DNA from: Zoogloea oleivorans
Lineage (GTDB): Bacteria; Pseudomonadota; Gammaproteobacteria; Burkholderiales; Rhodocyclaceae
Direction of reading: 5' to 3'
DNA length: 64,000 bases
Assembly (NCBI GenBank): GCA_030157785.1
Contig: JAOAUC010000040.1
Location: 62,001 to 126,000, forward strand
Positions within the stretch are counted from its first letter, which is position 1. The number at the start of each line of letters is the position of its first letter. The notes below the pieces were generated by a model that worked only from the letters and a program-made list of their open reading frames with translations, made no database searches and had not been told where the DNA came from. Below are positions 1 through 64,000 of this stretch, piece after piece. The position numbers were made by a program, and so were the translations under genes.

Positions 1-237
1 GAGCTGGCCCGCTCCGGCATTCGCGTGATGACCATCGCGCCGGGTCTCTTCATCACTCCGATGATGCACACCCTGCCGGCGGATGTGCAGGCGTCGCTGG
101 GGGCTTCGGTGCCGTTCCCGTCGCGCCTTGGCCAGCCTTCCGAGTACGCCGCGCTGGCCAGGCACATCGTTGAGAACGTAATGCTCAACGGCGAAACCAT
201 CCGTCTCGACGGGGCCACGCGCCTCGCCGCCAAGTAA
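1..237 (+). CDS. SDR-family 3-hydroxyacyl-CoA dehydrogenase, C-terminal part only
   Basis: The reading frame is open from the first base of the window and ends in TAA, so only the last 78 residues are seen. They match the C-terminal part of HSD10-type short-chain dehydrogenases (3-hydroxyacyl-CoA dehydrogenase type II): the PGLFxTPM stretch after the cofactor fold, then [15 protein letters not shown] and the final [10 protein letters not shown]. The catalytic Ser-Tyr-Lys residues would lie upstream, outside the window. A hotdog thioesterase starts 12 bases later and acyl-CoA genes follow, which fits NAD-dependent oxidation of a 3-hydroxyacyl-CoA. The family is clear; the substrate is unknown. 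Confidence 0.85.
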
Positions 238-248
238 GGAGGACGCGC

Positions 249-668
249 ATGGCCCGCAGCAATATCTTCCGCCTGCGCATCGCCTTCAGCGACTGCGACC
301 CGGCCCAGATCGTGTTCTTCGCCAACTACTTCAGGTGGTTCGACACCTCCAGCCGGGAGTTTTTCACCGCTTGCGGTGTGCCCAGCTGGCGCGACACCAC
401 TGCCGAGCGCGGCATCATCGGCACGCCGCTGGTGGATGCCCAGGCCAGGTTCATGAACTCCGCCACTTACGGCGAGGACATCGAGATCGAATCCTCGGTG
501 GAAAGCTGGAGCAACAAGAGTTTCGTGATGCGCCATGTGGCCCGCCGAGGCGATACGGTGTTGTGCGAGGGGCGTGAAGTACGTGTCTTTGCGAAGCAGG
601 ACCCGGAAGACCCGCTGCGCATCCGCGCGGTGCCGATTCCCGAGGACTACCGCGCCCTCTGCGAATAA
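249..668 (+). CDS. Hotdog-fold acyl-CoA thioesterase (4-hydroxybenzoyl-CoA thioesterase family)
   Basis: A 139-residue single-domain hotdog protein. Near the N-terminus it has the family motif DCDPAQIVFFANYFRWFD, whose first Asp-x-Asp region carries the catalytic aspartate in 4HBT-type thioesterases. Length is typical of the family (about 140). The start is an ATG with a strong AAGGAGG ribosome binding site just after the stop of the preceding dehydrogenase, so the two are probably co-transcribed. It should hydrolyse an aromatic or short acyl-CoA in the cytoplasm. The 4-hydroxybenzoyl-CoA substrate is possible given the hydroxybenzoate genes nearby but is not shown by the sequence. Confidence 0.85.
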   Translation: MARSNIFRLRIAFSDCDPAQIVFFANYFRWFDTSSREFFTACGVPSWRDTTAERGIIGTPLVDAQARFMNSATYGEDIEIESSVESWSNKSFVMRHVARRGDTVLCEGREVRVFAKQDPEDPLRIRAVPIPEDYRALCE

Positions 669-820
669 GCCCGCCGCAGTACCCCTGAATCCGTGAAGCA
701 GCCTTTCGGGGCAGCGAGGCCAGCCAGTCTGGATCGCCGCCCGGGAGAGTTGCGTCCAAAAAACACGAAGGTGGCCCGCCCGGGGCCTGCCGGGATGTGA
801 AAAGCCCTCAAGGGCAAAGA

Positions 821-837
821 GCCGGCTTCAAGCCGGC
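821..837. promoter_or_regulatory. 17-bp perfect palindrome in the porin leader
   Basis: An 8-base arm GCCGGCTT, one C, and the exact complement AAGCCGGC. It sits 6 bases before the GGAG ribosome binding site of the porin. It could be a leader hairpin or a regulator site; nothing decides between them. The rest of the 669-854 gap holds no recognisable gene. Confidence 0.45.
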
Positions 838-854
838 CATTGGTGGAGACAAGA

Positions 855-2165
855 ATGAGCAGACAAACCCTTTTCGCCCAACGCCGGCCGCTGAGCCTCG
901 CGCTGATCGGTGCCCTCGGCCTCGGCGCATCCCTGCCGGCCTTTGCCGAAACCGAGATCGAAGCCCTCAGGCGCGAACTGGCCGAACAGAAGGCCCTGAT
1001 CCAGAGCATCCTGGCCGAGCGCAAGGCCGACAAGGCGGCGGCCGCCTCAGCGCCGGTTGCCGTGGCTGCGCCCGCTGCCCACAGCGCATCAGCAGTGGCC
1101 GCTGTGCCGCCGGTCACCTTCTACGGCGTGCTCGACGGTGGCGTGGAACACATCACCAACATCCAGAACGGCACCAGCAAGGGCAGCCTGACCCGCGTGC
1201 CGAGCATCACCGGCACCGTGGCTTCCCGCGTCGGCCTGCGCGCTGCCAAGGAAATCGCCGACGGCTACAAGGTCATCGCCACGGCCGAAGCCGGCTTCAA
1301 CATGGACGACGGCTCCCTCGGCCAGGGCGGGCGCATCTTCGGTCGTCAGCTCTTTGCCGGTGTCGATACGCCCTACGGCGCCTTCACCTTCGGCCGGCAG
1401 TACTCGATGCTGCTCTACGGCATTGGCGACTCCGACCTGCTCGGCCCCAACATCTACGCCATGGGTTCGCTGGACGCCTACCTGCCCAACGCCCGCTACG
1501 ACAACTCGATTGCCTGGAAGGGCACGTTCTCGAAGCTGTCGCTCGGGGCCACCTACAGCACCGGCCGCGACACGAAGGGCAGCACGCCGGCGTCCGGCAC
1601 CTGCGCGGGCGAAATCGCCGGCGCGTCGCAGACTTGCAAGGGCTGGTCGGCCATGGCCAAGTACGACGATACGGCTTTCGGCGTGGCCGCCGCCATCGAC
1701 GTGCAGCACGGCGGTACCGGGGCAACGGCGTCCTTCTTCAACGGCAGTGCGCCTGTCGCCTTCACGGCGCCCGGCGACACCGACACCCGCAGCGCACTGG
1801 GCGGCTACGTGAAGCTCGGCCCCGGCAAGATCGGCCTCGGCTGGCTGGGGCGCAAGCTCGACGCTGCCGCCGGCAATGTCGAGTCCGACACCTATTACCT
1901 GGAAGGCGCCTATCCGCTGACCACGCGGATCTCGCTTGACGGCGGCATCCACCGCATCCTCAACAAGGACCAGGACCGCAACGCCACCCTGACGGTGCTG
2001 CGCGGTTTCTACAACTTCGACAAGGATTTCTCGACCTACCTGCAACTGGGCCACATCGAGAACAGCGCCAAGGCCGCCTACGCGGTGTCGGTCGGTGCCG
2101 GCATCTCGCCGCCGGCCGGTGGCAGCCAGACGGCCACCATGCTCGGCCTGCGTTATCGTTTCTGA
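855..2165 (+). CDS. Gram-negative outer membrane porin
   Basis: A 436-residue trimeric-type general porin (betaproteobacterial Porin_4/OmpC-like group). It has a Sec signal peptide ending about ALPAFA-E, then a short charged coiled-coil-like stretch (TEIEALRRELAEQKALIQSIL), an Ala-rich linker, and the barrel beginning VTFYGVLDGGVEH. It ends in YRF, the terminal aromatic signature for BAM insertion. An in-frame TTG at 840 exists, but the ATG at 855 is preferred because GGAG lies 7 bases before it. The N-terminal coiled coil before the barrel is longer than in classical porins. It likely admits aromatic or organic acids for the acyl-CoA genes around it; specificity is inference. Confidence 0.88.
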   Translation: MSRQTLFAQRRPLSLALIGALGLGASLPAFAETEIEALRRELAEQKALIQSILAERKADKAAAASAPVAVAAPAAHSASAVAAVPPVTFYGVLDGGVEHITNIQNGTSKGSLTRVPSITGTVASRVGLRAAKEIADGYKVIATAEAGFNMDDGSLGQGGRIFGRQLFAGVDTPYGAFTFGRQYSMLLYGIGDSDLLGPNIYAMGSLDAYLPNARYDNSIAWKGTFSKLSLGATYSTGRDTKGSTPASGTCAGEIAGASQTCKGWSAMAKYDDTAFGVAAAIDVQHGGTGATASFFNGSAPVAFTAPGDTDTRSALGGYVKLGPGKIGLGWLGRKLDAAAGNVESDTYYLEGAYPLTTRISLDGGIHRILNKDQDRNATLTVLRGFYNFDKDFSTYLQLGHIENSAKAAYAVSVGAGISPPAGGSQTATMLGLRYRF

Positions 2166-2175
2166 CCCACGCGCC

Positions 2176-2200
2176 GCGGCGGCCTGAAGCGGGCCGCCGC
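2176..2200 (+). terminator. GC-rich hairpin after the porin gene
   Basis: A 9-bp stem (GCGGCGGCC / GGCCGCCGC) with a 7-base loop, right after the porin stop and before the acyl-CoA dehydrogenase ribosome binding site. There is no T run, so it is better seen as an attenuator or mRNA-stabilising hairpin than as a full terminator. Confidence 0.5.
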
Positions 2201-2229
2201 GCATCCGGATCCTCATTGGAGTGCCTGCC

Positions 2230-4020
2230 ATGACCGACTACACCGCCCCCCTGCGGGACATGCAATTCATCCTCAAGGAACTCGCCGGGCTCGACGCCGT
2301 TGCCGGCCTGCCGGGTTGCGAGGACGCCAGCGAAGACCTGGTCAGCGCCGTGCTGGAAGAAGCCGGCAAGTTTGCCGCCGGGGTACTGGCACCGATCAAC
2401 TGGCAGGGCGACGTACAGGGCTGCCGGCTCAACGCAGACGGCAGCGTGAGCACGCCGGACGGCTGGCAGGAGGCCTACACGAAGTTTGCCGAATCCGGCT
2501 GGATCGGCCTGTCGCTGCCCGTCGAGTACGGCGGCCAGGGCTTGCCCAAGCTGCTGTCCACGGCGGTGTGGGAGATGTGGTTCTCCACCAACATGGCCTT
2601 CACCATGCTGCCCCAGCTCAACGTCGGCCAGGCCGAAGCGCTGCAGATCGCCGCCACGGACGAGCAGAAGGCCACCTGGCTGACCAAGGTGGTGAGTGGC
2701 GAATGGGCCAGCACCATGAACCTCACCGAGCCGCAGGCCGGTTCCGATCTGGCCGCCACCCGCTGCAAGGCCGAACCCCAGGCCGACGGCAGCTATCGCT
2801 TGTCGGGCCAGAAGATTTTCATCTCCTACGGCGAGCATGAACTGACCCCCAACATCGTGCACCTGGTGCTGGCCCGCCTGCCGGACGCGCCGGCCGGTGT
2901 GAAGGGCCTGTCGCTGTTCATCGTGCCCAAGTACCTGCTCGACGCCGACGGCAATCCGGGCGAAAAGAACGACGTGCGCTGCATCTCCATCGAGCACAAG
3001 ATGGGCATCCACGGCAGCCCCACCTGCACCATGAGCTACGGCGATAACGGTGGTGCGGTCGGCTGGCTGGTCGGCCAGCCCAACCGCGGCCTGGAGGTCA
3101 TGTTCATCATGATGAACGAGGCGCGTTTTGGCGTTGGTGTGCAGGGCGTGGGCCTGGGCGAGCGGGCCTACCAGTACGCGCTGGCCTACGCCCGCGACCG
3201 GGTGCAGGGCCGCGACGCGGTGACCGGCGAGTCGGGCAAGCCGATCATTCACCACCCGGACGTCAAGCGCATGCTGTTGTCGATGCGCGCCCGCGTGATG
3301 GCCATGCGCGGCCTGCTGTACACCGCGGCAAGCTGGTTCGACATCGCCCACCACAGCCCCGACAAGGCGGCCGCCGACAAGGCCAAACGCTATGTGGACC
3401 TGCTGATGCCGGTGGCCAAGGGCTGGTGCACCGAGGTCGGCAACGACGTCTGCGACGACGCCATCCAGGTCTTTGGCGGCATGGGCTTCGTCGAGGAAAC
3501 CGGCATCGCCCAGTTCTTCCGCGACGCCCGCATCATCACCATTTACGAAGGCACCACCGGCATTCAGGGCAATGACCTGATCGGCCGCAAGATCCTGCGC
3601 GAGAAGGGCGAGACCCTGAGCGAGCTGATTACCGAACTGCGCGCCAGCGTGACCGAACTGCAGGCCGACGAGGCGCTTGCCGGGATTGGCAGCGGGCTGG
3701 CGGACTCGGTGGACGCACTGGAATCTGCTACGGACTGGATACTGGCCAACGGCAAGGAACATTTGGCCGACGTGCTGGCCGGCGCCGTGCCCTTCCTTTA
3801 CTTGCTGGGTACGGTGGTCGGCGGCTGGCAGATGGGCCGCGCAGCCCAGGCCGCCCGTCGGCGCCTGGCTGCCGGCGAGGGTGATGCGGTGTACCTGAAC
3901 AGCCTGGTGGATCTGGCCCGCTTCTACATGGCCACCGTGGCACCCCAGGCCCAGGCCAACGCCCGCACGGTGAAGGACGCCGGTGACCCGCTGACCCGTT
4001 TTGCCGAAGCGGCGTTCTGA
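2230..4020 (+). CDS. Acyl-CoA dehydrogenase, DmdC/FadE-like long form
   Basis: A 596-residue FAD-dependent acyl-CoA dehydrogenase. It has the N-terminal extension MTDYTAPLRDMQFILKEL typical of the roughly 600-residue group related to 3-methylmercaptopropionyl-CoA dehydrogenase. It then has the flavin-binding stretch MNLTEPQAGSDLAATRCKA, the central beta domain, the C-terminal helical domain with FGGMGFVEETGIAQFFRDARI and IYEGTTGIQGNDLIGRK, and the extra C-terminal segment of this group. IYEGT contains the usual catalytic-base glutamate. The ATG at 2230 is chosen over the GTG at 2221 because GGAG at 2218-2221 is correctly spaced for it. It follows the porin and precedes a CoA-transferase. It should insert the 2,3 double bond in an acyl-CoA; chain length is unknown. 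Confidence 0.9.
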   Translation: MTDYTAPLRDMQFILKELAGLDAVAGLPGCEDASEDLVSAVLEEAGKFAAGVLAPINWQGDVQGCRLNADGSVSTPDGWQEAYTKFAESGWIGLSLPVEYGGQGLPKLLSTAVWEMWFSTNMAFTMLPQLNVGQAEALQIAATDEQKATWLTKVVSGEWASTMNLTEPQAGSDLAATRCKAEPQADGSYRLSGQKIFISYGEHELTPNIVHLVLARLPDAPAGVKGLSLFIVPKYLLDADGNPGEKNDVRCISIEHKMGIHGSPTCTMSYGDNGGAVGWLVGQPNRGLEVMFIMMNEARFGVGVQGVGLGERAYQYALAYARDRVQGRDAVTGESGKPIIHHPDVKRMLLSMRARVMAMRGLLYTAASWFDIAHHSPDKAAADKAKRYVDLLMPVAKGWCTEVGNDVCDDAIQVFGGMGFVEETGIAQFFRDARIITIYEGTTGIQGNDLIGRKILREKGETLSELITELRASVTELQADEALAGIGSGLADSVDALESATDWILANGKEHLADVLAGAVPFLYLLGTVVGGWQMGRAAQAARRRLAAGEGDAVYLNSLVDLARFYMATVAPQAQANARTVKDAGDPLTRFAEAAF

Positions 4021-4043
4021 ACCGATGAACCTTGCCGGAGATC

Positions 4044-4150
4044 TGTAGGGGCGACTTGTAGGGGCGACTTCAGTCGCCCTCCGCGCGTAAATCACAGGCA
4101 AGCCGTTGACCGGAGTCCGAGGGCGACTGAAGTCGCCCCTACAGGTCGCC
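4044..4150. repeat. REP-like paired palindromes
   Basis: Two perfect inverted copies of a 24-bp unit lie at 4057-4080 and 4120-4143. Each unit itself folds back on the core GGGCGACTTCAGTCGCCC. A partial direct copy of the unit (TGTAGGGGCGACTT) starts at 4044, and GGTCGCC follows at 4144-4150. This head-to-head arrangement resembles the BIME/REP doublets of gammaproteobacteria and similar elements in beta genomes. It fills most of the 4021-4179 gap between the dehydrogenase and CoA-transferase genes. Confidence 0.8.
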
Positions 4151-4179
4151 TTTGCTGTTACCCGAAGCAGAAAGAAATC

Positions 4180-5742
4180 ATGACTACCCGCTTTGTCGAT
4201 GCCGCCGATGTTGCCCGCCTGATCCCCAACGGGGCTACCGTTTACTGCACCGGCATGGGTCTGGCCGGGTTTGCGGAGGAGGTGGCCAAGGCCGTCGAGG
4301 CGGCCTTTCTGGCGACTGGCCACCCGCGTGATCTGACGCTGTATCACTCCACCGGCGTCGGTAACGGCAAGGACCGGGGCATGCATCACTTCGCTCATGA
4401 AGGCCTGATCAAGCGCTTGGTAGGCGGCCACTTCGGAGTCGGCGGGCCGAACCTGATGAAGCTGATCATGGAGGAGCGCATCGAGGCCTACAACCTGCCG
4501 CAGGGCGTGCTGGCCCTGTTGCCACGCCAGGTGGCGGGGCGCCGGCCGGGCTTCATCACCAAGGTGGGGTTGGGTACCTTTGTCGATCCACGCATCGAGG
4601 GCGGCAAGGTGAACGGCGTCAGCACCGAAGACCTGGTGCAGGTCATCGAGATGGAAGGGGAGGAGTGGCTCTACTTCAAGGCGCCCAAGGTGGATGTGGC
4701 GCTGATTCGCGGCTCGGTGGCCGACGAGAAGGGCAACATCACCATGGATCGGGAAGGCGTGCTGCTCGAAAGCCTGTCGGTGGCCCAGGCGGCGCGGGCC
4801 TGCGGCGGCATCGTGATTGCGCAGGTGGAGCACATCGTCAAGGCCGGCTCGCTGCACCCGCGGCAGGTGAAGATCCCCGGTGTGGTGGTGGATTACGTGG
4901 TGGTCGGCAAGCCCGAGAACCACCTGCAGACCATGGCCACCTACTTCAACCCGGCCTACGCGGGCGACATCAAGGTGGTGCGCGGCAGCATGACGCCGTT
5001 GCCGCTGGACCCGCGCAAGATCATTGCCCGTAGGGCGGCCATGGAGCTGAAGCCCGGCGCGGTGGTGAACCTCGGCATCGGCATGCCCGAAGGCGTGGCG
5101 GCGGTAGCGGCCGAGGAACACGTGGATCACCTCATGTCCCTGACCCTGGAAACCGGCCCCATCGGTGGCATACCGGCGGGCGGCTTCGACTTTGGCCACG
5201 CCATCAACGCCGAGGCGGTCATCGAGCAGCCGGCCCAGTTCGATTTTTACGACGGCGGCGGCATCGACGTGGCTTTTCTGGGGCTGGCCCAAACCGACGC
5301 CCACGGCAACGTGAATGTCAGCAAGTTCAGCGGCCGCCCGGTGGGCTGTGGCGGCTTCATCAACATCACCCAGAACGCCGGCAAGGTGGTGTTCTGCGGC
5401 ACTTTTACTGCTGGCGACCTGCAGGTGGAGATTGCCGAAGGCCGCCTTGCTATCAAGAAGGAAGGCGCCCAGGGGAAGTTCCTCGACCACGTGGAGCAGA
5501 TCACCTTCAGCGGCGCCTACGCCCGCAGCATCACGCAGCCGGTGCTCTACGTGACGGAGCGTGCCGTGTTTCGCCTGACCGCCGAAGGGATGGAACTGAT
5601 CGAGATTGCTCCGGGCATCGACCTCGAAAAGGATGTGCTGACCCACATGCATTTCCGCCCGCTCATCCGCGATGTGACGCTGATGGATGCGGAGATATTC
5701 CGGGCGGAGTGGGGCGGGCTGGCGGGCATGCTTAAGGCGTGA
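4180..5742 (+). CDS. Acetate/propionate CoA-transferase (YdiF/Pct family)
   Basis: A 520-residue fused alpha-beta family I CoA-transferase. The N-terminal half has the GMGLAGFAEEV start and GGHFGVGGPNLMKLI; the C-terminal half has NLGIGMPEGVAAVA and the catalytic-glutamate segment LETGPIGGIPAGG, the glutamate being about residue 324, followed by YDGGGIDVAFLGLAQTDAHGNVNVSKF. Single-chain length near 520 fits Pct/YdiF rather than split AtoDA enzymes. The enzyme moves CoA between acetyl- or propionyl-CoA and a carboxylic acid through a glutamyl-CoA intermediate. Next to an acyl-CoA dehydrogenase it would activate the acid substrate of that pathway. The start has a weak ribosome binding site (AGAAAGAA). 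Confidence 0.9.
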   Translation: MTTRFVDAADVARLIPNGATVYCTGMGLAGFAEEVAKAVEAAFLATGHPRDLTLYHSTGVGNGKDRGMHHFAHEGLIKRLVGGHFGVGGPNLMKLIMEERIEAYNLPQGVLALLPRQVAGRRPGFITKVGLGTFVDPRIEGGKVNGVSTEDLVQVIEMEGEEWLYFKAPKVDVALIRGSVADEKGNITMDREGVLLESLSVAQAARACGGIVIAQVEHIVKAGSLHPRQVKIPGVVVDYVVVGKPENHLQTMATYFNPAYAGDIKVVRGSMTPLPLDPRKIIARRAAMELKPGAVVNLGIGMPEGVAAVAAEEHVDHLMSLTLETGPIGGIPAGGFDFGHAINAEAVIEQPAQFDFYDGGGIDVAFLGLAQTDAHGNVNVSKFSGRPVGCGGFINITQNAGKVVFCGTFTAGDLQVEIAEGRLAIKKEGAQGKFLDHVEQITFSGAYARSITQPVLYVTERAVFRLTAEGMELIEIAPGIDLEKDVLTHMHFRPLIRDVTLMDAEIFRAEWGGLAGMLKA

Positions 5743-5891
5743 TTGCCGCTGGCTATCGCAGGCCAGCGTCGGAAAAACTTACATTCTCAATCCCCGACTC
5801 CCCAGCGACGGGAACCCTGTCGTCAGACAGGATTTGCAGGGAGTTGAATAACAAGAGAATTTCTGATTTTCTCCGGCCGCCGGGGGGATGG

Positions 5892-5918
5892 GCATAAGTT
5901 ATGCAATTGAGTGCATAA
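5892..5918. promoter_or_regulatory. Overlapping GCATAA/TTATGC half-sites, candidate operator
   Basis: GCATAA-G-TTATGC (5892-5904) is a perfect 13-base palindrome, and TTATGCA at 5899-5905 forms a second inverted repeat with TGCATAA at 5912-5918. Three related half-sites within 27 bases, in an AT-rich patch upstream of the chimeric PEP-CTERM gene, suggest a regulator site. No regulator can be named. The remainder of 5743-6022 shows no gene. Confidence 0.4.
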
Positions 5919-6022
5919 GCAGTTTTTGTCGAGCGTCAGCACCAGCACCCTACGTCGCGGATGCTTGGGGCGATTCGTTTTCCGGACGCTGTGCGCGACG
6001 GCCATGCCCTGGTACCCGAGTC

Positions 6023-8236
6023 ATGATGACATCCTCCCGGTATGTGATTCCCTTGCTCACTGCGCTGTTCGCGGCGGCGCTTGTCCCGGTGGCCCATGCG
6101 GCCCCGACCATTTCAAACGGTGGATTCGAGTCGGGGTTCGCGGGCTGGACCGTGGAGGACCAGCCTGGCAGTGAAGGAAGCTTTTACATTCAGAGCGGTA
6201 CCGTCAGCCCGACAACAGGGTTTGATGTGCCATCGCCGCCCGAAGGCACCCAGGCGGCGATGAGTGACGCCGGGCTTGGGGGCCCTGGGTCGCACGTGCT
6301 GTACCAGGATTTCCTGGCGACGGTGGCCAGCGCTGCACTGAGTTTCGATCTCTACATCGGCAACCGGGCGGACGCTTTCTCGAGCCCGGCTTCCCTCGAT
6401 TTCAGCATTGCGGCGCTGAACCAGCAGCTACGCGTCGATATCCTGACCACCAGCGCCGACCCTTTCAGCGTGGCGGCGGGGGATGTGCTGATGACCCTTT
6501 ACCAGACGGCCGCCGGAGACCCGCTGGTCGAGGGCTACAAGACCATCACCCAGGACATCAGCGCCCTTCTTGCGGCCCATGACGGCGAAATGCTTCGGCT
6601 GCGCTTTGCCGAAACCGACAACGTCAATTTTTTCCAGATGGGAATCGACGATGTGCGCATCCAGTCGACAGCGGTACCTGAACCCGGGTCGATGCTTCTG
6701 ATTGGCTGCGCGGCGGGGGCACTCGCGTTTGCACGGGCCCGTCGCAGCACGCTGGCCGCCATGGTTTCGTTTTGTATCGGTGCCGGTCTGTCCAGCCCAG
6801 GCCGGGCTGACACCATTCCGGTCGAGGTTCTCGATCCGAATCTTGAGGTCGTCACGGTCCTGAACAGCGGGCTCAGCCAGCCGATCGGCATCGTCTTTCT
6901 CGCCGCCAACGACTTTCTGGTGCTCGAAAAGGCTTCGGGCGTGGTCCGGCGGGTGACCAACGGCGTTCTGCAGGCCATGCCCGTGCTGGATCTGGCGGTC
7001 AATTCGAACTCCGAGCGGGGGCTGCTGAGCCTGGTACTGCACCCGAACTTCCCGGCCACGCCTTATGTGTATGTTCGGTGGACCGAAAGCTCCACGGGCG
7101 TCGATTCGGCAGCGGTTTCCAGCGTGCCGCTTCTGGGCAACCGCGTCGATCGCTTTGCCTGGGACGGCAGCACGCTGGTGTTCGACGTCAATGTGCTGAT
7201 GCTTCGCGCGCGCCAGACCGATAACGTCGCGGTACCCGGCCATGCCGGCACGAACAACGCCAACGAGGCCGGCAACCACAATGGCGGCGTGATGCGTTTT
7301 GGCCCCGACGGCAAACTGTATGTGTTCATGGGGGATCAGGGGCGGCGGGGCTGGCTGCAAAACCTGGCCAACGGCCCGTTTCTCACTGCGCCGCAGAGCG
7401 ACGATACCTTCGGCGGGCCGGCACCGGACAACGCTCACCTTTCCGGCGTCATCCTGCGCCTGAACCCGGATGGCACCACGCCTGCCGACAATCCTTTCTT
7501 TGCCTCCGGCGCCGGAATTGGCGGGGAAGTGGGCGCCAACATCCAGAAGATCTTTTCCTACGGGCACCGCAATGGCTTCGGCATGGCCTTCGACCCCTTC
7601 TCGGGCTCCCTCTGGGAAACGGAGAACGCCGACGATGCCTACTCGGAACTGAATCGCGTGGTTCCGGGCATGAACGGAGGCTGGATCCAGTTTGCCGGCC
7701 CGTTGAGCCGCGCACCGAACTGGAAGTCCATCGAAACGACCCAGTTCAACATGTCCCTGCAGCAGCTGCGCTATCCACCAACACGCGCGGCCTACACTTC
7801 AGCGCTGGCCCAGTCGAGACTGGTGATGCTGCCTGGTGCCGTTTATAAGGACCCGGAGCTGAGCTGGCGCTACGAGATCGGCCCGTCCGGTACGGCCTTT
7901 GTGACCGGCAATGCGCTTGGGAGTGAATACAACGGCTCGTTGTGGATAGGCTCGGCGCGTTCCTTCGGGCAGGTTGGCGGCAATGGCGGGAGCCTCTATC
8001 GGATCAGGCTCACGGCCGACCGCCTGAACGTGGATGTGAGCGCCGACCCGCGACTCGCCGACCGTGTGGCCGACAACCTCTTCCGGGCCCAGAAGTTCGA
8101 CGGAACCGAGAGCGAAACCCTGCTGATCGGCAAGGGATTCGGGACTACGCCGAGCATCGAGCAGGGCCCGGACGGCAACCTGTACGTGGTGTCGCTCTCC
8201 GATAACACGATCTACACGATCAGGCGCCGTCCTTGA
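6023..8236 (+). CDS. Chimeric protein: PEP-CTERM module fused to a PQQ-type sugar dehydrogenase-like domain
   Basis: A 737-residue protein in one uninterrupted frame. Residues 1-30 are a Sec signal ending HAAPTISNGGFE, followed by a carbohydrate-binding-like beta domain typical of PEP-CTERM proteins. A complete sorting signal then appears internally: VPEPGS at residues 218-223, a hydrophobic stretch, then the basic cluster RARR. A second signal-like segment follows (LAAMVSFCIGAGLSSPGRA), then a glucose/sorbosone dehydrogenase domain with GNHNGGVMRFGPDGKLYVFMG and YGHRNGFGMAFDP plus NGGW. PEP-CTERM signals are normally at the extreme C-terminus, so this looks like two secreted genes merged. 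The start ATG is chosen at the signal peptide; its ribosome binding site is poor, and Met247 (6761) could be a separate start for the enzyme half. The substrate is unknown. Confidence 0.8.
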   Translation: MMTSSRYVIPLLTALFAAALVPVAHAAPTISNGGFESGFAGWTVEDQPGSEGSFYIQSGTVSPTTGFDVPSPPEGTQAAMSDAGLGGPGSHVLYQDFLATVASAALSFDLYIGNRADAFSSPASLDFSIAALNQQLRVDILTTSADPFSVAAGDVLMTLYQTAAGDPLVEGYKTITQDISALLAAHDGEMLRLRFAETDNVNFFQMGIDDVRIQSTAVPEPGSMLLIGCAAGALAFARARRSTLAAMVSFCIGAGLSSPGRADTIPVEVLDPNLEVVTVLNSGLSQPIGIVFLAANDFLVLEKASGVVRRVTNGVLQAMPVLDLAVNSNSERGLLSLVLHPNFPATPYVYVRWTESSTGVDSAAVSSVPLLGNRVDRFAWDGSTLVFDVNVLMLRARQTDNVAVPGHAGTNNANEAGNHNGGVMRFGPDGKLYVFMGDQGRRGWLQNLANGPFLTAPQSDDTFGGPAPDNAHLSGVILRLNPDGTTPADNPFFASGAGIGGEVGANIQKIFSYGHRNGFGMAFDPFSGSLWETENADDAYSELNRVVPGMNGGWIQFAGPLSRAPNWKSIETTQFNMSLQQLRYPPTRAAYTSALAQSRLVMLPGAVYKDPELSWRYEIGPSGTAFVTGNALGSEYNGSLWIGSARSFGQVGGNGGSLYRIRLTADRLNVDVSADPRLADRVADNLFRAQKFDGTESETLLIGKGFGTTPSIEQGPDGNLYVVSLSDNTIYTIRRRP

Positions 8237-8238
8237 TG

Positions 8239-8805
8239 TCACCCTCCCAGGCCGTAAGGCGCCGGCACCAGATTCACAATCCGTGAGTACAGCGCCCGAT
8301 ATTCGCCCGTCGGCCCCGACCAGGGGTCGCGGTTGGCTTCGAAGGCCGCGTCGATCTCGGCCCAGTCTGCGGCGCTGAGCCCCTTGCGGGCCAGCGGCAG
8401 CAGTTCGGCTTCCTCCAGCCGGATGTGCCGGGTCATGGCGTCCACGTAGCCGCGGGCCAGGGTTTCGAAGGCGGCGAAGGCCGGGCCGCCCTCGCTGCGG
8501 TAGCGGGCCAGGGCCGCTTCCAGTTGTCCGGTGTGGCGGGCGCCTTCCACGTGGTCGGCCTGCAGCTTGTCGATCAGACTGCCGGTTGCGGGCACGCGTT
8601 CGCGCAGGACGCGGAAGAGCACCTCGTCTTCCTTCGGATGATGGAGCTTGTCGGGCACCTGGGTGATGTACTCGATCATGTGGCCGAGCAGTTCCGGGTC
8701 GGGCTGCAGGCGGCCGGCGCTGATTTCGTCGAGCAGGAAGCGCAGGGCCTGCAGTACGGCGGCAAGGGCGCGATGCTCGCTGTGGATGATGTCGATGGCT
8801 TTCAT
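8239..8805 (-). CDS. Hemerythrin-like HHE-domain protein
   Basis: A 188-residue four-helix protein of the hemerythrin HHE cation-binding family. Candidate di-iron ligands are the N-terminal HSEH pair, HHPKEDE in the second helix, DHVEGARHTG in the third, and RHIRLEEAELLP in the fourth. Proteins of this type bind oxygen, nitric oxide or iron in the cytoplasm. The gene begins 17 bases after livF on the same strand, so it may be the last cistron of the liv operon. It ends 2 bases from the convergent stop of the chimeric gene. The ring hydroxylases nearby need oxygen, so an oxygen-related role is attractive but unproven. Confidence 0.85.
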   Translation of the reverse strand: MKAIDIIHSEHRALAAVLQALRFLLDEISAGRLQPDPELLGHMIEYITQVPDKLHHPKEDEVLFRVLRERVPATGSLIDKLQADHVEGARHTGQLEAALARYRSEGGPAFAAFETLARGYVDAMTRHIRLEEAELLPLARKGLSAADWAEIDAAFEANRDPWSGPTGEYRALYSRIVNLVPAPYGLGG

Positions 8806-8822
8806 GGCTTGCGTACCGGGAA

Positions 8823-9530
8823 TCAGTGGGAGGCGACGCCGAGCCAGCTGTCGAGCAGGGCGCGGTCGCGGAGCAGGGTCTCGCTGTCGCCGTTGTAAAC
8901 CGCCCGGCCCCGTTCAAGGACGAGGGCGCGGCGGGTCAGCGGGAGGATCTGGCGGGCGTGCTGTTCGACCAGAATCACCCCCATGCCGCCTTCCTCGGTC
9001 AGGCGCTGGATGATGGCGAACAGCTCCTGGACGATCAGCGGCGCCAGGCCTTCCATCGGCTCGTCGAGGAGCAGCAGGCGCGGGTTGAGCATCAGTGCGC
9101 GGCCCATGGCGAGCATCTGCTGCTCGCCGCCGGAAAGCTGGTTACCCATGTTGGCGCGGCGCTCCCTGAGGCGCGGGAACATGTCGTAGATACGCGCCAG
9201 GTTCCACGGGCCCGGGCAGGCCACCACGGTGAGGTTTTCCTCGACGGTCAGCGACGGAAAGATGTCGCGCTCCTGCGGCACCCAGCCAAGGCCCAGGTGG
9301 GCACGCCCGTGGGGCGGCACGACGGCCAGGTTCTTGCCCGCGAATTCCAGCGTGCCCGAGCGATACCGGGCGGCGCCCATCAGTGTGGACAGCAGGGTCG
9401 TCTTGCCCATGCCGTTGCGGCCCAGCAGTGCGAGGCTGCCGCCTTCCTCCAGTGTGAAGGAGATGTCTTCCAGCACCACGGCGTCGCCGTAGCCGGCCCA
9501 CAGTTTGTCGACTTTCAGCAGCTCAGTCAC
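8823..9530 (-). CDS. livF: Branched-chain-type ABC importer, ATPase LivF
   Basis: A 235-residue ATPase of the LivF class. Walker A is GRNGMGKTT, the signature is LSGGEQQMLAMGRAL, and Walker B is LLLLDEPMEGLAP. The GTG at 9530 (VTELLKVDKLWAGYG) is taken as the start because it overlaps the livG stop in the arrangement GTGACTGA and is preceded by a GGGGGA site; starting upstream would add an unconserved basic tail. It is the fifth gene of a livKHMGF set. In this context the importer may carry an aromatic acid rather than leucine, since several aromatic transporters belong to this family. Confidence 0.9.
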   Translation of the reverse strand: MTELLKVDKLWAGYGDAVVLEDISFTLEEGGSLALLGRNGMGKTTLLSTLMGAARYRSGTLEFAGKNLAVVPPHGRAHLGLGWVPQERDIFPSLTVEENLTVVACPGPWNLARIYDMFPRLRERRANMGNQLSGGEQQMLAMGRALMLNPRLLLLDEPMEGLAPLIVQELFAIIQRLTEEGGMGVILVEQHARQILPLTRRALVLERGRAVYNGDSETLLRDRALLDSWLGVASH

Positions 9531-10275
9531 AGATCGCTTCCCCCAGATAGACTTCCTTGACCTTCGGGTCATGGGCGATCACCTCCGGCGTGCCTTCGGT
9601 GAGCACCGCACCGCCAACCAGCACCGAGATGCGGTCGGCGAAGCGGAAGACCAGGTCCATGTCGTGCTCGATGAGCAGGATTGTTACCTCGCGGGGCAGG
9701 CCGGCGATGGTTTCAAAGAGCTCGCGGCTTTCGATGGTGGGCACGCCGGCGGCGGGCTCGTCGAGGAGCAGTACGCTCGGCTTGGCGGCCAGGGCGAGGG
9801 CGATCTCGATCAGGCGCTGCTTGCCGTAGGCCAGGTTGCGCGTGGTTTCGTGGGCCACGTCGAGCAGGCGCAGGCGTTCGAGCAGCTCGACGGCCTCGTC
9901 GACCGCTGCAGTGTGGCTGCCGACCGATTGCCAGAAGCGGGCGCCGAGGCCGAGGCGTTCATTGACGGCCATGACCACCGATTCGAGTACCGTGAGATCG
10001 GCAAACAGTCGGTTGATCTGGAAAGTCCGGGCCAAGCCGCGCTTGACACGCTGGTGCTGGGCCAGATGGGTGACCTTGTCGCCGTTGAGGATTACCTCGC
10101 CACTGGTCGGCTCGAGAAAGCCGGTGAGCAGGTTGATCAGGGTGGTCTTGCCGGCGCCGTTGGGGCCGATCAGCGCGTGGCGGGCACCGGCTTCCACGTT
10201 GAGGCTGACCTTGCTGGTGGCCACGAAGCCGCCGAACTTCTTCACCAGGCTGGTGGTTTGCAGGGCGTAAGTCAT
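9523..10275 (-). CDS. livG: Branched-chain-type ABC importer, ATPase LivG
   Basis: A 250-residue ATPase of the LivG class. Walker A is GPNGAGKTT at residues 37-45 and Walker B is LLLDEPAAGVP. The signature is the degenerate LAYGKQRLIEIALAL usual for LivG proteins. Its ATG overlaps the livM stop by 4 bases and its stop overlaps the livF start, so translation is probably coupled. It pairs with LivF to power the LivHM permease at the cytoplasmic face. Confidence 0.92.
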   Translation of the reverse strand: MTYALQTTSLVKKFGGFVATSKVSLNVEAGARHALIGPNGAGKTTLINLLTGFLEPTSGEVILNGDKVTHLAQHQRVKRGLARTFQINRLFADLTVLESVVMAVNERLGLGARFWQSVGSHTAAVDEAVELLERLRLLDVAHETTRNLAYGKQRLIEIALALAAKPSVLLLDEPAAGVPTIESRELFETIAGLPREVTILLIEHDMDLVFRFADRISVLVGGAVLTEGTPEVIAHDPKVKEVYLGEAICD

Positions 10276-11261
10276 GCCTTGGCGCCTCCCTTGCCGAGTG
10301 CGCCGAGGCGCCGTACGCCGCCCATTACACCGTCACGGGCGAAGAGGACGATCAGCACCAGCAGCAGGCCGAGCCAGAATTGCCAGTATTCGGGGTTCAT
10401 GTCGGACAGGAAGTGGTGGGCGGTCATGAAAACGATGGTGCCGATCAGTGCGCCATACAGGCAGCCGGAGCCGCCGAGCACGAGGATCAGCAGGAGTTCG
10501 GCCGAGCGGTTGAAGGACAGCACATCGAGCGCCACGAACTGGGTGGTCTGGGCCAGCAGGGCGCCGGCGATACCGGCGTACAGCGCGCCGAGGGTGTACA
10601 CCGCGGCGAGGCGGGCATTCACCGGGGCGCCGATGGCCGGCATGCGGCCGACGTTCTGGCGGATGCCCTTGAGGCTCAGGCCGAAGGGGCTGTGCACCAG
10701 CCGGCGGGCGATGACGAACATTACGAAGAGCACCCCCACCGCGTACCAGTAGGCTGTCTTGCCGAACATGTCGAAGGCGAAGCTGCCGAACAGGGGCTGG
10801 ATCTCCATGCCCTGCAGGCCGTCCACCCCGCCGGTGATGGGCGTGAGCTTGTTGGCCAGCTCGTAAAGCATCATCGCCACCCCGAGGGTGACCATCAGGC
10901 GGGTGAGGTCTGCGCCGCGCAGCACCAGCAGGCTGGAGATGAAGCCGGCGATCCCGGCGCAAATGCCGGCCACCAGCAGGCCGAGCAGCGGGTCGCCGTG
11001 GCCATGGGCCGCCATCAGACCGGCGGCGTAGGCGCCGATGCCGAAGAAGGCCGTGTGGCCCAGCGAGACGATGCCGGCGAAGCCCAGGATCAGGTCCAGC
11101 GACAGGCAGAACAGCGCGGTGATGGCGATCTGGGTGAGCAGCACCAGGTTGTCCTGGAGCAGAAAGTAGCCGGCCACGGGCAGCAGCCAGAATGCCAGCT
11201 CGGCCGGATGCCAGCGCGTGGCCCGGGTCAGGGGCGTGAGGTCGATCATGGATTTGTTCAT
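10272..11261 (-). CDS. livM: Branched-chain-type ABC importer, permease LivM
   Basis: A 329-residue inner-membrane permease with about eight to ten hydrophobic helices and the LivM hallmarks LDLILGFAGIVSLGHTAFFGIGAYAAG and VLGGSGCLYGALIGT. The length is normal for the family. A start at Met1 or Met5 is possible; Met1 leaves a 4-base gap to livH. It forms the translocation pore with LivH. Confidence 0.92.
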   Translation of the reverse strand: MNKSMIDLTPLTRATRWHPAELAFWLLPVAGYFLLQDNLVLLTQIAITALFCLSLDLILGFAGIVSLGHTAFFGIGAYAAGLMAAHGHGDPLLGLLVAGICAGIAGFISSLLVLRGADLTRLMVTLGVAMMLYELANKLTPITGGVDGLQGMEIQPLFGSFAFDMFGKTAYWYAVGVLFVMFVIARRLVHSPFGLSLKGIRQNVGRMPAIGAPVNARLAAVYTLGALYAGIAGALLAQTTQFVALDVLSFNRSAELLLILVLGGSGCLYGALIGTIVFMTAHHFLSDMNPEYWQFWLGLLLVLIVLFARDGVMGGVRRLGALGKGGAKA

Positions 11262-11265
11262 GGCT

Positions 11266-12123
11266 TTAGCGGGCGGCCTTGCGACCGAACAGGCCCTGCG
11301 GGCGGAAGATCAGCATGGCCACCATCACCGCGTAGATCACGAAGGCGCCGGCCTGGGGCACGTAGTATTTGCCGGCCACGTCGAAGACGCCGAGGATCAG
11401 CGCGGCGATCAGCGAGCCGGTGATGTTGCCGCTGCCACCCACCGCCACGACGATCAGGAAGTACACGATGTACTTCACCGGAAAGCCGGGGTCGAGGCCG
11501 AGCATTTCGACACCCAACGCGCCGCCCAGGCCGGCCAGGCCGGTGCCCAGGGCGAAGGTGAGGGTGAAGATGCGATCCACGTTGATGCCCATGCCGCGGG
11601 CGGTGCGCGGGTTGTCCACCGAGGCGCGCAGCTGGGCACCGAAGCGGGTGCCGCTGACCATCTTCTGCAGGCCGAAGGCGATGGCCAGGCCGAGGACGAT
11701 CAGGAACAGGCGATACACGCCCATGTCGAGGCCGGGCAGGTTGATCTGGCCCTGCAGGAAGCCCGGTAGCGTCAGCGGTTGCTGCTGGGGCCCGAAGAGG
11801 TAATGGGCACCGGCAATCGACATGAAGACCAGGCCGATGGAAAACAGCACCTGGTCCAGGTGAGTGGCGGCATACAGGCGGCGGTACAGGGTGCGCTCGA
11901 AGAGCACGCCGAGCAGCGCGGTGCCGATGGCAGCCAGCGGCAGGGCGGCCAGAAAGGGGATGCCGGCGCGGTTGAGCAGCGTCACGGCCACAAAGCCGCC
12001 GAACATGGCGAAGGCGCCGTGGGCCAGGTTGACGAAGTTCATCAAGCCAAGGGTCACGGACAGCCCGACGCTGATCAGGAACAGCAGCATGCCGGAGGCG
12101 ATGCCGTCGAAAATGACGGTCAT
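11266..12123 (-). CDS. livH: Branched-chain-type ABC importer, permease LivH
   Basis: A 285-residue permease beginning MTVIFDGIASGMLLFLISVGLSVTLGLMNFVNLAHGAFAMFGG, the classic LivH N-terminus with the NLAHG motif. It also has the VVAVGGSGNITGSLIAALILG loop. It lies 72 bases after the binding-protein gene, with a strong hairpin between, and 4 bases before livM. Confidence 0.92.
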   Translation of the reverse strand: MTVIFDGIASGMLLFLISVGLSVTLGLMNFVNLAHGAFAMFGGFVAVTLLNRAGIPFLAALPLAAIGTALLGVLFERTLYRRLYAATHLDQVLFSIGLVFMSIAGAHYLFGPQQQPLTLPGFLQGQINLPGLDMGVYRLFLIVLGLAIAFGLQKMVSGTRFGAQLRASVDNPRTARGMGINVDRIFTLTFALGTGLAGLGGALGVEMLGLDPGFPVKYIVYFLIVVAVGGSGNITGSLIAALILGVFDVAGKYYVPQAGAFVIYAVMVAMLIFRPQGLFGRKAAR

Positions 12124-12161
12124 GGAAGCTCCTTGAAGGGTGAAGCGGAGAAGGGGGAGGT

Positions 12162-12188
12162 GCGGGAGTGCGCGGGGCGCGCTCCCGC
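12162..12188 (-). terminator. Attenuator-like hairpin between livK and livH
   Basis: A 12-bp stem (12162-12173 with 12177-12188, one G-T wobble) and a 3-base loop, without a following T run. Hairpins at this place in ABC operons commonly stabilise the binding-protein mRNA and lower permease expression. Confidence 0.65.
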
Positions 12189-12195
12189 GGCGGGC

Positions 12196-13371
12196 TTACT
12201 GCTTGCCCGGGTCCTTGAAGGCCGGCACTTGGTCGAATTCCACGTTCTGCAGCTTGCTGCCGACGCGGGTGACCTTGCGGATGTAGATGGTCTGGACGAT
12301 GTCGCGGGTCACCGGGTCGATGCTTACCGGGCCGCGCGGGCTGTTCCAGCTCATGCCCTTGGCGGCTTCGATGAACTTCTCGCCGCTGGCGTCGCCCTTG
12401 GTCTTTTCGAGGGTTTTGGCGATCAGCTGCATGCCGTCGTAGCCGCCGACGGACATGAAGTTGGGGCGGTCCTTCGGGTAGGCCTTGGCGTAGGCGTCGG
12501 TGTAGGCCTGGTTCTCCGGCGACTTGTGGGCGTCGGCGTAATGGAAAGAGGTGGTGATGCCCAGCGCGTTGTCACCCACCGCGTCGAGCAGGTCTTCGTC
12601 GGTCAGGTCCCCGGTGGCGATGATGCGGATGCCGGCCTTGGCCAGATCGCGTTCGGCGAAGCCCTTCATGAAGGCGATGGTCTGCTCGCCGGGCGGGACG
12701 AACAGGAAGACGGCGTCGGGTTTGACGTCCTTGATCTTTTGCAGGAAGGGCGCGAAGTCGGGGTTCTTCACCGGTGTGCGCACTTCGCCGACGATCTCTC
12801 CGCCGGCGGCGGTGAAGGTCTTCTTGAACTGGGCTTCCGAGTCGTGGCCAGGGCCGTAGTCGGCGACCAGCGTAAACACTTTTTTGATCTTGTTTTTGGC
12901 TGCCCAGCTGGCGATGGGGGCGGTGACCTGCGGCAGGGTGTGGCTGGTGCGAATGATGAAGTTCGACTTGGTGGTGACCGCCGAGGTGGCGGCGTTCATC
13001 ACCACCATCGGCTTCTTCGCTTCGGTGGCGAGGGGGGCCACGGCAAAGGCCGAAGGGGTCAGGCCGAAGCCGGCGAGGATGTCCACCTTGTCCTTGACCA
13101 GCAGCTCCTGGGCGGCGCGCTTGCTGATTTCCGGGGCCACGCCGGTGTCGTCCTTGACGAGGATCTCGACCTTGCGGCCGGCGATGGTGTCGTTGTGTTC
13201 CTTGAGGTACAGGCGGGCGCCGTGTTCGATCTGCTTGCCGTAGGCGGCGAAGGGGCCGGACATGGGCAGCACGAAACCTATCTTCAGCGGATCGGCGGCC
13301 AGGGCCGAAAAGGCCATGCCGGCTGCGGCAAGCGCGACGAAAAGGCCGGACAGGCGGCGGGTCTGGGTCAT
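12196..13371 (-). CDS. Periplasmic substrate-binding protein of the Liv-type importer
   Basis: A 391-residue type 1 periplasmic binding protein (Peripla_BP_6). The signal peptide ends FSALAA-DPLKIGFVLPMSGPFAAYGKQI, and the two lobes follow with FGLTPSAFAVAPLATEAKKPMVVMNAATS. The ATG at 13371 is set by a strong AGGAGA site and by the signal peptide. First gene of the minus-strand liv operon and divergent from a LysR regulator. Length and the ADP-KIGF start are also those of binding proteins for benzoate-like aromatics. The ligand cannot be read from the sequence, but flanking hydroxybenzoate genes favour an aromatic acid. Confidence 0.88.
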   Translation of the reverse strand: MTQTRRLSGLFVALAAAGMAFSALAADPLKIGFVLPMSGPFAAYGKQIEHGARLYLKEHNDTIAGRKVEILVKDDTGVAPEISKRAAQELLVKDKVDILAGFGLTPSAFAVAPLATEAKKPMVVMNAATSAVTTKSNFIIRTSHTLPQVTAPIASWAAKNKIKKVFTLVADYGPGHDSEAQFKKTFTAAGGEIVGEVRTPVKNPDFAPFLQKIKDVKPDAVFLFVPPGEQTIAFMKGFAERDLAKAGIRIIATGDLTDEDLLDAVGDNALGITTSFHYADAHKSPENQAYTDAYAKAYPKDRPNFMSVGGYDGMQLIAKTLEKTKGDASGEKFIEAAKGMSWNSPRGPVSIDPVTRDIVQTIYIRKVTRVGSKLQNVEFDQVPAFKDPGKQ

Positions 13372-13526
13372 TCTTGTCTCCTCTTTAATTGTTGTGTGGA
13401 ACCGTGTTCCCGGTTCCCATCGCCGTGACGACAATTCAGTCTCGGCCTCTGCGGGGGCTTTCAACAAGCGGAAGCTGGCACTATCAGGTATGCCGATCTG
13501 CGATATCTGTAGCCGCCGATGTTGCT

Positions 13527-13545
13527 GTCGCGTAAATATATCGAC
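13527..13545. promoter_or_regulatory. GTCG-N11-CGAC site containing CGTAAATATAT
   Basis: An inverted repeat GTCG/CGAC flanks the 11-base AT-rich core CGTAAATATAT (13531-13541), about 160 bases upstream of the liv binding-protein start and 67 bases before the LysR start. The identical 11 bases recur at 20985-20995 before the nag operon. Spaced inverted repeats are typical of LysR regulator sites. Confidence 0.45.
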
Positions 13546-13585
13546 GGAGCTTCATTCGGACCATGCAGTAAGATAGATTCAGTAA

Positions 13586-13600
13586 ATTCGATAATCGAAT
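13586..13600. promoter_or_regulatory. 15-bp perfect palindrome, LysR-type T-N11-A site
   Basis: ATTCGAT-A-ATCGAAT reads identically on both strands and contains T-N11-A, the LysR box pattern. It lies 11 bases before the LysR ATG, the position expected for autorepression. The 13372-13611 gap is the shared divergent promoter region. Confidence 0.6.
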
Positions 13601-13611
13601 AAAGAAAACCC

Positions 13612-14517
13612 ATGAACCCCCTCGATGCCCGTCTGCTCAGTGTCTTCGACGAAGTCTATAAATCGCGCAGCGTGAGCCGCACGGCCGAGACGCTGGGGCT
13701 GGGCCAGCCGGCGGTGAGCATTGCGCTGGGCAAGCTGCGCGAGCAGTTTGGTGACCCGCTCTTTGTGCGCACGGCGACCGGCATGGATCCGACGCCGCTG
13801 GGCGAAGCGCTGATCGACCCGATTCGCGAGGCATTGCAGGCCCTCGAGCGGGTGCTCGGCCAGCGCATGGAGTTCGATCCCCAGCAGTCCACCCGCAACT
13901 TCCGCATCTGCATGACCGACATCAGTCAGCTCGTGCTGCTGCCCGGTTTGTGGACCCGCTTGCGGGCGGTGGCGCCGCACATCCATATCGAGGTGCTACC
14001 GCTCTCCGACAAGACGCCGGGATTGCTGGAAACGGGGCGGGCCGATCTGGCCGTCGGTTTTCTGCCTCAGCTGGAGGCCGGCTTCTACCAGCAGGCCTTG
14101 TTCCGCCAGCAATACGTGTGCATGGTCAGCGCCGAGCATCCGCGCATCCGTGATGGCCTGACCCGCGAGCAGTTCGAGTCGGAGGAGCACGCGATGGTGT
14201 CCACGGAAGGTACCGGGCACCTGATCGTCGACCGGGAGCTGGCCCGGCAGGGCATCCGCCGTCGGGTGGCCTTGCGGATTCCCAACTTTGTCGGCGTGGC
14301 CTTCTTCATCGAGCAGACCGACTTGATCCTGACCATCCCGCGCCGCCTGAGCGAAGTGCTTACCGGGCGCGGGCGTTTTCGCTGTTTCCCGGTGCCTTAC
14401 CCCTTGCCGGAATACTCGGTACGGCAGCACTGGCATGCCCGTTTTCACAACGACCCGGCTAACCGCTGGCTGCGCGGGCTGATTTCCGAGCTGCTGTCGG
14501 AGGGTGGCCCGGTCTGA
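13612..14517 (+). CDS. LysR-family regulator (NodD/NahR-like subgroup)
   Basis: A 301-residue LysR-type regulator. The N-terminal winged helix-turn-helix is MNPLDARLLSVFDEVYKSRSVSRTAETLGLGQPAVSIALGKLR, followed by DPLFVRT, and then an effector domain ending in the RWLRGLI helix. The opening DARLL.VFD and RTATGMDPTPLGE resemble the NahR/DntR/LinR branch, which often senses aromatic acids. It is divergent from the liv operon and followed by pobA, so either could be a target. A palindrome just upstream of its start suggests autoregulation. Confidence 0.88.
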   Translation: MNPLDARLLSVFDEVYKSRSVSRTAETLGLGQPAVSIALGKLREQFGDPLFVRTATGMDPTPLGEALIDPIREALQALERVLGQRMEFDPQQSTRNFRICMTDISQLVLLPGLWTRLRAVAPHIHIEVLPLSDKTPGLLETGRADLAVGFLPQLEAGFYQQALFRQQYVCMVSAEHPRIRDGLTREQFESEEHAMVSTEGTGHLIVDRELARQGIRRRVALRIPNFVGVAFFIEQTDLILTIPRRLSEVLTGRGRFRCFPVPYPLPEYSVRQHWHARFHNDPANRWLRGLISELLSEGGPV

Positions 14518-14596
14518 GCGCGGCGGCGCATCCCGTTCCAAAAGTCCAAGCCGCCGCCCGGATTCGTCCATTCACCGGCTGCCTGCCGGTCCGTAG

Positions 14597-15832
<1,236 letters not shown>

Positions 15833-15893
15833 TCTAGCTGCTAGTCGGGAAGGGGGCTTTCAGCGCAGCTTGTGGTGCGCCATCATCCCCGTG

Positions 15894-16883
15894 ATGAGAC
15901 TCTCTTCCCTCTCCAGGCCGCTGATTCCCAGTTTTACCCTCTACGGCGAGCCCGCCGAGCCGGTGCGCGAGTTGCTGCATATCGAGGATATCCAGTCCCG
16001 CAGCCGTGGTCACGACTGGGACATCCAGCCCCATCTGCACCATGGTCTGTACCAGGTGGTGTGGATCCGCGAGGGCAGCGCCCGCGTGGCGCTGGATACC
16101 GGCAGCCATGATGTGAGTGGCCCGGTGGCGGTGATTGTGCCGCCCGGCATCGTGCATGGCTTTCGCTTTGCGCCGGAAACCCAGGGGCGGGTGCTGACCC
16201 TCGGGGGGCATTTTCTGGTGGAAGGCGAGCTCGACACGGCCGGCCAGGCGCTGCGCGAGTTGTTCGCAGGCCCGCGGGTGCTCTGCTTCGAACAGGACGA
16301 TCCGGCTGCCGGGCGCCTGGATGCGCTGCTGCGCGAACTGGCGGCGGAGTTCATCACCCCCGGCATGGCCGGCACGCCGCCCTTGCGCTGGCTGTCGCTG
16401 GCCGTGGTGTGGCATCTGGCGCAGGCCGGGGCGCGCCTGCAGGCGCGGGGGGAGGGTGGCCCGCTGGCTCACCACCAGGCGCTGTTTACCCGTTTTGTGT
16501 TGCTGGTGGAGGCGCGCTACCTGGCGCACTGGCCAGTGGCCCGCTATGCCGCCCAGCTCGGGGTCAGCACGCCGCGTCTGAACAGACTGATCCGTGCCGA
16601 GTGCAGCCAGAGTGCGCTGGAACTGATCCACGAAAGGCTCACCCGCGAAGCCTGCCGCCTGCTGCTGTACACAACCGAGCCGGTCACCGGCGTGGCGTCG
16701 AGCCTGGGCTTCGACGATCCAGCCTACTTCTGTCGCTTCATCAAACGGCGTACCGGTCTTAGTCCATCCCGTTACCGCGAGGCTCATGCCGCCACGGGTG
16801 TTTCCGTATCGACCAGCACGACCCCGTCTTCGACGCGCATCGGGGACTCCTTCAGCGCACAGCCCGTTGGCGAATGCCCCTGA
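15894..16883 (+). CDS. AraC-family regulator, probably of pobA
   Basis: A regulator of about 329 residues. The N-terminal cupin-like sensor (HLHHGLYQVVWIREGSARVALD, VIVPPGIVHGFRF) is followed by an AraC DNA-binding domain at the C-terminus: YAAQLGVSTPRLNRLIR in the first helix-turn-helix and VASSLGFDDPAYFCRFIKRRTGLSPSRYRE in the second. AraC-type PobR/PobC proteins activate pobA in pseudomonads, and this gene lies directly behind pobA. The start is uncertain: ATG 15894 follows a GTG at 15891, without a strong ribosome binding site, and the frame stays open upstream into the pobA end. Confidence 0.85.
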   Translation: MRLSSLSRPLIPSFTLYGEPAEPVRELLHIEDIQSRSRGHDWDIQPHLHHGLYQVVWIREGSARVALDTGSHDVSGPVAVIVPPGIVHGFRFAPETQGRVLTLGGHFLVEGELDTAGQALRELFAGPRVLCFEQDDPAAGRLDALLRELAAEFITPGMAGTPPLRWLSLAVVWHLAQAGARLQARGEGGPLAHHQALFTRFVLLVEARYLAHWPVARYAAQLGVSTPRLNRLIRAECSQSALELIHERLTREACRLLLYTTEPVTGVASSLGFDDPAYFCRFIKRRTGLSPSRYREAHAATGVSVSTSTTPSSTRIGDSFSAQPVGECP

Positions 16884-17025
16884 CCGTTGCGCGTCGAAAA
16901 CCCAGTCGCCCGCCTTTCCGGTTCGGGCAGGGATACGCAAGAAGGGGACCAGGCCCCGAAGAAAGGCCTGTTGAAAGAATTACGCACTATTTCAACAAAA
17001 GGCTTTCTTTTTCAGAATTCTTATG

Positions 17026-17031
17026 TATAAT
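17026..17031 (+). promoter_or_regulatory. -10 box of the tRNA-Arg gene
   Basis: A perfect TATAAT lies 15 bases before the first tRNA base. The -35 region is a weak T-rich stretch. The surrounding 16884-17046 is AT-rich relative to the genes and shows no coding sequence. Confidence 0.65.
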
Positions 17032-17046
17032 TTCGCTCTCTCAAGT

Positions 17047-17123
17047 GCGCCCGTAGCTCAGTTGGATAGAGTACTTGGCTACGAACCAAGGGGTCGTGGG
17101 TTCGAATCCTGCCGGGCGCACCA
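17047..17123 (+). tRNA. tRNA-Arg (anticodon ACG)
   Basis: A 77-base cloverleaf with encoded CCA. Acceptor arms GCGCCCG and CGGGCGC pair fully, the D arm holds AGCTCAGTTGGAT, the anticodon stem CTTGG/CCAAG encloses loop CTACGAA with anticodon ACG at 17081-17083, and the T arm has GTTCGAATC. ACG is read as ICG after deamination and decodes CGU/CGC/CGA arginine codons. Confidence 0.97.
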
Positions 17124-17131
17124 GTTTTACG

Positions 17132-17161
17132 AAGGGACTGCAGAAATGCAGTCCCTTTTTG
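17132..17161 (+). terminator. Rho-independent terminator of tRNA-Arg
   Basis: Stem AAGGGACTGCA / TGCAGTCCCTT (11 bp) with loop GAAA, followed by a T run, beginning 8 bases after the tRNA CCA end. Confidence 0.9.
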
Positions 17162-17186
17162 TTTTGAGGCCTGGCCCCAGACAAAA

Positions 17187-17223
17187 AAAACCGCCCCGTG
17201 CCTTTTCAGGCCGGGGCGGTTTT
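17187..17223 (-). terminator. Terminator of the nag operon
   Basis: A 12-bp stem, 17187-17198 (AAAACCGCCCCG) with 17212-17223. On the minus strand it is followed by a T run (complement of the A tract at 17183-17190). It lies 20 bases beyond the nagL stop and can also act on the plus strand. Confidence 0.85.
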
Positions 17224-17242
17224 GCGTTCAGGCGCCAGTTGA

Positions 17243-17881
17243 TCAGGCTGCGTCGGGTTGTGCGGCCGGAATCGCCAGCCGGAAGGCGTCCAGCTTGTGG
17301 CAGGCGGTGTCGATGGCGCTGATCAGGGGCCACCGGGCCATGTCCACCTTGAAACGCCGGGCGCTTTCCACTTGCGGGATCAGATACACGTCGGCAATCG
17401 ACGGCGTCTGGCCGAAGCAGTAGTCGCCGCGGGCCGTGTCGGCGGCCAGCAGGGCTTCGAGGGCATCGAAGCCGGCACTGATCCAGGTGGCGCACCAGGC
17501 GTTGATGGCAGCCTCGTCACAGTGCAACTGATTGCGCAGGTATTCGAGGATGCGGCGGTTGTTGATCGGGTGGATGTCGCAGCCGACAATCGCCGCCAGT
17601 GCCCGCACCCGGGCCCGTGCTTCCGGGGTCGCGGGAAGCAGGGCGGGCTCCGGGTGACGTTCTTCGAGCCACTCGATGATCGCCGGGGACTGGATCAGCA
17701 CCTGGCCAGCATCAACCAGTGCCGGCACCAGGCCTTGCGGGTTGAGCGCCTTGAACTCGGGCTTGAGGTGCTGCTCGGTGCGCAGATCCACCGGCAGGTA
17801 CTCGTACTTCAGGCCTTTGAGGTTCAGGGCGATGCGGAGGCGATGCGAGGTGCCGCTGCGGAAGAAGTTATAGAGCTTCAT
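17243..17881 (-). CDS. nagL: Maleylpyruvate isomerase (zeta-class glutathione transferase)
   Basis: A 212-residue zeta-like glutathione S-transferase. The glutathione site segment is FRSGTSHRLRIALNLKGLKYEYLPVDLR, followed by ALNPQGLVPALVDAGQVLIQSPAIIEWLEE and the C-terminal helical domain with CDIHPINNRRILEYLR. SGTSHR rather than SSASYR points to the NagL type (maleylpyruvate) over maleylacetoacetate isomerase, and the operon supports this. It isomerises maleylpyruvate to fumarylpyruvate. It starts 4 bases after nagK. Confidence 0.9.
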   Translation of the reverse strand: MKLYNFFRSGTSHRLRIALNLKGLKYEYLPVDLRTEQHLKPEFKALNPQGLVPALVDAGQVLIQSPAIIEWLEERHPEPALLPATPEARARVRALAAIVGCDIHPINNRRILEYLRNQLHCDEAAINAWCATWISAGFDALEALLAADTARGDYCFGQTPSIADVYLIPQVESARRFKVDMARWPLISAIDTACHKLDAFRLAIPAAQPDAA

Positions 17882-17885
17882 GCGC

Positions 17886-18596
17886 TCACTCGGCTGCGCC
17901 GATGGTGAGGCTGACTTCGCCGACTTTGTCGATGGAGCCGGTGATCTTGTCGCCGGTTTTGACCGCGCCGACGCCTTCCGGGGTGCCGGTGTAGATCAGG
18001 TCGCCGGGTTCCAGGTGGTAGAACCTCGACAGATCGGCAATGATTTCCGGGATGTTCCAGATCAGCTTGGAGAGATCGGACGATTGCCTGGTCTCGCCAT
18101 TCACCGACAGGCTGATGGCGCCGCTGTCGAGCACGCCCAGCTCGCCAATCGGCACGATCTCGCTGCAGACGGCGGATTTCTCGAAGTCCTTGCCCAGATC
18201 CCACGGACGACCGGCTTCGCGGGCCACCAGTTGCAGGTCGCGGCGGGTCATGTCGAGGCCGGCGGCGTAGCCGAAGATCATCCCGGCCGCGTCGGCTTCG
18301 GAGACGCGGAAGCCGCTGGCGCCGATGGCGACGACGAGTTCCATTTCGAAGTGGTAGTTGTTGGTGCCGGTGGGGTAGGGCACGGTTTCACCGGACTGGA
18401 CCAGGGTCGAGTTGGCCTTGGTGAAGTAGAAGGGGCTGGAGGTGGACTTGTCCACCGGCCGGCCCATTTCAACGGCGTGGGCGTGGTAGTTGCGGCCGAC
18501 GCAGAAGATGCGCTTCACCGGCAGGCGGGCTTCGCTGCCGCGCACGGGCAGGGAGAAAACCGGCTGCGGATTCCAGAGGTAGGTCTGTTGGGTCAT
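17886..18596 (-). CDS. nagK: Fumarylpyruvate hydrolase
   Basis: A 236-residue member of the fumarylacetoacetate hydrolase family. Key segments are IFCVGRNYHAHAVEMGRP, the metal-binding NYHFEMELVVAIG, and GDLIYTGTPEGVGAVKTGDKI near the end. It splits fumarylpyruvate into fumarate and pyruvate. The ATG at 18596 has an AAAAGGA site; longer starts upstream add an unconserved arginine-rich tail. Third gene of the nagX-I-K-L operon. Confidence 0.92.
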   Translation of the reverse strand: MTQQTYLWNPQPVFSLPVRGSEARLPVKRIFCVGRNYHAHAVEMGRPVDKSTSSPFYFTKANSTLVQSGETVPYPTGTNNYHFEMELVVAIGASGFRVSEADAAGMIFGYAAGLDMTRRDLQLVAREAGRPWDLGKDFEKSAVCSEIVPIGELGVLDSGAISLSVNGETRQSSDLSKLIWNIPEIIADLSRFYHLEPGDLIYTGTPEGVGAVKTGDKITGSIDKVGEVSLTIGAAE

Positions 18597-18639
18597 GGTT
18601 TTTCCTTTTGAATGGGGCTGTTGGCGTTGGGTGTGGGCT

Positions 18640-19695
18640 TCAGCCACGGTTCTCGAAGACGCCGAGCTTGCGGTGCAGCGGGCTCTCGTCGGCAATGAAA
18701 ACGAAGGCCGGCGCATCGGCGGACGGGTTCGTCAGGCTCACCGGGGTGTAGCCCGGGGCGCAGCAGGTGTCACCTTCGGCAAGGCTGAAGTGCTGTTCGT
18801 CGATGCTGATCTTGACGCCGCCTTCAATCAAGTGGAAGACCATCGCGGGCGAGCGCACCGGCAGCCTGAGGGTCTGGCCGGGGCGCAGCATCAGGGCGTA
18901 GAAGCCGAGGATGTTCTGCGCATCGCCGCCGGTTTCCGGATTGACGTAGGTGAGCTGGACGGCTTCGACATCCGATTCGTCGGCGGCCAGCGATTCCAGC
19001 GCGGCGCGGGCTTCGGCCCATGGGTAGTGCAGCATCGGGTAGGCCTTGCCGGCGCGCTCGAAGATCGGTGTCGGCACCAGGCCGCCACGGGCGTAGGACT
19101 TGGCGCCCTGGCCGGGCTTGACGGTCTGGCTCGGGCCTTCGAGGTGGTAGGAGGCTTCCACGTAGTACACCAGCGGCAGGTCGAGTACGTCCAGCCACAC
19201 CACCGGCTGGTCGCCTTCGTGGCCGTGTTCGTGCCACAGGCCGGTGGGGGTGAGGATCAGGTCGCCGCGGCGCATCGGGCATTTTTCGCCATCGACGGTG
19301 GTGTAGGCGCCTTCGCCTTCGACGATCATGCGGATCGCGTTCGGGGTGTGGCGATGCGGGGGCGCCAGCTCGCCGGGCAGCAGCAATTGCATGCCCAGGT
19401 ACATGGCGGCGCTGGCCTGCATTTTTTCGAGGCCGTGGCCCGGGTTGGCGAGCACCAGCACGCGGCGCTCGGCCTTTTCGATGGGGGTCAGTTCGCCGGC
19501 CTTCAGCAGCAGCGGGCGCAGGGTCTTGTAGGGCCAGTGGATGGCGCGGGTGTTGGGCCGCGGCTTTTCCGGCGGCAATACGGCACGCAGGCTGGGCCAC
19601 AGGGGGACCAGGTTGTGCTGTTTCAGTTCGTCGCGGTAGTCCTGGGGCAGGTCTTCGAGACGGCCCAGGGTGTCAAAACGGCCATGATCTTGCAT
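18640..19695 (-). CDS. nagI: Gentisate 1,2-dioxygenase
   Basis: A 351-residue bicupin dioxygenase. The N-terminal cupin holds the iron ligands: PPHRHTPNAIRMIVEGEGAY (His114, His116) and GLWHEHGHEGD (about His155). A second, metal-free cupin follows at about residues 260-340. The enzyme opens gentisate between C1 and C2 to give maleylpyruvate. The ATG at 19695 is preceded by AAGGAATTCCCCA; the frame is open further upstream but those codons overlap nagX. It lies between the 3-hydroxybenzoate hydroxylase and the hydrolase. Confidence 0.95.
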   Translation of the reverse strand: MQDHGRFDTLGRLEDLPQDYRDELKQHNLVPLWPSLRAVLPPEKPRPNTRAIHWPYKTLRPLLLKAGELTPIEKAERRVLVLANPGHGLEKMQASAAMYLGMQLLLPGELAPPHRHTPNAIRMIVEGEGAYTTVDGEKCPMRRGDLILTPTGLWHEHGHEGDQPVVWLDVLDLPLVYYVEASYHLEGPSQTVKPGQGAKSYARGGLVPTPIFERAGKAYPMLHYPWAEARAALESLAADESDVEAVQLTYVNPETGGDAQNILGFYALMLRPGQTLRLPVRSPAMVFHLIEGGVKISIDEQHFSLAEGDTCCAPGYTPVSLTNPSADAPAFVFIADESPLHRKLGVFENRG

Positions 19696-19733
19696 TGGGG
19701 AATTCCTTGTGTGCGCTCGGGCGGTGGGCGTGA

Positions 19734-20936
19734 TCAGTCCTGGGTCAGGCAGTTGCCGACGTTCCAGCCGTACAGCCATTCCATGGCGTCGTAGAAACGA
19801 TCGGCCGTGCGGCCCTTCCACAGGGAGTTGCGCACCAGGCGCTCGACGCCCTTGGCATGGTAGAGGCGGCCCATCTCGCGCCCCGACAGCACGATGCGGG
19901 CGGTGCGGGTGATGCGCGAACGCTGGTACAGATCGAGGGCCTTGGTCCAGTCTTTGCCGGTGACGCGCAAGGCTTCGCCGAGGGTGACGGCATCTTCCAG
20001 CGCCATGCAGGCGCCTTGAGCCATGTACTGGGTAGTGGGGTGGGCGGCGTCGCCCAGCAGGGTGGCGCGCCCGAAGGTCCATTGGCCGATGGGTTCGCGG
20101 TCGGCGGTGGCCCAGCGCTTCCAGGTCTTGGGCAGGTCGATCAGCTGGCGGGCTTTCGGGCAGATGCCCTGGAAGTAGCTCTGCACTTCTTCCTTGCTGC
20201 CTTCGGTGACGCCCCATTCTTCGGTCTGGCGGCTGTGGAAGGTGACGACGATGTTGTACTGCTCGCCGCCGCGCAGCGGGTAATGCACCAGGTGGCAGTT
20301 GGGGCCGACCCAGATGCTGGCGGCGTTCCATTTCAGCTCGTCCGGAAAGTCGGCCTTGTCTACGACTGCGCGGTACACCACGTGGCCGGTGACCCGCGGG
20401 GGATCGCTCACGTATTGCTGGCGCACCACCGATTTGACGCCGTCGGCGCCGATCAGGGCAACGCCCCGGTAGGCCTTGCCGTGCTGGTCGTAAACGGTGA
20501 CACCTTCCTCATCCTGCTCGACGCGTTCGATGCGGGTGCTGGTCTGGAACTCGACCTTGCCGGTTTCCTGGGCACCTTCAAGCAGCGATAGGTGCACATC
20601 CACCCGGTGGATCACGGCATAGGGGTTGCCGAAACGCTTGCGGAAATTCTCGTCGGTGGGGATCTTGCCGACCTGGTATTCGTCGATGGCGTCGTGCATC
20701 ACCATGTAGTCGGTGAACACGGAACGGCTGCGCGCCTTGTCGCCTACGCCAAGTGCGTCGAAGGCGTGGAAGGCGTTGGGGCCGAGCTGTATGCCGGCGC
20801 CGATTTCACCGATTTCGGGGGCCTGCTCGAAAACCTTGACCTGAAAACCCTGGCGAACCAGGGCGAGGGCGGCGGCCAGACCACCGATGCCGCCACCGGC
20901 GACAAGAACAGGAAGCGAAGCGGAACTGGAAGTCAT
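19734..20936 (-). CDS. nagX: 3-hydroxybenzoate 6-hydroxylase
   Basis: A 400-residue FAD monooxygenase. It has the Rossmann motif VLVAGGGIGGLAAALALVRQG, the segment EIGAGIQLGPNAFHAFDALG, the DG motif LIGADGVKSVVRQ, and LLGDAAHPTTQYMAQGACMALEDA. It hydroxylates 3-hydroxybenzoate para to the existing hydroxyl, giving gentisate, using NADH and oxygen. First gene of the operon, with AAGGAGACGCT before ATG. The same fold also covers salicylate hydroxylases, but the neighbours nagI, nagK and nagL settle the assignment well. Confidence 0.9.
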   Translation of the reverse strand: MTSSSASLPVLVAGGGIGGLAAALALVRQGFQVKVFEQAPEIGEIGAGIQLGPNAFHAFDALGVGDKARSRSVFTDYMVMHDAIDEYQVGKIPTDENFRKRFGNPYAVIHRVDVHLSLLEGAQETGKVEFQTSTRIERVEQDEEGVTVYDQHGKAYRGVALIGADGVKSVVRQQYVSDPPRVTGHVVYRAVVDKADFPDELKWNAASIWVGPNCHLVHYPLRGGEQYNIVVTFHSRQTEEWGVTEGSKEEVQSYFQGICPKARQLIDLPKTWKRWATADREPIGQWTFGRATLLGDAAHPTTQYMAQGACMALEDAVTLGEALRVTGKDWTKALDLYQRSRITRTARIVLSGREMGRLYHAKGVERLVRNSLWKGRTADRFYDAMEWLYGWNVGNCLTQD

Positions 20937-20984
20937 AGCGTCTCCTTATTGGTGTATATGCAGTGTCAATGAGGAGAACTATTT

Positions 20985-20995
20985 CGTAAATATAT
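20985..20995. promoter_or_regulatory. CGTAAATATAT motif in the nag promoter
   Basis: Eleven bases identical, in the same orientation, to 13531-13541 in the liv/LysR region. Here it lies 49 bases upstream of the nagX start, in the AT-rich 20937-20996 gap that must hold the operon promoter. Both copies are upstream of a minus-strand operon. Confidence 0.45.
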
Positions 20996-20996
20996 G

Positions 20997-21938
20997 CTAT
21001 TGAATAGAGAGATTTCCAATTTTAGATAGAGGTGTGGCGTCGGGCATGCGCAGCAGGGCTTCGCCCATGCGGATCGGGCTGCCGTCCTGACGCCCGGGGC
21101 ACAGGGCAAAGCCCTTGGGAGCAAAGACGATGATCGTCGAGCCGTGTTCGAACCAGCCCATCTCCTGCCCTTTGCGAAAATCGGCCTGCGCAGGAATTTC
21201 GTTTGGCCCCTTGTAGCGGATGTGCAGCAGCACATCCAGCCAGTGCAGGCGGATGCTGGCGACGAGGATGGCCGCCACCGGCACCAGAGTGATCGGCGCG
21301 CCGCCGTCGGCAAGGCGGGTACGGATCACGGCCCGTTCGTTCTTGCAGTAGAGCTTCTCGACGCGCTTGAGGGCGACCGGATTGACGTTCCAGGTGTCGC
21401 CGGAAATGTAGGTGACATGCTCGACGCGCAGGTTGGCCGGCGCATGGAAGCGGTGATACATGCTCGACTTGAGACGCAGGGTGACGTAGCTGCCGTTCCG
21501 GTAGGTTTCTACCAGTGTCGGGTCGCCGAGCAGGTCGATGAGCGGGTAGGGCGCGCCCTTGGCTTGCAGCACATCGGTGCCGTCGATCTGCCCGCAGGCG
21601 CCGATGATGGCGTCGCAGGGGCTGCTGAGGACGGCCGGGTTGGTGTCGATGGGGCGGGCGCCGTCCTTCAGTTGCCGGGTGAAGCAGTCGTGCATGCTCT
21701 TGAAGCGGGTTTGCCTGGCTTCGGACAGATCCAGGTCGGCAAAGAGTCGCCAGACAGCGATGGAAAGTTTCGCCACGACGGGGTTCTCGATCTTGCTGAA
21801 TCTGCCCATGAAGCGGGTCAGCAGGGCACGGGGAATCCGGTTGGTGAGGAGGAAGTTGAGGTCTTCCTGGTTGCTGATGCGGGCGACGAGGCTTTTGATT
21901 TTCATGGCTTTGTAACCGGGGTCGGTTAAATCAGTCAT
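20997..21938 (-). CDS. Phosphatidylserine decarboxylase family protein
   Basis: A 313-residue protein of the proenzyme-type phosphatidylserine decarboxylase family. Features are the central PCDAIIGACGQIDG, SSMYHRFHAPANLRVEHVTYISGDTWNVNP with the catalytic-region histidines, and FEHGSTIIVFAPKG near the C-terminus. The serine of GST is the usual self-cleavage point that makes the pyruvoyl group. The motif is HGST here, not LGST. It would produce phosphatidylethanolamine at the inner membrane. The alternative start Met12 (21905) is possible; neither start has a good ribosome binding site. It may be a second paralogue for a special lipid, since its 5-prime end is 24 bases from a divergent aminotransferase gene. 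Confidence 0.82.
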   Translation of the reverse strand: MTDLTDPGYKAMKIKSLVARISNQEDLNFLLTNRIPRALLTRFMGRFSKIENPVVAKLSIAVWRLFADLDLSEARQTRFKSMHDCFTRQLKDGARPIDTNPAVLSSPCDAIIGACGQIDGTDVLQAKGAPYPLIDLLGDPTLVETYRNGSYVTLRLKSSMYHRFHAPANLRVEHVTYISGDTWNVNPVALKRVEKLYCKNERAVIRTRLADGGAPITLVPVAAILVASIRLHWLDVLLHIRYKGPNEIPAQADFRKGQEMGWFEHGSTIIVFAPKGFALCPGRQDGSPIRMGEALLRMPDATPLSKIGNLSIQ

Positions 21939-21962
21939 CTTTCAACTGTGGAGTGCTCACGC

Positions 21963-23618
21963 GTGGAAGATGCATTGGTATTGGCCGGGCTCGGGGCGCT
22001 TGTGCTGCCCGGTCTGGTTCTGAAGGCGAAGCGTCGGCTCGAGCTGTCGAAGGGCAAGCATCCGTCCCTTGCCGGGCATTCGAAGATGTCCCGTCGGGTA
22101 GCCAAGTTGCTGCCTTTTTACGAATACGACGAGTACGGCTTCTTCCGCTCTGATGACGCGCCGGAGGACGTGGCGGTGCGGCGCCGGGAGGGCTTTTTCC
22201 GATTGGCATCGGCCTACCGGGAGCGCTTTTCCCAAAGCGCGGCACTGACCGCCGAGGCGGCCGAGGGTGTGTCGGACATGCAGTTCACCGGCGCCTACCG
22301 GGTGCCCTTCCAGTACAGCCGCTTCGTGCGCCAGCACCTCAAGGGTGGCTCCTTCCTGCAGGCGTCGTCCGGTGTGACGGTTACCGATCTGGATGGCAAT
22401 GTCTTCTACGATCTGACCGGTTCCTACGGCGTCAACGTGTTCGGCTATGACTTCTACAAGGACTGCCTGGCCCGCGGCGCCGAACGGGTGAAGGATCTGG
22501 GTCCGGTGCTCGGCGCCTACCACCCGCTGCTGGCCAGCAACGTGCGGCGCCTGAAGGAAATCTCGGGGCTGGACGAGGTGTCCTTCCACATGTCGGGCAC
22601 CGAGGCGGTGATGCAGGCCGTGCGCCTGGCCCGCTACCACACCGGCCGGACCCACCTGGTGCGCTTCTGCGGCGCGTATCACGGCTGGTGGGGCGACGTG
22701 CAGCCCGGTGTCGGCAACCCGGTGGCGGCCAATCAGACTTACACGCTGAAGGACATGCACGCCGATGCGCTGCGTGTGCTGCGCCGCCGCAAGGACATCG
22801 CCTGCGTGCTGGTCAATCCGCTGCAGGCCCTGCACCCGAATGGCGGTGCGCCGGGGGATTCGTCGCTGGTCGATAGCGCCCGCAAGGCCGCTTTCGACCG
22901 GGCCGCCTACACGGCCTGGCTCAAAGAGCTGCGCGAGGTATGCACCGAGCGCGGCATCGTGCTGATTTTTGATGAAGTCTTCGTCGGCTTCCGGCTGGCT
23001 CGCGGCGGTGCGCAGGAATACTTCGGAGTGAAGGCCGACATGGTCACTTACGGCAAGACGCTTGGCGGCGGCATGCCGGTGGGCGTGGTGTGCGGCAAGC
23101 GGGCGCTGATGAAGCGTTTCCGCGACGACCGGCCGGCGGATATCTGCTTTGCCCGCGGCACCTTCAATTCGCACCCTTACGTGATGGGGGCAATGGCCGA
23201 GTTTCTGGCACGCATCGAGACGCCGGAAGTGCAGGCGCTGTATGCCGGACTGGAGCAAATCTGGAACAGCCGGGCGGCAAACTTCAATGCCCGGCTGAAG
23301 GCCGAAGGCCTGCCGGTTCAGGTGGCCAACGTGTCGTCGATATGGACAGTTTTCTACACTGAACCAAGCCGTTACAACTGGATACTCCAGTACTACCTGA
23401 GGTTGGAAGGTCTGGCCCTGAGCTGGGTTGGCACCGGCCGTTTCATCTTCAGCCTGAACTACTCGGATGCTGATTTTGAGGCAGTGCTGGAACGCTTTGT
23501 GGCCGCGGCGAAGAAGATGGAAGCGGATGGCTGGTGGTGGACCGACGGGACGCTCAGCAACAAGGGCATCAAGCGTCGCATCCTGAAGGAGATGCTGGTC
23601 CATCGTTTCCTGAAGTAA
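21963..23618 (+). CDS. Class III PLP aminotransferase with N-terminal membrane-like extension
   Basis: A 551-residue protein related to glutamate-1-semialdehyde aminomutases. It has FHMSGTEAVMQAVRLARYHTGR, FCGAYHGWWG, LIFDEVFVGFRLA, and the PLP lysine in TYGKTLGGGMPVG at about residue 365. The first about 100 residues are extra to the family: a hydrophobic segment (LVLAGLGALVLPGLVL), a basic stretch and FYEYDEYGFFRSD. True HemL proteins are about 430 residues, so this is probably not tetrapyrrole synthesis. The GTG at 21963 is chosen because GGAG precedes it by 9 bases. The substrate is unknown; adjacency to a lipid decarboxylase and a membrane protein suggests a lipid or membrane-linked amine. 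Confidence 0.82.
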   Translation: MEDALVLAGLGALVLPGLVLKAKRRLELSKGKHPSLAGHSKMSRRVAKLLPFYEYDEYGFFRSDDAPEDVAVRRREGFFRLASAYRERFSQSAALTAEAAEGVSDMQFTGAYRVPFQYSRFVRQHLKGGSFLQASSGVTVTDLDGNVFYDLTGSYGVNVFGYDFYKDCLARGAERVKDLGPVLGAYHPLLASNVRRLKEISGLDEVSFHMSGTEAVMQAVRLARYHTGRTHLVRFCGAYHGWWGDVQPGVGNPVAANQTYTLKDMHADALRVLRRRKDIACVLVNPLQALHPNGGAPGDSSLVDSARKAAFDRAAYTAWLKELREVCTERGIVLIFDEVFVGFRLARGGAQEYFGVKADMVTYGKTLGGGMPVGVVCGKRALMKRFRDDRPADICFARGTFNSHPYVMGAMAEFLARIETPEVQALYAGLEQIWNSRAANFNARLKAEGLPVQVANVSSIWTVFYTEPSRYNWILQYYLRLEGLALSWVGTGRFIFSLNYSDADFEAVLERFVAAAKKMEADGWWWTDGTLSNKGIKRRILKEMLVHRFLK

Positions 23619-23625
23619 AGAAAAC

Positions 23626-23655
23626 GCCCTTCCATCCCGAGGGGGATGGAAGGGC
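23626..23655 (-). terminator. Terminator between convergent genes
   Basis: A 13-bp perfect stem (GCCCTTCCATCCC and complement) with a 4-base loop. The T run lies on the minus-strand side, so it mainly ends the small membrane protein gene at 23668; it may also act on the aminotransferase message. Confidence 0.85.
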
Positions 23656-23667
23656 GCCGGGCCTTGA

Positions 23668-24261
23668 TCAGGCGTGCTGGCGGGACGCAATGCTGCGCAG
23701 CAGCAGGAGCGGGGCTTTGTGGTACAGCTTGATGTCGTGATACGGGTCGGTGAGGATCTTGGTGAACCAGACCAGGCCGGTCTGCACGTCGCGCAGGAAG
23801 AACAGATGCACGGTGCGGAAGAGCAGGCCGCCAACGCCGAGGGCCAGCCACATCTTGCCCAGATGGTCGATGTAGCCATCCATGTTGGTGTGGGCCTCGA
23901 AGAGGCCGAGCAGGGTCGGGTTGAGGTAGAGCGCGACCGGAATGAAAGCCCAGATGGACAGCAGCACGACCTTGCGCTTCAGGTTGTAGCCGACTTTCAC
24001 CGCTTCCTTGTATTCGTTGGAAACCTGGTTTTCCTCGTCGAAGCCCAGCGGCTCGAAGAAGAAATGGCCGGACTGGCGGGTCACCATCGATACCATCCAG
24101 CCGATCAGGGCGGCATTGACCGGATCGGAGAACATGAAGGCGTAAGCCGTCAGGAAGCTCAGCGCACTGATGAGGTGCAGGGTCTGGTTGACCAGGCTGT
24201 GATGGTAGAAGCGGTGGTCGTCCCACCGCTGGGTTTCAAGTGCGCGCAGAAAGTTCTTCAT
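23668..24261 (-). CDS. Small integral membrane protein, possibly Mpo1/DUF962-like
   Basis: A 197-residue protein with four predicted hydrophobic segments (about ISALSFLTAYAFMF, AALIGWMVSMV, VVLLSIWAFIPVALYL, LALGVGGLLFRTVHLFF). It is His/aromatic rich, with DDHRFYHHSLVNQ at the start and TRQSGHFFFEPLGF after helix 2. The Q-x-GH-x3-E pattern recalls the Mpo1/DUF962 fatty-acid dioxygenase family, but the match is by eye only. The ATG at 24261 has GGGAG 7 bases upstream. It faces the aminotransferase gene. Function unknown. The 24262-24455 gap upstream shows no gene. Confidence 0.75.
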   Translation of the reverse strand: MKNFLRALETQRWDDHRFYHHSLVNQTLHLISALSFLTAYAFMFSDPVNAALIGWMVSMVTRQSGHFFFEPLGFDEENQVSNEYKEAVKVGYNLKRKVVLLSIWAFIPVALYLNPTLLGLFEAHTNMDGYIDHLGKMWLALGVGGLLFRTVHLFFLRDVQTGLVWFTKILTDPYHDIKLYHKAPLLLLRSIASRQHA

Positions 24262-24455
24262 TACGTCTCCCAAGTTTGGCAATCAAGCCTTCAAGGCAAG
24301 ACTAAGAAGCGCGCGTTACCGGGCGGCTGCGGGAATGTTAAGGAATGGTGATCTCCGTGCTCCGGCCTGGTTTGCAGCCTTGTTAGGCTGGGGAGGAGGA
24401 GACAGTGGTTGCGGCGGCGGGGATTGATCGCCGCTGCTCAGTTGTTGAGGCGAGG

Positions 24456-25115
24456 CTATGCTGGGCCCTGCAGCTGAACAAACCAGAAGCCGAGGACGAC
24501 CGCAAGAATCAGGGCTGCCAGCGCACCGTGATTGCGCTTGATCAGATCCGGCCCCCGGCCGGGCAGACTTCCGCTGAACATGCGGGCGGCCAGATTTTGC
24601 CGACGCAGAAAGCTGCTGGTGAGGATCAGCAGCAAATGCCCCACCGCCATGACCAGCATGCCATTGCTGCTCAGTTCATGGAGCTCTTCCAGCCACTCTC
24701 CGCCGAGTTCCTCATAGACGGCATAGCCGCTAATGCCGGCGATGAGTGCGAAACCGAGGATCAGGACGGCGAACAGGGTGTTCAGCAGGTTCTGTGCAGC
24801 GGTGGGATTCAGCTTGCCGCTGCGAAGACTGCGCAGGAAGTCCGGCGCAGCGCGGAGTTTTGCCGCCCATGCTGACAGCCGGGTGTGACGCGGACCGATG
24901 AGGCCCCAGAGTAGGCGATGGACCACCAGACCGAGAATGGTGTAGCCGAGGCTCACATGCAGTAGGCGCCAGCGTTCGCTGTCGCCGCTCAGATAGGCGC
25001 CGACGAAGCTGAGGGCCAGCAGCCAGTGCACGACCCGGGTCGGTGCGTCCACCACCCGCCGGCTGGGCGGGGTGGCGGCGCCGGGCTCAGCGCGGGATGC
25101 GGATGCGGTGTTCAT
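24456..25115 (-). CDS. Cytochrome b561-type membrane protein
   Basis: A 219-residue prokaryotic cytochrome b561 / Ni,Fe-hydrogenase cytochrome b-like protein. It begins its core with RVVDAPTRVVHWLLALSFVGAYLSGD, the first haem-histidine helix, and has three further helices with candidate His ligands (LLHVSLGYTILGLVVHRLLWGLIG and LSSNGMLVMAVGHLLLIL). The ATG at 25115 lies inside the end of the preceding cytochrome gene (29-base overlap). It probably passes electrons from the quinone pool to the diheme cytochrome c and SHP protein encoded just upstream. Confidence 0.85.
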   Translation of the reverse strand: MNTASASRAEPGAATPPSRRVVDAPTRVVHWLLALSFVGAYLSGDSERWRLLHVSLGYTILGLVVHRLLWGLIGPRHTRLSAWAAKLRAAPDFLRSLRSGKLNPTAAQNLLNTLFAVLILGFALIAGISGYAVYEELGGEWLEELHELSSNGMLVMAVGHLLLILTSSFLRRQNLAARMFSGSLPGRGPDLIKRNHGALAALILAVVLGFWFVQLQGPA

Positions 25116-25590
25116 TGAAATCACCTTTCTCGGCTTGGGGGTGGCAGGCCGAGCAGTTCGCCGCACTCTTGATGGCAGGGCGCGCCCACGCGGCGGCTGG
25201 CACCTCGTCGTGCTTCTTGATGAACCAGCGGGAGCGGGTGATGCGGTCCTCGGGCGGCGTTTCACGGACGCGCTTGTAAGTGCCGGCATGGCTGCTCAGC
25301 CAGTCACTCACGGCGGCGGCCGTTTCGGTGTCGAGGGAGGCATCCGAGCCGAAATGGGTGGGCAGGGTGCGCATCAGGCGCCGCCAGGATTCGGCGGGAA
25401 GGAAGGCAGGCGGATAGGCGATGTGGCAGGAGGCGCATTCCTGTTGGTAGGCCGGCAGAAGAGGAAGCTGGCGGGCTTGTCGGTCGTCGTCTGCCCAGGC
25501 GGCGGTGGCCACCCCGAGGCCAACCAGCAGACCGAGCAGGTTCAGCAGACGCATGGCCTGACGGGAGATGAGATGAGGCATGTTTGGCAT
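25087..25590 (-). CDS. Diheme cytochrome c (DHC type)
   Basis: A 167-residue periplasmic protein with a Sec signal (LLGLLVGLGVATAAWA) and two haem sites, CASCH near residue 53 and CSACH near residue 147. The wide spacing and the DxETAAAVSDWLSSHAG segment match the diheme cytochrome c family found with SHP. It is known in Rhodobacter and Shewanella to exchange electrons with SHP. It lies 15 bases after the SHP gene and overlaps the cytochrome b561 gene. Confidence 0.88.
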   Translation of the reverse strand: MPNMPHLISRQAMRLLNLLGLLVGLGVATAAWADDDRQARQLPLLPAYQQECASCHIAYPPAFLPAESWRRLMRTLPTHFGSDASLDTETAAAVSDWLSSHAGTYKRVRETPPEDRITRSRWFIKKHDEVPAAAWARPAIKSAANCSACHPQAEKGDFNEHRIRIPR

Positions 25591-25605
25591 TGGCGTTCTC
25601 GTTGG

Positions 25606-26028
25606 TCAGGGCTTGAGGCTGAGCAGCCAGGCCAGCACGTCGGCCTTCTCGGCGGCTGTGCATTCCCGCGTCAGCACGTCCTTGCAGTTGCGCCGGAACC
25701 ACTTTTCGACTTTGGCGGGGTCGGTAAAACGCTCCGGGTTGAAGGCCGGTGCCAGCGGCGTAATGGCTTTTCCGGTCGAGGCATGTTTGCCGCCCTTGGT
25801 CGGGACGGCTCCGTGGCAGGAAGCACAGCTCCACTCGCCGCCATGAGTGTTGGTAAAGAACTGCTGCCCCCGGGACGGGGACGCGGGGGCTTGGGCCTGT
25901 CCGCTGTAAGTGGCTAACAGCTCTTGAGGGGTTGCGGCGTGGGCTGCCACAGCGAGGCAGGCCGAGGCCACCAGCAGGGCACGCGGCAGGTACTTGAATT
26001 GGTGGGTAGTCAGGTGTTTGGGCTGCAT
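25606..26028 (-). CDS. SHP-like monoheme cytochrome c (DUF1924)
   Basis: A 140-residue periplasmic cytochrome of the sphaeroides heme protein family. A signal peptide ends AAHA-ATPQELLATYSG; the single haem site is CASCHG in GGEWSCASCHGAVPTKGGKH. The later stretch WFRRNCKDVLTRECT holds an Asn next to a Cys, matching the region that supplies the unusual Asn sixth ligand and nearby disulfide in SHP. Such proteins bind oxygen or nitric oxide when reduced. The ATG at 26028 has AAGGAG upstream. First gene of the SHP-DHC-cytochrome b operon. Confidence 0.85.
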   Translation of the reverse strand: MQPKHLTTHQFKYLPRALLVASACLAVAAHAATPQELLATYSGQAQAPASPSRGQQFFTNTHGGEWSCASCHGAVPTKGGKHASTGKAITPLAPAFNPERFTDPAKVEKWFRRNCKDVLTRECTAAEKADVLAWLLSLKP

Positions 26029-26087
26029 GGCCTCTCCTTGGCGAGTGCCTGCATGCTCGGCGCTATTCCTTAATTCAACCTTAAGCA

Positions 26088-26136
26088 AAAAGCCCGGATC
26101 GGTCGGCTTGGTGATGGCCGTCCGATCCGGGCTTTT
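26088..26136 (-). terminator. Terminator of the ABC-DUF1854 operon
   Basis: A 15-bp stem, 26088-26102 (AAAGCCCGGATCGG region) with 26122-26136, about 16 bases beyond the DUF1854 stop, with a T run on the minus strand. Confidence 0.85.
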
Positions 26137-26151
26137 CCATGCCGCAAACGC

Positions 26152-26619
26152 TTACAGGAAGCGGTCGAGCATCTTCTTGCTGTGGCTGTCCAGCGCGTAG
26201 CGGTCGCGGATCAGGAAGTGGATGCCGCGGCTGTCGGCGATCAGCAGGGCTGGGGAGGTGAGGCGACGGATGTCTTCCTCGCCCTTGAGCACCATGGTGG
26301 TCGGGCCGCGGTCGGTTTCGAGGTCCCAGGTGCTGGGCGTGGCAAAGCTTGAGACGCTGTTGATGCGCTGGATCACCGGCATGAACTCCCGGTTGGCCAT
26401 CTCTTCTTCGAGGAGCCGGCGCGGTTCCGGCGCCAGATCGGACAGGCGTGCGACCCAGGCGACTTCTTCGCCTTCTGCGTTGATGAGGCCGATGTTCTCG
26501 GTGGGCGCGGCGATGGGGAAGGCGCGCACCGGCGTGATGGCGTGGCCCTTGCCGTCGGCGTCGGTGAGCAGCAGCTGACCGAAGGCGTTACGTTCCAGAT
26601 GGATGTTCTGCGTAGACAT
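26152..26619 (-). CDS. Cyanophycin-associated DUF1854 protein
   Basis: A 155-residue cytoplasmic protein of family DUF1854. It has FGQLLLTDADGKGHAITPVRAFPIAAPTENIGLIN, the EEVAWVARLSDL segment, and a C-terminal region LLIADSRGIHFLIRDRYALDSHSKKMLDRFL. It lies 10 bases after the ABC exporter gene and the two face the cphA genes; this family is known to accompany cyanophycin synthetases in betaproteobacteria. Biochemical role unknown. The ATG at 26619 is the start that begins the conserved part. Confidence 0.85.
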   Translation of the reverse strand: MSTQNIHLERNAFGQLLLTDADGKGHAITPVRAFPIAAPTENIGLINAEGEEVAWVARLSDLAPEPRRLLEEEMANREFMPVIQRINSVSSFATPSTWDLETDRGPTTMVLKGEEDIRRLTSPALLIADSRGIHFLIRDRYALDSHSKKMLDRFL

Positions 26620-26629
26620 GGGGTGACCT

Positions 26630-28948
26630 TCAGACGGGTGCGTGTTCGCGGTGGAACGGAACGCGGGGCTTTTCGGCGGCGATGGCACCATCGTCGAGCT
26701 TGCGGGTCTGGGCTTCGTAAAGGCGGAAGTAAGCCCCCTGTTTCTCCATCAGCGCATCGTGGTTGCCGATCTCGACGATCTGGCCACGATCGAGCACCAC
26801 CAGTCGGTCAGCCTTGCGCAAGGTGGACAGGCGGTGGGCGATGGCGATGGTGGTACGGCCGCGGATCAGGTTTTCGAGTGCGGCCTGGATTTCCATTTCG
26901 GTTTCGGTATCGACCGCCGAAGTGGCCTCGTCGAGAATCAGGATGCGCGGGTCGATGAGCAGCGCCCGGGCGATGGAGATGCGCTGGCGCTCGCCGCCCG
27001 ACAGGGCCTGGCCGCGCTCGCCGACCAGCGAGTCGTAGCCTTGCGGCAGGCGCAGGATGAAGTCGTGGGCGTGGGCCGCACGGGCCGCGGCAATGATCTC
27101 GTCGCGGCTGGCGTCCGGCTTGCCGTAGGCAATGTTCTCGGCAATGGTGCCGAAGAACAGGAAGGGCTCCTGGAGCACCAGGCCGATGTTGCGGCGGTAT
27201 TCCGACACCGGCACCGAGCGGATGTCCATGCCTTCGATGCGGATCGAGCCGTCGGTGACGTCGTAGAAGCGGCAGATCAGGTTGACCAGCGTGCTCTTGC
27301 CGGAGCCCGAATGGCCGACCAGGCCGATCATCTCGCCGGGGGCGATGTTGAGGTCGACACCACGCAGGATGGTGCGGTTGCCGTAGCGGAAGCCGACCCG
27401 CTTGACTTCGATGGCACCGGTGACCTTGGGCAGATGCAGCGGGTTGGCCGGTTCGGGCACGCTGGAAACGTGGTCGAGGATGTCGAAGATGCGCTTGGCG
27501 CCGGCGGCGGCCTTTTGCGTCACCGAGACGATCCGGCTCATGGAGTCGAGACGCGTGTAGAAGCGCGAGATGTAGGCCAGGAAGGCGGCCAGGGTACCGA
27601 CGGTGACGTCATTCTTGGAGACCAGCCAGATGCCGAAACCCCACACGATCAGCAGGCCGACTTCGGTGAGCATCGTGACCGTCGGCGAGAACACCGACCA
27701 CACTTTGTTGACCCGGTCGTTCACCGCCAGGTTGCGGGCGTTGGCTTCGCGGAAACGCGCAACTTCACGCTTTTCCTGGGCGAAAGCCTTGACCACCCGG
27801 ATGCCGGGGATGGTATCGGCGAGCACGCTGGTGACTTCCGACCACACCCGGTCTACCTGCTCGAAGCCGTAGCGCAGCTTGTCGCGCACGATGTGGATCA
27901 GCCAGGCGATGAAGGGCAGGGGCACCAGGGTGACGAGGGCCAGCCACGGGTTGATCGACACCAGGATGATCGCCGTCATGGTGATCATCAGCACGTCGGT
28001 GGCGAAGTCGAGCAGGTTCATCGACAGGAACAGGCAGATCCGGTCGGTCTCGGCGCCGATCCGTGCCATCAGGTCGCCGGTGCGCTTGCCGCCGAAATAC
28101 TCCAGCGACAGGCCCTGCAGGTGCTCGTAAGTGGTGGTGCGCAGGTCGGCGCCAATGCGCTCGCTGACCAGCGCCAGAATGTAAGTCTTGGCCCAGCCGA
28201 GGCCCCAGGCGAACAGCGCGGCAAAAAAGAGCCCGCCGAGCATCATCATCACCCGGTGGGTGTCGATGGGCTGGCCGTTCTGGAACGGGATCAGGATCTC
28301 GTCCATCAGCGGCATGGTCAGGTAGGGCGGCACCAGCGTGGCGGCGGTGGCCACCAGGGTCAGCAGGAAGCCGGCCAGCAACTGGCCCTTGTAAGGCGCG
28401 GCAAAGCGCCACAGGCGGAACAGCGTCCAGGTGGACGGCGGCGTGTGGATCTCGCGGGCGCAGGTGGGGCATTCGTCGGTCCCCGGGGGCAGCGGTGCAT
28501 CGCAGGTCGGGCAGGTGAGGGGCTCGGGCGGCGTTGGCTCGCGGCCGGCGAGGACGCATTCCATCTGCGCCTGGAAGCGATCGGACAGATTGCGCGCGGC
28601 CGGGTCCTGGGCCAGCGTGAAGCGCCAGCCGCCGAGCCGGGCGTGGGCATCCACCAGCTCAAGGCTGGCCACGCCGGCGTGGTCCCGGTGGCGCAGGCCC
28701 AAGCCTTCACGGAAGGGCCACGACTGCCAGTTCTCGGTCTGGTGATCCCAGGCCAGCAGGCGGCTGTCGGTAAGGGCCACCAGGCCGCTGCGGAACTGCA
28801 GCGTCTTGTCCAGATCGAGGCTCAGGCTGGCCAGAACCTTCTCGCCGGCAGACAGGGCCTTGTCAAGAACAGGGCGCCAACTGTCGGGAACAGCCGGACC
28901 AAGATAGTCGGAGTAGGCGGACGAAACGGAGGTGTGCGCGGAATTCAT
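26630..28948 (-). CDS. Cyanophycin-associated ABC exporter with PH-like and zinc-ribbon N-terminus
   Basis: A 772-residue half-transporter. Residues 1-150 form a soluble domain resembling a bacterial PH fold (LQFRSGLVALTDSRLLAWD). Then comes a zinc ribbon, CPTC-x9-CPTC, then six transmembrane helices (from LWRFAAPYKGQLLAGFLLTLVA), and an ATPase domain with GHSGSGKSTLV, LSGGERQRISIARAL and LILDEATSAVD. The exporter core resembles MsbA/MdlB types, but the N-terminal pair of domains is an addition. It shares an operon with the DUF1854 protein and is divergent from the cyanophycin synthetases. Cargo is unknown: it could export arginine/aspartate products or act in granule assembly. The start codon lacks a clear ribosome binding site. 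Confidence 0.88.
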   Translation of the reverse strand: MNSAHTSVSSAYSDYLGPAVPDSWRPVLDKALSAGEKVLASLSLDLDKTLQFRSGLVALTDSRLLAWDHQTENWQSWPFREGLGLRHRDHAGVASLELVDAHARLGGWRFTLAQDPAARNLSDRFQAQMECVLAGREPTPPEPLTCPTCDAPLPPGTDECPTCAREIHTPPSTWTLFRLWRFAAPYKGQLLAGFLLTLVATAATLVPPYLTMPLMDEILIPFQNGQPIDTHRVMMMLGGLFFAALFAWGLGWAKTYILALVSERIGADLRTTTYEHLQGLSLEYFGGKRTGDLMARIGAETDRICLFLSMNLLDFATDVLMITMTAIILVSINPWLALVTLVPLPFIAWLIHIVRDKLRYGFEQVDRVWSEVTSVLADTIPGIRVVKAFAQEKREVARFREANARNLAVNDRVNKVWSVFSPTVTMLTEVGLLIVWGFGIWLVSKNDVTVGTLAAFLAYISRFYTRLDSMSRIVSVTQKAAAGAKRIFDILDHVSSVPEPANPLHLPKVTGAIEVKRVGFRYGNRTILRGVDLNIAPGEMIGLVGHSGSGKSTLVNLICRFYDVTDGSIRIEGMDIRSVPVSEYRRNIGLVLQEPFLFFGTIAENIAYGKPDASRDEIIAAARAAHAHDFILRLPQGYDSLVGERGQALSGGERQRISIARALLIDPRILILDEATSAVDTETEMEIQAALENLIRGRTTIAIAHRLSTLRKADRLVVLDRGQIVEIGNHDALMEKQGAYFRLYEAQTRKLDDGAIAAEKPRVPFHREHAPV

Positions 28949-29173
28949 CTCGGGGACGCGATAAGGCCACAGAAGACGGCCAGCGTAGGGCAAAATTGCG
29001 CCCGAAGTTTACTGACTCGTTACAAGCGCGTATACCCGGCTAGTGGGCAGAAGCGCCGACATATCGAATATTTTTCGTGCCGGTAATCCTGACCGGCCCT
29101 TCCGCGTTAAGCGAAGATTGAAGTTTTGTTTCAGACTGCCGCTACCTAGCCCGTCATTTCAACCGCCTTGCCC

Positions 29174-31369
29174 ATGACCAACAAAACGATCGAATTCCTC
29201 AATGTGCTCCACCTGCGGGGACCGAACATCTGGACCTACCGGTCCGTCCTTGAAGCGTGGGTTGATATTCATGACTTGGAAGATTGTCCGTCCAACGTCA
29301 TTCCCGGGTTCTACGAGCGCCTGACCACCATGCTGCCGACGCTCATCGAGCACCGCTGCAGCATCGGGGAGCGGGGCGGTTTCCTCAAGCGGCTGCGCGA
29401 CGGCACCTGGCCGGGGCACATCCTCGAACACGTCACCCTGGAGTTGCAGAACCTGGCAGGCATGTCCGGCGGTTTCGGAAAGGCCCGGGAAACTTCCATT
29501 CGCGGCATCTACAAGGTGGTCATCCGCGCCTGGCAGAAAGACGTGTCGATGGCCGCGCTGAACATGGGCCACGATCTGCTGATGGCGGCCATCGAAGAGC
29601 GGCCCTATGACGTGGATGCCGCCGTGCTCAAGCTGCGCGACCTGGTGGACACCCACCTGCTCGGGCCGAGCACCCGCTGCATCGTCGAAGCGGCTGCCGA
29701 CAAGCAGCGGCGTATTCCGTACATCCGCCTGCTGGCCGAAGGCAACCTCGTGCAGTTGGGCTATGGCGCCCGCCAGCGCCGCATCTGGACCGCCGAGACG
29801 GACCGCACGCCGGCCATTGCCGAAAGCATCTCCCGCGAGAAAGATCTCACCAAGACCCTGCTCGAATCCTGCGGCGTGCCGATCCCCGAAGGGCGCATCG
29901 TCACCAGCATCGAGGATGCCATCGAGGCCGCCGAAGACATTGGCTACCCGGTGGTCGTCAAGCCCAGTGACGGCAACCATGCCCGCGGCGTGTTCACCAA
30001 CATCCGCACCGCTGCCGAAGTGGCCGAGCTGTATCCGCTGGCCGACGCCGAAGGTTCGGAAGTGATGGTCGAGCGCTTCATCAAGGGCAGCGAGCACCGC
30101 CTGCTGGTGGTGGGCGGCAAGATGGTCGCCGCCAACAAGGGCGACACGGTGTCGGTGGTCGGCGATGGCGTGAACACCATCGACCAGCTCATCGAAACCC
30201 AGATCAATTCCGACCCGCGCCGTGGTGTCGAGCATGAGTTTCCGCTCTACCTCATCAAGCTCGACAACTACCCGGCGGCCCAGATGGAAGTGGCGCGCCA
30301 AGGGTTCAATGGCAGCTCCGTGCCCGCCGCCGGCCAGGAGGTGATGATCGTCCGCACCAGCAACATGGCTTTCGACGTCACCGACGAAGTGCACCCCGAC
30401 AACGCCGAGCTGGCCTGTCTGGCGGCGCGTATCGTCGGCCTCGACATCGCCGGCATCGACCTGGTTTGCGAAGACATCTCCAAGCCGCTGGCCGAGCAGC
30501 GCGGTGCCATCGTTGAAGTCAACGCCGGCCCCGGCCTGCTGATGCACATCAAGCCGGCCGTCGGCCAGCCGCGCCCGGTGGGCGAGGCCATCGTCGATCA
30601 CCTGTTCGCCAAGGATGAGGATTCGCGCATTCCGGTGGTTGGCGTGACCGGCAGCCGCGGCAAGACGCCGGTGGCACGGCTCATCGCCCACCTGCTGCGC
30701 CTGTCCGGCGAATACACCGGTCTGGCCTGCAGCGAGGGCGTGTTCCTTGATGGGCGCCAGGTGGAAACCGCCGAAGGCACCAACTGGGATGCGGCCGAGC
30801 GTGTGCTGATGAACCGTTCGGTGGAAGCCGCGGTGTTCGAGAACAGCCACCGCAGCATCCTCGCCGACGGCACGGTGTACGACCGCTGCCAGGTGGGCGT
30901 GGTCACCAACATCGATCCGGAGCTCCATTACGGCGAGTTCTACATCGACACGCCGGAAAAGGTCTGGAACACCTTCCGTACCCAGATTGACCTCGTGCTC
31001 TCCAACGGTGCGTCTGTCCTCAATGCCGAAGACCCGGCCGTCGTCGAACTGGCCGAGCTGTCCGACGGGGAGGTGATCTTCTACGCGGTGGACCGCGCTG
31101 CCGAAGCCGTTGCCACCGCCCGCAGCGAAGGCAAGCGCACGGTGTACGTGAAGGATGGTGCCATCGTGCTGGCGACCGGTGAGACGGAGGATCCGGTGGC
31201 CCGCCTGGCAAAGATTGCCATGCTTGCCGGCGGCAAGGGTGAGCAGCCGGGTGTGCTTTCAAACTTGCTGGCCGCTGTCGCCGCTGCGTGGGCGCTGGGT
31301 GTTTCGCCGGCGATGATCCGGGCTGGTGTCAAACCCTACGATCCGACCGCTCCGTTTCGCAACGAATAA
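29174..31369 (+). CDS. CphA-prime, shortened cyanophycin synthetase paralogue
   Basis: A 731-residue paralogue of CphA. It has the N-terminal domain (LRGPNIWTYRSVLEAWVDI), the ATP-grasp domain (KTLLESCGVPIPEGRIV, VVVKPSDGNHARGVF, IVEVNAGPGLLMHIKP), and a Mur-ligase-like domain whose P-loop is GSRGKTP (residues 493-499) instead of GTNGKTT. It ends at GVKPYDPTAPFRNE, where CphA continues for about 130 residues, so the C-terminal Mur lobe is missing. This matches the CphA-prime type found beside CphA in betaproteobacteria. It may use a pre-made dipeptide or act only as a partner; unproven. The ATG at 29174 is preferred over TTG 29168. The 28949-29173 gap holds the divergent promoters. Confidence 0.88.
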   Translation: MTNKTIEFLNVLHLRGPNIWTYRSVLEAWVDIHDLEDCPSNVIPGFYERLTTMLPTLIEHRCSIGERGGFLKRLRDGTWPGHILEHVTLELQNLAGMSGGFGKARETSIRGIYKVVIRAWQKDVSMAALNMGHDLLMAAIEERPYDVDAAVLKLRDLVDTHLLGPSTRCIVEAAADKQRRIPYIRLLAEGNLVQLGYGARQRRIWTAETDRTPAIAESISREKDLTKTLLESCGVPIPEGRIVTSIEDAIEAAEDIGYPVVVKPSDGNHARGVFTNIRTAAEVAELYPLADAEGSEVMVERFIKGSEHRLLVVGGKMVAANKGDTVSVVGDGVNTIDQLIETQINSDPRRGVEHEFPLYLIKLDNYPAAQMEVARQGFNGSSVPAAGQEVMIVRTSNMAFDVTDEVHPDNAELACLAARIVGLDIAGIDLVCEDISKPLAEQRGAIVEVNAGPGLLMHIKPAVGQPRPVGEAIVDHLFAKDEDSRIPVVGVTGSRGKTPVARLIAHLLRLSGEYTGLACSEGVFLDGRQVETAEGTNWDAAERVLMNRSVEAAVFENSHRSILADGTVYDRCQVGVVTNIDPELHYGEFYIDTPEKVWNTFRTQIDLVLSNGASVLNAEDPAVVELAELSDGEVIFYAVDRAAEAVATARSEGKRTVYVKDGAIVLATGETEDPVARLAKIAMLAGGKGEQPGVLSNLLAAVAAAWALGVSPAMIRAGVKPYDPTAPFRNE

Positions 31370-31431
31370 TCCAAGATACTGGCTGGCCACCACGAGGTGG
31401 CCGCCGAGAATAACGACAAGGACTGTTATCC

Positions 31432-34008
31432 ATGGAAGTTTCACGCATCCGGGCTCTGCGCGGCCCCAATCTGTGGAGCCGGCACACCGCGATCGAAGCC
31501 ATCGTTTCCTGTTCCGAAACCGAGTGCAACATCGACTCGCTTCCAGGTTACGAGGAGCGTCTGCGCAACCTGTTTCCCGAGATGGGCTTCCTGGAGGCCG
31601 ACGGCCATCTGGGCTCCATCTCGGTGGCCCATGCCCTTGAACTCGCCGCTCTGGGCTTGCAGGCCTGCGCCGGCTGTCCGGTGACTTTCAGCCGCACCTC
31701 CAATACCCTTGAGCAGGGCACCTACCAGGTGGTGGTGGAATACACCGAAGAAAAGGTCGGCCGGCTGGCTTTCGACCTGGCCGTGGAGCTCTGCCGTGCC
31801 GCCGAAACGGATGGCCCCTTCGACCTGGCCAGTGCCCTGGCCCGTCTGCAGGAACTGGACGAGGACGTGCGACTCGGCCCCTCCACCGGTTCCATCGTGC
31901 AGGCTGCCGTGGCGCGTGGCATTCCGTTTCGCCGCCTGACCGAAGGCAGCCTCGTGCAGTTTGGCTGGGGCAGCAAGCAGCGCCGCATCCAGGCCGCCGA
32001 AACCGACCTGACCAGCGCTGTGGCTGAATCCATTGCCCAGGACAAGGAGCTCACCAAGACGCTGCTGCGCGCCGCCGGCGTGCCGGTGCCGCTCGGCCGT
32101 TCGGTGACCAGCGCCGAAGATGCCTGGCTGGCCGCCAAGGAAATCGGTGGCCTCGTAGTGCTCAAGCCCCGCGACGGCAATCAGGGCAAGGGCGTGGCGG
32201 TCAAGCTGCGCACCAAGGAAGAAGTCATGGCGGCCTACAAGGTCGCCTATGAAGTCAGCGATGACGTTCTGGTGGAACGCTACTTGCCCGGGCACGACTA
32301 CCGTCTGCTGGTCATTGGCGACAAGCTGATCGCTGCGGCGCGGCGCGAGCCGCCGCTGGTTATCGGCGACGGCAAGCGCACCATCCGCGAACTGGTCGAT
32401 CACGTGAACAGCGACCCCCGTCGTGGCACCGGCCACGCTACTTCTCTGACCAAGATCCGCTTCGACGAGATTGCGCTGGCGACCCTCGCCAACCAGGGTT
32501 TTGAAGCCACCTCGGTGCCGGCGAAGGGCAAGCGGGTGATCCTGCGCAATAACGCCAACCTGTCCACGGGCGGTACCGCTACCGACGTGACCGACGACGT
32601 CCATCCCGAAGTGGCCGAGCGGGCCATCGCGGCGGCCAAGAATATCGGCCTGGATATCTGCGGCGTCGACGTGGTGTGCGAGAGCATGCTTGAACCCCTC
32701 GAAGCGCAGAGCGGTGGCATCGTTGAAGCCAACGCCGCCCCCGGCCTGCGCATGCACCTGCAGCCGTCCTACGGCAAGGGCCGTCCGGTTGGCGAGGCGA
32801 TCATCGCCAACATGTACAAGCACGGCGAAAACGGCCGCATTCCGGTGGTCGCCGTGGCCGGCACCAACGGCAAGACGACCACCGTGCGCCTCATTGCCCA
32901 TCTGCTGGGCGTCAGCGGCAAGCGGGTCGGCATGACCAACTCCGACGGCGTGTACGTGCAGAAGCGCCGCATCGATACGGGCGACTGCAGTGGCCCGCGC
33001 AGTGCGCGCAACATCCTGCTGCACCCGGACGTGGACGCGGCTGTATTCGAAACCGCCCGCGGCGGCGTGCTGCGCGAAGGTCTGGCCTTCGACCGCTGCG
33101 ATGTGGCCGTGGTGACCAATATCGGCATGGGCGACCACCTGGGTCTGTCCTACATCAGCACCGTGGAAGACCTGGCGGTGGTGAAGCGCGTCATCGTGCA
33201 GAACGTGGCCCAGCACGGCACTGCCGTACTCAATGCTGCCGATCCGATGGTCGTCCGCATGGCGGGTGCCTGCCCGGGCTCGGTGCTGTTCTTTGCTGCC
33301 GACCAGTACAACCCGGTTCTCGCCACCCATCGGGTGCAAGGCCACCGGGTGGTCTTCGTGGATGGCGACGCCATCGTTGCCGCCAAGGGGGCGGACGAGT
33401 TCCGTGTGCCACTGGCCGGTATTCCGATCACCCGCAACGGCACGATCTCGTTCCAGATTGAAAACGCCATGGCCTCCATCGCTGCGGCCTGGGCGCTGGG
33501 GATTGCACCGGCAATCATCGTCAAGGGGGTGGCCACCTTCGTGAACGATGCCGCCACGGCGCCGGGCCGCTTCAACGTGTTCGACTACAAGGGCGCGACC
33601 CTGATTGCCGACTACGGCCACAACCCGGACGCGATCCTGGCGCTGGTGCAGGCTGTCGAAAGCATGCCGGCCAAGCGTCGCTCTGTGGTGATCAGTGGTG
33701 CCGGCGACCGGCGCGACGAGGACATCCAGGAGCAGACCCGCATCCTCGGCGGCGTGTTCGACGATGTGGTGCTGTATCAGGACGAGTGTCAGCGCGGCCG
33801 TGCCGATGGTGAGGTTCTGGCGCTGCTGCGTGCAGGCCTTGCCGATGCATCGCGGACGACGGACGTGGCCGAGATCCGTGGTGAGTTCCTGGCCATCGAC
33901 TCGGCTCTGGCCAGGCTTCAGGCCGGCGATCTGTGCCTGATCCTCATCGACCAGGTCGAAGAGGCGCTCGAGCACATCGCCAGGCGGATCGCCGAAACGA
34001 CAGCCTGA
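31432..34008 (+). CDS. cphA: Cyanophycin synthetase
   Basis: An 858-residue enzyme that makes multi-L-arginyl-poly-L-aspartate without a template, adding Asp in the ATP-grasp domain and Arg in the Mur-ligase domain. Visible parts: N-domain (RIRALRGPNLWSRHTAIEAIV), ATP-grasp (KTLLRAAGVPVPLGRSV, LVVLKPRDGNQGKGV, GIVEANAAPGLRMHLQP), Mur P-loop GTNGKTT at residues 477-483, and the C-terminal lobe with YGHNPDAI and SGAGDRRDED. It starts 62 bases after cphA-prime, so the two form an operon. The length is close to the 870-900 of characterised enzymes. Confidence 0.95.
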   Translation: MEVSRIRALRGPNLWSRHTAIEAIVSCSETECNIDSLPGYEERLRNLFPEMGFLEADGHLGSISVAHALELAALGLQACAGCPVTFSRTSNTLEQGTYQVVVEYTEEKVGRLAFDLAVELCRAAETDGPFDLASALARLQELDEDVRLGPSTGSIVQAAVARGIPFRRLTEGSLVQFGWGSKQRRIQAAETDLTSAVAESIAQDKELTKTLLRAAGVPVPLGRSVTSAEDAWLAAKEIGGLVVLKPRDGNQGKGVAVKLRTKEEVMAAYKVAYEVSDDVLVERYLPGHDYRLLVIGDKLIAAARREPPLVIGDGKRTIRELVDHVNSDPRRGTGHATSLTKIRFDEIALATLANQGFEATSVPAKGKRVILRNNANLSTGGTATDVTDDVHPEVAERAIAAAKNIGLDICGVDVVCESMLEPLEAQSGGIVEANAAPGLRMHLQPSYGKGRPVGEAIIANMYKHGENGRIPVVAVAGTNGKTTTVRLIAHLLGVSGKRVGMTNSDGVYVQKRRIDTGDCSGPRSARNILLHPDVDAAVFETARGGVLREGLAFDRCDVAVVTNIGMGDHLGLSYISTVEDLAVVKRVIVQNVAQHGTAVLNAADPMVVRMAGACPGSVLFFAADQYNPVLATHRVQGHRVVFVDGDAIVAAKGADEFRVPLAGIPITRNGTISFQIENAMASIAAAWALGIAPAIIVKGVATFVNDAATAPGRFNVFDYKGATLIADYGHNPDAILALVQAVESMPAKRRSVVISGAGDRRDEDIQEQTRILGGVFDDVVLYQDECQRGRADGEVLALLRAGLADASRTTDVAEIRGEFLAIDSALARLQAGDLCLILIDQVEEALEHIARRIAETTA

Positions 34009-34027
34009 TCGTCACGTCCGTGTCGTT

Positions 34028-35554
34028 TTAACGGAAGCCTTCCGCCAGCTGGTGGAAGGCTTCTGTCATTTCAGAGGCCTGGGTTTCGGTCCAGCCGAGT
34101 TCGTTGGCGAGGATGCGGGCCACGGCGGGGGCGGCTTCACTGGCGGCGGTGGCATCGACAAAGAGTGCCCGACTGCGCCGGGCCAGCACGTCTTCGACAC
34201 TGCGGGCCTGTTCGAAGCGGGCCGCGTAGCGGACTTCGGCCTCGCTGAGGCTTAGCGCCGGGTGAATTTGCCTGTTGGCGCCAGGTAGCCCTGCGATGCT
34301 GTGGCGATCGGTGCCCAATACGTCATTCGACGGGGAATCCGGGCTGGCATGCAGGCGCAGGTTTTCGGTTGTGCTGGCGCGGCGGGCCAGTCTGCCAGTG
34401 GCCTCGGCCCGGTCGATGATTTCCTGTCCCATGCGCCGATAGGTGGTCCATTTGCCGCCGGCTACCGAGATCAGCCCGCCTTTGGAAACCTGGATCACGT
34501 GTTCCCGCGACAGGCTGGCGGTGGCGCCGCCCTGGCCGGACCCGATCAGTGGACGCAGGCCGGCAAAGGTGCTGCGCACGTCGTTTCGGGTGGGCGGCCG
34601 GGTCAAGTAGCGGGAAGCGGTATCGAGGATGAAGTCTGTTTCTTCCGCCAGCGGCCGGGGTTCCAGCGGGGTGTCGTGGCGCGGAGTGTCGGTGGTGCCG
34701 AGCAGTACCTTGCCCTGCCACGGGATGATGAACAGCACGCGGCCGTCGGCGGTGTGGGGAATCAGCAGGGCGGTGTCGCCGGGGAGAAAGTCCCGGTCCA
34801 CCACCAGGTGGGCGCCCTGGCTGGGGGCGAGCTGGCCGGTGGTGCCGGGTTCGTCGAGGCGGCGGATGTCGTCGGCCCACACGCCGGCGGCGTTGACGAC
34901 GACGCGGGCTGCGACGGTGAAGCGCTCGCCGCTTTCCGCATCCCGGGCGTCGATGCCACGCACCTGGCCGTCTACGTGGCGCAGGCCTTCGACCGGTAGA
35001 TAGTTGAGCGCCAGTCCGCCCAGATCCAGCACTGTGCGCATCAGCGTGATGGCTAGCCGGGCATCGTCGAAACGGGCGTCCATGTAGGCGATGCCGCCGA
35101 CGAGGCCCTGTTGCCGGACGGTGGGCAGCGCAGCCACTGTTTCGGCCACCGACAGCAGTTTGCTTGCGCCCAGGCTGCGGTTGCCGGCCAGCCAGTCGTA
35201 GGCACTGAGGCCAACGCCCAGCATGAACTTGTCCCACTGGCGATAGACCGGCACGACGAAGCGCTGTGGATGAACCAGATGGGGGGCGTTGCGGAGCAGG
35301 GTGGCGCGCTCGGCCAGCGCTTCGCGGACGAGGCCGATGCGGCCTTGGGCCAGGTAGCGCACGCCGCCGTGGACCAGTTTGGTGGAGCGGGAGCTGGTGC
35401 CCTTCGCGAAGTCGTGGGCCTCCAGCAGCAAGGTCGAGTGACCGCGGGCGGCCGCATCGACGGCGCAGCCGAGGCCGGTGGCGCCTCCGCCGATGACCAG
35501 CACATCCCAGCTTGGCGTGGCGCGCAGGCGCGCGAGGAGGTCGGTGCGCATCAT
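34028..35554 (-). CDS. glpD: FAD-dependent glycerol-3-phosphate dehydrogenase
   Basis: A 508-residue membrane-associated flavoprotein that oxidises glycerol 3-phosphate to dihydroxyacetone phosphate and reduces quinone. It has [23 protein letters not shown] at the N-terminus, then [22 protein letters not shown], and the C-terminal domain of aerobic GlpD. Start ATG 35554 (or 35551) overlaps the glpK stop as ATGATG, so the genes are translationally coupled. Confidence 0.95.
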
Positions 35555-37041
35555 GGCATGGCCCAGCCACGGGCCCGGTCCACCGCCCGGTGCCATTCGG
35601 TGAGGCGGCTTGCGCGCCAGTCGGCGCTGCGGCTGGGTTCAAAGACGCGTTCGGCCTGCCAGTGGCTGGCCAGCTCGGTCGTATCGCGCCAGACACCCAC
35701 GGCAAGCCCGGCGAAGAAGGCGGCGCCGAGGGCGGTGGTTTCCGTTTGGCGCGGGCGGATCACCGGCACGCCGAGGAGGTCGGCCTGGGTCTGCATCAGC
35801 AAGTCGTTGCGGGCCGCGCCGCCGTCCACCCGCAGTTCGCTGAGCGGGCCGGCGCCGTCGCGGTTCATGGCGTCCACCAGGTCCACCGTTTGCAGGGCGA
35901 TGGCGTCGAGCGCAGCGCGGGCGATGTGGGCCTTGGTGACGCCGCGGGTCAGCCCGACCAGCGTGCCGCGGGCGTAGCCGTCCCAGTAGGGCGCACCGAG
36001 GCCGGCGAAGGCGGGCACCAGCACGGCGCCGCCGCTGTCCGGCACCGACGCGGCGAGGGCTTCGATATCGGCGGCTTTGTCGATGAGGCCGAGCCCGTCG
36101 CGCAGCCACTGGACCACCGCGCCACCGATGAAGACGCCGCCTTCGAGCATGTAGTCGGTGCGGCCGTTCATGCGCCAGCCGAGGGTGGTGAGGAGCCGGT
36201 GTTGCGATTCCACCGGCTGCTGGCCGGTGTTGAGCATCAGGAAGCAGCCGGTGCCGTAGGTGTTCTTGGCCGAGCCGGGCGTCAGGCAGGCCTGGCCGAA
36301 GGTGGCCGCCTGCTGGTCGCCGGCCAGCCCGCCGATGGGTATGACGGCGCCGAACAGGGCCGGGGCCGTGTCGCCGAGCACGCCGCTTGTATCCACCACG
36401 TCCGGCAGCAGGGTGCGGGGGATGCGGAAGAGGGCCAGCAGGTCGTCGTCCCAGCACTGGCGGTGGATGTCGAAGAGCATCGTGCGCGAGGCGTTGCCGG
36501 GGTCGGTGACATGGCGGGCGCCGGCGGTGAGCTGCCACACCAGCCAGCTGTCGATGGTGCCGAAGGCCAGTTCGCCGGCGTCGGCCCGGCGGCGTGCGCC
36601 GGGCGTGTGATCGAGCAGCCAGGCGAGCTTGGTGGCCGAAAAGTAGGCGTCCAGTTCAAGCCCGCTGCGCGCCCGGATGAGGTCGGCGTGGCCGGCTTCG
36701 CGCAGGCGCTCGCAGTCGGGTACGGTACGGCGGTCTTGCCAGACGATGGCCGGGGCCAGCGGGCGGCCAGTGCTGCGTTCCCACAGCACCGTGGTTTCCC
36801 GCTGGTTGGCAATGCCGATGGCGGCCACGTCGCGGGCGTTGATGCCGGCCTTGTGGAGGGCCTGGCGGGCGCAGTCGAGCTGGGTCTGCCAGATTTCCAG
36901 CGGATCGTGCTCGACCCACCCGGGTTCGGGGTAGAACTGGCGGAACTCCTGCTGGGCGCTGGCGAGCCCCCGGCCTTCGGCGTCAAAGACGATGGCCCTG
37001 CTGCTGCTTGTGCCCTGGTCCAGGGCGAGAAGGCAGGACAT
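35551..37041 (-). CDS. glpK: Glycerol kinase
   Basis: A 496-residue FGGY-family kinase. It has the ATP site [16 protein letters not shown], the glycerol-binding region with [31 protein letters not shown], and the C-terminal [21 protein letters not shown] and [21 protein letters not shown]. It phosphorylates glycerol to sn-glycerol 3-phosphate. The ATG at 37041 is set by GAGGTG 7 bases upstream; the GTG at 37050 is less likely. No glycerol facilitator is in the window. Confidence 0.96.
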
Positions 37042-37095
37042 GACGTTCACCTCTGGCTGCTTGTATTCCGATGATACGGCAGCCAGGGGAAAGAC

Positions 37096-37962
37096 TTAAC
37101 AGCCGCTGCCCTCGGGCCGGCGGGTGAAGCCGAAGCCGCCGCCGCCTGCGGCCGGCGGCTGGATGCAGATCATCAGTGCCAGCGAGCTGGCTGACTTGAG
37201 AATATCTGGCGGGAAGGCGGCAAACGGGATGGCGCGCTCCACGACCGATTTGACGAAGGCGATTTCCTCCTGCTGGTCGCCGGCCCGGACGACAGTGAAG
37301 CTCTTCAGGGAGCCATCCGGATTGAGGCGCACCTGGATGGCGGCGTTGTGCATGCCCCGGGCGCGGGGATCGTTCTTCACGAAGGAGGCGCTGCGGTTGA
37401 GCTTCTTGACCAGGGAGTCCATGTAAAACTCGAGGCTGAAGGGATCCACCGGCGGGCTGTTGGGAATGCGCTCGATCAGGTCGTCGGGATCGTTGCGGTG
37501 GCGGCTGCTGCCTTCGCGCGGGCGCTCGCGGGCAAGGTCGCGGGCCATGGCCATGGAGCGTTCGGCGATGTCGGGTTTGGGCTTGCTCTTGGCTTCCGTT
37601 GCCAGTTCATTGAGGAAATTATCCATTTCCTCCTTTTGAGCGACGCTCCATTTGGGCGTTGGCTCGACGCTGCGCACCGCTGGCGCGTTTGACTTGCGGG
37701 CGGTGAGGATGCGCGTCGTCGGCTCGGATTTCTGCCGCTTGGCGGGCGTGGCTTTCACTGGCTGAGGCGGCGTTGCCGCAGCGATTCTTGTCGGCGGCTT
37801 GGCAGGCCGGGGCGCGAGGCGGGCTTCCATGCGTGGCTGGGCGCGACTATCCCCTTCCGGCTTCTGGAGCTGGATCAGAAGGACGAGCGCATGGACGAGC
37901 AGTGACGCCGCGAGCGCCAGATAGAGCGGACGCGACGAGGGGGTGTATTGCGGTTGGAACAT
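37096..37962 (-). CDS. TonB-like energy transducer protein
   Basis: A 288-residue protein with a short cytoplasmic start, one transmembrane anchor (LYLALAASLLVHALVLLIQL), a long Pro/Lys/Arg-rich periplasmic stretch, and a C-terminal domain (AAIQVRLNPDGSLKSFTVVRAGDQQEEIAFVKSVVERAIPFAAFPPD) of the TonB/TolA C-terminal type. No exbB or exbD is next to it, so it would have to borrow a motor from elsewhere. It ends in a Gly-rich tail, GGGGFGF. The start is the ATG that begins just before the anchor. It is divergent from a chromate transporter gene. Confidence 0.78.
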   Translation of the reverse strand: MFQPQYTPSSRPLYLALAASLLVHALVLLIQLQKPEGDSRAQPRMEARLAPRPAKPPTRIAAATPPQPVKATPAKRQKSEPTTRILTARKSNAPAVRSVEPTPKWSVAQKEEMDNFLNELATEAKSKPKPDIAERSMAMARDLARERPREGSSRHRNDPDDLIERIPNSPPVDPFSLEFYMDSLVKKLNRSASFVKNDPRARGMHNAAIQVRLNPDGSLKSFTVVRAGDQQEEIAFVKSVVERAIPFAAFPPDILKSASSLALMICIQPPAAGGGGFGFTRRPEGSGC

Positions 37963-38129
37963 CGGCCGGATTCTAGACCGGCGGGTGCTGCGCCGGGATG
38001 CTTTTTGTAACAGTTTGAGTGTGCGTCCGCCGAGTAGATGCAGGCTGTCGCCACTTGTGGATGACTTCCGGGCTGGGTAATGTGTCCGGCCAGGAAACAC
38101 CAGGGCGGCTTGCTTGCCGCGTTTACCCG

Positions 38130-39494
38130 ATGAGCACGGACAACATTCACGAGGCCGGGCCCCCCGACTTGCCGCCCGCCCCCGTAAGCTTCCGGGAGGC
38201 CTTCCTGTTCTGGCTGAAGCTCGGCTTCATCAGTTTTGGTGGCCCGGCCGGACAGATTTCGATGATGCACCAGGAACTGGTGGAGCGTCGGCGCTGGATC
38301 TCGGAGCGGCGTTTTCTGCATGCGCTCAACTACTGCATGGTGCTGCCCGGCCCGGAGGCCCAGCAACTGGCCACCTATATCGGCTGGCTGATGCACCGCA
38401 GCTGGGGCGGCATTGTGGCGGGTGCGCTGTTCGTGCTGCCGTCGCTGGTGATCCTGATCGTCCTGTCGTGGATCTACATGGCCTTTGGTGGAAGCGGTCT
38501 GGTGGCCGGGTTGTTCTACGGCATCAAGCCGGCGGTGACGGCCATCGTGGTGCAGGCGGCCCACCGGATCGGCTCGCGGGCCCTCAAGAACCGGGTGCTG
38601 TGGGGAATTGCCGCGGCATCCTTCATTGCCATCTTTGCGCTGGGTTTGCCATTTCCGGTCATCGTCGCCGTGGCGGCATTGGTCGGCTACGTGGGCGGAC
38701 GGATCACCCCGGAGACTTTCAGGGCCGGGGGAGGACACGGCAAGGGCGACAAAACCTTCGGTCGGGCCATCATCGACGACGATACGCCGACACCGGTACA
38801 CGCACGCTTTTGCTGGGCGAAGCTGTTGCGGGTTGCTGTGGCAGGGGCGCTGCTGTGGCTGATTCCGATGGGCCTGCTGGTGGCCCGGAATGGTTGGGAT
38901 CACACCCTGACGCAGATGGCCTGGTTCTTCAGCAAGGCTGCGCTGCTGACGTTTGGCGGTGCCTACGCGGTGCTGCCCTATGTGTATCAGGGGGCAGTCG
39001 AGCACTATGCCTGGCTGAATCCGACCCAGATGATCGACGGGCTGGCGCTGGGGGAGACCACGCCGGGACCCTTGATCATGGTGGTGGCCTTCGTCGGTTT
39101 TGTCGGCGGTTACGCAAAGGCGGTATTCGGGCCGGACAGCCTCGTCCTGGCTGGTGCAGTGGCAGCGGCCCTGGTGACCTGGTTTACCTTTCTGCCGTCC
39201 TTCCTGTTCATCCTGGCTGGCGGGCCGCTGGTCGAGTCGACTCATAATGACCTGAAATTCACCGGCCCGCTGACGGCGATTACTGCCGCCGTGGTGGGCG
39301 TGATCCTCAATCTGGCGCTGTTTTTCGCTTATCACGTGCTGTGGCCGAAGGGTCTTGCCGGCGCTTTCGACTGGGCCTCTGCCGGCATTGCGCTTGCTGC
39401 GGCGATTGCCCTGTTCCGCTTCAAGCGTAGTGTGATCGAGGTGATCGGGGTGTCTGCGCTGCTCGGTCTTGCCCTTCGATTTATTGCTGGCTGA
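38130..39494 (+). CDS. chrA: Chromate transporter, fused two-domain ChrA
   Basis: A 454-residue inner-membrane protein with two CHR domains, each with the family signature: SFREAFLFWLKLGFISFGGPAGQISMMHQELVE and NYCMVLPGPEAQQLATYIGWLMH in the first, FFSKAALLTFGGAYAVLPYVYQGAVEHY and LALGETTPGPLIMVVAFVGFVGG in the second. It expels chromate by proton antiport in studied members; other anions are possible. No chrB or chrF regulator is beside it. The ATG at 38130 lacks a clear ribosome binding site. Confidence 0.9.
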   Translation: MSTDNIHEAGPPDLPPAPVSFREAFLFWLKLGFISFGGPAGQISMMHQELVERRRWISERRFLHALNYCMVLPGPEAQQLATYIGWLMHRSWGGIVAGALFVLPSLVILIVLSWIYMAFGGSGLVAGLFYGIKPAVTAIVVQAAHRIGSRALKNRVLWGIAAASFIAIFALGLPFPVIVAVAALVGYVGGRITPETFRAGGGHGKGDKTFGRAIIDDDTPTPVHARFCWAKLLRVAVAGALLWLIPMGLLVARNGWDHTLTQMAWFFSKAALLTFGGAYAVLPYVYQGAVEHYAWLNPTQMIDGLALGETTPGPLIMVVAFVGFVGGYAKAVFGPDSLVLAGAVAAALVTWFTFLPSFLFILAGGPLVESTHNDLKFTGPLTAITAAVVGVILNLALFFAYHVLWPKGLAGAFDWASAGIALAAAIALFRFKRSVIEVIGVSALLGLALRFIAG

Positions 39495-39497
39495 GGT

Positions 39498-40031
39498 TCA
39501 GCGGCTGCACCATTCCCGCCGGTTGCCGCGTCCCCAGGGCTGGGAGAGTCTTTCGGGTGTGCTCATGGTCGTACGCACCTTGCCGCTGGTCCCGTCAAAG
39601 AGCACGTCAAAACGGGCCGGCTCGGCCCAGTCGTCACAGAAGCGCCACTCCCATACCAGCTCGTCCCGAGCCTTGTAGTAAATGGTCCAGCCCGGGTAGG
39701 ACGGGCCGAGGATGCGGATCACCTCATCCTGACTCATGCCGGGCTGGATCAAGGCGAAATGGGCCGGGTCGAGCACATTTTCGATGCTGACCAGGCGGCC
39801 GGATGCATCGGTGCGCGCCATCCAGGTCTGCATGCCCATCGGGCCGCGGGGGTAGGCGCGGCGTTCGCCACCGTCGGCTTCGCGCCAGTACATGGCAGGT
39901 GGGCCCATGCCCCTGTCCAGATCCTCAAGGGTGCTGACGCCAGGCTGCAGGGCCGGGCCACCGGGCAGGGCGCAAGCCCCGACGATGAGCGCAGTGAGGA
40001 GTGCGGCGGTGAAATGGGGAAGACGCTTCAT
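39498..40031 (-). CDS. Lipoprotein with BamE/OmlA-like fold
   Basis: A 177-residue protein with a lipoprotein signal peptide (LLTALIVGAC, lipobox VGAC at about residue 20). The segment HFALIQPGMSQDEVIRILGPSYP resembles the SmpA/OmlA (BamE) motif, followed by a WEWRFCDD strand. It is longer than BamE itself, and the N-terminal half contains another GVSTLEDLDRGMGPPAMYWR repeat-like copy of that motif. It converges with chrA with 3 bases between stops. Probably an outer-membrane-anchored periplasmic protein; role unknown. Confidence 0.78.
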   Translation of the reverse strand: MKRLPHFTAALLTALIVGACALPGGPALQPGVSTLEDLDRGMGPPAMYWREADGGERRAYPRGPMGMQTWMARTDASGRLVSIENVLDPAHFALIQPGMSQDEVIRILGPSYPGWTIYYKARDELVWEWRFCDDWAEPARFDVLFDGTSGKVRTTMSTPERLSQPWGRGNRREWCSR

Positions 40032-40228
40032 GGCTGGCGCGGGAAGGAAGGCTGATCAGTCATTCTAGGTGGGCAAGTTGGACGCGAACAGGCTTCGCTT
40101 ATAGCTGGCTCTTCCTAAGTCTTGAATGCTTTTGCAGATTTCGGAATATACAAAGCCGTTTTTATTGGTTTGGTGCACTGCCGGTCCTCCCTAGACTCGG
40201 GTTCTGACTCGATTCCAAGGAGAACTCC

Positions 40229-41242
40229 ATGTCCCCGACCCGCTCTGTATTCCGCCCCGCTTTGGCGATTGTGGCGGGCCTGGCCGTTTTGCAGGCCGCT
40301 CCGGCGTTCGCCGACACGACGCTCCTCAACGTCTCGTATGACGTTTCCCGGGAGCTCTACAAGGACATCAACCCGGCCTTTGCCGCCCAGTGGCAGCGTA
40401 CGGCGGGGGAAAAGCTGACCATCAACCAGTCCCACGGCGGTTCCAGCAAGCAGGTCCAGTCGGTGGTGGCGGGCCTCGATGCAGACGTGGTGACCATGAA
40501 CCAGGCACCGGACATCGAACTGCTGGCCAAACAGGGCCTGGCTTCGCCCGACTGGCGCAAGGCCTTTCCCCACGATGCAACGCCCTACACCACGACAACG
40601 ATCTTCCTCGTGCGCAAGGGCAACCCGAAGGGCATCAAGGACTGGCCGGATCTGGTCCGTCCCGGCCTGCAGGTGATCGTTCCCAACCCGAAGACTTCCG
40701 GCAACGGTCGCTACACCTACCTGGCAGCCTGGGGTTTTGCGCTGCAAAAGACCGGCACGGATGCCGGCGCCAAGGATTTCGTCACCAAACTGTTCGCCAA
40801 CGTGCCGGTGCTCGACGGTGGCGGCCGTGGCGCGACGACGACCTTCACCCAGCGGGACATCGGCGATGTGCTGATCACCTTTGAAAACGAAGCCGTGCTG
40901 ATCGACCAGGAAGTGGGGGGCGACAAGTTCGACGTGGTGTATCCGTCCCTGTCCATCGAGGCGGCGGCCCCCGTGGCGGTGGTGAACAAGGTGGTCAACA
41001 AGCGCGGCACCCGCAAGGCGGCCGAGGCTTACCTGAACTTCCTGTTTGCCCCGGAAGGCCAGGAGATCATCGCCAGGCACCATTTCCGCCCCCGCGATCC
41101 GGCTGTGCTGAAAAAGTACGCCAGCCGCTTCCCGACGGTGAAGACTTTTACCGTGGAGCAGAAGCTGGGCGGCTGGGATGCGGTGCAGAAGGTGCATTTT
41201 GCCGATGGCGGCGTGTATGACCAGATCGTGGTGAAACGCTGA
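40229..41242 (+). CDS. sbp: Periplasmic sulfate-binding protein
   Basis: A 337-residue binding protein with a Sec signal ending PAFA-DTTLLNVSYDVSRELYKDINPAF. The motifs NQSHGGSSKQ and VVPNPKTSGNGRYTYLAAWGFAL are those of Sbp/CysP. It delivers sulfate or thiosulfate to CysTWA. The ATG has a strong AAGGAGAACTCC site, and its stop overlaps the cysT start. The 40032-40228 divergent gap must hold the sulfur-regulated promoter; no CysB site could be assigned by eye. Confidence 0.95.
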   Translation: MSPTRSVFRPALAIVAGLAVLQAAPAFADTTLLNVSYDVSRELYKDINPAFAAQWQRTAGEKLTINQSHGGSSKQVQSVVAGLDADVVTMNQAPDIELLAKQGLASPDWRKAFPHDATPYTTTTIFLVRKGNPKGIKDWPDLVRPGLQVIVPNPKTSGNGRYTYLAAWGFALQKTGTDAGAKDFVTKLFANVPVLDGGGRGATTTFTQRDIGDVLITFENEAVLIDQEVGGDKFDVVYPSLSIEAAAPVAVVNKVVNKRGTRKAAEAYLNFLFAPEGQEIIARHHFRPRDPAVLKKYASRFPTVKTFTVEQKLGGWDAVQKVHFADGGVYDQIVVKR

Positions 41243-42078
41243 TGGCGGCGTCCCGAACCTTCCGTGTGTTGCCAGGCTTCGGTTTGAGCCTGGGCTACAC
41301 CCTCGCCTGGCTGTCGCTGATCGTCCTGATCCCCCTCGTGGCGGTCTTCATCAAAGCCGGCTCCCTGGGGCTGGATCACTTCCTGGCGGCGGTGTCGTCG
41401 CCGCGGGTGATTGCCTCTTACAAACTCACCTTTGGCGCGTCGCTGATTGCCGCGCTGATCAACACTTTCTTTGGCCTGATGCTGGCCTGGGCGCTGGTGC
41501 GTTATTCATTCCCCGGCAAGCGCCTGGTGGATGCACTGGTGGATCTGCCCTTCGCACTGCCGACAGCGGTGGCAGGCATTGCACTGACGGCGCTTTACGC
41601 CAAGAACGGCTGGGTCGGCAAGCTGCTGGAGCCACTGGGTATCCAGGTGGCGTTCACGCCGCTGGGGGTGCTGGTGGCACTGGTCTTCATCGGCTTGCCC
41701 TTCGTGGTGCGCACGGTGCAGCCGATCCTCGAGGATCTGGACACGGAATACGAAGAGGCGGCAGTGAGCCTCGGCGCCAACCGCTGGCAAGCCTTCCGCT
41801 ATGTGGTTTTTCCGACCGTGCTGCCGGCGCTGATGACCGGTTTTGCGATGGCCTTTGCCCGCGCGGTAGGGGAGTACGGCTCGGTGATCTTCATCGCCGG
41901 CAACATCCCGATGGTGTCGGAAATCACCCCGCTGATGATCATCACCAAGCTTGAGCAATACGACTATGCCGGGGCGACCGCCATCGCGGTGGTCATGCTG
42001 CTTATCTCGTTCGTGCTGCTGCTGGTCATCAACGGCCTGCAGGCATGGACTGCCAAACGTACCGGGAGGGAACGCTGA
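41242..42078 (+). CDS. cysT: Sulfate ABC importer permease CysT (CysU)
   Basis: A 278-residue permease with six hydrophobic helices, starting GFGLSLGYTLAWLSLIVLIPLVAVF. It has the coupling-loop motif EEAAVSLGANRWQAFRYVVFPTVLPALMTG. The start overlaps the sbp stop (TGATG), and its own stop overlaps cysW the same way. Confidence 0.95.
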   Translation: MAASRTFRVLPGFGLSLGYTLAWLSLIVLIPLVAVFIKAGSLGLDHFLAAVSSPRVIASYKLTFGASLIAALINTFFGLMLAWALVRYSFPGKRLVDALVDLPFALPTAVAGIALTALYAKNGWVGKLLEPLGIQVAFTPLGVLVALVFIGLPFVVRTVQPILEDLDTEYEEAAVSLGANRWQAFRYVVFPTVLPALMTGFAMAFARAVGEYGSVIFIAGNIPMVSEITPLMIITKLEQYDYAGATAIAVVMLLISFVLLLVINGLQAWTAKRTGRER

Positions 42079-42971
42079 TGTCCGGCGCTGCTGCTGTATT
42101 GCATGGGGTCGGCGATCAGGCCGGCCGCTTTGAATCGAAGGCCGCGACCCGTGAGCCGAAACTGGTGAAGTGGGCGATCCTCGGCACGTCGCTGACCTTC
42201 TTCGCGATCTTCTTGCTGCTGCCGCTGGTGGCGGTGTTCGTGGAGGCGTTCCGCAAAGGCTGGGAGGTGTACATCTCGGCACTGATCGACGCCGATGCGA
42301 TCTCGGCGATCAAGCTGACCCTGATTGCCGCCGCGATCTCGGTGCCGCTGAACCTGTTCTTCGGCGTTGCAGCTGCGTGGTCCATCACCAAGTTCGAGTT
42401 CCGCGGCAAGCACCTGCTGATCACCCTGATCGATCTGCCGTTCTCGGTGTCACCGGTGGTGTCGGGCCTGATCTACATCCTGGTCTTCGGTGCCCAGGGC
42501 TGGTTCGGGCCGTGGTTGGCAGAGCATGACCTGAAGGTGGTCTTTGCGGTGCCGGGCATCGTGCTGGCAACGATCTTCGTGACCTTCCCCTTCGTTGCCC
42601 GCGAGCTGATTCCGCTGATGGAAGCCCAGGGCCGCGACGAGGAAGAGGCCGCCGTGGTGCTGGGCGCCAAGGGCTGGCAGACCTTCTGGCACGTGACCCT
42701 GCCCAACGTGAAGTGGGGCCTGCTGTACGGGGTGATCCTGTGCAACGCGCGGGCGATGGGCGAGTTTGGCGCGGTCAGCGTCGTGTCAGGCCACATCCGC
42801 GGCATGACCAACACCATGCCGCTGCACGTAGAGATTCTTTACAACGAATACCAGTTTGCCGCCGCTTTCGCGGTGGCCTCCCTGCTGGCGCTGCTGGCGC
42901 TCGTCACCCTGGTCATCAAGACCTGGGTGGAGCATCAGGCCGGCAAGGCGAACCAGTTATCCGAGGAATAA
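42078..42971 (+). CDS. cysW: Sulfate ABC importer permease CysW
   Basis: A 297-residue permease with the coupling loop [31 protein letters not shown] and [29 protein letters not shown] near the C-terminus, both characteristic of CysW. The ATG at 42078 overlaps the cysT stop and is preceded by GGAGGGAACGC. Confidence 0.95.
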
Positions 42972-42975
42972 GATC

Positions 42976-44085
42976 ATGAGCATCCAGGTCAAGAACATCC
43001 GCAAGGAATTCGGCAGCTTCACTGCCCTCAAGGACGTGTCCCTCGACTTCCCTACCGGCGAGCTGGTGGCGCTGCTGGGCCCTTCCGGTTGCGGCAAGAC
43101 GACGCTCTTGCGCATCATCGCCGGGCTGGAATCGGCCGATAGCGGCCAGGTGCTGCTCGACGGCGCCGACGCCTCCGACACCCACGTGCGGGAGCGCCAG
43201 GTGGGCTTCGTGTTCCAGCACTACGCTTTGTTCCGTCACATGAGCGTCTTCGACAACGTGGCCTTCGGGATGCGCATGAAGCCGCGTCGGGAGCGTCCGT
43301 CGGACAGTGCCATCAAGGCCAAGGTGACCGAGCTGCTCAAGCTCGTGCAGCTCGACTGGGTGGCTGACCGCTTCCCGTCGCAGCTTTCCGGCGGTCAGCG
43401 CCAGCGTATCGCCCTGGCCCGCGCCCTGGCGGTGGAGCCGCGTGTACTGCTTCTCGACGAACCCTTCGGCGCCCTGGATGCCAAGGTGCGCAAGGAGTTG
43501 CGCCGCTGGCTGCGCCGGCTGCACGACGAGTTGCACATCACCTCCATCTTCGTGACCCACGACCAGGAAGAAGCCCTGGAAGTGGCTGACCGGGTGGTGC
43601 TGATGGACCACGGCAAGGTGGAGCAGGTGGGTACGCCGGAAGAGGTGTATCGCCACCCGGCCTCGCCCTTCGTGTATGGCTTCCTCGGTTCGGTGAATCT
43701 GTTCCACGGGCGGGTCGAGGGTGACGCCGTGCATGTGGGCGACGACCTGCTGTTCCGTGACAAGCTGGCCATTGGCAATGGCGCTGAAGTGTTTGCCTTT
43801 GCGCGGCCCCACGAGCTCAACATCGTGGTTGATCCGCAGGAAACCAGCGGCGTGGCGGCGAAGATCAGCCGAATCCTGGCCTTTGGGGTGACCGCGCGGA
43901 TCGAGCTGGATGGCCTGAACGGTTCGACAGGGCAACTTTTCGAGGTCGAAATCACCCGCGACGAAGTGGCCCGGCTGGGTCTGGAGGAAGGGCAGGCGGT
44001 GCGTCTGCTACCCTCCCGCCTGAGAGTATTTGAACGAGAAAAGGCCGCGATTGCCGAAGGCAGCGCGCCAAACTGGGTGATCTGA
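42976..44085 (+). CDS. cysA: Sulfate ABC importer ATPase CysA
   Basis: A 369-residue ATPase: Walker [10 protein letters not shown], signature [15 protein letters not shown], Walker [12 protein letters not shown], then the C-terminal regulatory TOBE-like region. The ATG at 42976 follows GAGGAATAAGATC; upstream codons in the frame overlap cysW. Its TGA shares bases with the cysB ATG. Confidence 0.96.
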
Positions 44086-45032
44086 TGAATTTCCAGCAAC
44101 TGCGCATCATTCACGAGACGGTGCGCCGCAGTTTCAACCTGACTGAGGTGGCGAACGCGCTGTTCACCTCCCAGTCGGGGGTTTCCAAGCACATCAAGGA
44201 TCTGGAGGACGAGCTCGGGCTTGAACTCTTCATCCGCAAGGGCAAGCGCCTGCTCGGCCTGACCGAGCCGGGGCAGGAGCTGGTCCACATCGTGGACCGC
44301 ATGTTGATGGATGCCCGCAACATCAAGAGCATCGCCGACCAGTTCAGCAACAAGGACCACGGCCAGCTGACCATCGTTACCACCCATACCCAGGCCCGTT
44401 ACGCGCTGCCGCGGGTGGTGACGCAGTTCAAGCAGGCTTTTCCGAAGGTGCACCTGGTGCTGCATCAGGCCAGCCCGGCGGAGATCGTCACCATGCTGCA
44501 GGACGGGCGGGCCGATATCGGCATCGCCACCGAATCCCTCGCCGGGGTGCCGGATTTTGTGTCCTTTCCTTACTACGGCTGGCATCACTCGGTGATCGTG
44601 CCGGTGGGGCATCCGCTGGAATCGGTGGAGCCGCTGACGCTGGAGGCGATCGCCGAACATCCGCTGATCACCTACCACGAGGGCTTCACGGGTCGGGCGA
44701 AGATCGACGAGACCTTTGCCAGGGCAGGCCTGGCGCCGGACATTGTCATGTCGGCCCTGGATGCGGACGTGATCAAGGCCTACGTGGAGCTGGGGCTGGG
44801 CATCGGCATCGTCGCTTCGATGGCCTATGACCCGAACCGGGACCAGGGCCTGAAAATGCTGGCGAGCAGCCACTTGTTCGAGGAGAACGTGACCCGCATC
44901 GCCGTGCGGCGCGGGCATTTTCTGCGCGGTTTTGCCTATTGCTTCATCGAGCTGTGCTCACCGGAACTCACCGAGGCGGTGGTGCGCTCGGCCCTGCGGC
45001 CGGAAAAGGATCTTTACGGGGCTGAACTCTGA
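44085..45032 (+). CDS. cysB: LysR-family sulfur regulator CysB
   Basis: A 315-residue CysB/Cbl-type regulator. It starts [49 protein letters not shown], the family N-terminus, and has the effector-domain motif TTHTQARYALPRVVTQFK that binds acetylserine or sulfate. In most enterics cysB stands alone; here it is the last gene of the transporter operon, joined by TGATG. It should activate sulfate uptake and assimilation genes. Its last 65 bases are covered on the other strand by the hydrolase gene. Confidence 0.94.
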   Translation: MNFQQLRIIHETVRRSFNLTEVANALFTSQSGVSKHIKDLEDELGLELFIRKGKRLLGLTEPGQELVHIVDRMLMDARNIKSIADQFSNKDHGQLTIVTTHTQARYALPRVVTQFKQAFPKVHLVLHQASPAEIVTMLQDGRADIGIATESLAGVPDFVSFPYYGWHHSVIVPVGHPLESVEPLTLEAIAEHPLITYHEGFTGRAKIDETFARAGLAPDIVMSALDADVIKAYVELGLGIGIVASMAYDPNRDQGLKMLASSHLFEENVTRIAVRRGHFLRGFAYCFIELCSPELTEAVVRSALRPEKDLYGAEL

Positions 45033-45678
45033 TTTTCCTACTGTGAAACAGGTTCTGGCCGCTGCCTCGGGTTGAGCCTGCCTCGTCGATGCCGCCCAGC
45101 GGCAGATCCTCGCCGGAGGCCTGCAAGGCACGCAGTATTTCCAGCCCGTGCGGCCACGGGCCATGGCCAGAGTCCACATTGATGTGGCCGGCGGCACCGA
45201 TTTCCTCCAGTCGGCAGCCCCAGCGGTCGGCCCAGTAGGCGGCCGACGACAGGCGTACCCACGGGTCGGTGGTGCTGGCCACGACGATGCCCGGCACGCC
45301 GAGCGCCTGACGGGGAATCCAGCCGGCCACGCTGTCCTGTTCCGGATGGCTGTTCTCGTCGCGCAGGCCACTGGCCGTGAAACGCTCCGGGTCTGCCGGG
45401 GCGACGAGCATCAGGCCGGCGATCCGCCCCGGACGGTTGGCCGCTGCGACAACCGTCGCCAGGCAACCGAAGCTGTGGGCCACCAGCCACACCGGACCGG
45501 GGGATCGGTCGATTTCGTCCTGTACGGCGTTGGCCCAGTGGGCCAGCAGTGGCCGCTCCCAATCGATGCCGGTCACCCGCCGGGCATCGGGCAATTGCCG
45601 CTCCAGCCAGCTCTGCCAGTGTTCCGGCCCGCTGCCGTGAAAGCCGGGGACGATGAGGGTGGTGTGTTGCATGGTCAT
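44968..45678 (-). CDS. Small alpha/beta hydrolase (RBBP9/YdeN family)
   Basis: A 236-residue serine hydrolase. It starts HTTLIVPGFHGSGPEHWQSWLERQLPDARRV and has the nucleophile elbow AHSFG, a later Asp (STTDPW) and His (GHINVDSGHGPWPHG) that complete the triad. The known family members are 170-200 residues; here about 40 extra residues at the C-terminus (SGQNLFHSRKIRVQPRKDP...) run antisense into cysB, and look unconserved. The substrate is unknown. The start could be Met3 (45672). Confidence 0.85.
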   Translation of the reverse strand: MTMQHTTLIVPGFHGSGPEHWQSWLERQLPDARRVTGIDWERPLLAHWANAVQDEIDRSPGPVWLVAHSFGCLATVVAAANRPGRIAGLMLVAPADPERFTASGLRDENSHPEQDSVAGWIPRQALGVPGIVVASTTDPWVRLSSAAYWADRWGCRLEEIGAAGHINVDSGHGPWPHGLEILRALQASGEDLPLGGIDEAGSTRGSGQNLFHSRKIRVQPRKDPFPAAGPSAPPPR

Positions 45679-45773
45679 GAGCGGAGTCTATTGACCCCGC
45701 TCATCCGGCAGAACCAAGAAAATCGTGAAAGCTTATTCCCGGAGCGGGAATGGCCGCGTCCTTTGAAAGGCAC

Positions 45774-47033
45774 TTACAGGAAGCGGAATGCGAGCCCGGC
45801 AACCAGGGTCGGAAGCAGTGCGGCGAGCAGGAGCCCGCCCGGATTCACCGCTTCGTCATCGAAACTGCCCTTCAGGATCGAGGTGCCGGCCGGGTTGGGG
45901 GCATTGGCGATGATGGTCAGGCCGCCACCCGTCACGGCACCGGCGACCAGCGCGTACTTGAAGTCGTCCGACAGGCCTTCGACCAGCGAGCCCAGGTAGG
46001 TGAGGGCGGCATTGTCCGTCAGCGCGGTCAGGGCCGTGGCGCCAACAAAGACCGCGTCGCTGCTCATGCTCATCAGGAGCGGCTGCAGCCACCACTGTTG
46101 CAGGCCGCCAAGGACAACCAGACCAGCCAGGAAGAAGGCCACCAGCAGGCCCTCCTTGAGGATCAGGCGGTCCTGGTGGCGCGCGTAGGCGTGGGAAATG
46201 CCGAGGAAGAACAGGAACAGGCCGAGAAAGAGCGGCGGGTGATGGGCGAAGACGACGACGCCACACAGGAAGGCGATATGTACAACGGTCAACAGGGGGG
46301 GGACGGCCTCCTCGGTGCCGGATGCCTTGGCTGTGGCGAGGCCGGCCAGTTCTCGGCGGAAGGCCAGGGTGACGCCAAGGGCGTTGATACCCACAGCAAT
46401 GGCCGCCTTCCAGCCGAATTCGGCCAGCATGAAGCTGATGTCCCAGCCCCATTTGCCGGCCACCATCAGCACTGGCGGTGCGGCAAACGGGGTCAGGGTG
46501 CCACCGATGGAAATATTGACGAAGAGCACGCCGAGGGTGGCGTACTTGAGCCGGGTTGACAGGCCGCGACTGAAGAACTGGTCGCGCAGGATCAGTGCCG
46601 CGAGGGTCATTGCTGCCGGCTCGGTGATGAAGGAGCCAAGCAGCGGCACCAGGGCCATCACGGTGAAATAGCTGGCCATCGAGCCGGGCAGTGGCGCGGC
46701 GCGGGCGATCAGCCCGACGGCGGCAGTGGCCGTGCGCAGGATCGGCCGGGTGCCGGCGATCACCATGATGGCGAAGACGAACATCGGCTCGGTGAAGTTG
46801 CGCGATTCGATGTACTCGGTGGCCGCGTCGGCGCCGGTGATGGCGAACATGGCGATCATCAGGATCATCGCCCAGAAGCCGAACACCACTTCGACCTCGC
46901 CGAGCAGGTGCCACAGGCCGGCATGGGTCGGACGTGTATGGGCCAAGTGCTCGAAGAAGCGGGTGGCGAAAGTGTGCAGGATGGCGATGGCGAACAGCGC
47001 TGCGCCGATCAGTTCAATGGTGCTCGCCGTCAC
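45774..47033 (-). CDS. Putative Na+/H+ antiporter
   Basis: A 419-residue membrane protein with about eleven hydrophobic segments. It has paired helices with conserved polar breaks: GSFITEPAAMTLAALILRDQFF and ISIGGTLTPFAAPPVLMVAG in the first half and TALTDNAALTYLGSLVEG plus TGGGLTIIANAPNPAGTSIL in the second, the inverted-repeat pattern of the ion-transporter superfamily. It fits a family annotated as putative Na+/H+ antiporters (PF07399-like). Ion specificity is untested. Not obviously in an operon. Confidence 0.8.
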   Translation of the reverse strand: MTASTIELIGAALFAIAILHTFATRFFEHLAHTRPTHAGLWHLLGEVEVVFGFWAMILMIAMFAITGADAATEYIESRNFTEPMFVFAIMVIAGTRPILRTATAAVGLIARAAPLPGSMASYFTVMALVPLLGSFITEPAAMTLAALILRDQFFSRGLSTRLKYATLGVLFVNISIGGTLTPFAAPPVLMVAGKWGWDISFMLAEFGWKAAIAVGINALGVTLAFRRELAGLATAKASGTEEAVPPLLTVVHIAFLCGVVVFAHHPPLFLGLFLFFLGISHAYARHQDRLILKEGLLVAFFLAGLVVLGGLQQWWLQPLLMSMSSDAVFVGATALTALTDNAALTYLGSLVEGLSDDFKYALVAGAVTGGGLTIIANAPNPAGTSILKGSFDDEAVNPGGLLLAALLPTLVAGLAFRFL

Positions 47034-47174
47034 GGGTGCTTCCTCGGGGTACGTCTATGGAGCATGAACATTGGTGCAGGGTAAGTGCAGGCCATGAAGA
47101 TGCGGAATGATAAACGTGAAAGCGCTCCGGCTACGCGTTGGCGCTGGCCGGGTCGTTTGCCACCCCATGTGTTG

Positions 47175-47801
47175 TCAGCGGCGGGTAACCAGCCAGTCGA
47201 GCAAGGGGCGCCACTGTTCCAGATCGCCGGCTGCGTTGTGGCCGGGGTCGAAGAGGGTTTCTCCGGTTTCCACCGCCTGTACATAGCGCTGGGCACTGCG
47301 GACGCACGTAACGAGGGGTAGGTCGAACTGTTCGAGAAACTCGACCATTTGTTGTGTGGCATTGGTGCGTGCATCGACACGCATGCCGACGATGGCGATA
47401 CCGACCCTGTCCTTGCGCACAGCCTTGGTTTCCGCGAGTTCGTCGAAGAAGTCGCGGCTGGCCAGCATGTCGAAGCGGGACGGTGCCACGGGTACGACGA
47501 CCCGGTCGACCTCGCGCAGATGTTGTCGCAGGGCCTTGCCGTGCAGGCCTGCCGGTGTGTCGAGGATGCCGACGCTGCAGTCTTTGGGGGGCGCGCCGAC
47601 TGCGCCGTCCTGCGCATCCCAAGAGCGGATCCGGGGAAGCGAAGCGGGTCGCCGCTCGAGCCACTGGGCACTGGATTGCTGCCGGTCCAGGTCTGCCAGG
47701 CAGACGATCTCGTCGCAGCGTGCGAACCAGCTTGCCAGATGTATCGCCAGGGTTGATTTGCCACAGCCACCTTTGGGGTTGGCCACCATGATCGTGCGCA
47801 T
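47175..47801 (-). CDS. Orphan ParA-family ATPase
   Basis: A 208-residue deviant-Walker ATPase: MVANPKGGCGKSTLAIHLASWFA holds the K-GG-x-GKST P-loop with the signature lysine; later ILDTPAGLHG is the Walker B region. No ParB gene is adjacent. The divergent small protein at 47880 resembles a ribbon-helix-helix partner. Such orphan ParA proteins position cellular cargos or plasmid-like DNA. The start has GGAAAG upstream. Confidence 0.88.
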   Translation of the reverse strand: MRTIMVANPKGGCGKSTLAIHLASWFARCDEIVCLADLDRQQSSAQWLERRPASLPRIRSWDAQDGAVGAPPKDCSVGILDTPAGLHGKALRQHLREVDRVVVPVAPSRFDMLASRDFFDELAETKAVRKDRVGIAIVGMRVDARTNATQQMVEFLEQFDLPLVTCVRSAQRYVQAVETGETLFDPGHNAAGDLEQWRPLLDWLVTRR

Positions 47802-47826
47802 CGGTGCTTTCCTGCTGTAGAAACAA

Positions 47827-47849
47827 TATAAACTGTTTATATAGTTTAT
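47827..47849. promoter_or_regulatory. Operator-like palindrome plus direct repeat between parA and its partner
   Basis: TATAAAC-T-GTTTATA (47827-47841) is a perfect 15-bp palindrome, and GTTTAT at 47835 recurs at 47844. This is an AT-rich island in GC-rich DNA within a 78-base divergent gap, as expected for a ribbon-helix-helix repressor controlling both genes. Confidence 0.7.
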
Positions 47850-47879
47850 CCGGTTTCCACGCGTTTAAAGGACGGCTTT

Positions 47880-48176
47880 GTGGGCTCAAAGAAAAAACAG
47901 GAAGGGGCCGTCGCGGCTTCCCCGGGGACGGAGAAGGCCGGGACGAGAAAGTCGAAGCCTGTTCGTGACAGCTTCACCTTTCCGGAAAGTGATTACGCCT
48001 TGATCGACCTTCTCAAGGCGCGCGCGCTGGGGGCCGGGCGTGAAGTGAAGAAGAGCGAGATTCTTCGCGCCGCGCTGGCGGCGCTAACGGCCCTGCCGCT
48101 GGAGGAGTTGCTCAAGACGCTCGACGGGGTGGAGCGCATCAAGACCGGTCGCCCCACCAAGGATCCGGAGCGCTAG
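47880..48176 (+). CDS. Small ribbon-helix-helix-like protein paired with ParA
   Basis: A 98-residue basic protein. The first about 28 residues are Lys/Gly/Ala rich and probably disordered; then RDSFTFPESDYALIDLLKARALGAGREVKKSEILRAALAALTAL has the strand-helix-helix layout of MetJ/Arc/ParG-type DNA-binding proteins. The GTG start has AAAGGAC 6 bases before it. Divergent from parA. It could load onto the AT-rich palindromes between the genes and stimulate ParA, as ParG does for ParF; inference. Confidence 0.75.
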   Translation: MGSKKKQEGAVAASPGTEKAGTRKSKPVRDSFTFPESDYALIDLLKARALGAGREVKKSEILRAALAALTALPLEELLKTLDGVERIKTGRPTKDPER

Positions 48177-48412
48177 CAACTGAGCGTTTGCAGGCGGCGC
48201 TCGAAGATTCTTTGTTCCTGGCTGGAGCGGGCCATGGCCCGGTTCAGTTCGGATTGCCGCTCGCCGAAGGCGTCGCGCTCGTCGGGATGATTCTGCGCGG
48301 CTTCGATGGAGCGGATGCAGCGCCAGCGTTTGCCGCGGGGGGTTTGCATCTGGCGCATGGTTTCGGGGTGGTGGTAGGTCATGCAGTGGTAGCAATAGAC
48401 TTTGCTCTTCAT
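48173..48412 (-). CDS. Hypothetical small cysteine-containing protein
   Basis: A 79-residue protein beginning MKSKVYCYHCMTYHHP, with CxxC plus His and a further Cys in RWRCIRSI, suggesting one metal site. The rest is a charged helix (SELNRAMARSSQEQRIFERRLQ). Its stop shares the CTAG with the stop of the upstream convergent gene. Not recognised; function unknown. Confidence 0.6.
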   Translation of the reverse strand: MKSKVYCYHCMTYHHPETMRQMQTPRGKRWRCIRSIEAAQNHPDERDAFGERQSELNRAMARSSQEQRIFERRLQTLSC

Positions 48413-48523
48413 GGTGCCCTCGTTACGGCGTTCCTCATGAGACCGCGCGCCCTGTCAGGCCGGGCGCGCCTCCAGACTCCACCGTCAGGATGCGCAATCG
48501 ATGTTTCAGTGCGATGACGAGAG

Positions 48524-48555
48524 CGCCCGCCCGACATCTCCGGATGCCGGGCGGG
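48524..48555 (-). terminator. Hairpin downstream of the PEP-CTERM gene
   Basis: A 14-bp stem with one mismatch (48524-48537 with 48542-48555) and a 4-base loop, 8 bases past the stop of the PEP-CTERM gene. No T run follows on the minus strand. Confidence 0.6.
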
Positions 48556-48563
48556 CCGAGGCC

Positions 48564-49268
48564 TTATTGCTGTTTGTTGCGCAGACGTGCCGCGCCGACG
48601 AGCAGACCACCGAGGCCGAGGGCCAAAGTGCCGGGTTCCGGAACGCTTTGAGAGGCCTCGACACGAACGGCATCGATGCCCAGTCGGGAAGTGCCCACGT
48701 AATCGTTGATATCCACGACACCGAACACCAGCTTCACGTTGCCAGCGCTGCTGAAAGCGTAGCTGAAGTGCTGGCCGGTGGCGCCACCGGCCACGTCGCC
48801 AAGAACGGTCAGTACGTCGCCGATGAGCACGAAGGCGTAGTCGTTCATGCCGGTGAGCGGGTCTTCGTTTGACGCGAAGGTCCAGTCGAAGGAGAGGCTG
48901 TCACCCGCCTGAACCGTGAGGGTCTGCTGAAGGGCCGATCCTTCGAAGGCCCAGGTGCCCGCGGCGGGGTCCGGATCGAGGGCGCCCAGCGGCAGGCCGG
49001 CAAAGTCCTCCAGCCCGCCGGGCATGCCGACGAGGGCGGCTGCGCTGCCGGAAACGTTGAAGGCGGCGTTGGCAGCCGGGGCGTCGTCGGCATCCAGGGA
49101 GGCGGTGGTGAGTACCGCCGCACCAGCCGATACGGCCACGTCGCCAAGGCTGCTCCAGCCGTTGAGGCCAGCGTTGAAGTCTCCGTTGAGCACGCCGGCC
49201 TGGGCGGTCAGTGCTGTGGCCAGGGTGCTCAGGAACAGGGCGGCGGAAAGGGATTTGCGCAGTTTCAT
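48564..49268 (-). CDS. PEP-CTERM sorting-domain protein
   Basis: A 234-residue exported protein. The signal peptide ends LTAQA-GVLNGDFNAGLNGWSSLGDVAV, a beta-rich domain of the NF038120-like type follows, and the C-terminus is VPEPGTLALGLGGLLVGAARLRNKQQ, with the PEP motif, a hydrophobic stretch and a basic tail. An exosortase should cut at the PEP motif and release or anchor the protein. No exosortase is in the window. It lies 21 bases after the nuclease gene, so they are probably co-transcribed. Confidence 0.9.
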   Translation of the reverse strand: MKLRKSLSAALFLSTLATALTAQAGVLNGDFNAGLNGWSSLGDVAVSAGAAVLTTASLDADDAPAANAAFNVSGSAAALVGMPGGLEDFAGLPLGALDPDPAAGTWAFEGSALQQTLTVQAGDSLSFDWTFASNEDPLTGMNDYAFVLIGDVLTVLGDVAGGATGQHFSYAFSSAGNVKLVFGVVDINDYVGTSRLGIDAVRVEASQSVPEPGTLALGLGGLLVGAARLRNKQQ

Positions 49269-49289
49269 GTTGGATTCCTTGTTGGCGAC

Positions 49290-52200
49290 TTAGGGCGCGA
49301 CGATGATGTCGCGGCCGGCGTTGAGGGTGTTGGTGGCGACGTTCTTGAGCAGCACGACGGGACGGGCGATGGCCGGGCCGGCGGTGCCGTCCGTGTCGAT
49401 CTGCACACTGGTGCCGGCGGTGGTGGAAACCAGCTTGATGTAGCCATCGGCCACCGGGTTGGTGCCGCTGTAGCCGATGCTGAGCAGCAGGGCCTTCAGG
49501 TCGATACGGTCGGTGCCGGGGGCGAAGTCGGTGATGGTGTCGCCGGCTTCGCGCAGGCTGCGATAGACGAAGATGTCGGCACCAGCGCCGCCGGTCAGGG
49601 TGTCTGCGCCGTCGCCGCCGGTAATCACGTCGTCACCGGCGGTGCCGGTAAGGGCGTCGCGGCCGGTGGTGCCGTCGAGCTTTTTGAGCAGTTGCAGGCC
49701 GACGATGACCGGGTCGTGGTCTGACGAGCGGTAGGGCGTGGCAGTGTAGAGATCCGGCGTGCAGGTGGGGCAGGCCGGCTGCTTGAACTCTAGGTTGTAG
49801 TCGATGAAGGAAGGTTCGTCGGCATTGATGTGCCAGTGGCCTACGCCGGCGACCTGGGCGTTCAGGCTGGCGCTGGTGAGGGCGTGGTCGAGGTAGCCGG
49901 TTTCGCCATCGAAAACGTAGGAGTAAGGATTGGCTTCGCGGGTGGCGAGCTGGTTGACCAGGCCGGCGCCGGTCAGGGCGTTGATCGGGTCTTCCTTGCC
50001 GTAGGCGTTCAGGTCGCCGATGACCACCACGTCCGTGTCGCCGGCGCTGGCTTTGACCTGCTCGATGAAGCCCAGCAACTGGCTGGCCTGCTGGATGCGG
50101 CGGGCGTTGTAGCAGCCTTGACCATCGTTCTGGTCGAGATCGCCGCCGGCGGCGTCGGAGCAGCTCTTTGACTTGAAGTGATTGACGACGACCGAGAACT
50201 TCTCGCCGTTGAGGGCGGCAAAGGTCTGGGCCAGCGGCGGGCGGTTATTGATCGCGGCGGCGTCGGCCAGGGAGGCGCCCACGCGGCTTACCCTGGCCGG
50301 CTTGTAGATCAGGGCGACCTTGATTTCATCGCTGCCGGTGCCGGCGGCCGGGTTCGGAACCGCGGCATAGGTGCCGGCGCCCATCGTGGCGTTGAGGCCA
50401 TTCACCAGGTCCTGGATGGCGCTGGTGCTGCCTTCGGCATCGTTCTCGATTTCCATCAGGCCGACCACGTCCGCGTCGATGGCCTTCAGTGCGCCGATGA
50501 TCTTGGTGCGCTGGCGTTCGAACTCGACGGCGCTGCTGGCGCCGCGGGAGGTGGGGTAGCCCGCGCCGGTGCCGTTGCCATTGAAGTAGTTGAGCACATT
50601 GAAGCTGGCTACCTTGACGTTGCCGCCGACGGCGGCCGGTGCCGTGGTGCGCGGGTGGGCCCGGGTGAAGCTCACGGCGGCGGTGGGGTGCAGGCGGTAG
50701 TCGAGGACGGCCGGGCTGCTGGCGCTGATCGGGCCCTGGTCGAGTACGCCAATCAGTTCGCTGCTGACCAGATCACCGCCGCGCACCGTGTTGCCGGCAC
50801 CAATGTAGGGTGTCGGGCTGGGGTTCTGCAGGGTCGAGCCGTCATCGAGGATCAGCAGGCGGCGCTGGTTTTCGTCGTTGAGGGCGATGGCTTCCGGCGA
50901 GCCGGCCGGGTAGCGGTTGGTGGCCTTTTCGATGCGGCCGTTGGCCGACAGGGTCAGCTGGCCGTAGCGGCCGAGGAAGTAGTTCTGGGCGACTGTCATC
51001 GGGCTGACGATGCGCACAAGCATGCCTTCAAAGCGCTCCAGCTCGCCATTGATGTTTTCCGGCATGCTGACGTCGACGGGGGTGATCTGCTCGCCGGTGG
51101 CCAGCACGGTGATGCTGTTGGGAGCGGTCAGTTCGGTGAGGCCGTTGAATTCGGCGACAGTGCCCTTTACGGTGATGCGGTTGCCGACGACCACGCTGGC
51201 GGGCAGGGCGGCGTTCACATAGACGAAGATGCCGTCCGAGGTGGCCGGGTTGCCGTCACCGGCTGGGTCCTGCAGGTAGAAGCCCTTCAGGTTGGGGAAC
51301 ACGGCGGTGATCACGCCGCCGGTGGTGAGCGTTTCGCCAAGCCTGGGGCTGGCGGGGCCGCTGCCCTGGATCGCGTAGATCGGCGTTGTGGCCGCAGTGG
51401 CTGCAACGGTGACGTCCACGGTGCAGCTGGCGCTCTGGGCTTCGTTGTTGGTGAAGCGCACCGTCACCGGGTAGGTGCCGGCTGCCACTGCGGCGCTGGC
51501 CTGCAGGGTGACGCTGGCGCTGCTGCCATCGGCCGTGGCCGGGGTGACCGGGCCGAGGCTGATGCCGGGGACGGATGCACTGGTGATGGTGGCGCCATTG
51601 ACGATGCTGTCGCTGTCGATGGCCGTCAGGACGATGCTGCCGGCGGTGCCCTGCTGCACGGAGAGCGGGCTGCAGGTGGGGCTGATAACCGCATTCGCCG
51701 GTGCGCCGCCGCACTGATTGAGGGGCGAGCTGCCATTGCGGGGAGCCGGCGTGCCGGTGGCAAAGTCGCTGCCGTTCTGGTCGGTGTCGGTGCAGCCGGC
51801 GTTGGCGCGCAGCAGGGCCGTGGTGTTGCTGGCTGCCGGTGCGCTCGCGGAGCCTTCCTTGAAGTTGGCGGTGCCGTAGCCGACCAGGTCGACGATCTGG
51901 GCGTTCTGGGCTGTTGTGCAGGGCGTGCTGCCGCCGTTGCAGGCCAGGCCGGTGGCCACGTTGGCGAGGATCAGTTTGCCGTTGCTGGCTGACAGGTTGG
52001 CGGTGCCGGTGGCGTCGGCCGCTGGCAGGGCACTGCCGCCGGCGGTGCTGGCCAGCTTGACCAGCATGTACTGGCCGGGTTGCAGCGTGCCACCGAGGGC
52101 TGTGATGCCGTTGCCGCTGAAGTTGCCCGTGCCCGTGGCACTGGCGTACTGCACCGACCAGCCGGCCACGCTGACGGGGGCGCTGCTCCGGTTGAACAGT

Positions 52201-52343
52201 TCCACGTAGTCGGCGTTGTAGGTGTTGCCGCCTCCCCCGTAAACCTGGCTGATGACGACGTCGGCGGCACCAAAGGCGAATCCGCTGGTGGAGAGCAGGC
52301 CGGCCGCACAGAGGGCGGTCGCGAGGCGATGAGGTGTGGGCAT
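49290..52343 (-). CDS. ExeM/NucH-family extracellular nuclease with RTX-like C-terminus
   Basis: A 1017-residue secreted protein. A Sec signal (MPTPHRLATALCAAGLLSTSGFAFGA) is followed by a lamin-tail domain (DVVISQVYGGGGNTYNADYVELFNRS), Ig-like and OB-like modules to about residue 560, then an endonuclease/exonuclease/phosphatase domain (VKVASFNVLNYF, VVGLMEIENDAEG, VIGDLNAYGKEDP, SSDHDPVIVGL). The end carries RTX-type calcium repeats (GTAGDDVITGGDGADTLTGGAGADIFVY) and a DTITDFAPGTDRIDL type I secretion target. Having both a Sec signal and an RTX tail is unusual. It should degrade extracellular DNA, for example in biofilm. Its promoter lies in the 52344-52540 gap shared with the secretion operon. 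Confidence 0.88.
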   Translation of the reverse strand: MPTPHRLATALCAAGLLSTSGFAFGAADVVISQVYGGGGNTYNADYVELFNRSSAPVSVAGWSVQYASATGTGNFSGNGITALGGTLQPGQYMLVKLASTAGGSALPAADATGTANLSASNGKLILANVATGLACNGGSTPCTTAQNAQIVDLVGYGTANFKEGSASAPAASNTTALLRANAGCTDTDQNGSDFATGTPAPRNGSSPLNQCGGAPANAVISPTCSPLSVQQGTAGSIVLTAIDSDSIVNGATITSASVPGISLGPVTPATADGSSASVTLQASAAVAAGTYPVTVRFTNNEAQSASCTVDVTVAATAATTPIYAIQGSGPASPRLGETLTTGGVITAVFPNLKGFYLQDPAGDGNPATSDGIFVYVNAALPASVVVGNRITVKGTVAEFNGLTELTAPNSITVLATGEQITPVDVSMPENINGELERFEGMLVRIVSPMTVAQNYFLGRYGQLTLSANGRIEKATNRYPAGSPEAIALNDENQRRLLILDDGSTLQNPSPTPYIGAGNTVRGGDLVSSELIGVLDQGPISASSPAVLDYRLHPTAAVSFTRAHPRTTAPAAVGGNVKVASFNVLNYFNGNGTGAGYPTSRGASSAVEFERQRTKIIGALKAIDADVVGLMEIENDAEGSTSAIQDLVNGLNATMGAGTYAAVPNPAAGTGSDEIKVALIYKPARVSRVGASLADAAAINNRPPLAQTFAALNGEKFSVVVNHFKSKSCSDAAGGDLDQNDGQGCYNARRIQQASQLLGFIEQVKASAGDTDVVVIGDLNAYGKEDPINALTGAGLVNQLATREANPYSYVFDGETGYLDHALTSASLNAQVAGVGHWHINADEPSFIDYNLEFKQPACPTCTPDLYTATPYRSSDHDPVIVGLQLLKKLDGTTGRDALTGTAGDDVITGGDGADTLTGGAGADIFVYRSLREAGDTITDFAPGTDRIDLKALLLSIGYSGTNPVADGYIKLVSTTAGTSVQIDTDGTAGPAIARPVVLLKNVATNTLNAGRDIIVAP

Positions 52344-52540
52344 GGGGCGGGTTCCGGAAAAGTGGCTAGCCGGAAACTGTAGTGGTCACGTGCTACACCG
52401 TTCGTGGGGCGGAATCGGCAAAAACTGGTCCGAATGGAGTAGTCGGTGAAACCGGCCTGCAATGATTGGTGCCTGTTGCAACCGGAATGCCTTGTTTTCG
52501 TTAAATGACTGTAACGGGCAATACGTAGCCTTGCCCGGCT

Positions 52541-52990
52541 ATGCATTGTGCCCATTTCTCCAAAGTTGCCATTATCCGCAAGCGCTCGAGCGGCTTCACG
52601 CTTCTCGAGCTCCTCGTTGTGATGACCATCATCGGCTTGCTGGCCGGTTACGTGGGGCCGAAGTTCTTCGCGCACATCGGCAAGTCGGAGGTAAAGGCTG
52701 CACGCGCGCAGATCGACGGACTGGAAAAGGCCCTCGACCAGTACCGCCTCGACATGGGGCGCTACCCGGGTACCGAGGAAGGGCTGACGGCTCTCAACGA
52801 CAAACCCGCCGATGTGGCCGCCACCCGCTGGTCGGGCCCTTATCTCAAGAAGGCCGTCCCGGATGATCCGTGGGGCAAGCCCTACCAGTACATCCAGCCC
52901 GGCGAGCATGGCGAGTTCGACCTGTTTTCCTTTGGCAAGGATGGTCAGCCCGGCGGCACGGGCGAGGCTGCCGACATCGTCAACTGGTAG
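52541..52990 (+). CDS. gspG: Type II secretion major pseudopilin GspG
   Basis: A 149-residue pseudopilin. The prepilin leader is cut in SSG-FTLLELLVVMTIIGLLAGYVGPKF, with Glu5 of the mature protein. The body has GLEKALDQYRLDMGRYPGTEEGLTAL and PYLKKAVPDDPWGKPYQY, which are the GspG signatures. It is the first gene of the operon. It forms the pseudopilus that pushes substrates through the secretin. Confidence 0.94.
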   Translation: MHCAHFSKVAIIRKRSSGFTLLELLVVMTIIGLLAGYVGPKFFAHIGKSEVKAARAQIDGLEKALDQYRLDMGRYPGTEEGLTALNDKPADVAATRWSGPYLKKAVPDDPWGKPYQYIQPGEHGEFDLFSFGKDGQPGGTGEAADIVNW

Positions 52991-52993
52991 GCC

Positions 52994-54172
52994 GTGCGCT
53001 TTCGGGTCCGGGCCCTCGGGGTCACTTCGTGCGTGCAGGAGATCGACGTCGATGCAGCTGACGAGGCTGCGGCGCGCAGCCTTGCCAGCGGGCGCGGGTT
53101 GGCGGTGCTGTCGGTTGCGCCCTTGCAGGGGCGCGCTAGTCGGGTCGCCCGTTTTCCCTTGATGCTCTTCAACCAGGAACTCCTTGCCTTGCTCAGGGCT
53201 GGCATTTCGCTCGCCGATGCGCTGGCGGCTCTGGCCGAGAAGGAGGCGCGTCCGGCAATCAGCGCCGTGCTCGAGGCACTGGGCGCCGGTTTGCGGGAAG
53301 GACGAACCCTGTCGGCCGTCCTCGACGCCCAGCCGCAGGCCTTTCCGGCACTTTACGTCGCCACCGTGCGCGCCGCCGAGCGTACCAGCGATCTCGAACA
53401 GGCCCTGTCCCGTTACATCGACTACCAGCGTCAGTTGGCGCTGATCCGCGGCAAGCTGGTTTCCGCGGCGGTCTACCCGGCTCTGCTGCTGGTTGTGGGC
53501 GGGGCAGTGATGCTCTTCCTGCTGGTTTTCGTGGTGCCGCGCTTCGCCCAGGTTTTCGAAACGGTGGGCGGTGAGCTGCCGTGGATGTCGCGCCTGCTTC
53601 TTGACTGGGGGCAACTGATGCAGGCCCATGGCGGCCCGATCGGCCTGGGGTTGCTGGCGGCATTGGCGGGCTTCGTGGTGATCCTGCGCCGGCCGCAAAC
53701 GCTGGCGGCGGCATTGCGTCTGGCCTGGCGCCTGCCGCGCATTGGCGAGCGCCTGCGGGTTTTCGAGCTCGCGCGCTTCTACCGCACCCTCGGCATGCTG
53801 CTGCGCGGGGGCATACCCGCGGTGGTGGCGATGGGCATGGTCGAGGGCCTGCTGTCGCCGGCCCTGCGCCCTGGCCTGGTCAGGACCATCGCCGGCGTGC
53901 GCGAAGGGCAGGGCTTTGCGGCCACCCTCCAGGCCCACGGCCTCGCCACGCCGGTGGCCCTGCGCATGCTGGCGGTGGGCGAGCGGGCCGGCAACCTGGG
54001 CGAAATGCTCGAACGCGCCGCCGAATTCCACGAGGAAGAAAGCGCCCGCTGGCTCGATGTGCTGACCCGCCTGGTGGGGCCACTGCTCATGCTGGTGATT
54101 GCCGTGGCGGTGGGGGTGATTCTGGTCATGCTCTACCTGCCGATCTTCCAGGTGGCGGAGAGCATCCAGTGA
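52994..54172 (+). CDS. gspF: Type II secretion inner-membrane platform protein GspF
   Basis: A 392-residue protein with two repeated T2SSF domains: LMLFNQELLALLRAGISLADALAALAE in the first, ARFYRTLGMLLRGGIPAVVAMGMVEG in the second, and hydrophobic helices at about residues 170 and 365. The GTG start lies 3 bases past the gspG stop; the stop overlaps the gspE start (GTGA). Confidence 0.93.
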   Translation: MRFRVRALGVTSCVQEIDVDAADEAAARSLASGRGLAVLSVAPLQGRASRVARFPLMLFNQELLALLRAGISLADALAALAEKEARPAISAVLEALGAGLREGRTLSAVLDAQPQAFPALYVATVRAAERTSDLEQALSRYIDYQRQLALIRGKLVSAAVYPALLLVVGGAVMLFLLVFVVPRFAQVFETVGGELPWMSRLLLDWGQLMQAHGGPIGLGLLAALAGFVVILRRPQTLAAALRLAWRLPRIGERLRVFELARFYRTLGMLLRGGIPAVVAMGMVEGLLSPALRPGLVRTIAGVREGQGFAATLQAHGLATPVALRMLAVGERAGNLGEMLERAAEFHEEESARWLDVLTRLVGPLLMLVIAVAVGVILVMLYLPIFQVAESIQ

Positions 54173-55695
54173 GGCCCATCGCTTGCCCCGAACTCTTTGC
54201 CCTGACACCGGACTTCAAGGCGGTTCCCTTCGACATGGCCTTGCGCCGCGAGGTGTTCGCCGGCCGTGATGCCGACGGCCAGCTGCTCATCGCGCTGGCC
54301 GACCCCTTCGATGCAGACCTGCTCGACGGTCTTGGCGCCACGCTTGACGAAGCCTTCACGCTGCGGCCGGCCAGCCGTGATGATCTGACTGCCTGCCTGG
54401 CGCGCCATGAAGAGTCCCGCCGGGTGGTGGCGGATGTGCTTACCGCCGACGACCGGGTCACCCGCGGTGACGAGGGTGAGGATCTGTCTCTGCGACGCAT
54501 CGCCGGCGACGCCAGCCCGGTGGTCAAGCTGGTCAATTCGACGCTTTACGAAGCCATCCAGCAGAGCGCCAGTGACATCCACCTGGAGTGCGTGCCCGGC
54601 GGGCTGGCCATCAAGTACCGGGTGGACGGGGTGCTGGCGCGCGCCGGGGGCATGCAGGGGCGCGAGATGGCCGAGCAGGCGATTTCGCGCCTCAAGGTGA
54701 TGGCCGAACTCGACATCGCCGAACGCCGGGTGCCCCAGGACGGGCGCTTCAAGGTGCAGGCCGGCGGCCGTGCCATCGACTTTCGCGTGTCGATCATGCC
54801 GAGCATCCACGGCGAGGACGCGGTGCTGCGCATCCTCGACAAGGAACACCTGACCCGCGAGCTGGCCGGCCTGTCGCTCGAAACCCTTGGCTTCGATGCG
54901 GCTACCCGCACGCAACTGCGGCGCATGGCCGGCGAGCCCTACGGCATGTTGCTGGTTACCGGCCCGACCGGCTCCGGCAAGACCACCAGCCTGTACGCGG
55001 TGCTGTCCGAAACCAATACCGGGCAGGACAAGATCGTCACCATCGAAGACCCGGTTGAATACCAGCTCCCCGGCGTGCTGCAGATTCCAGTGAACGAGAA
55101 AAAGGGCCTCGGTTTTGCCCGCGGCCTGCGTTCCATCCTGCGCCACGACCCGGACAAGATCATGGTCGGCGAGATCCGCGACCCGGAAACCGCCGAAATC
55201 GCCATCCAGGCCGCGCTCACCGGTCACCTCGTGTTTACCACCGTGCATGCCAACAACGCCTTCGACGTGATCGGTCGTTTCATGCATATGGGTATCGATC
55301 CCTACAACCTAGTGGCGGCCCTCAATGGCGTGGTGGCGCAGCGCCTGATTCGCGTGAATTGTGTGGCCTGTGCTGCTGCCGTGACGCCTGAACCTGCCCT
55401 GCTGCACGAGTCCGGCCTCGCCGGCCCGGGGGCCACGGCCGGCTATGTCTTTCAGGCTGGCAGCGGGTGCGGCCAATGTCGCGGCACCGGCTACCGGGGG
55501 CGCAAGGCGATTGCCGAAGTGTTGCTGCTCGACGATGAATTGCGCGATCTGATCATCGGCCGTGCGCCGCTGCGCCAGTTGAAGGAAACCGCCCGCCGGC
55601 GGGGTTTTGTGAGCCTGCGGGATGCCGGTCTGGCGCTGGTTCGTGACGGCATCACCACCTTGCAGGAGCTGAATCGTGTCACTTTTGTGGCCTGA
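54169..55695 (+). CDS. gspE: Type II secretion ATPase GspE
   Basis: A 508-residue hexameric ATPase. Walker A is GPTGSGKTT at residues 265-273; the Asp box region SDIHLECVPGGLAIKYRVDG, the LRSILRHDPDKIMVGEIRDPETAEIA Walker B segment and TGHLVFTTVHANN are all present. A zinc site is CVAC (398-401) plus CGQC (434-437). It starts at a GTG overlapping the gspF stop and powers pseudopilus assembly from the cytoplasm. Confidence 0.95.
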   Translation: MRPIACPELFALTPDFKAVPFDMALRREVFAGRDADGQLLIALADPFDADLLDGLGATLDEAFTLRPASRDDLTACLARHEESRRVVADVLTADDRVTRGDEGEDLSLRRIAGDASPVVKLVNSTLYEAIQQSASDIHLECVPGGLAIKYRVDGVLARAGGMQGREMAEQAISRLKVMAELDIAERRVPQDGRFKVQAGGRAIDFRVSIMPSIHGEDAVLRILDKEHLTRELAGLSLETLGFDAATRTQLRRMAGEPYGMLLVTGPTGSGKTTSLYAVLSETNTGQDKIVTIEDPVEYQLPGVLQIPVNEKKGLGFARGLRSILRHDPDKIMVGEIRDPETAEIAIQAALTGHLVFTTVHANNAFDVIGRFMHMGIDPYNLVAALNGVVAQRLIRVNCVACAAAVTPEPALLHESGLAGPGATAGYVFQAGSGCGQCRGTGYRGRKAIAEVLLLDDELRDLIIGRAPLRQLKETARRRGFVSLRDAGLALVRDGITTLQELNRVTFVA

Positions 55696-56380
55696 GCGGA
55701 TTGCCCTGCACATCGGCCCGGAGGGGCTGCGCCTCGCCCACAAGGGCGAGCAGGATGTGGCTTGCGCCACCGACTGGGCGACGAGTCTGGCAGCCTTGCC
55801 GGCGTTGCCGCGCTTCGCCCGTGTGCACGTCAGCGTGGCCGACCGGCACGCCCGCTACCTGCGCCTGGCCTGGCCGGAGGGGCTCAAGGCGGCTGAGCGG
55901 CAAGCTTTTGTCGATCACCGCTTCCAGACCGTCTTTGGCCCGGGCCCGTGGGTGACGCAGGCTGATCGGGGGGCATGGGGTGCAACCTGCATGGCGGCCG
56001 CCTTGCCCGGTGATCTGCTCGCGGCCCTGAAGGAATGGGCTCGCACCCGTCGCCTGCGCCTCGCCGCCATCGAGCCGGCCTTCGCGGCCGACTACGGGCG
56101 CAATTGTCGACGCTTCCGCGGAGACGGTGCCTTCGCGCGTCTGGAGACCGGGCGGGTGACGCTTGGCGTGTGGCGCACCGGTGAATGGCGGGCATTGCGC
56201 AGCCAGCCGGTCGCACAGGCCGATGGTGTCGCGGCGGCGCACTGCCTGGCGGCCCTGCTGGCGAGTATTCCTCCCGAAGAGGTGCTTGCAGGCGGAACGC
56301 TCCACCTTGCCGGCGCACGGCCGTCCGTCGATCTGCTGCCCCCCGGCTGGGCCTGCGCAGGCCTCGAGGAGGCGTCTTGA
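55676..56380 (+). CDS. PilM/GspL-like cytoplasmic assembly protein
   Basis: A 234-residue protein with the opening RIALHIGPEGLRLAH, an actin-like ATPase-fold start seen in PilM and in the cytoplasmic domain of GspL. No membrane segment is present, so it matches PilM plus a separate PilN rather than full GspL. It starts at a GTG with GGAG 7 bases upstream inside the gspE end (20-base overlap). Likely anchors GspE to the inner-membrane complex. Sequence similarity is weak, so the assignment rests largely on position. Confidence 0.65.
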   Translation: MSLLWPERIALHIGPEGLRLAHKGEQDVACATDWATSLAALPALPRFARVHVSVADRHARYLRLAWPEGLKAAERQAFVDHRFQTVFGPGPWVTQADRGAWGATCMAAALPGDLLAALKEWARTRRLRLAAIEPAFAADYGRNCRRFRGDGAFARLETGRVTLGVWRTGEWRALRSQPVAQADGVAAAHCLAALLASIPPEEVLAGGTLHLAGARPSVDLLPPGWACAGLEEAS

Positions 56381-56922
56381 ACCCGCGTCGTGCGCCGTCG
56401 TCCCCCGACCTGGACTTTGCCGGCGGCATCCGCCGCCCGAGCGCCCTCGGCTGGCTGCTGCTGGCTTTTGGTGTCATTGCGTCGGCGGGCGTGCTGCACG
56501 AATACGACGTGCTCGAAAACCGCGTCGCCGAAGAAACCCATGCGCTGGCCCGGGCGCGGCAAATGGGCGGTGCTGGCCGTGCCGCACCGACCCGTCCGCC
56601 GCCAGGCGAGGCTGAACTCAAACCTGCACTGGCGGTAGCGCGAGTGCTGAACCGCGACTGGCAGGCCCTGTTGTCGTCCATCGGCAATGCCGCCGCGGAT
56701 CCGGGGGTGGCGTTGCTGGAGGTCGAACAGGACGGGGCCAAGGGGAGCCTCAAGATTGTCGGTGAGGCTCGCACGCTGCCCGAGGTCTTCGCCTTCACGA
56801 AACGCCTTGAGGCGGACGATGTGCTGCGCGAGGTGCGCCTGTCGGGCTACGTCCTGCGCAGGGACGGCCCGACGCCGGTCATCGGCTTCAGCATCCAGGC
56901 CCGCTGGGAGGTATTGCGATGA
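56377..56922 (+). CDS. PilN-like inner-membrane assembly protein
   Basis: A 181-residue protein with one transmembrane segment (ALGWLLLAFGVIASAGVLHEY) after about 30 cytoplasmic residues, then a periplasmic coiled and ferredoxin-like region (LLEVEQDGAKGSLKIVGEARTLPEVFAFTKRLEADDVLREVRLSGY). This layout is PilN or the membrane half of GspL. It starts at TTG 56377 with AGGAGG before it; the codon shares bases with the previous stop. Confidence 0.7.
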   Translation: MNPRRAPSSPDLDFAGGIRRPSALGWLLLAFGVIASAGVLHEYDVLENRVAEETHALARARQMGGAGRAAPTRPPPGEAELKPALAVARVLNRDWQALLSSIGNAAADPGVALLEVEQDGAKGSLKIVGEARTLPEVFAFTKRLEADDVLREVRLSGYVLRRDGPTPVIGFSIQARWEVLR

Positions 56923-57467
56923 GGCGGCTGGCCGATCTTCGCGCAGCGGGCCTGCGCAGCTGCCGCGCTGCCGGTTGGGCAGGGGCAGTCGGTATCGCAC
57001 TGGCCGGCTTCGCGGTGTCCTTCGATCTGACCGGCAACCGGGCGCTGGAAGTGGAAGCCGACACCCTGCGCGGGCAGACCCGCAGTCTCGCCCGGACTCA
57101 GCGCCAGCGCGCCGCGCCGGTGCTTTCGGCGCGTGATCGGCTGGACGCCTTCCACACAGGGTTTCCCGCCGCCGATGGCCTGCCCGATCTGTTGCTGCGC
57201 CTCCACGGCCATGCCCTGGCCCGTGGTGTAACGACGGACAAGGCCGACTATCGCGCAGCCCCTGTTACCGGCGCGCCGCTGGAGCAGGTGAGCGTTGAAC
57301 TGCCTGTACATGCCACTTACCCGGAAATCCACGGCTGGCTGGGTGACGTATTGGCGCACATGCCGGAAGTCGCCCTCGATGGCCTTGCCTTCAAGCGTGC
57401 GGATATTGGATCGTCGGAGGTGGAGGCGCGGGTGCGCTTCGTGATCTTCCTGCGGCGGCCGTCATGA
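56919..57467 (+). CDS. PilO/GspM-like inner-membrane assembly protein
   Basis: A 182-residue protein with a transmembrane helix near residue 20-37 (AGAVGIALAGFAVSF), then a coiled-coil stretch (LEVEADTLRGQTRSLARTQRQ) and a periplasmic domain with VSVELPVHATYPEIHGWLGDVLAHMPEVALDGLAFKR, typical of PilO/GspM. It overlaps its neighbours by ATGA at both ends, and is probably the partner of the PilN-like protein. Confidence 0.7.
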   Translation: MRRLADLRAAGLRSCRAAGWAGAVGIALAGFAVSFDLTGNRALEVEADTLRGQTRSLARTQRQRAAPVLSARDRLDAFHTGFPAADGLPDLLLRLHGHALARGVTTDKADYRAAPVTGAPLEQVSVELPVHATYPEIHGWLGDVLAHMPEVALDGLAFKRADIGSSEVEARVRFVIFLRRPS

Positions 57468-57937
57468 AGCGCCAGCACGTGCTGCTTGGCGCGCTGCTGC
57501 TGGCGCTCGGCGCCGCCTGGTGGGTGGCCGGGCTCGACGACAGCGACGAACAACCGCCGCGTCGTGCTGCGCGCAAATCCATCCAGCGGGAGGCCGTCGT
57601 GCATCTCGACGTGGCTGGCCTGACGCGGGCTGGCCGCGCGGTGGAGAGCGATGGTCCCAACCTCTTCCCAGTGCGCAGCTTCTTGCCGCCCCCTCTGCCG
57701 CCTCCAGCACCTGCTGCGCCGGTCGCGCCACCCTTGCCCTTCCGCTACAGCGGCATGCTGGAAGACGGCGGGGCGCCGGCGGCCTTTTTGACGAGCGGCG
57801 AGCAGATCCGCGTGGTGCGCGCCGGCGATGTGCTCGACGGGCGCTACCGGGTGACTGCCCTCAGCCGCAGCCGTATCGACTTCATCTACTTGCCCCTCAA
57901 TGAAAGCCAAAGCCTGATGACCGGGGCCATGCCATGA
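57464..57937 (+). CDS. PilP/GspC-like periplasmic linker protein
   Basis: A 157-residue protein with an N-terminal membrane anchor (VLLGALLLALGAAWWVAG), a Pro-rich spacer (FLPPPLPPPAPAAPVAPPLPF) and a C-terminal HR-like domain (FRYSGMLEDGGAPAAFLTSGEQIRVVRAGDVLDGRYRVTALSRSRIDFIYLPLNE) such as PilP and GspC use to contact the secretin. It ends with overlap into gspD. The homology is by architecture. Confidence 0.7.
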   Translation: MKRQHVLLGALLLALGAAWWVAGLDDSDEQPPRRAARKSIQREAVVHLDVAGLTRAGRAVESDGPNLFPVRSFLPPPLPPPAPAAPVAPPLPFRYSGMLEDGGAPAAFLTSGEQIRVVRAGDVLDGRYRVTALSRSRIDFIYLPLNESQSLMTGAMP

Positions 57938-60204
57938 CCGCCAGACCCCTCCCGCGACTTCTCCTCCGCCTTGTGGCCATTGCGCTGCTTGCCGGTTTGA
58001 CGGCCTGTGCCGGTAACAAGGCCCTGGAGGACAGTCGCCAGACCTTCGCAACCAGCAGCCCTGAGGCGGCACTGCTCGACCTGCAGGAGAAAGTCGCGGC
58101 TGACCCGCGCAACCTGGAGTTGCGTAGCTATTTCGTGCGCCAGCGTGACATGCTCACCGTGCGGCAGGTGGCCGTCGCTGACCAGGCCCGCGCCGCCGGC
58201 CGCTTTGACGAGGCGGAGGCGGCCCTTGCCATCGCTCGGCGTTACGACCCGCGTCACCCGCGGGTGAGTGCCGGGCTGGAGGCCATCGCTGCCCAGAAAC
58301 GCCGCAACCTGCTGGCGCTGGACGCGGAGAAACTGCTGGGGAAGGGCGATTTTGCCGGTGCGGAGGCGGCAGCCCGCGGGGTACTGGCAGGTGAGTCGGG
58401 GCATGCGGGAGCGCGTGCCGTCATGCGGCGCCTCGACGAACGCAATGCGGCGCGTGACCCACAACCGGCGGCGCTTAAGGGGCCGCTGGCCAAAGCGGTG
58501 ACGCTGGAGTTTCGCGATGCACCGCTGCGCGGCGTTCTGGAAGTGCTGGCCCGCGAGTCGGGCCTCAACTTCGTGATGGACAAGGATGTGCGCCCGGATA
58601 TCAAGGTGTCGATCTTCGTGAGGAAAAGCAGCATCGACGATGTGCTCAAGCTTCTGATGCTTACCCAGCAGCTTGAACGCAAGCTCCTCAACGAGAACTC
58701 GATCCTCATCTATCCCAACACGCCGGCCAAGCAGAAGGACTACCAGGAGCTGGTGACACGCAGCTTCTACCTGGCCAATGCCGACCCCAAACAGGCGATG
58801 GCGATGATCAAGCAGATGGTGAAGACGAAGGATGTCTTTGTGGAGGAGAAGCTCAACCTGCTGGTCATGAAGGACACGCCCGACGCGGTGCGCCTGGCCG
58901 AACGCCTGATCGCCAACCTCGACCTGGCCGAGCCGGAGGTGATGCTGGAGGTGGAAGTGATGGAGATCAGCCGCAACAAGCTGCTCGAACTGGGCCTGCG
59001 TTTCCCCGACCAGATCGGCTACGGCATTCTGCAGCCGGGTACGACCAGCGCGGTGTCCACCACCACCGGCACCACGGTGACCCAGAACCTGGGCGGCCAG
59101 TTGCTGGCTGGCAATATCAACCTGCGCGAGACGGGCAGCGTGGTGCCCTTTGTCGCCAACCCGGGTTTGCTGCTCAACCTGAAGGATCAGGACGGCAGCT
59201 CCAACATCCTCGCCAACCCGCGCATCCGCGTAAAGAACCGCGACAAGGCGCGCATCCACATCGGCGAGAAGCTGCCCATTTTTACCACTACCTCGACGGC
59301 CAACGTGGGGGTGTCGGCGTCGGTCAATTACCTCGACGTGGGCCTCAAGCTGGAGGTGGAACCGTCGGTGCACCTGGATGACGAGGTCGCGATCAAGGTG
59401 AATCTGGAAGTCAGCAGCATCGTCAAGGAAGTCCTCGGACCGGCGAATTCCCTGGCTTACCAGGTCGGGACGCGCAGCGCGGTGACATCCCTGCGCCTGA
59501 AGGACGGCGAGACCCAGGTGCTGGCCGGGCTGATCAGCGACGAAGAGCGCAGCTCGGCCAACCGCCTGCCGGGCTTTGGCGAATTGCCGGGTCTGGGGCG
59601 ACTGTTCAGCAGCCAGCGCGACGTGGAGAACAAGACCGAGATCGTCTTGCTGATTACCCCGCGGGTGGTGCGCAACGTGATTCAGCCGGGGCTGGCCAGC
59701 GCCACCCAGTCGGCGGGTACCGAGGCCTCGGTGGGGGCGGCGCCCTTGCTGCTGGGCCCTGTGGCGGCCGGTGCCGCAGGCGGGCGGGTGAGCAGTGGTA
59801 CAGCACCGATGGGCCCGGCTTCCCTGACGCCGGTCGTTGTCACGCCGCTCGGTGGCGATAGCGGACCGGTGGAGCTCAGTCTCGACGCGCCGGCCCAGGT
59901 GCGGCCAGGCGAGGCCTTTGCCGTCAGCATCCATGTGACAGGTTCGACCGGCGAGGGCGGGCCGCTGCTGCTGGCCTACGACACCGCGCTTGTCGAGCCC
60001 CTCGACCAGCCGGGGGAGGGCGGCGATGCGCTCGCGCTGACGCTGCCGGCGGGGGCTTCCGGCAGCGTTACCGCGCGCTTCCGGCCGCGGCCCGGTGCCG
60101 CAGGGGCGACGAGTTTCAGCGTGTTGTCGGCCCAGGCGCGGATTGGCGGGCAGGTGCAGAGCCTGTCGACGCCATCGCCTGCATCCGTGCAGATTGCACC
60201 CTGA
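57934..60204 (+). CDS. gspD: Secretin GspD with TPR-like N-terminus and cohesin-like C-terminal domain
   Basis: A 756-residue outer-membrane secretin. A lipoprotein signal ends at Cys25 (LAGLTAC). Residues about 40-170 are helical, TPR-like repeats (AARGVLAGESGHAGARAVMRRL). Then come an STN/N-type domain (VTLEFRDAPLRGVLEVLARESGLNFVMDKDVRPDIKVSIFV), the secretin core (LEVEVMEISRNKLLELGLRFPD, VLAGLISDEERSSANRLPGFGELPGLGRLFSS, IVLLITPRVV) and finally an added beta domain (GPVELSLDAPAQVRPGEAFAVSIHVTG... TSFSVLSAQARIGG) resembling a cohesin. Standard GspD lacks both the TPR start and the cohesin end. It is the outer-membrane channel of this system. Confidence 0.9.
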   Translation: MTARPLPRLLLRLVAIALLAGLTACAGNKALEDSRQTFATSSPEAALLDLQEKVAADPRNLELRSYFVRQRDMLTVRQVAVADQARAAGRFDEAEAALAIARRYDPRHPRVSAGLEAIAAQKRRNLLALDAEKLLGKGDFAGAEAAARGVLAGESGHAGARAVMRRLDERNAARDPQPAALKGPLAKAVTLEFRDAPLRGVLEVLARESGLNFVMDKDVRPDIKVSIFVRKSSIDDVLKLLMLTQQLERKLLNENSILIYPNTPAKQKDYQELVTRSFYLANADPKQAMAMIKQMVKTKDVFVEEKLNLLVMKDTPDAVRLAERLIANLDLAEPEVMLEVEVMEISRNKLLELGLRFPDQIGYGILQPGTTSAVSTTTGTTVTQNLGGQLLAGNINLRETGSVVPFVANPGLLLNLKDQDGSSNILANPRIRVKNRDKARIHIGEKLPIFTTTSTANVGVSASVNYLDVGLKLEVEPSVHLDDEVAIKVNLEVSSIVKEVLGPANSLAYQVGTRSAVTSLRLKDGETQVLAGLISDEERSSANRLPGFGELPGLGRLFSSQRDVENKTEIVLLITPRVVRNVIQPGLASATQSAGTEASVGAAPLLLGPVAAGAAGGRVSSGTAPMGPASLTPVVVTPLGGDSGPVELSLDAPAQVRPGEAFAVSIHVTGSTGEGGPLLLAYDTALVEPLDQPGEGGDALALTLPAGASGSVTARFRPRPGAAGATSFSVLSAQARIGGQVQSLSTPSPASVQIAP

Positions 60205-60207
60205 AGC

Positions 60208-60678
60208 ATGAAGTCCGGCGGCTTTACGCTCATCGAGATGGTCGTCACCGTGGCGGTGGTGGCGGTGCTGGCTGCTATCGCCGTACCGGTCGCGCAGCTT
60301 TCCGCCCAGCGGGCCAGGGAGAGTGAGCTGCGCATGGCTTTGCGCCAGATTCGCGAGGGTATCGACACGTACAAGCGTTACGCGGACGAGGGACGCATTG
60401 CCCGGGCGTCGGATGCCAGCGGCTATCCACCAAGACTGGCGGACCTGGTGCAGGGCGTGCCCGATGCGAAGTCGCCGGGCGGGGCGCGCATCTATCTGTT
60501 GCGGCGCATTCCGCGTGACCCATTCAGCCTTGATGCGGCGCTGGAGGCCAGCGAGACCTGGGGGCTGCGCAGCTACGCCAGCGCGCCGGATGCGCCGGCG
60601 GAAGGGGCAGATGTCTTCGACGTGTATTCCCGGGCGCCGGGCGCGGGGCTCAACGGCCTGCCGTACCGGGAATGGTGA
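60208..60678 (+). CDS. Type II secretion-like pseudopilin
   Basis: A 156-residue protein with a prepilin N-terminus GG-FTLIEMVVTVAVVAVLAAIAVPVAQLSAQRARESELRMALRQIREGIDTYK and a soluble domain with DLVQGVPDAKSPGGARIYLLRRIPRDPF, similar to minor GspG-like pseudopilins. The start is 3 bases after the gspD stop. It probably caps or joins the pseudopilus. Confidence 0.88.
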   Translation: MKSGGFTLIEMVVTVAVVAVLAAIAVPVAQLSAQRARESELRMALRQIREGIDTYKRYADEGRIARASDASGYPPRLADLVQGVPDAKSPGGARIYLLRRIPRDPFSLDAALEASETWGLRSYASAPDAPAEGADVFDVYSRAPGAGLNGLPYREW

Positions 60679-61067
60679 TGAAGGTGCATTACCTGTCTTG
60701 TCGCCGGGGCTTCACGCTGGTCGAGTTGCTGGTGGTGATGGCCATTGTGGCCCTGCTGCTGTCGATTGCTGCCCCGCGCTATTTCGGACACCTGGAGCGG
60801 GCGCGGGAGGCTGCGTTGGCCGAAACTCTGGCGGTCACCCGGGATGCCATCGACAAGTTCAACGGAGATACCGGACGCTATCCCCGGGAGCTCGATGAAC
60901 TGGTCAGCGCGCGCTATCTCCGTGCCGTGCCGCTCGACCCCATCACCGAAAGCCGTGACGACTGGACGCTGGTGGCGCCGCCGGACGGAAAGGGGGGCGG
61001 GGTGTGGGATTTGCACAGCAGCGCCCCCGGCACGACCCGCGACGGTCGCCCTTACAGCGCGCTATGA
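60678..61067 (+). CDS. Type II secretion-like pseudopilin
   Basis: A 129-residue protein starting MKVHYLSCRRG-FTLVELLVVMAIVALLLSIAAPRYFGHLERAREAALAETLAVTRDAIDKFNGDTGRYPRELDELV, a pseudopilin N-terminus and GspG-like helix. A start ATG at 60678 shares bases with the previous stop and has a GGGAATGG site before it; ATG 60672 is the alternative. The protein has a Gly-rich loop GKGGGVWD near the end. Confidence 0.88.
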   Translation: MKVHYLSCRRGFTLVELLVVMAIVALLLSIAAPRYFGHLERAREAALAETLAVTRDAIDKFNGDTGRYPRELDELVSARYLRAVPLDPITESRDDWTLVAPPDGKGGGVWDLHSSAPGTTRDGRPYSAL

Positions 61068-61567
61068 GGCCACACCGGCGCCAGCTCGGGGCCACCTATC
61101 TCCTGATGCTGTTTGCCCTGGCGGCCCTGGGCTTCGGGCTGGCGCGCTTCGGTACGGTGTGGGCCACCGCGGCCCAGCGCGAGCGGGAGGCGGAGCTGAT
61201 CTTCATCGGCGGCGAGTTCGCCCGCGCTATCGCCAGCTACCGTGCGGCGGGCGAGGCGGGCTCCCGCGAGGGGCCGAAGACGCTTGATGAGCTGCTCCTG
61301 GACCCGCGTGTTCCCTTTGTTCGCCGCCATCTTCGCAAGCGCTACCGCGACCCGATGAGCGGTGAAGCGGACTGGCAGGTGGAACTGCAGGGCGGACGCA
61401 TCGTCGGCATTCGCAGCCGTTCCACCCGGGTGGCCCTGCGTAGCGCAGCCTTGCCCGGCTGGGTCGCTACCGGTGCCGCCGTGCCCGGCGAGGCGCGTCA
61501 TTCCGACTGGTTGTTTCGGCCGGATGACGCGGGCGGCACGGTACCCGCGGGGAACGAGCCCCGATGA
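61064..61567 (+). CDS. Minor pseudopilin-like protein of the secretion operon
   Basis: A 167-residue protein with an N-terminal hydrophobic helix (GATYLLMLFALAALGFGLARFGTVWATAAQREREAELIFIGGEFARAIASYR) without a canonical G-F/T-x-x-E prepilin cleavage site, followed by a soluble part with TLDELLLDPRVPFVRRHLRKRYRDPMSGEADWQV. The helix and position suggest a GspK/minor-pseudopilin-like component. Overlaps both neighbours by ATGA. Function uncertain. Confidence 0.7.
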   Translation: MRPHRRQLGATYLLMLFALAALGFGLARFGTVWATAAQREREAELIFIGGEFARAIASYRAAGEAGSREGPKTLDELLLDPRVPFVRRHLRKRYRDPMSGEADWQVELQGGRIVGIRSRSTRVALRSAALPGWVATGAAVPGEARHSDWLFRPDDAGGTVPAGNEPR

Positions 61568-62301
61568 TGCCAGCGCAGCCGGTACCCTTCGATCCCCATG
61601 ATCTGGAAAGGCTTGCCGCAGCGCTGGACGGCGCCATCCGTATCCGTACTCGCAGCGAATTCTATTTATGGACGCAGGGGGCGCTACAGAGCTTCCTGCC
61701 CCACGACACCTTGCTTTGCCTGCCCTGCGGGGCTGCGGAGGGGCTTGGCGTAGAACTGTTTTCCCGCTGTTTTGTGGACAGGGCTGCTGAAGCCCGTCTG
61801 CGGGCCGGTGCCAGCCGGCTACGGGGCGAGATCCTGCTTCACTGGTCCCGTCAGGGGCGGCGGCCGTGCGCCGAGGCTGGCGTGGAGGCACTGCCTGGTG
61901 GGTCGGGACGAGGGCATACGCTGGTGCACGGTGCAGGTTTCGGCGGCGCTCTGCCTGCATGCCTTTTCATTTTTCTTGGCATGCCCACGGTACCCACTCC
62001 CCGTGAGCACTACCTGGCGGAACTGCTGATGCCCCACCTGTTCCTCGCCTTTGTCGGCCTGCGCGGCGAAGAGCCCACCGCGGCACCCGTCGCGCGTCTG
62101 TCACACCGGCAGGCGCAAGTCCTTGAAGGCGTGCGCAATGGCAAGACCAACGCTGAGATTGCGCTGGCCCTTGGCCTGAGTCCGCTGACCGTCAAGAACC
62201 ACGTGCAGCAAGCGCTACGAAAGCTTGCTGTGGCCAATCGAGCTGAGGCTGCTGCCGTGACATCCATTGGCCGGGTGAACGGCGTTGCCGGCTGCGCATA
62301 A
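61564..62301 (+). CDS. LuxR-type regulator, EpsA-like (PEP-CTERM/exosortase-associated)
   Basis: A 245-residue protein with an N-terminal sensor-like part (FDPHDLERLAAALDGAIRIRTRSEFYLWTQGALQSFLPHDTLLC) and a LuxR-type HTH at the C-terminus (LSHRQAQVLEGVRNGKTNAEIALALGLSPLTVKNHVQQALRKLAVANRAEAA). The length and N-terminus match EpsA-type regulators that accompany exosortase gene clusters. It overlaps the last secretion gene by ATGA, so it is in the same operon. It may control expression of exopolysaccharide or PEP-CTERM genes, or of this operon. Confidence 0.8.
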   Translation: MMPAQPVPFDPHDLERLAAALDGAIRIRTRSEFYLWTQGALQSFLPHDTLLCLPCGAAEGLGVELFSRCFVDRAAEARLRAGASRLRGEILLHWSRQGRRPCAEAGVEALPGGSGRGHTLVHGAGFGGALPACLFIFLGMPTVPTPREHYLAELLMPHLFLAFVGLRGEEPTAAPVARLSHRQAQVLEGVRNGKTNAEIALALGLSPLTVKNHVQQALRKLAVANRAEAAAVTSIGRVNGVAGCA

Positions 62302-62303
62302 AA

Positions 62304-62330
62304 AAAGCACAGCAAGTTCTGCTGTGCTTT
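62304..62330 (-). terminator. Bidirectional terminator between the secretion operon and sodB
   Basis: An 11-bp stem AAAGCACAGCA / TGCTGTGCTTT with a 5-base loop AGTTC. On the minus strand a 7-T run follows, on the plus strand TT; it ends both the secretion operon and sodB. A second inverted repeat (62342-62351 with 62363-62372) lies between it and the sodB stop. Confidence 0.88.
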
Positions 62331-62388
62331 TCCAGCCTGGAGAGCACTGATCCGGTTTACGAATCAGTGCTCAACCGGGCAAGGTGGT

Positions 62389-62979
62389 TCAGGCGCCGAA
62401 GTTGGCGGACGCGAAATCCCAGTTGGCCAGGCTGGCCAGGAAGGTTTCGACGAACTTCGGACGGGCGTTGCGGTAGTCGATGTAGTAGGCGTGTTCCCAC
62501 ACGTCGATGGTCAGCAGCGGCTTGCCTTCGCCGGTCTTCAGCGGGTTGCCGGCGGCGCCGGTGTTGGCGATGTCGACGGTGCCGTCGGCCTTCTTCACCA
62601 GCCAGGTCCAGCCGGAGCCGAAGTTGCCGACCGCGGAAGCCTGGAAGGCCTTCTTGAACTCTTCGAAGGAGCCCCACTTGGCGTTGATGGCATCAGCCAG
62701 CGCGCCAGAGGGAGCGCCGCCGCCGTTCGGCTTCAGCGAGCTCCAGAAGAAGGTGTGGTTCCACACCTGAGCGGCGTTGTTGTAGATGCCGCCGGCCGGG
62801 GCCTTCAGGAAGGTTTCTTCCACGGACAGGTTTTCGTACTCGGTGCCCGGGATGAGGTTGTTCAGGTTGGTCACATAGGCTTGATGGTGCTTGCCGTAGT
62901 GGTACTCGAAGGTTTCTTCGGAAATGTGCGGGGCCAGGGCGTTCTTGGCAAAGGGCAGTTCGGGCAGGGTGTGAGCCAT
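62389..62979 (-). CDS. sodB: Iron superoxide dismutase
   Basis: A 196-residue FeSOD that converts superoxide to peroxide and oxygen in the cytoplasm. The metal ligands are His27, His75, Asp159 and His163 (DVWEHAYYIDY). The FeSOD-specific AAQVWNHTFFWSSL with Gln71, and NFGSGWTWLV, separate it from manganese enzymes. It has a GGAGAAAATCAC leader. A hairpin CCGACTA/TAGTCGG (63009-63025) sits just upstream of it in the sodB-xseA gap; its role is unclear. Confidence 0.96.
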   Translation of the reverse strand: MAHTLPELPFAKNALAPHISEETFEYHYGKHHQAYVTNLNNLIPGTEYENLSVEETFLKAPAGGIYNNAAQVWNHTFFWSSLKPNGGGAPSGALADAINAKWGSFEEFKKAFQASAVGNFGSGWTWLVKKADGTVDIANTGAAGNPLKTGEGKPLLTIDVWEHAYYIDYRNARPKFVETFLASLANWDFASANFGA

Positions 62980-63100
62980 GTGATTTTCTCCGGGGTGTTG
63001 GAAATTGTCCGACTATTCTAGTCGGGATTCGATTCTCTGCACAATCGGACGCGGCGCGCCCCATCCGGGCGCCGGTGCCATTTGCTATTTTGCACTGCAA

Positions 63101-64000
63101 CTAGCCATTTTGCTTGTCCACCGTTGCATCGACGCTGCCGTCATGGAATTCGACCTGGATTCGCGCGCCAGGATTGAGAGCGCTTGCGTCGCGGACGATC
63201 AGGCCGGCTTCGTCTCGGGTGATGCTGTAGCCGCGTGCCAGCACGCCGCGAGGGTCGAGGTGTGCCAGGTGTTGCTGGAGGGCGTCGAGCTTGCCGCGCT
63301 GGCGTTCCAGCAGGCTGCCGGCGGCGCGCTGGAGGCGCTGTGCAAGGGCTTCCAGTCTGGCCTGCTGGCTGGCGATGTCCGGACGGCGGGCGGCGAGGCG
63401 TAGCCCGAGGGTGGCCAGCCGCGCTTCGCGGACGGCGATCAACTGGCGGCTGCGGGATGTCAGGCGTTGCTCGAGATTGGCGAGACGCATCCGCGCCGCT
63501 TCGATGCGCTGGCGTGGATGCGTCAGGCGTGCCGCTGCCCGGTCCACACGCTGGGCGGCCGTTTCGAGGCGGCGGTCCATGGCCCGCGTCAGGCGGGCGC
63601 CGAGTTGCGTCAGGCTGTCCCGCAGTTCCACGAAGCCGGCGCTGGCCAGTTCGGCAGCGGCGGTCGGTGTGGCTGCGCGCAGGTCGGCGGCAAAGTCGGC
63701 GATGCTCACATCGGTTTCGTGGCCGACGCCGCAGATCACCGGCAGCGGACAGGCTCGAATGGCCCGGGCCACTGCCTCGTCATTGAAGGCGGCGAGGTCT
63801 TCGAGGCTGCCGCCTCCGCGCACCAGCAGCAACACGTCGTTGCCGTCGGTTGCCGCGCGCTGGCCGGCATTGCGGATGGCCGCTGCAATTTGTGGCGGTG
63901 CGCCGTCGCCCTGTACCGGTGTGGGGTAGAGGGTGATCGGCAGGTGCGGTGCACGGCGCGCCAGGGCCGCGGTGACGTCCCGCCAGGCCGCGGCCTGGGG
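63101..64000 (-). CDS. xseA: Exodeoxyribonuclease VII large subunit, partial
   Basis: The frame is open from the right edge of the window, so the N-terminal part lies outside. The visible 299 residues have LPITLYPTPVQGDGAPPQIAAAIRNAG, NDVLLLVRGGGSLEDLAAFNDEAVARAI, CPLPVICGVGHETDVSIADFAADLRAATPTAAAEL, then a long coiled coil (QRVDRAAARLTHPRQRIEAARMRLANLEQRL) and the C-terminal VLARGYSITRDEAGLIV. These are the XseA catalytic and coiled-coil regions. The large subunit degrades single-stranded DNA; xseB is not here. The minus-strand neighbour sodB lies 121 bases downstream. Confidence 0.94.
   Translation of the reverse strand, partial: PQAAAWRDVTAALARRAPHLPITLYPTPVQGDGAPPQIAAAIRNAGQRAATDGNDVLLLVRGGGSLEDLAAFNDEAVARAIRACPLPVICGVGHETDVSIADFAADLRAATPTAAAELASAGFVELRDSLTQLGARLTRAMDRRLETAAQRVDRAAARLTHPRQRIEAARMRLANLEQRLTSRSRQLIAVREARLATLGLRLAARRPDIASQQARLEALAQRLQRAAGSLLERQRGKLDALQQHLAHLDPRGVLARGYSITRDEAGLIVRDASALNPGARIQVEFHDGSVDATVDKQNG

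Follow-up and report, generated by a model that had tools for sequence, protein, structure and literature searches.

A PEP-CTERM sorting signal placed between a jelly-roll domain and a predicted secreted dehydrogenase: a recurring gene fusion in Zoogloea oleivorans and other bacteria

The window analysed here, a stretch of 64,000 nucleotides from Zoogloea oleivorans (contig JAOAUC010000040.1, positions 62,001 to 126,000), carries a gene in which a PEP-CTERM sorting signal lies in the middle of a single reading frame, followed by a stretch resembling a second signal peptide and by an enzyme of the glucose/sorbosone dehydrogenase family. This arrangement is a genuine gene fusion that recurs in several species. 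We consider it probable that the fused gene encodes a natural polyprotein for secretion: the basic tail of the PEP-CTERM tag would serve as the n-region of the second signal peptide, and two cuts would yield two products.

Architecture of the fused frame

The frame spanning positions 6023 to 8236 of the plus strand is free of stop codons over 737 codons and comprises 737 residues and the stop; the same open frame reaches upstream to an ATG at 5888, with 782 codons in all. It starts with a predicted N-terminal signal peptide (SP1, residues 1–26, positions 6023–6100), read from hydropathy and inspection only, whose hydrophobic stretch comes after Arg6 and whose presumed cleavage site lies between AHA and AP. 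A predicted jelly-roll domain resembling carbohydrate-binding modules follows (residues 27–216, positions 6101–6670; AF2, Foldseek and comparison of 22 loci), and then the three parts of a PEP-CTERM tag: the motif VPEPGS (residues 218–223, positions 6674–6691; Pfam and NCBIfam profiles), the hydrophobic helix TM1 (residues 223–237, positions 6689–6733; profile, hydropathy and AF2) and the basic cluster RARR (residues 238–241, positions 6734–6745; profile and alignments), which is also the presumed n-region of the next element. This element, SP2, is a second signal-peptide-like stretch (residues 242–262, positions 6746–6808; hydropathy and position) with a presumed cut between GRA and D, and the enzyme occupies residues 263–737 (positions 6809–8233; PF07995 and PDB matches). 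All these features are encoded on the plus strand. At full length, the protein was modelled poorly by AF2 (pLDDT 58.9), and that model is usable solely for the presence of two helices; TM1 appears in it as a helix at residues 223–239, with low confidence there, and is also helical in the domain model. An earlier note on this DNA had claimed an internal PEP-CTERM signal followed by a signal-peptide-like stretch and an enzyme within one 737-residue frame, and the reading frame, the profiles and the recurrence in other species bear this out. Its expectation of a mature N-terminus near residue 268 needs correction, as the presumed signal peptidase site lies between A262 and D263.

Profile scores of the tag sit about at the cut-offs and depend on the stretch that is given to the search. 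PF07589 matched residues 217–241 with 20.2 bits in the whole protein, just under its cut-off of 20.7, with 22.3 bits in a 217-residue piece and with 21.0 bits in the genome search, and TIGR02595 (cut-off 16) gave 16.2 bits over the full protein against 15.8 for its first part. Among the 17 PF07589 matches of the same genome, the distance from motif start to stop is 24–27 residues in 15, 50 in one and 521 in the fused frame. The internal tag is more than a chance match, since the other tags of the genome end near the stop and an internal tag joined to the same enzyme recurs across species. In the split orthologues the tag stands at the extreme C-terminus, as usual for PEP-CTERM proteins. Judged by its sequence, the fused chain would thus not be an ordinary PEP-CTERM member, and its first half would resemble one. 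The exosortase that the earlier note had proposed to look for is present in the genome of the window as one PF09721 match of 227.3 bits. At least one match was likewise found in 20 of the 21 other carrier genomes or records; the exception is the record from Thiodictyon, which covers the plasmid alone. Over 23 Zoogloea genomes, the PEP-CTERM matches add up to 424. The only other long tail among the 17 matches of the genome belongs to a PEP-CTERM protein on another contig (L080, C8:56891-56956; the case with 50 residues), and a further PEP-CTERM motif (L077) lies within the window on the minus strand, at positions 48579–48647, at the end of a 241-codon frame.

The beta domain was modelled by AF2 with a pLDDT of 89.8, and Foldseek placed it near beta-sandwich folds, including CBM61, CBM4, MAM, adhesin and tailspike domains, with CBM61 (2xom) as the best match (E 7.1e-7, TM by query 0.49). 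A search of its sequence profile against solved structures gave no relative (best E 0.39). The likeness is a fold resemblance of moderate score, and the domain is predicted to be carbohydrate-binding-module-like. Three distant relatives of the domain (L024, L025 and L062; 34–40% identity) each possess their own PEP-CTERM-like end. Relatives of the domain adjoin alkaline-phosphatase-like genes in three of four cases (these three loci, and none seen at L023), the neighbour being assigned by Pfam PF00245 for L025 and by reading-frame resemblance for L024 and L062. Partnership with secreted enzymes may be a general trait of the beta domain.

The enzyme matches PF07995 (GSDH) over residues 284–554 (E 2.8e-39; 135.8 bits against a cut-off of 25), and its relatives in the PDB are soluble PQQ glucose dehydrogenases and related enzymes, such as 5min, 1c9u and 2ism. 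Its alignment with 5min pairs the His of NHNGG, the GDQGR stretch and GHRN, which may correspond to PQQ-site residues of soluble glucose dehydrogenase. Domain match and structural relatives link the enzyme to the PF07995 family; its TIGR03606 score (101.2 of 434.55 bits) is far under the NCBIfam cut-off. Among 21 carrier genomes, PqqE exceeded its cut-off in 12, that of the window included, as it did in none of 14 control genomes, so dependence on self-made PQQ does not appear to be general. A distant dehydrogenase of the same family (L059, match 1519–2649) has its own PEP-CTERM-like tail at the C-terminus. It is a speculation that the two products together bind and oxidise sugars of the extracellular matrix.

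Fused and split relatives and the origin of the fusion

A scan with one genome per species yielded 20 loci, a plasmid collection added one (L063) and the window completed a set of 22. In all 22 loci both modules are adjacent and co-oriented, a result to which the scan may have contributed, as its query was the fused protein and may favour such loci; the beta domain is present in each of them. Six loci hold a stop-free single frame: the window, an independent genome of Z. oleivorans (L002; 94% identity to the window, with the same fusion), Zoogloea dura (L003), Rubrivivax pictus (L006), a Methylococcaceae MAG (L004) and the complete plasmid of Candidatus Thiodictyon syntrophicum (L063), where the fusion is annotated as a single CDS. 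In one further locus with the same order of modules, from another Methylococcaceae MAG (L011), a TGA at positions 2156–2158 falls within the PEP-CTERM helix region; the frame reopens after it and continues up to the enzyme with no ATG in between, and the contig stops inside the enzyme. This TGA may be an error or the mark of a broken gene. The modules are separate genes in the same order in six loci (L005, L009, L017, L018, L019 and L021), with spacers of 26–77 nt, and in the reverse order in nine (L007, L008, L010, L012-L016 and L020). The split orthologues show the ordinary PEP-CTERM layout. Fused frames, counting L004 and L011, make up seven of the 13 loci in which the PEP-CTERM gene comes first and none of the nine in which the enzyme comes first (Fisher p 0.017, kinship ignored). 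Conserved fusion and split genes had been set against each other as outcomes of a comparison of orthologues, and both were found: the fusion in several species, split genes in 15 of the 22 loci, and the TGA of L011 besides.

Within Zoogloea, the locus was detected in five of 23 genomes at E 1e-20, three fused and two split; these five are the genome of the window, L002, L003, L005 and L021 and thus add no cases beyond the 22 loci, and several of the 18 genomes without the locus are incomplete. In plasmids, 170 records gave a match, and the single one covering at least 80% of the query was that of Thiodictyon. Viral contigs contained no confirmed relative, and four phage records matched at about 27% identity over 37–38% of the query, far more distant than the 22 loci. 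Sampling more widely, at the level of family, order and class, brought up no additional close relatives. In the first, 62 of 199 matched at E 1e-3, all except the genome of the window at E 4e-29 or weaker; in the further ones, six of 399 matched at 1e-30, the genome of the window included, and one of 369, that same genome, at 1e-60. These draws were thin, as they failed to pick up carriers already found in the scan with one genome per species. The pair is well conserved yet patchily distributed, occurring in Proteobacteria, in Planctomycetota and in a MAG called Deltaproteobacteria, a pattern suggestive of horizontal transfer. The Gemmataceae enzyme (L007, 4993–6723) begins with RLRLERLEDRAVP, presumably a planctomycete N-terminal motif, instead of an ordinary signal peptide.

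The earlier note had also raised the possibility that a sequencing or assembly error removed a stop or shifted the frame. Two points favour it: the genome of the window is a draft in 87 contigs, and a TGA does interrupt the tag region of the related MAG L011. Nonetheless, the same fusion occurs in the independent L002 genome, others are found in L003, L006 and the complete plasmid L063, and dN/dS lies well under 1 in both halves. The independent genomes and the plasmid lead us to reject this explanation, which we hold to be extremely improbable.

A tree of both modules with 22 rows requires at least four changes between fused and split states. Placing the seven fused rows (L011 included) in one clade was rejected (AU p 1.05e-8). 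In the tree, Z. dura falls beside the two split Zoogloea loci (support 98/96), and forcing it together with the window and Z. oleivorans, a group that was named after the first tree, was disfavoured (AU p 0.024). Tree and AU test together lead us to reject a single ancestral fusion; the two genes seem to have been joined repeatedly. The tree has no established root and so does not tell gain from loss, but for a re-split the stop, ribosome site, start and n-region would all have to be rebuilt.

The likely course of the joining is best seen in Z. dura. In its alignment with the split locus L021, the largest gap measures 119 nt, lies in the Arg codons and spans the stop, the spacer, the ribosome site, the ATG and the SP2 n-region with which the enzyme's signal peptide begins; further, smaller gaps fall within that signal peptide. 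The alignment program broke up the gap or placed it elsewhere when Z. dura was compared with split L005, and L002 and L006 with their split relatives, and in the comparison of the window with L021 it left one large gap placed a few codons earlier. Given this scatter, the alignment of Z. dura with L021 is the only clean one, and it suggests that a deletion created the fusion. The proposal that two genes had merged by loss of a stop holds as history; in Z. dura, the case best suited to comparison, the stop, the ribosome site and the start that L021 has are all missing.

Conservation, translation and proposed processing

Both halves of the fused protein are under purifying selection. Between the window and L002, dN/dS was 0.125 in the beta domain, 0.27 in the tag, 0.57 in SP2 and 0.082 in the enzyme. 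The hydrophobic stretch is kept in all six fused proteins, with best 12-mer values of 1.76–2.50 compared with 1.74–2.46 in the split ones. No 19-mer of TM1 or SP2 exceeds a Kyte-Doolittle mean of 1.5, both being short, and the 12-mer value of SP2 in the frame studied here is attained by 2.5% of the windows taken from the mature parts. The case for SP2 therefore rests less on hydropathy than on its position ahead of the enzyme, matching the signal peptides of the split relatives. In the frame studied here, the -3 residue of the presumed cut site is Gly, which counts against the two-cut reading favoured below.

Alternatively, the enzyme could still be made as a separate protein. The frames may have merged while the enzyme kept initiating at an internal codon, at the ATG of positions 6761–6763 or in the tag region, so that two proteins would result as before. 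In all six split loci with the same order, the enzyme starts with an ATG whose ribosome-site energy is -6.4 to -11.0 kcal/mol. By comparison, from the basic cluster to the mature enzyme the window has a sole in-frame ATG, at 6761, at -1.5 kcal/mol, and its counterpart in Z. oleivorans L002 has the same energy; a signal peptide starting there would be without a basic n-region. No ATG stands between tag and enzyme in L006 or in L063, the latter having just a TTG at -2.6 kcal/mol. Starts in L003 (-5.0 and -4.9) and L006 (-5.8) lie solely inside the hydrophobic stretch, and GTG codons occur just ahead of the tag in L002 (-6.8) and L063 (-6.6 and -6.0). Internal initiation would find a firmer footing in L003, where the product of an ATG inside TM1 (-2.5) would resemble a good signal peptide, and above all in L004, which retains an ATG inside the frame (ribosome site -8.0) and may well represent two separately translated genes. 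Moreover, the ribosome site of the frame's own start at 6023 reaches merely -2.8, so weak sites are no bar to initiation here. With the exception of L004, a strong ribosome site and start are absent between tag and enzyme. We therefore regard separate initiation of the enzyme in the window as unlikely.

As for translation as one chain, we propose the following course for the polyprotein. To function, a signal peptide requires a basic n-region on the cytoplasmic side. Haft et al. 2006 (PMC1569441) model the tag with its PEP motif at the periplasmic face and with charges that set the orientation of the helix, so the basic tail of the tag would be in the cytoplasm; given the tail-to-head joining, one Arg cluster can then serve both the tag and SP2. 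SP1 would start export and the jelly-roll domain would pass to the periplasm, the PEP-CTERM helix would halt in the membrane with RARR in the cytoplasm, and SP2, with the same Arg cluster as its n-region, would re-enter the membrane and export the enzyme, the chain threading as a hairpin. Signal peptidase I would cut between A262 and D263 and free the enzyme, and exosortase would cut at the internal PEP motif and process the jelly-roll protein. The fused gene would thereby yield the two proteins that the split genes encode, in a ratio of 1:1. This topology, both cuts and the cooperation of the products are inferences. That exosortase alone would set the enzyme free, as the earlier note had suggested, seems less likely than a cut by signal peptidase between A262 and D263.

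The tag itself could, on the other hand, be a vestige. The PEP-CTERM segment and SP2 would then be a remnant membrane hairpin, exosortase would be inactive on it, and the product would be an uncut chain or a tethered pair cut by signal peptidase. Tags distant from the C-terminus speak for this, since Haft et al. 2006 (PMC1569441) suggested that the few with much longer tails may be non-functional. PAP replaces PEP in L063, SP2 evolves fastest, and the basic cluster shows a two-codon in-frame indel between the window and Z. oleivorans L002. Against it, P-E-P is kept in five of the six fused frames, the presumed cut has Ala before Asp in all six, and the 27 aligned codons of TM1 and the basic cluster contain just two non-synonymous changes between the same two genomes. 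Signal peptides are often fast-evolving. SP2 is the fastest-changing part of the protein, and decay could look alike. On balance, a vestigial tag appears rather unlikely, and the polyprotein with two cuts remains the reading that we favour. Its more specific form, in which exosortase cuts a mid-chain tag held in a hairpin and the combination of tag and signal peptide acts as a ready joint for repeated 1:1 polyproteins, is tentative, and we put it slightly short of even.

Relation to known systems and significance

FbcH of Bradyrhizobium, the cytochrome b/c1 polyprotein, yields two exported proteins from one gene, its internal signal peptide being cut by signal peptidase. The frame described here, as judged from its sequence, resembles it in that one bacterial gene would encode two predicted exported proteins with an internal signal peptide between them. 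It differs in that FbcH is without a sorting tag, while here a C-terminal tag has been turned internal, its basic tail would double as an n-region, and the fusion is recurrent. The substrates of the PEP-CTERM/exosortase (EpsH) system share with the fused protein a signal peptide, a PEP motif, a helix, a basic cluster and an exosortase in the genome. They differ in the place of the tag, which stands 521 residues before the stop here, with the SP2-like stretch and the enzyme after it, and near the extreme C-terminus in the published cases, 87% of which are followed by fewer than 10 residues (Haft et al. 2006, PMC1569441). A literature search, with most subscription papers beyond reach, found no paper joining exosortase with polyprotein or PEP-CTERM with sorbosone dehydrogenase, and titles and the beginnings of abstracts on internal tags or internal signal peptides held nothing to the point.

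With split relatives at hand within the genus, these naturally fused genes allow a direct test of whether a PEP-CTERM tag functions away from the C-terminus. A simple way in which bacterial polyproteins could arise is also suggested by them, in which the cytoplasmic basic tail of the tag is what a next signal peptide needs, so that one short deletion could join two exported genes and leave their topology undisturbed.
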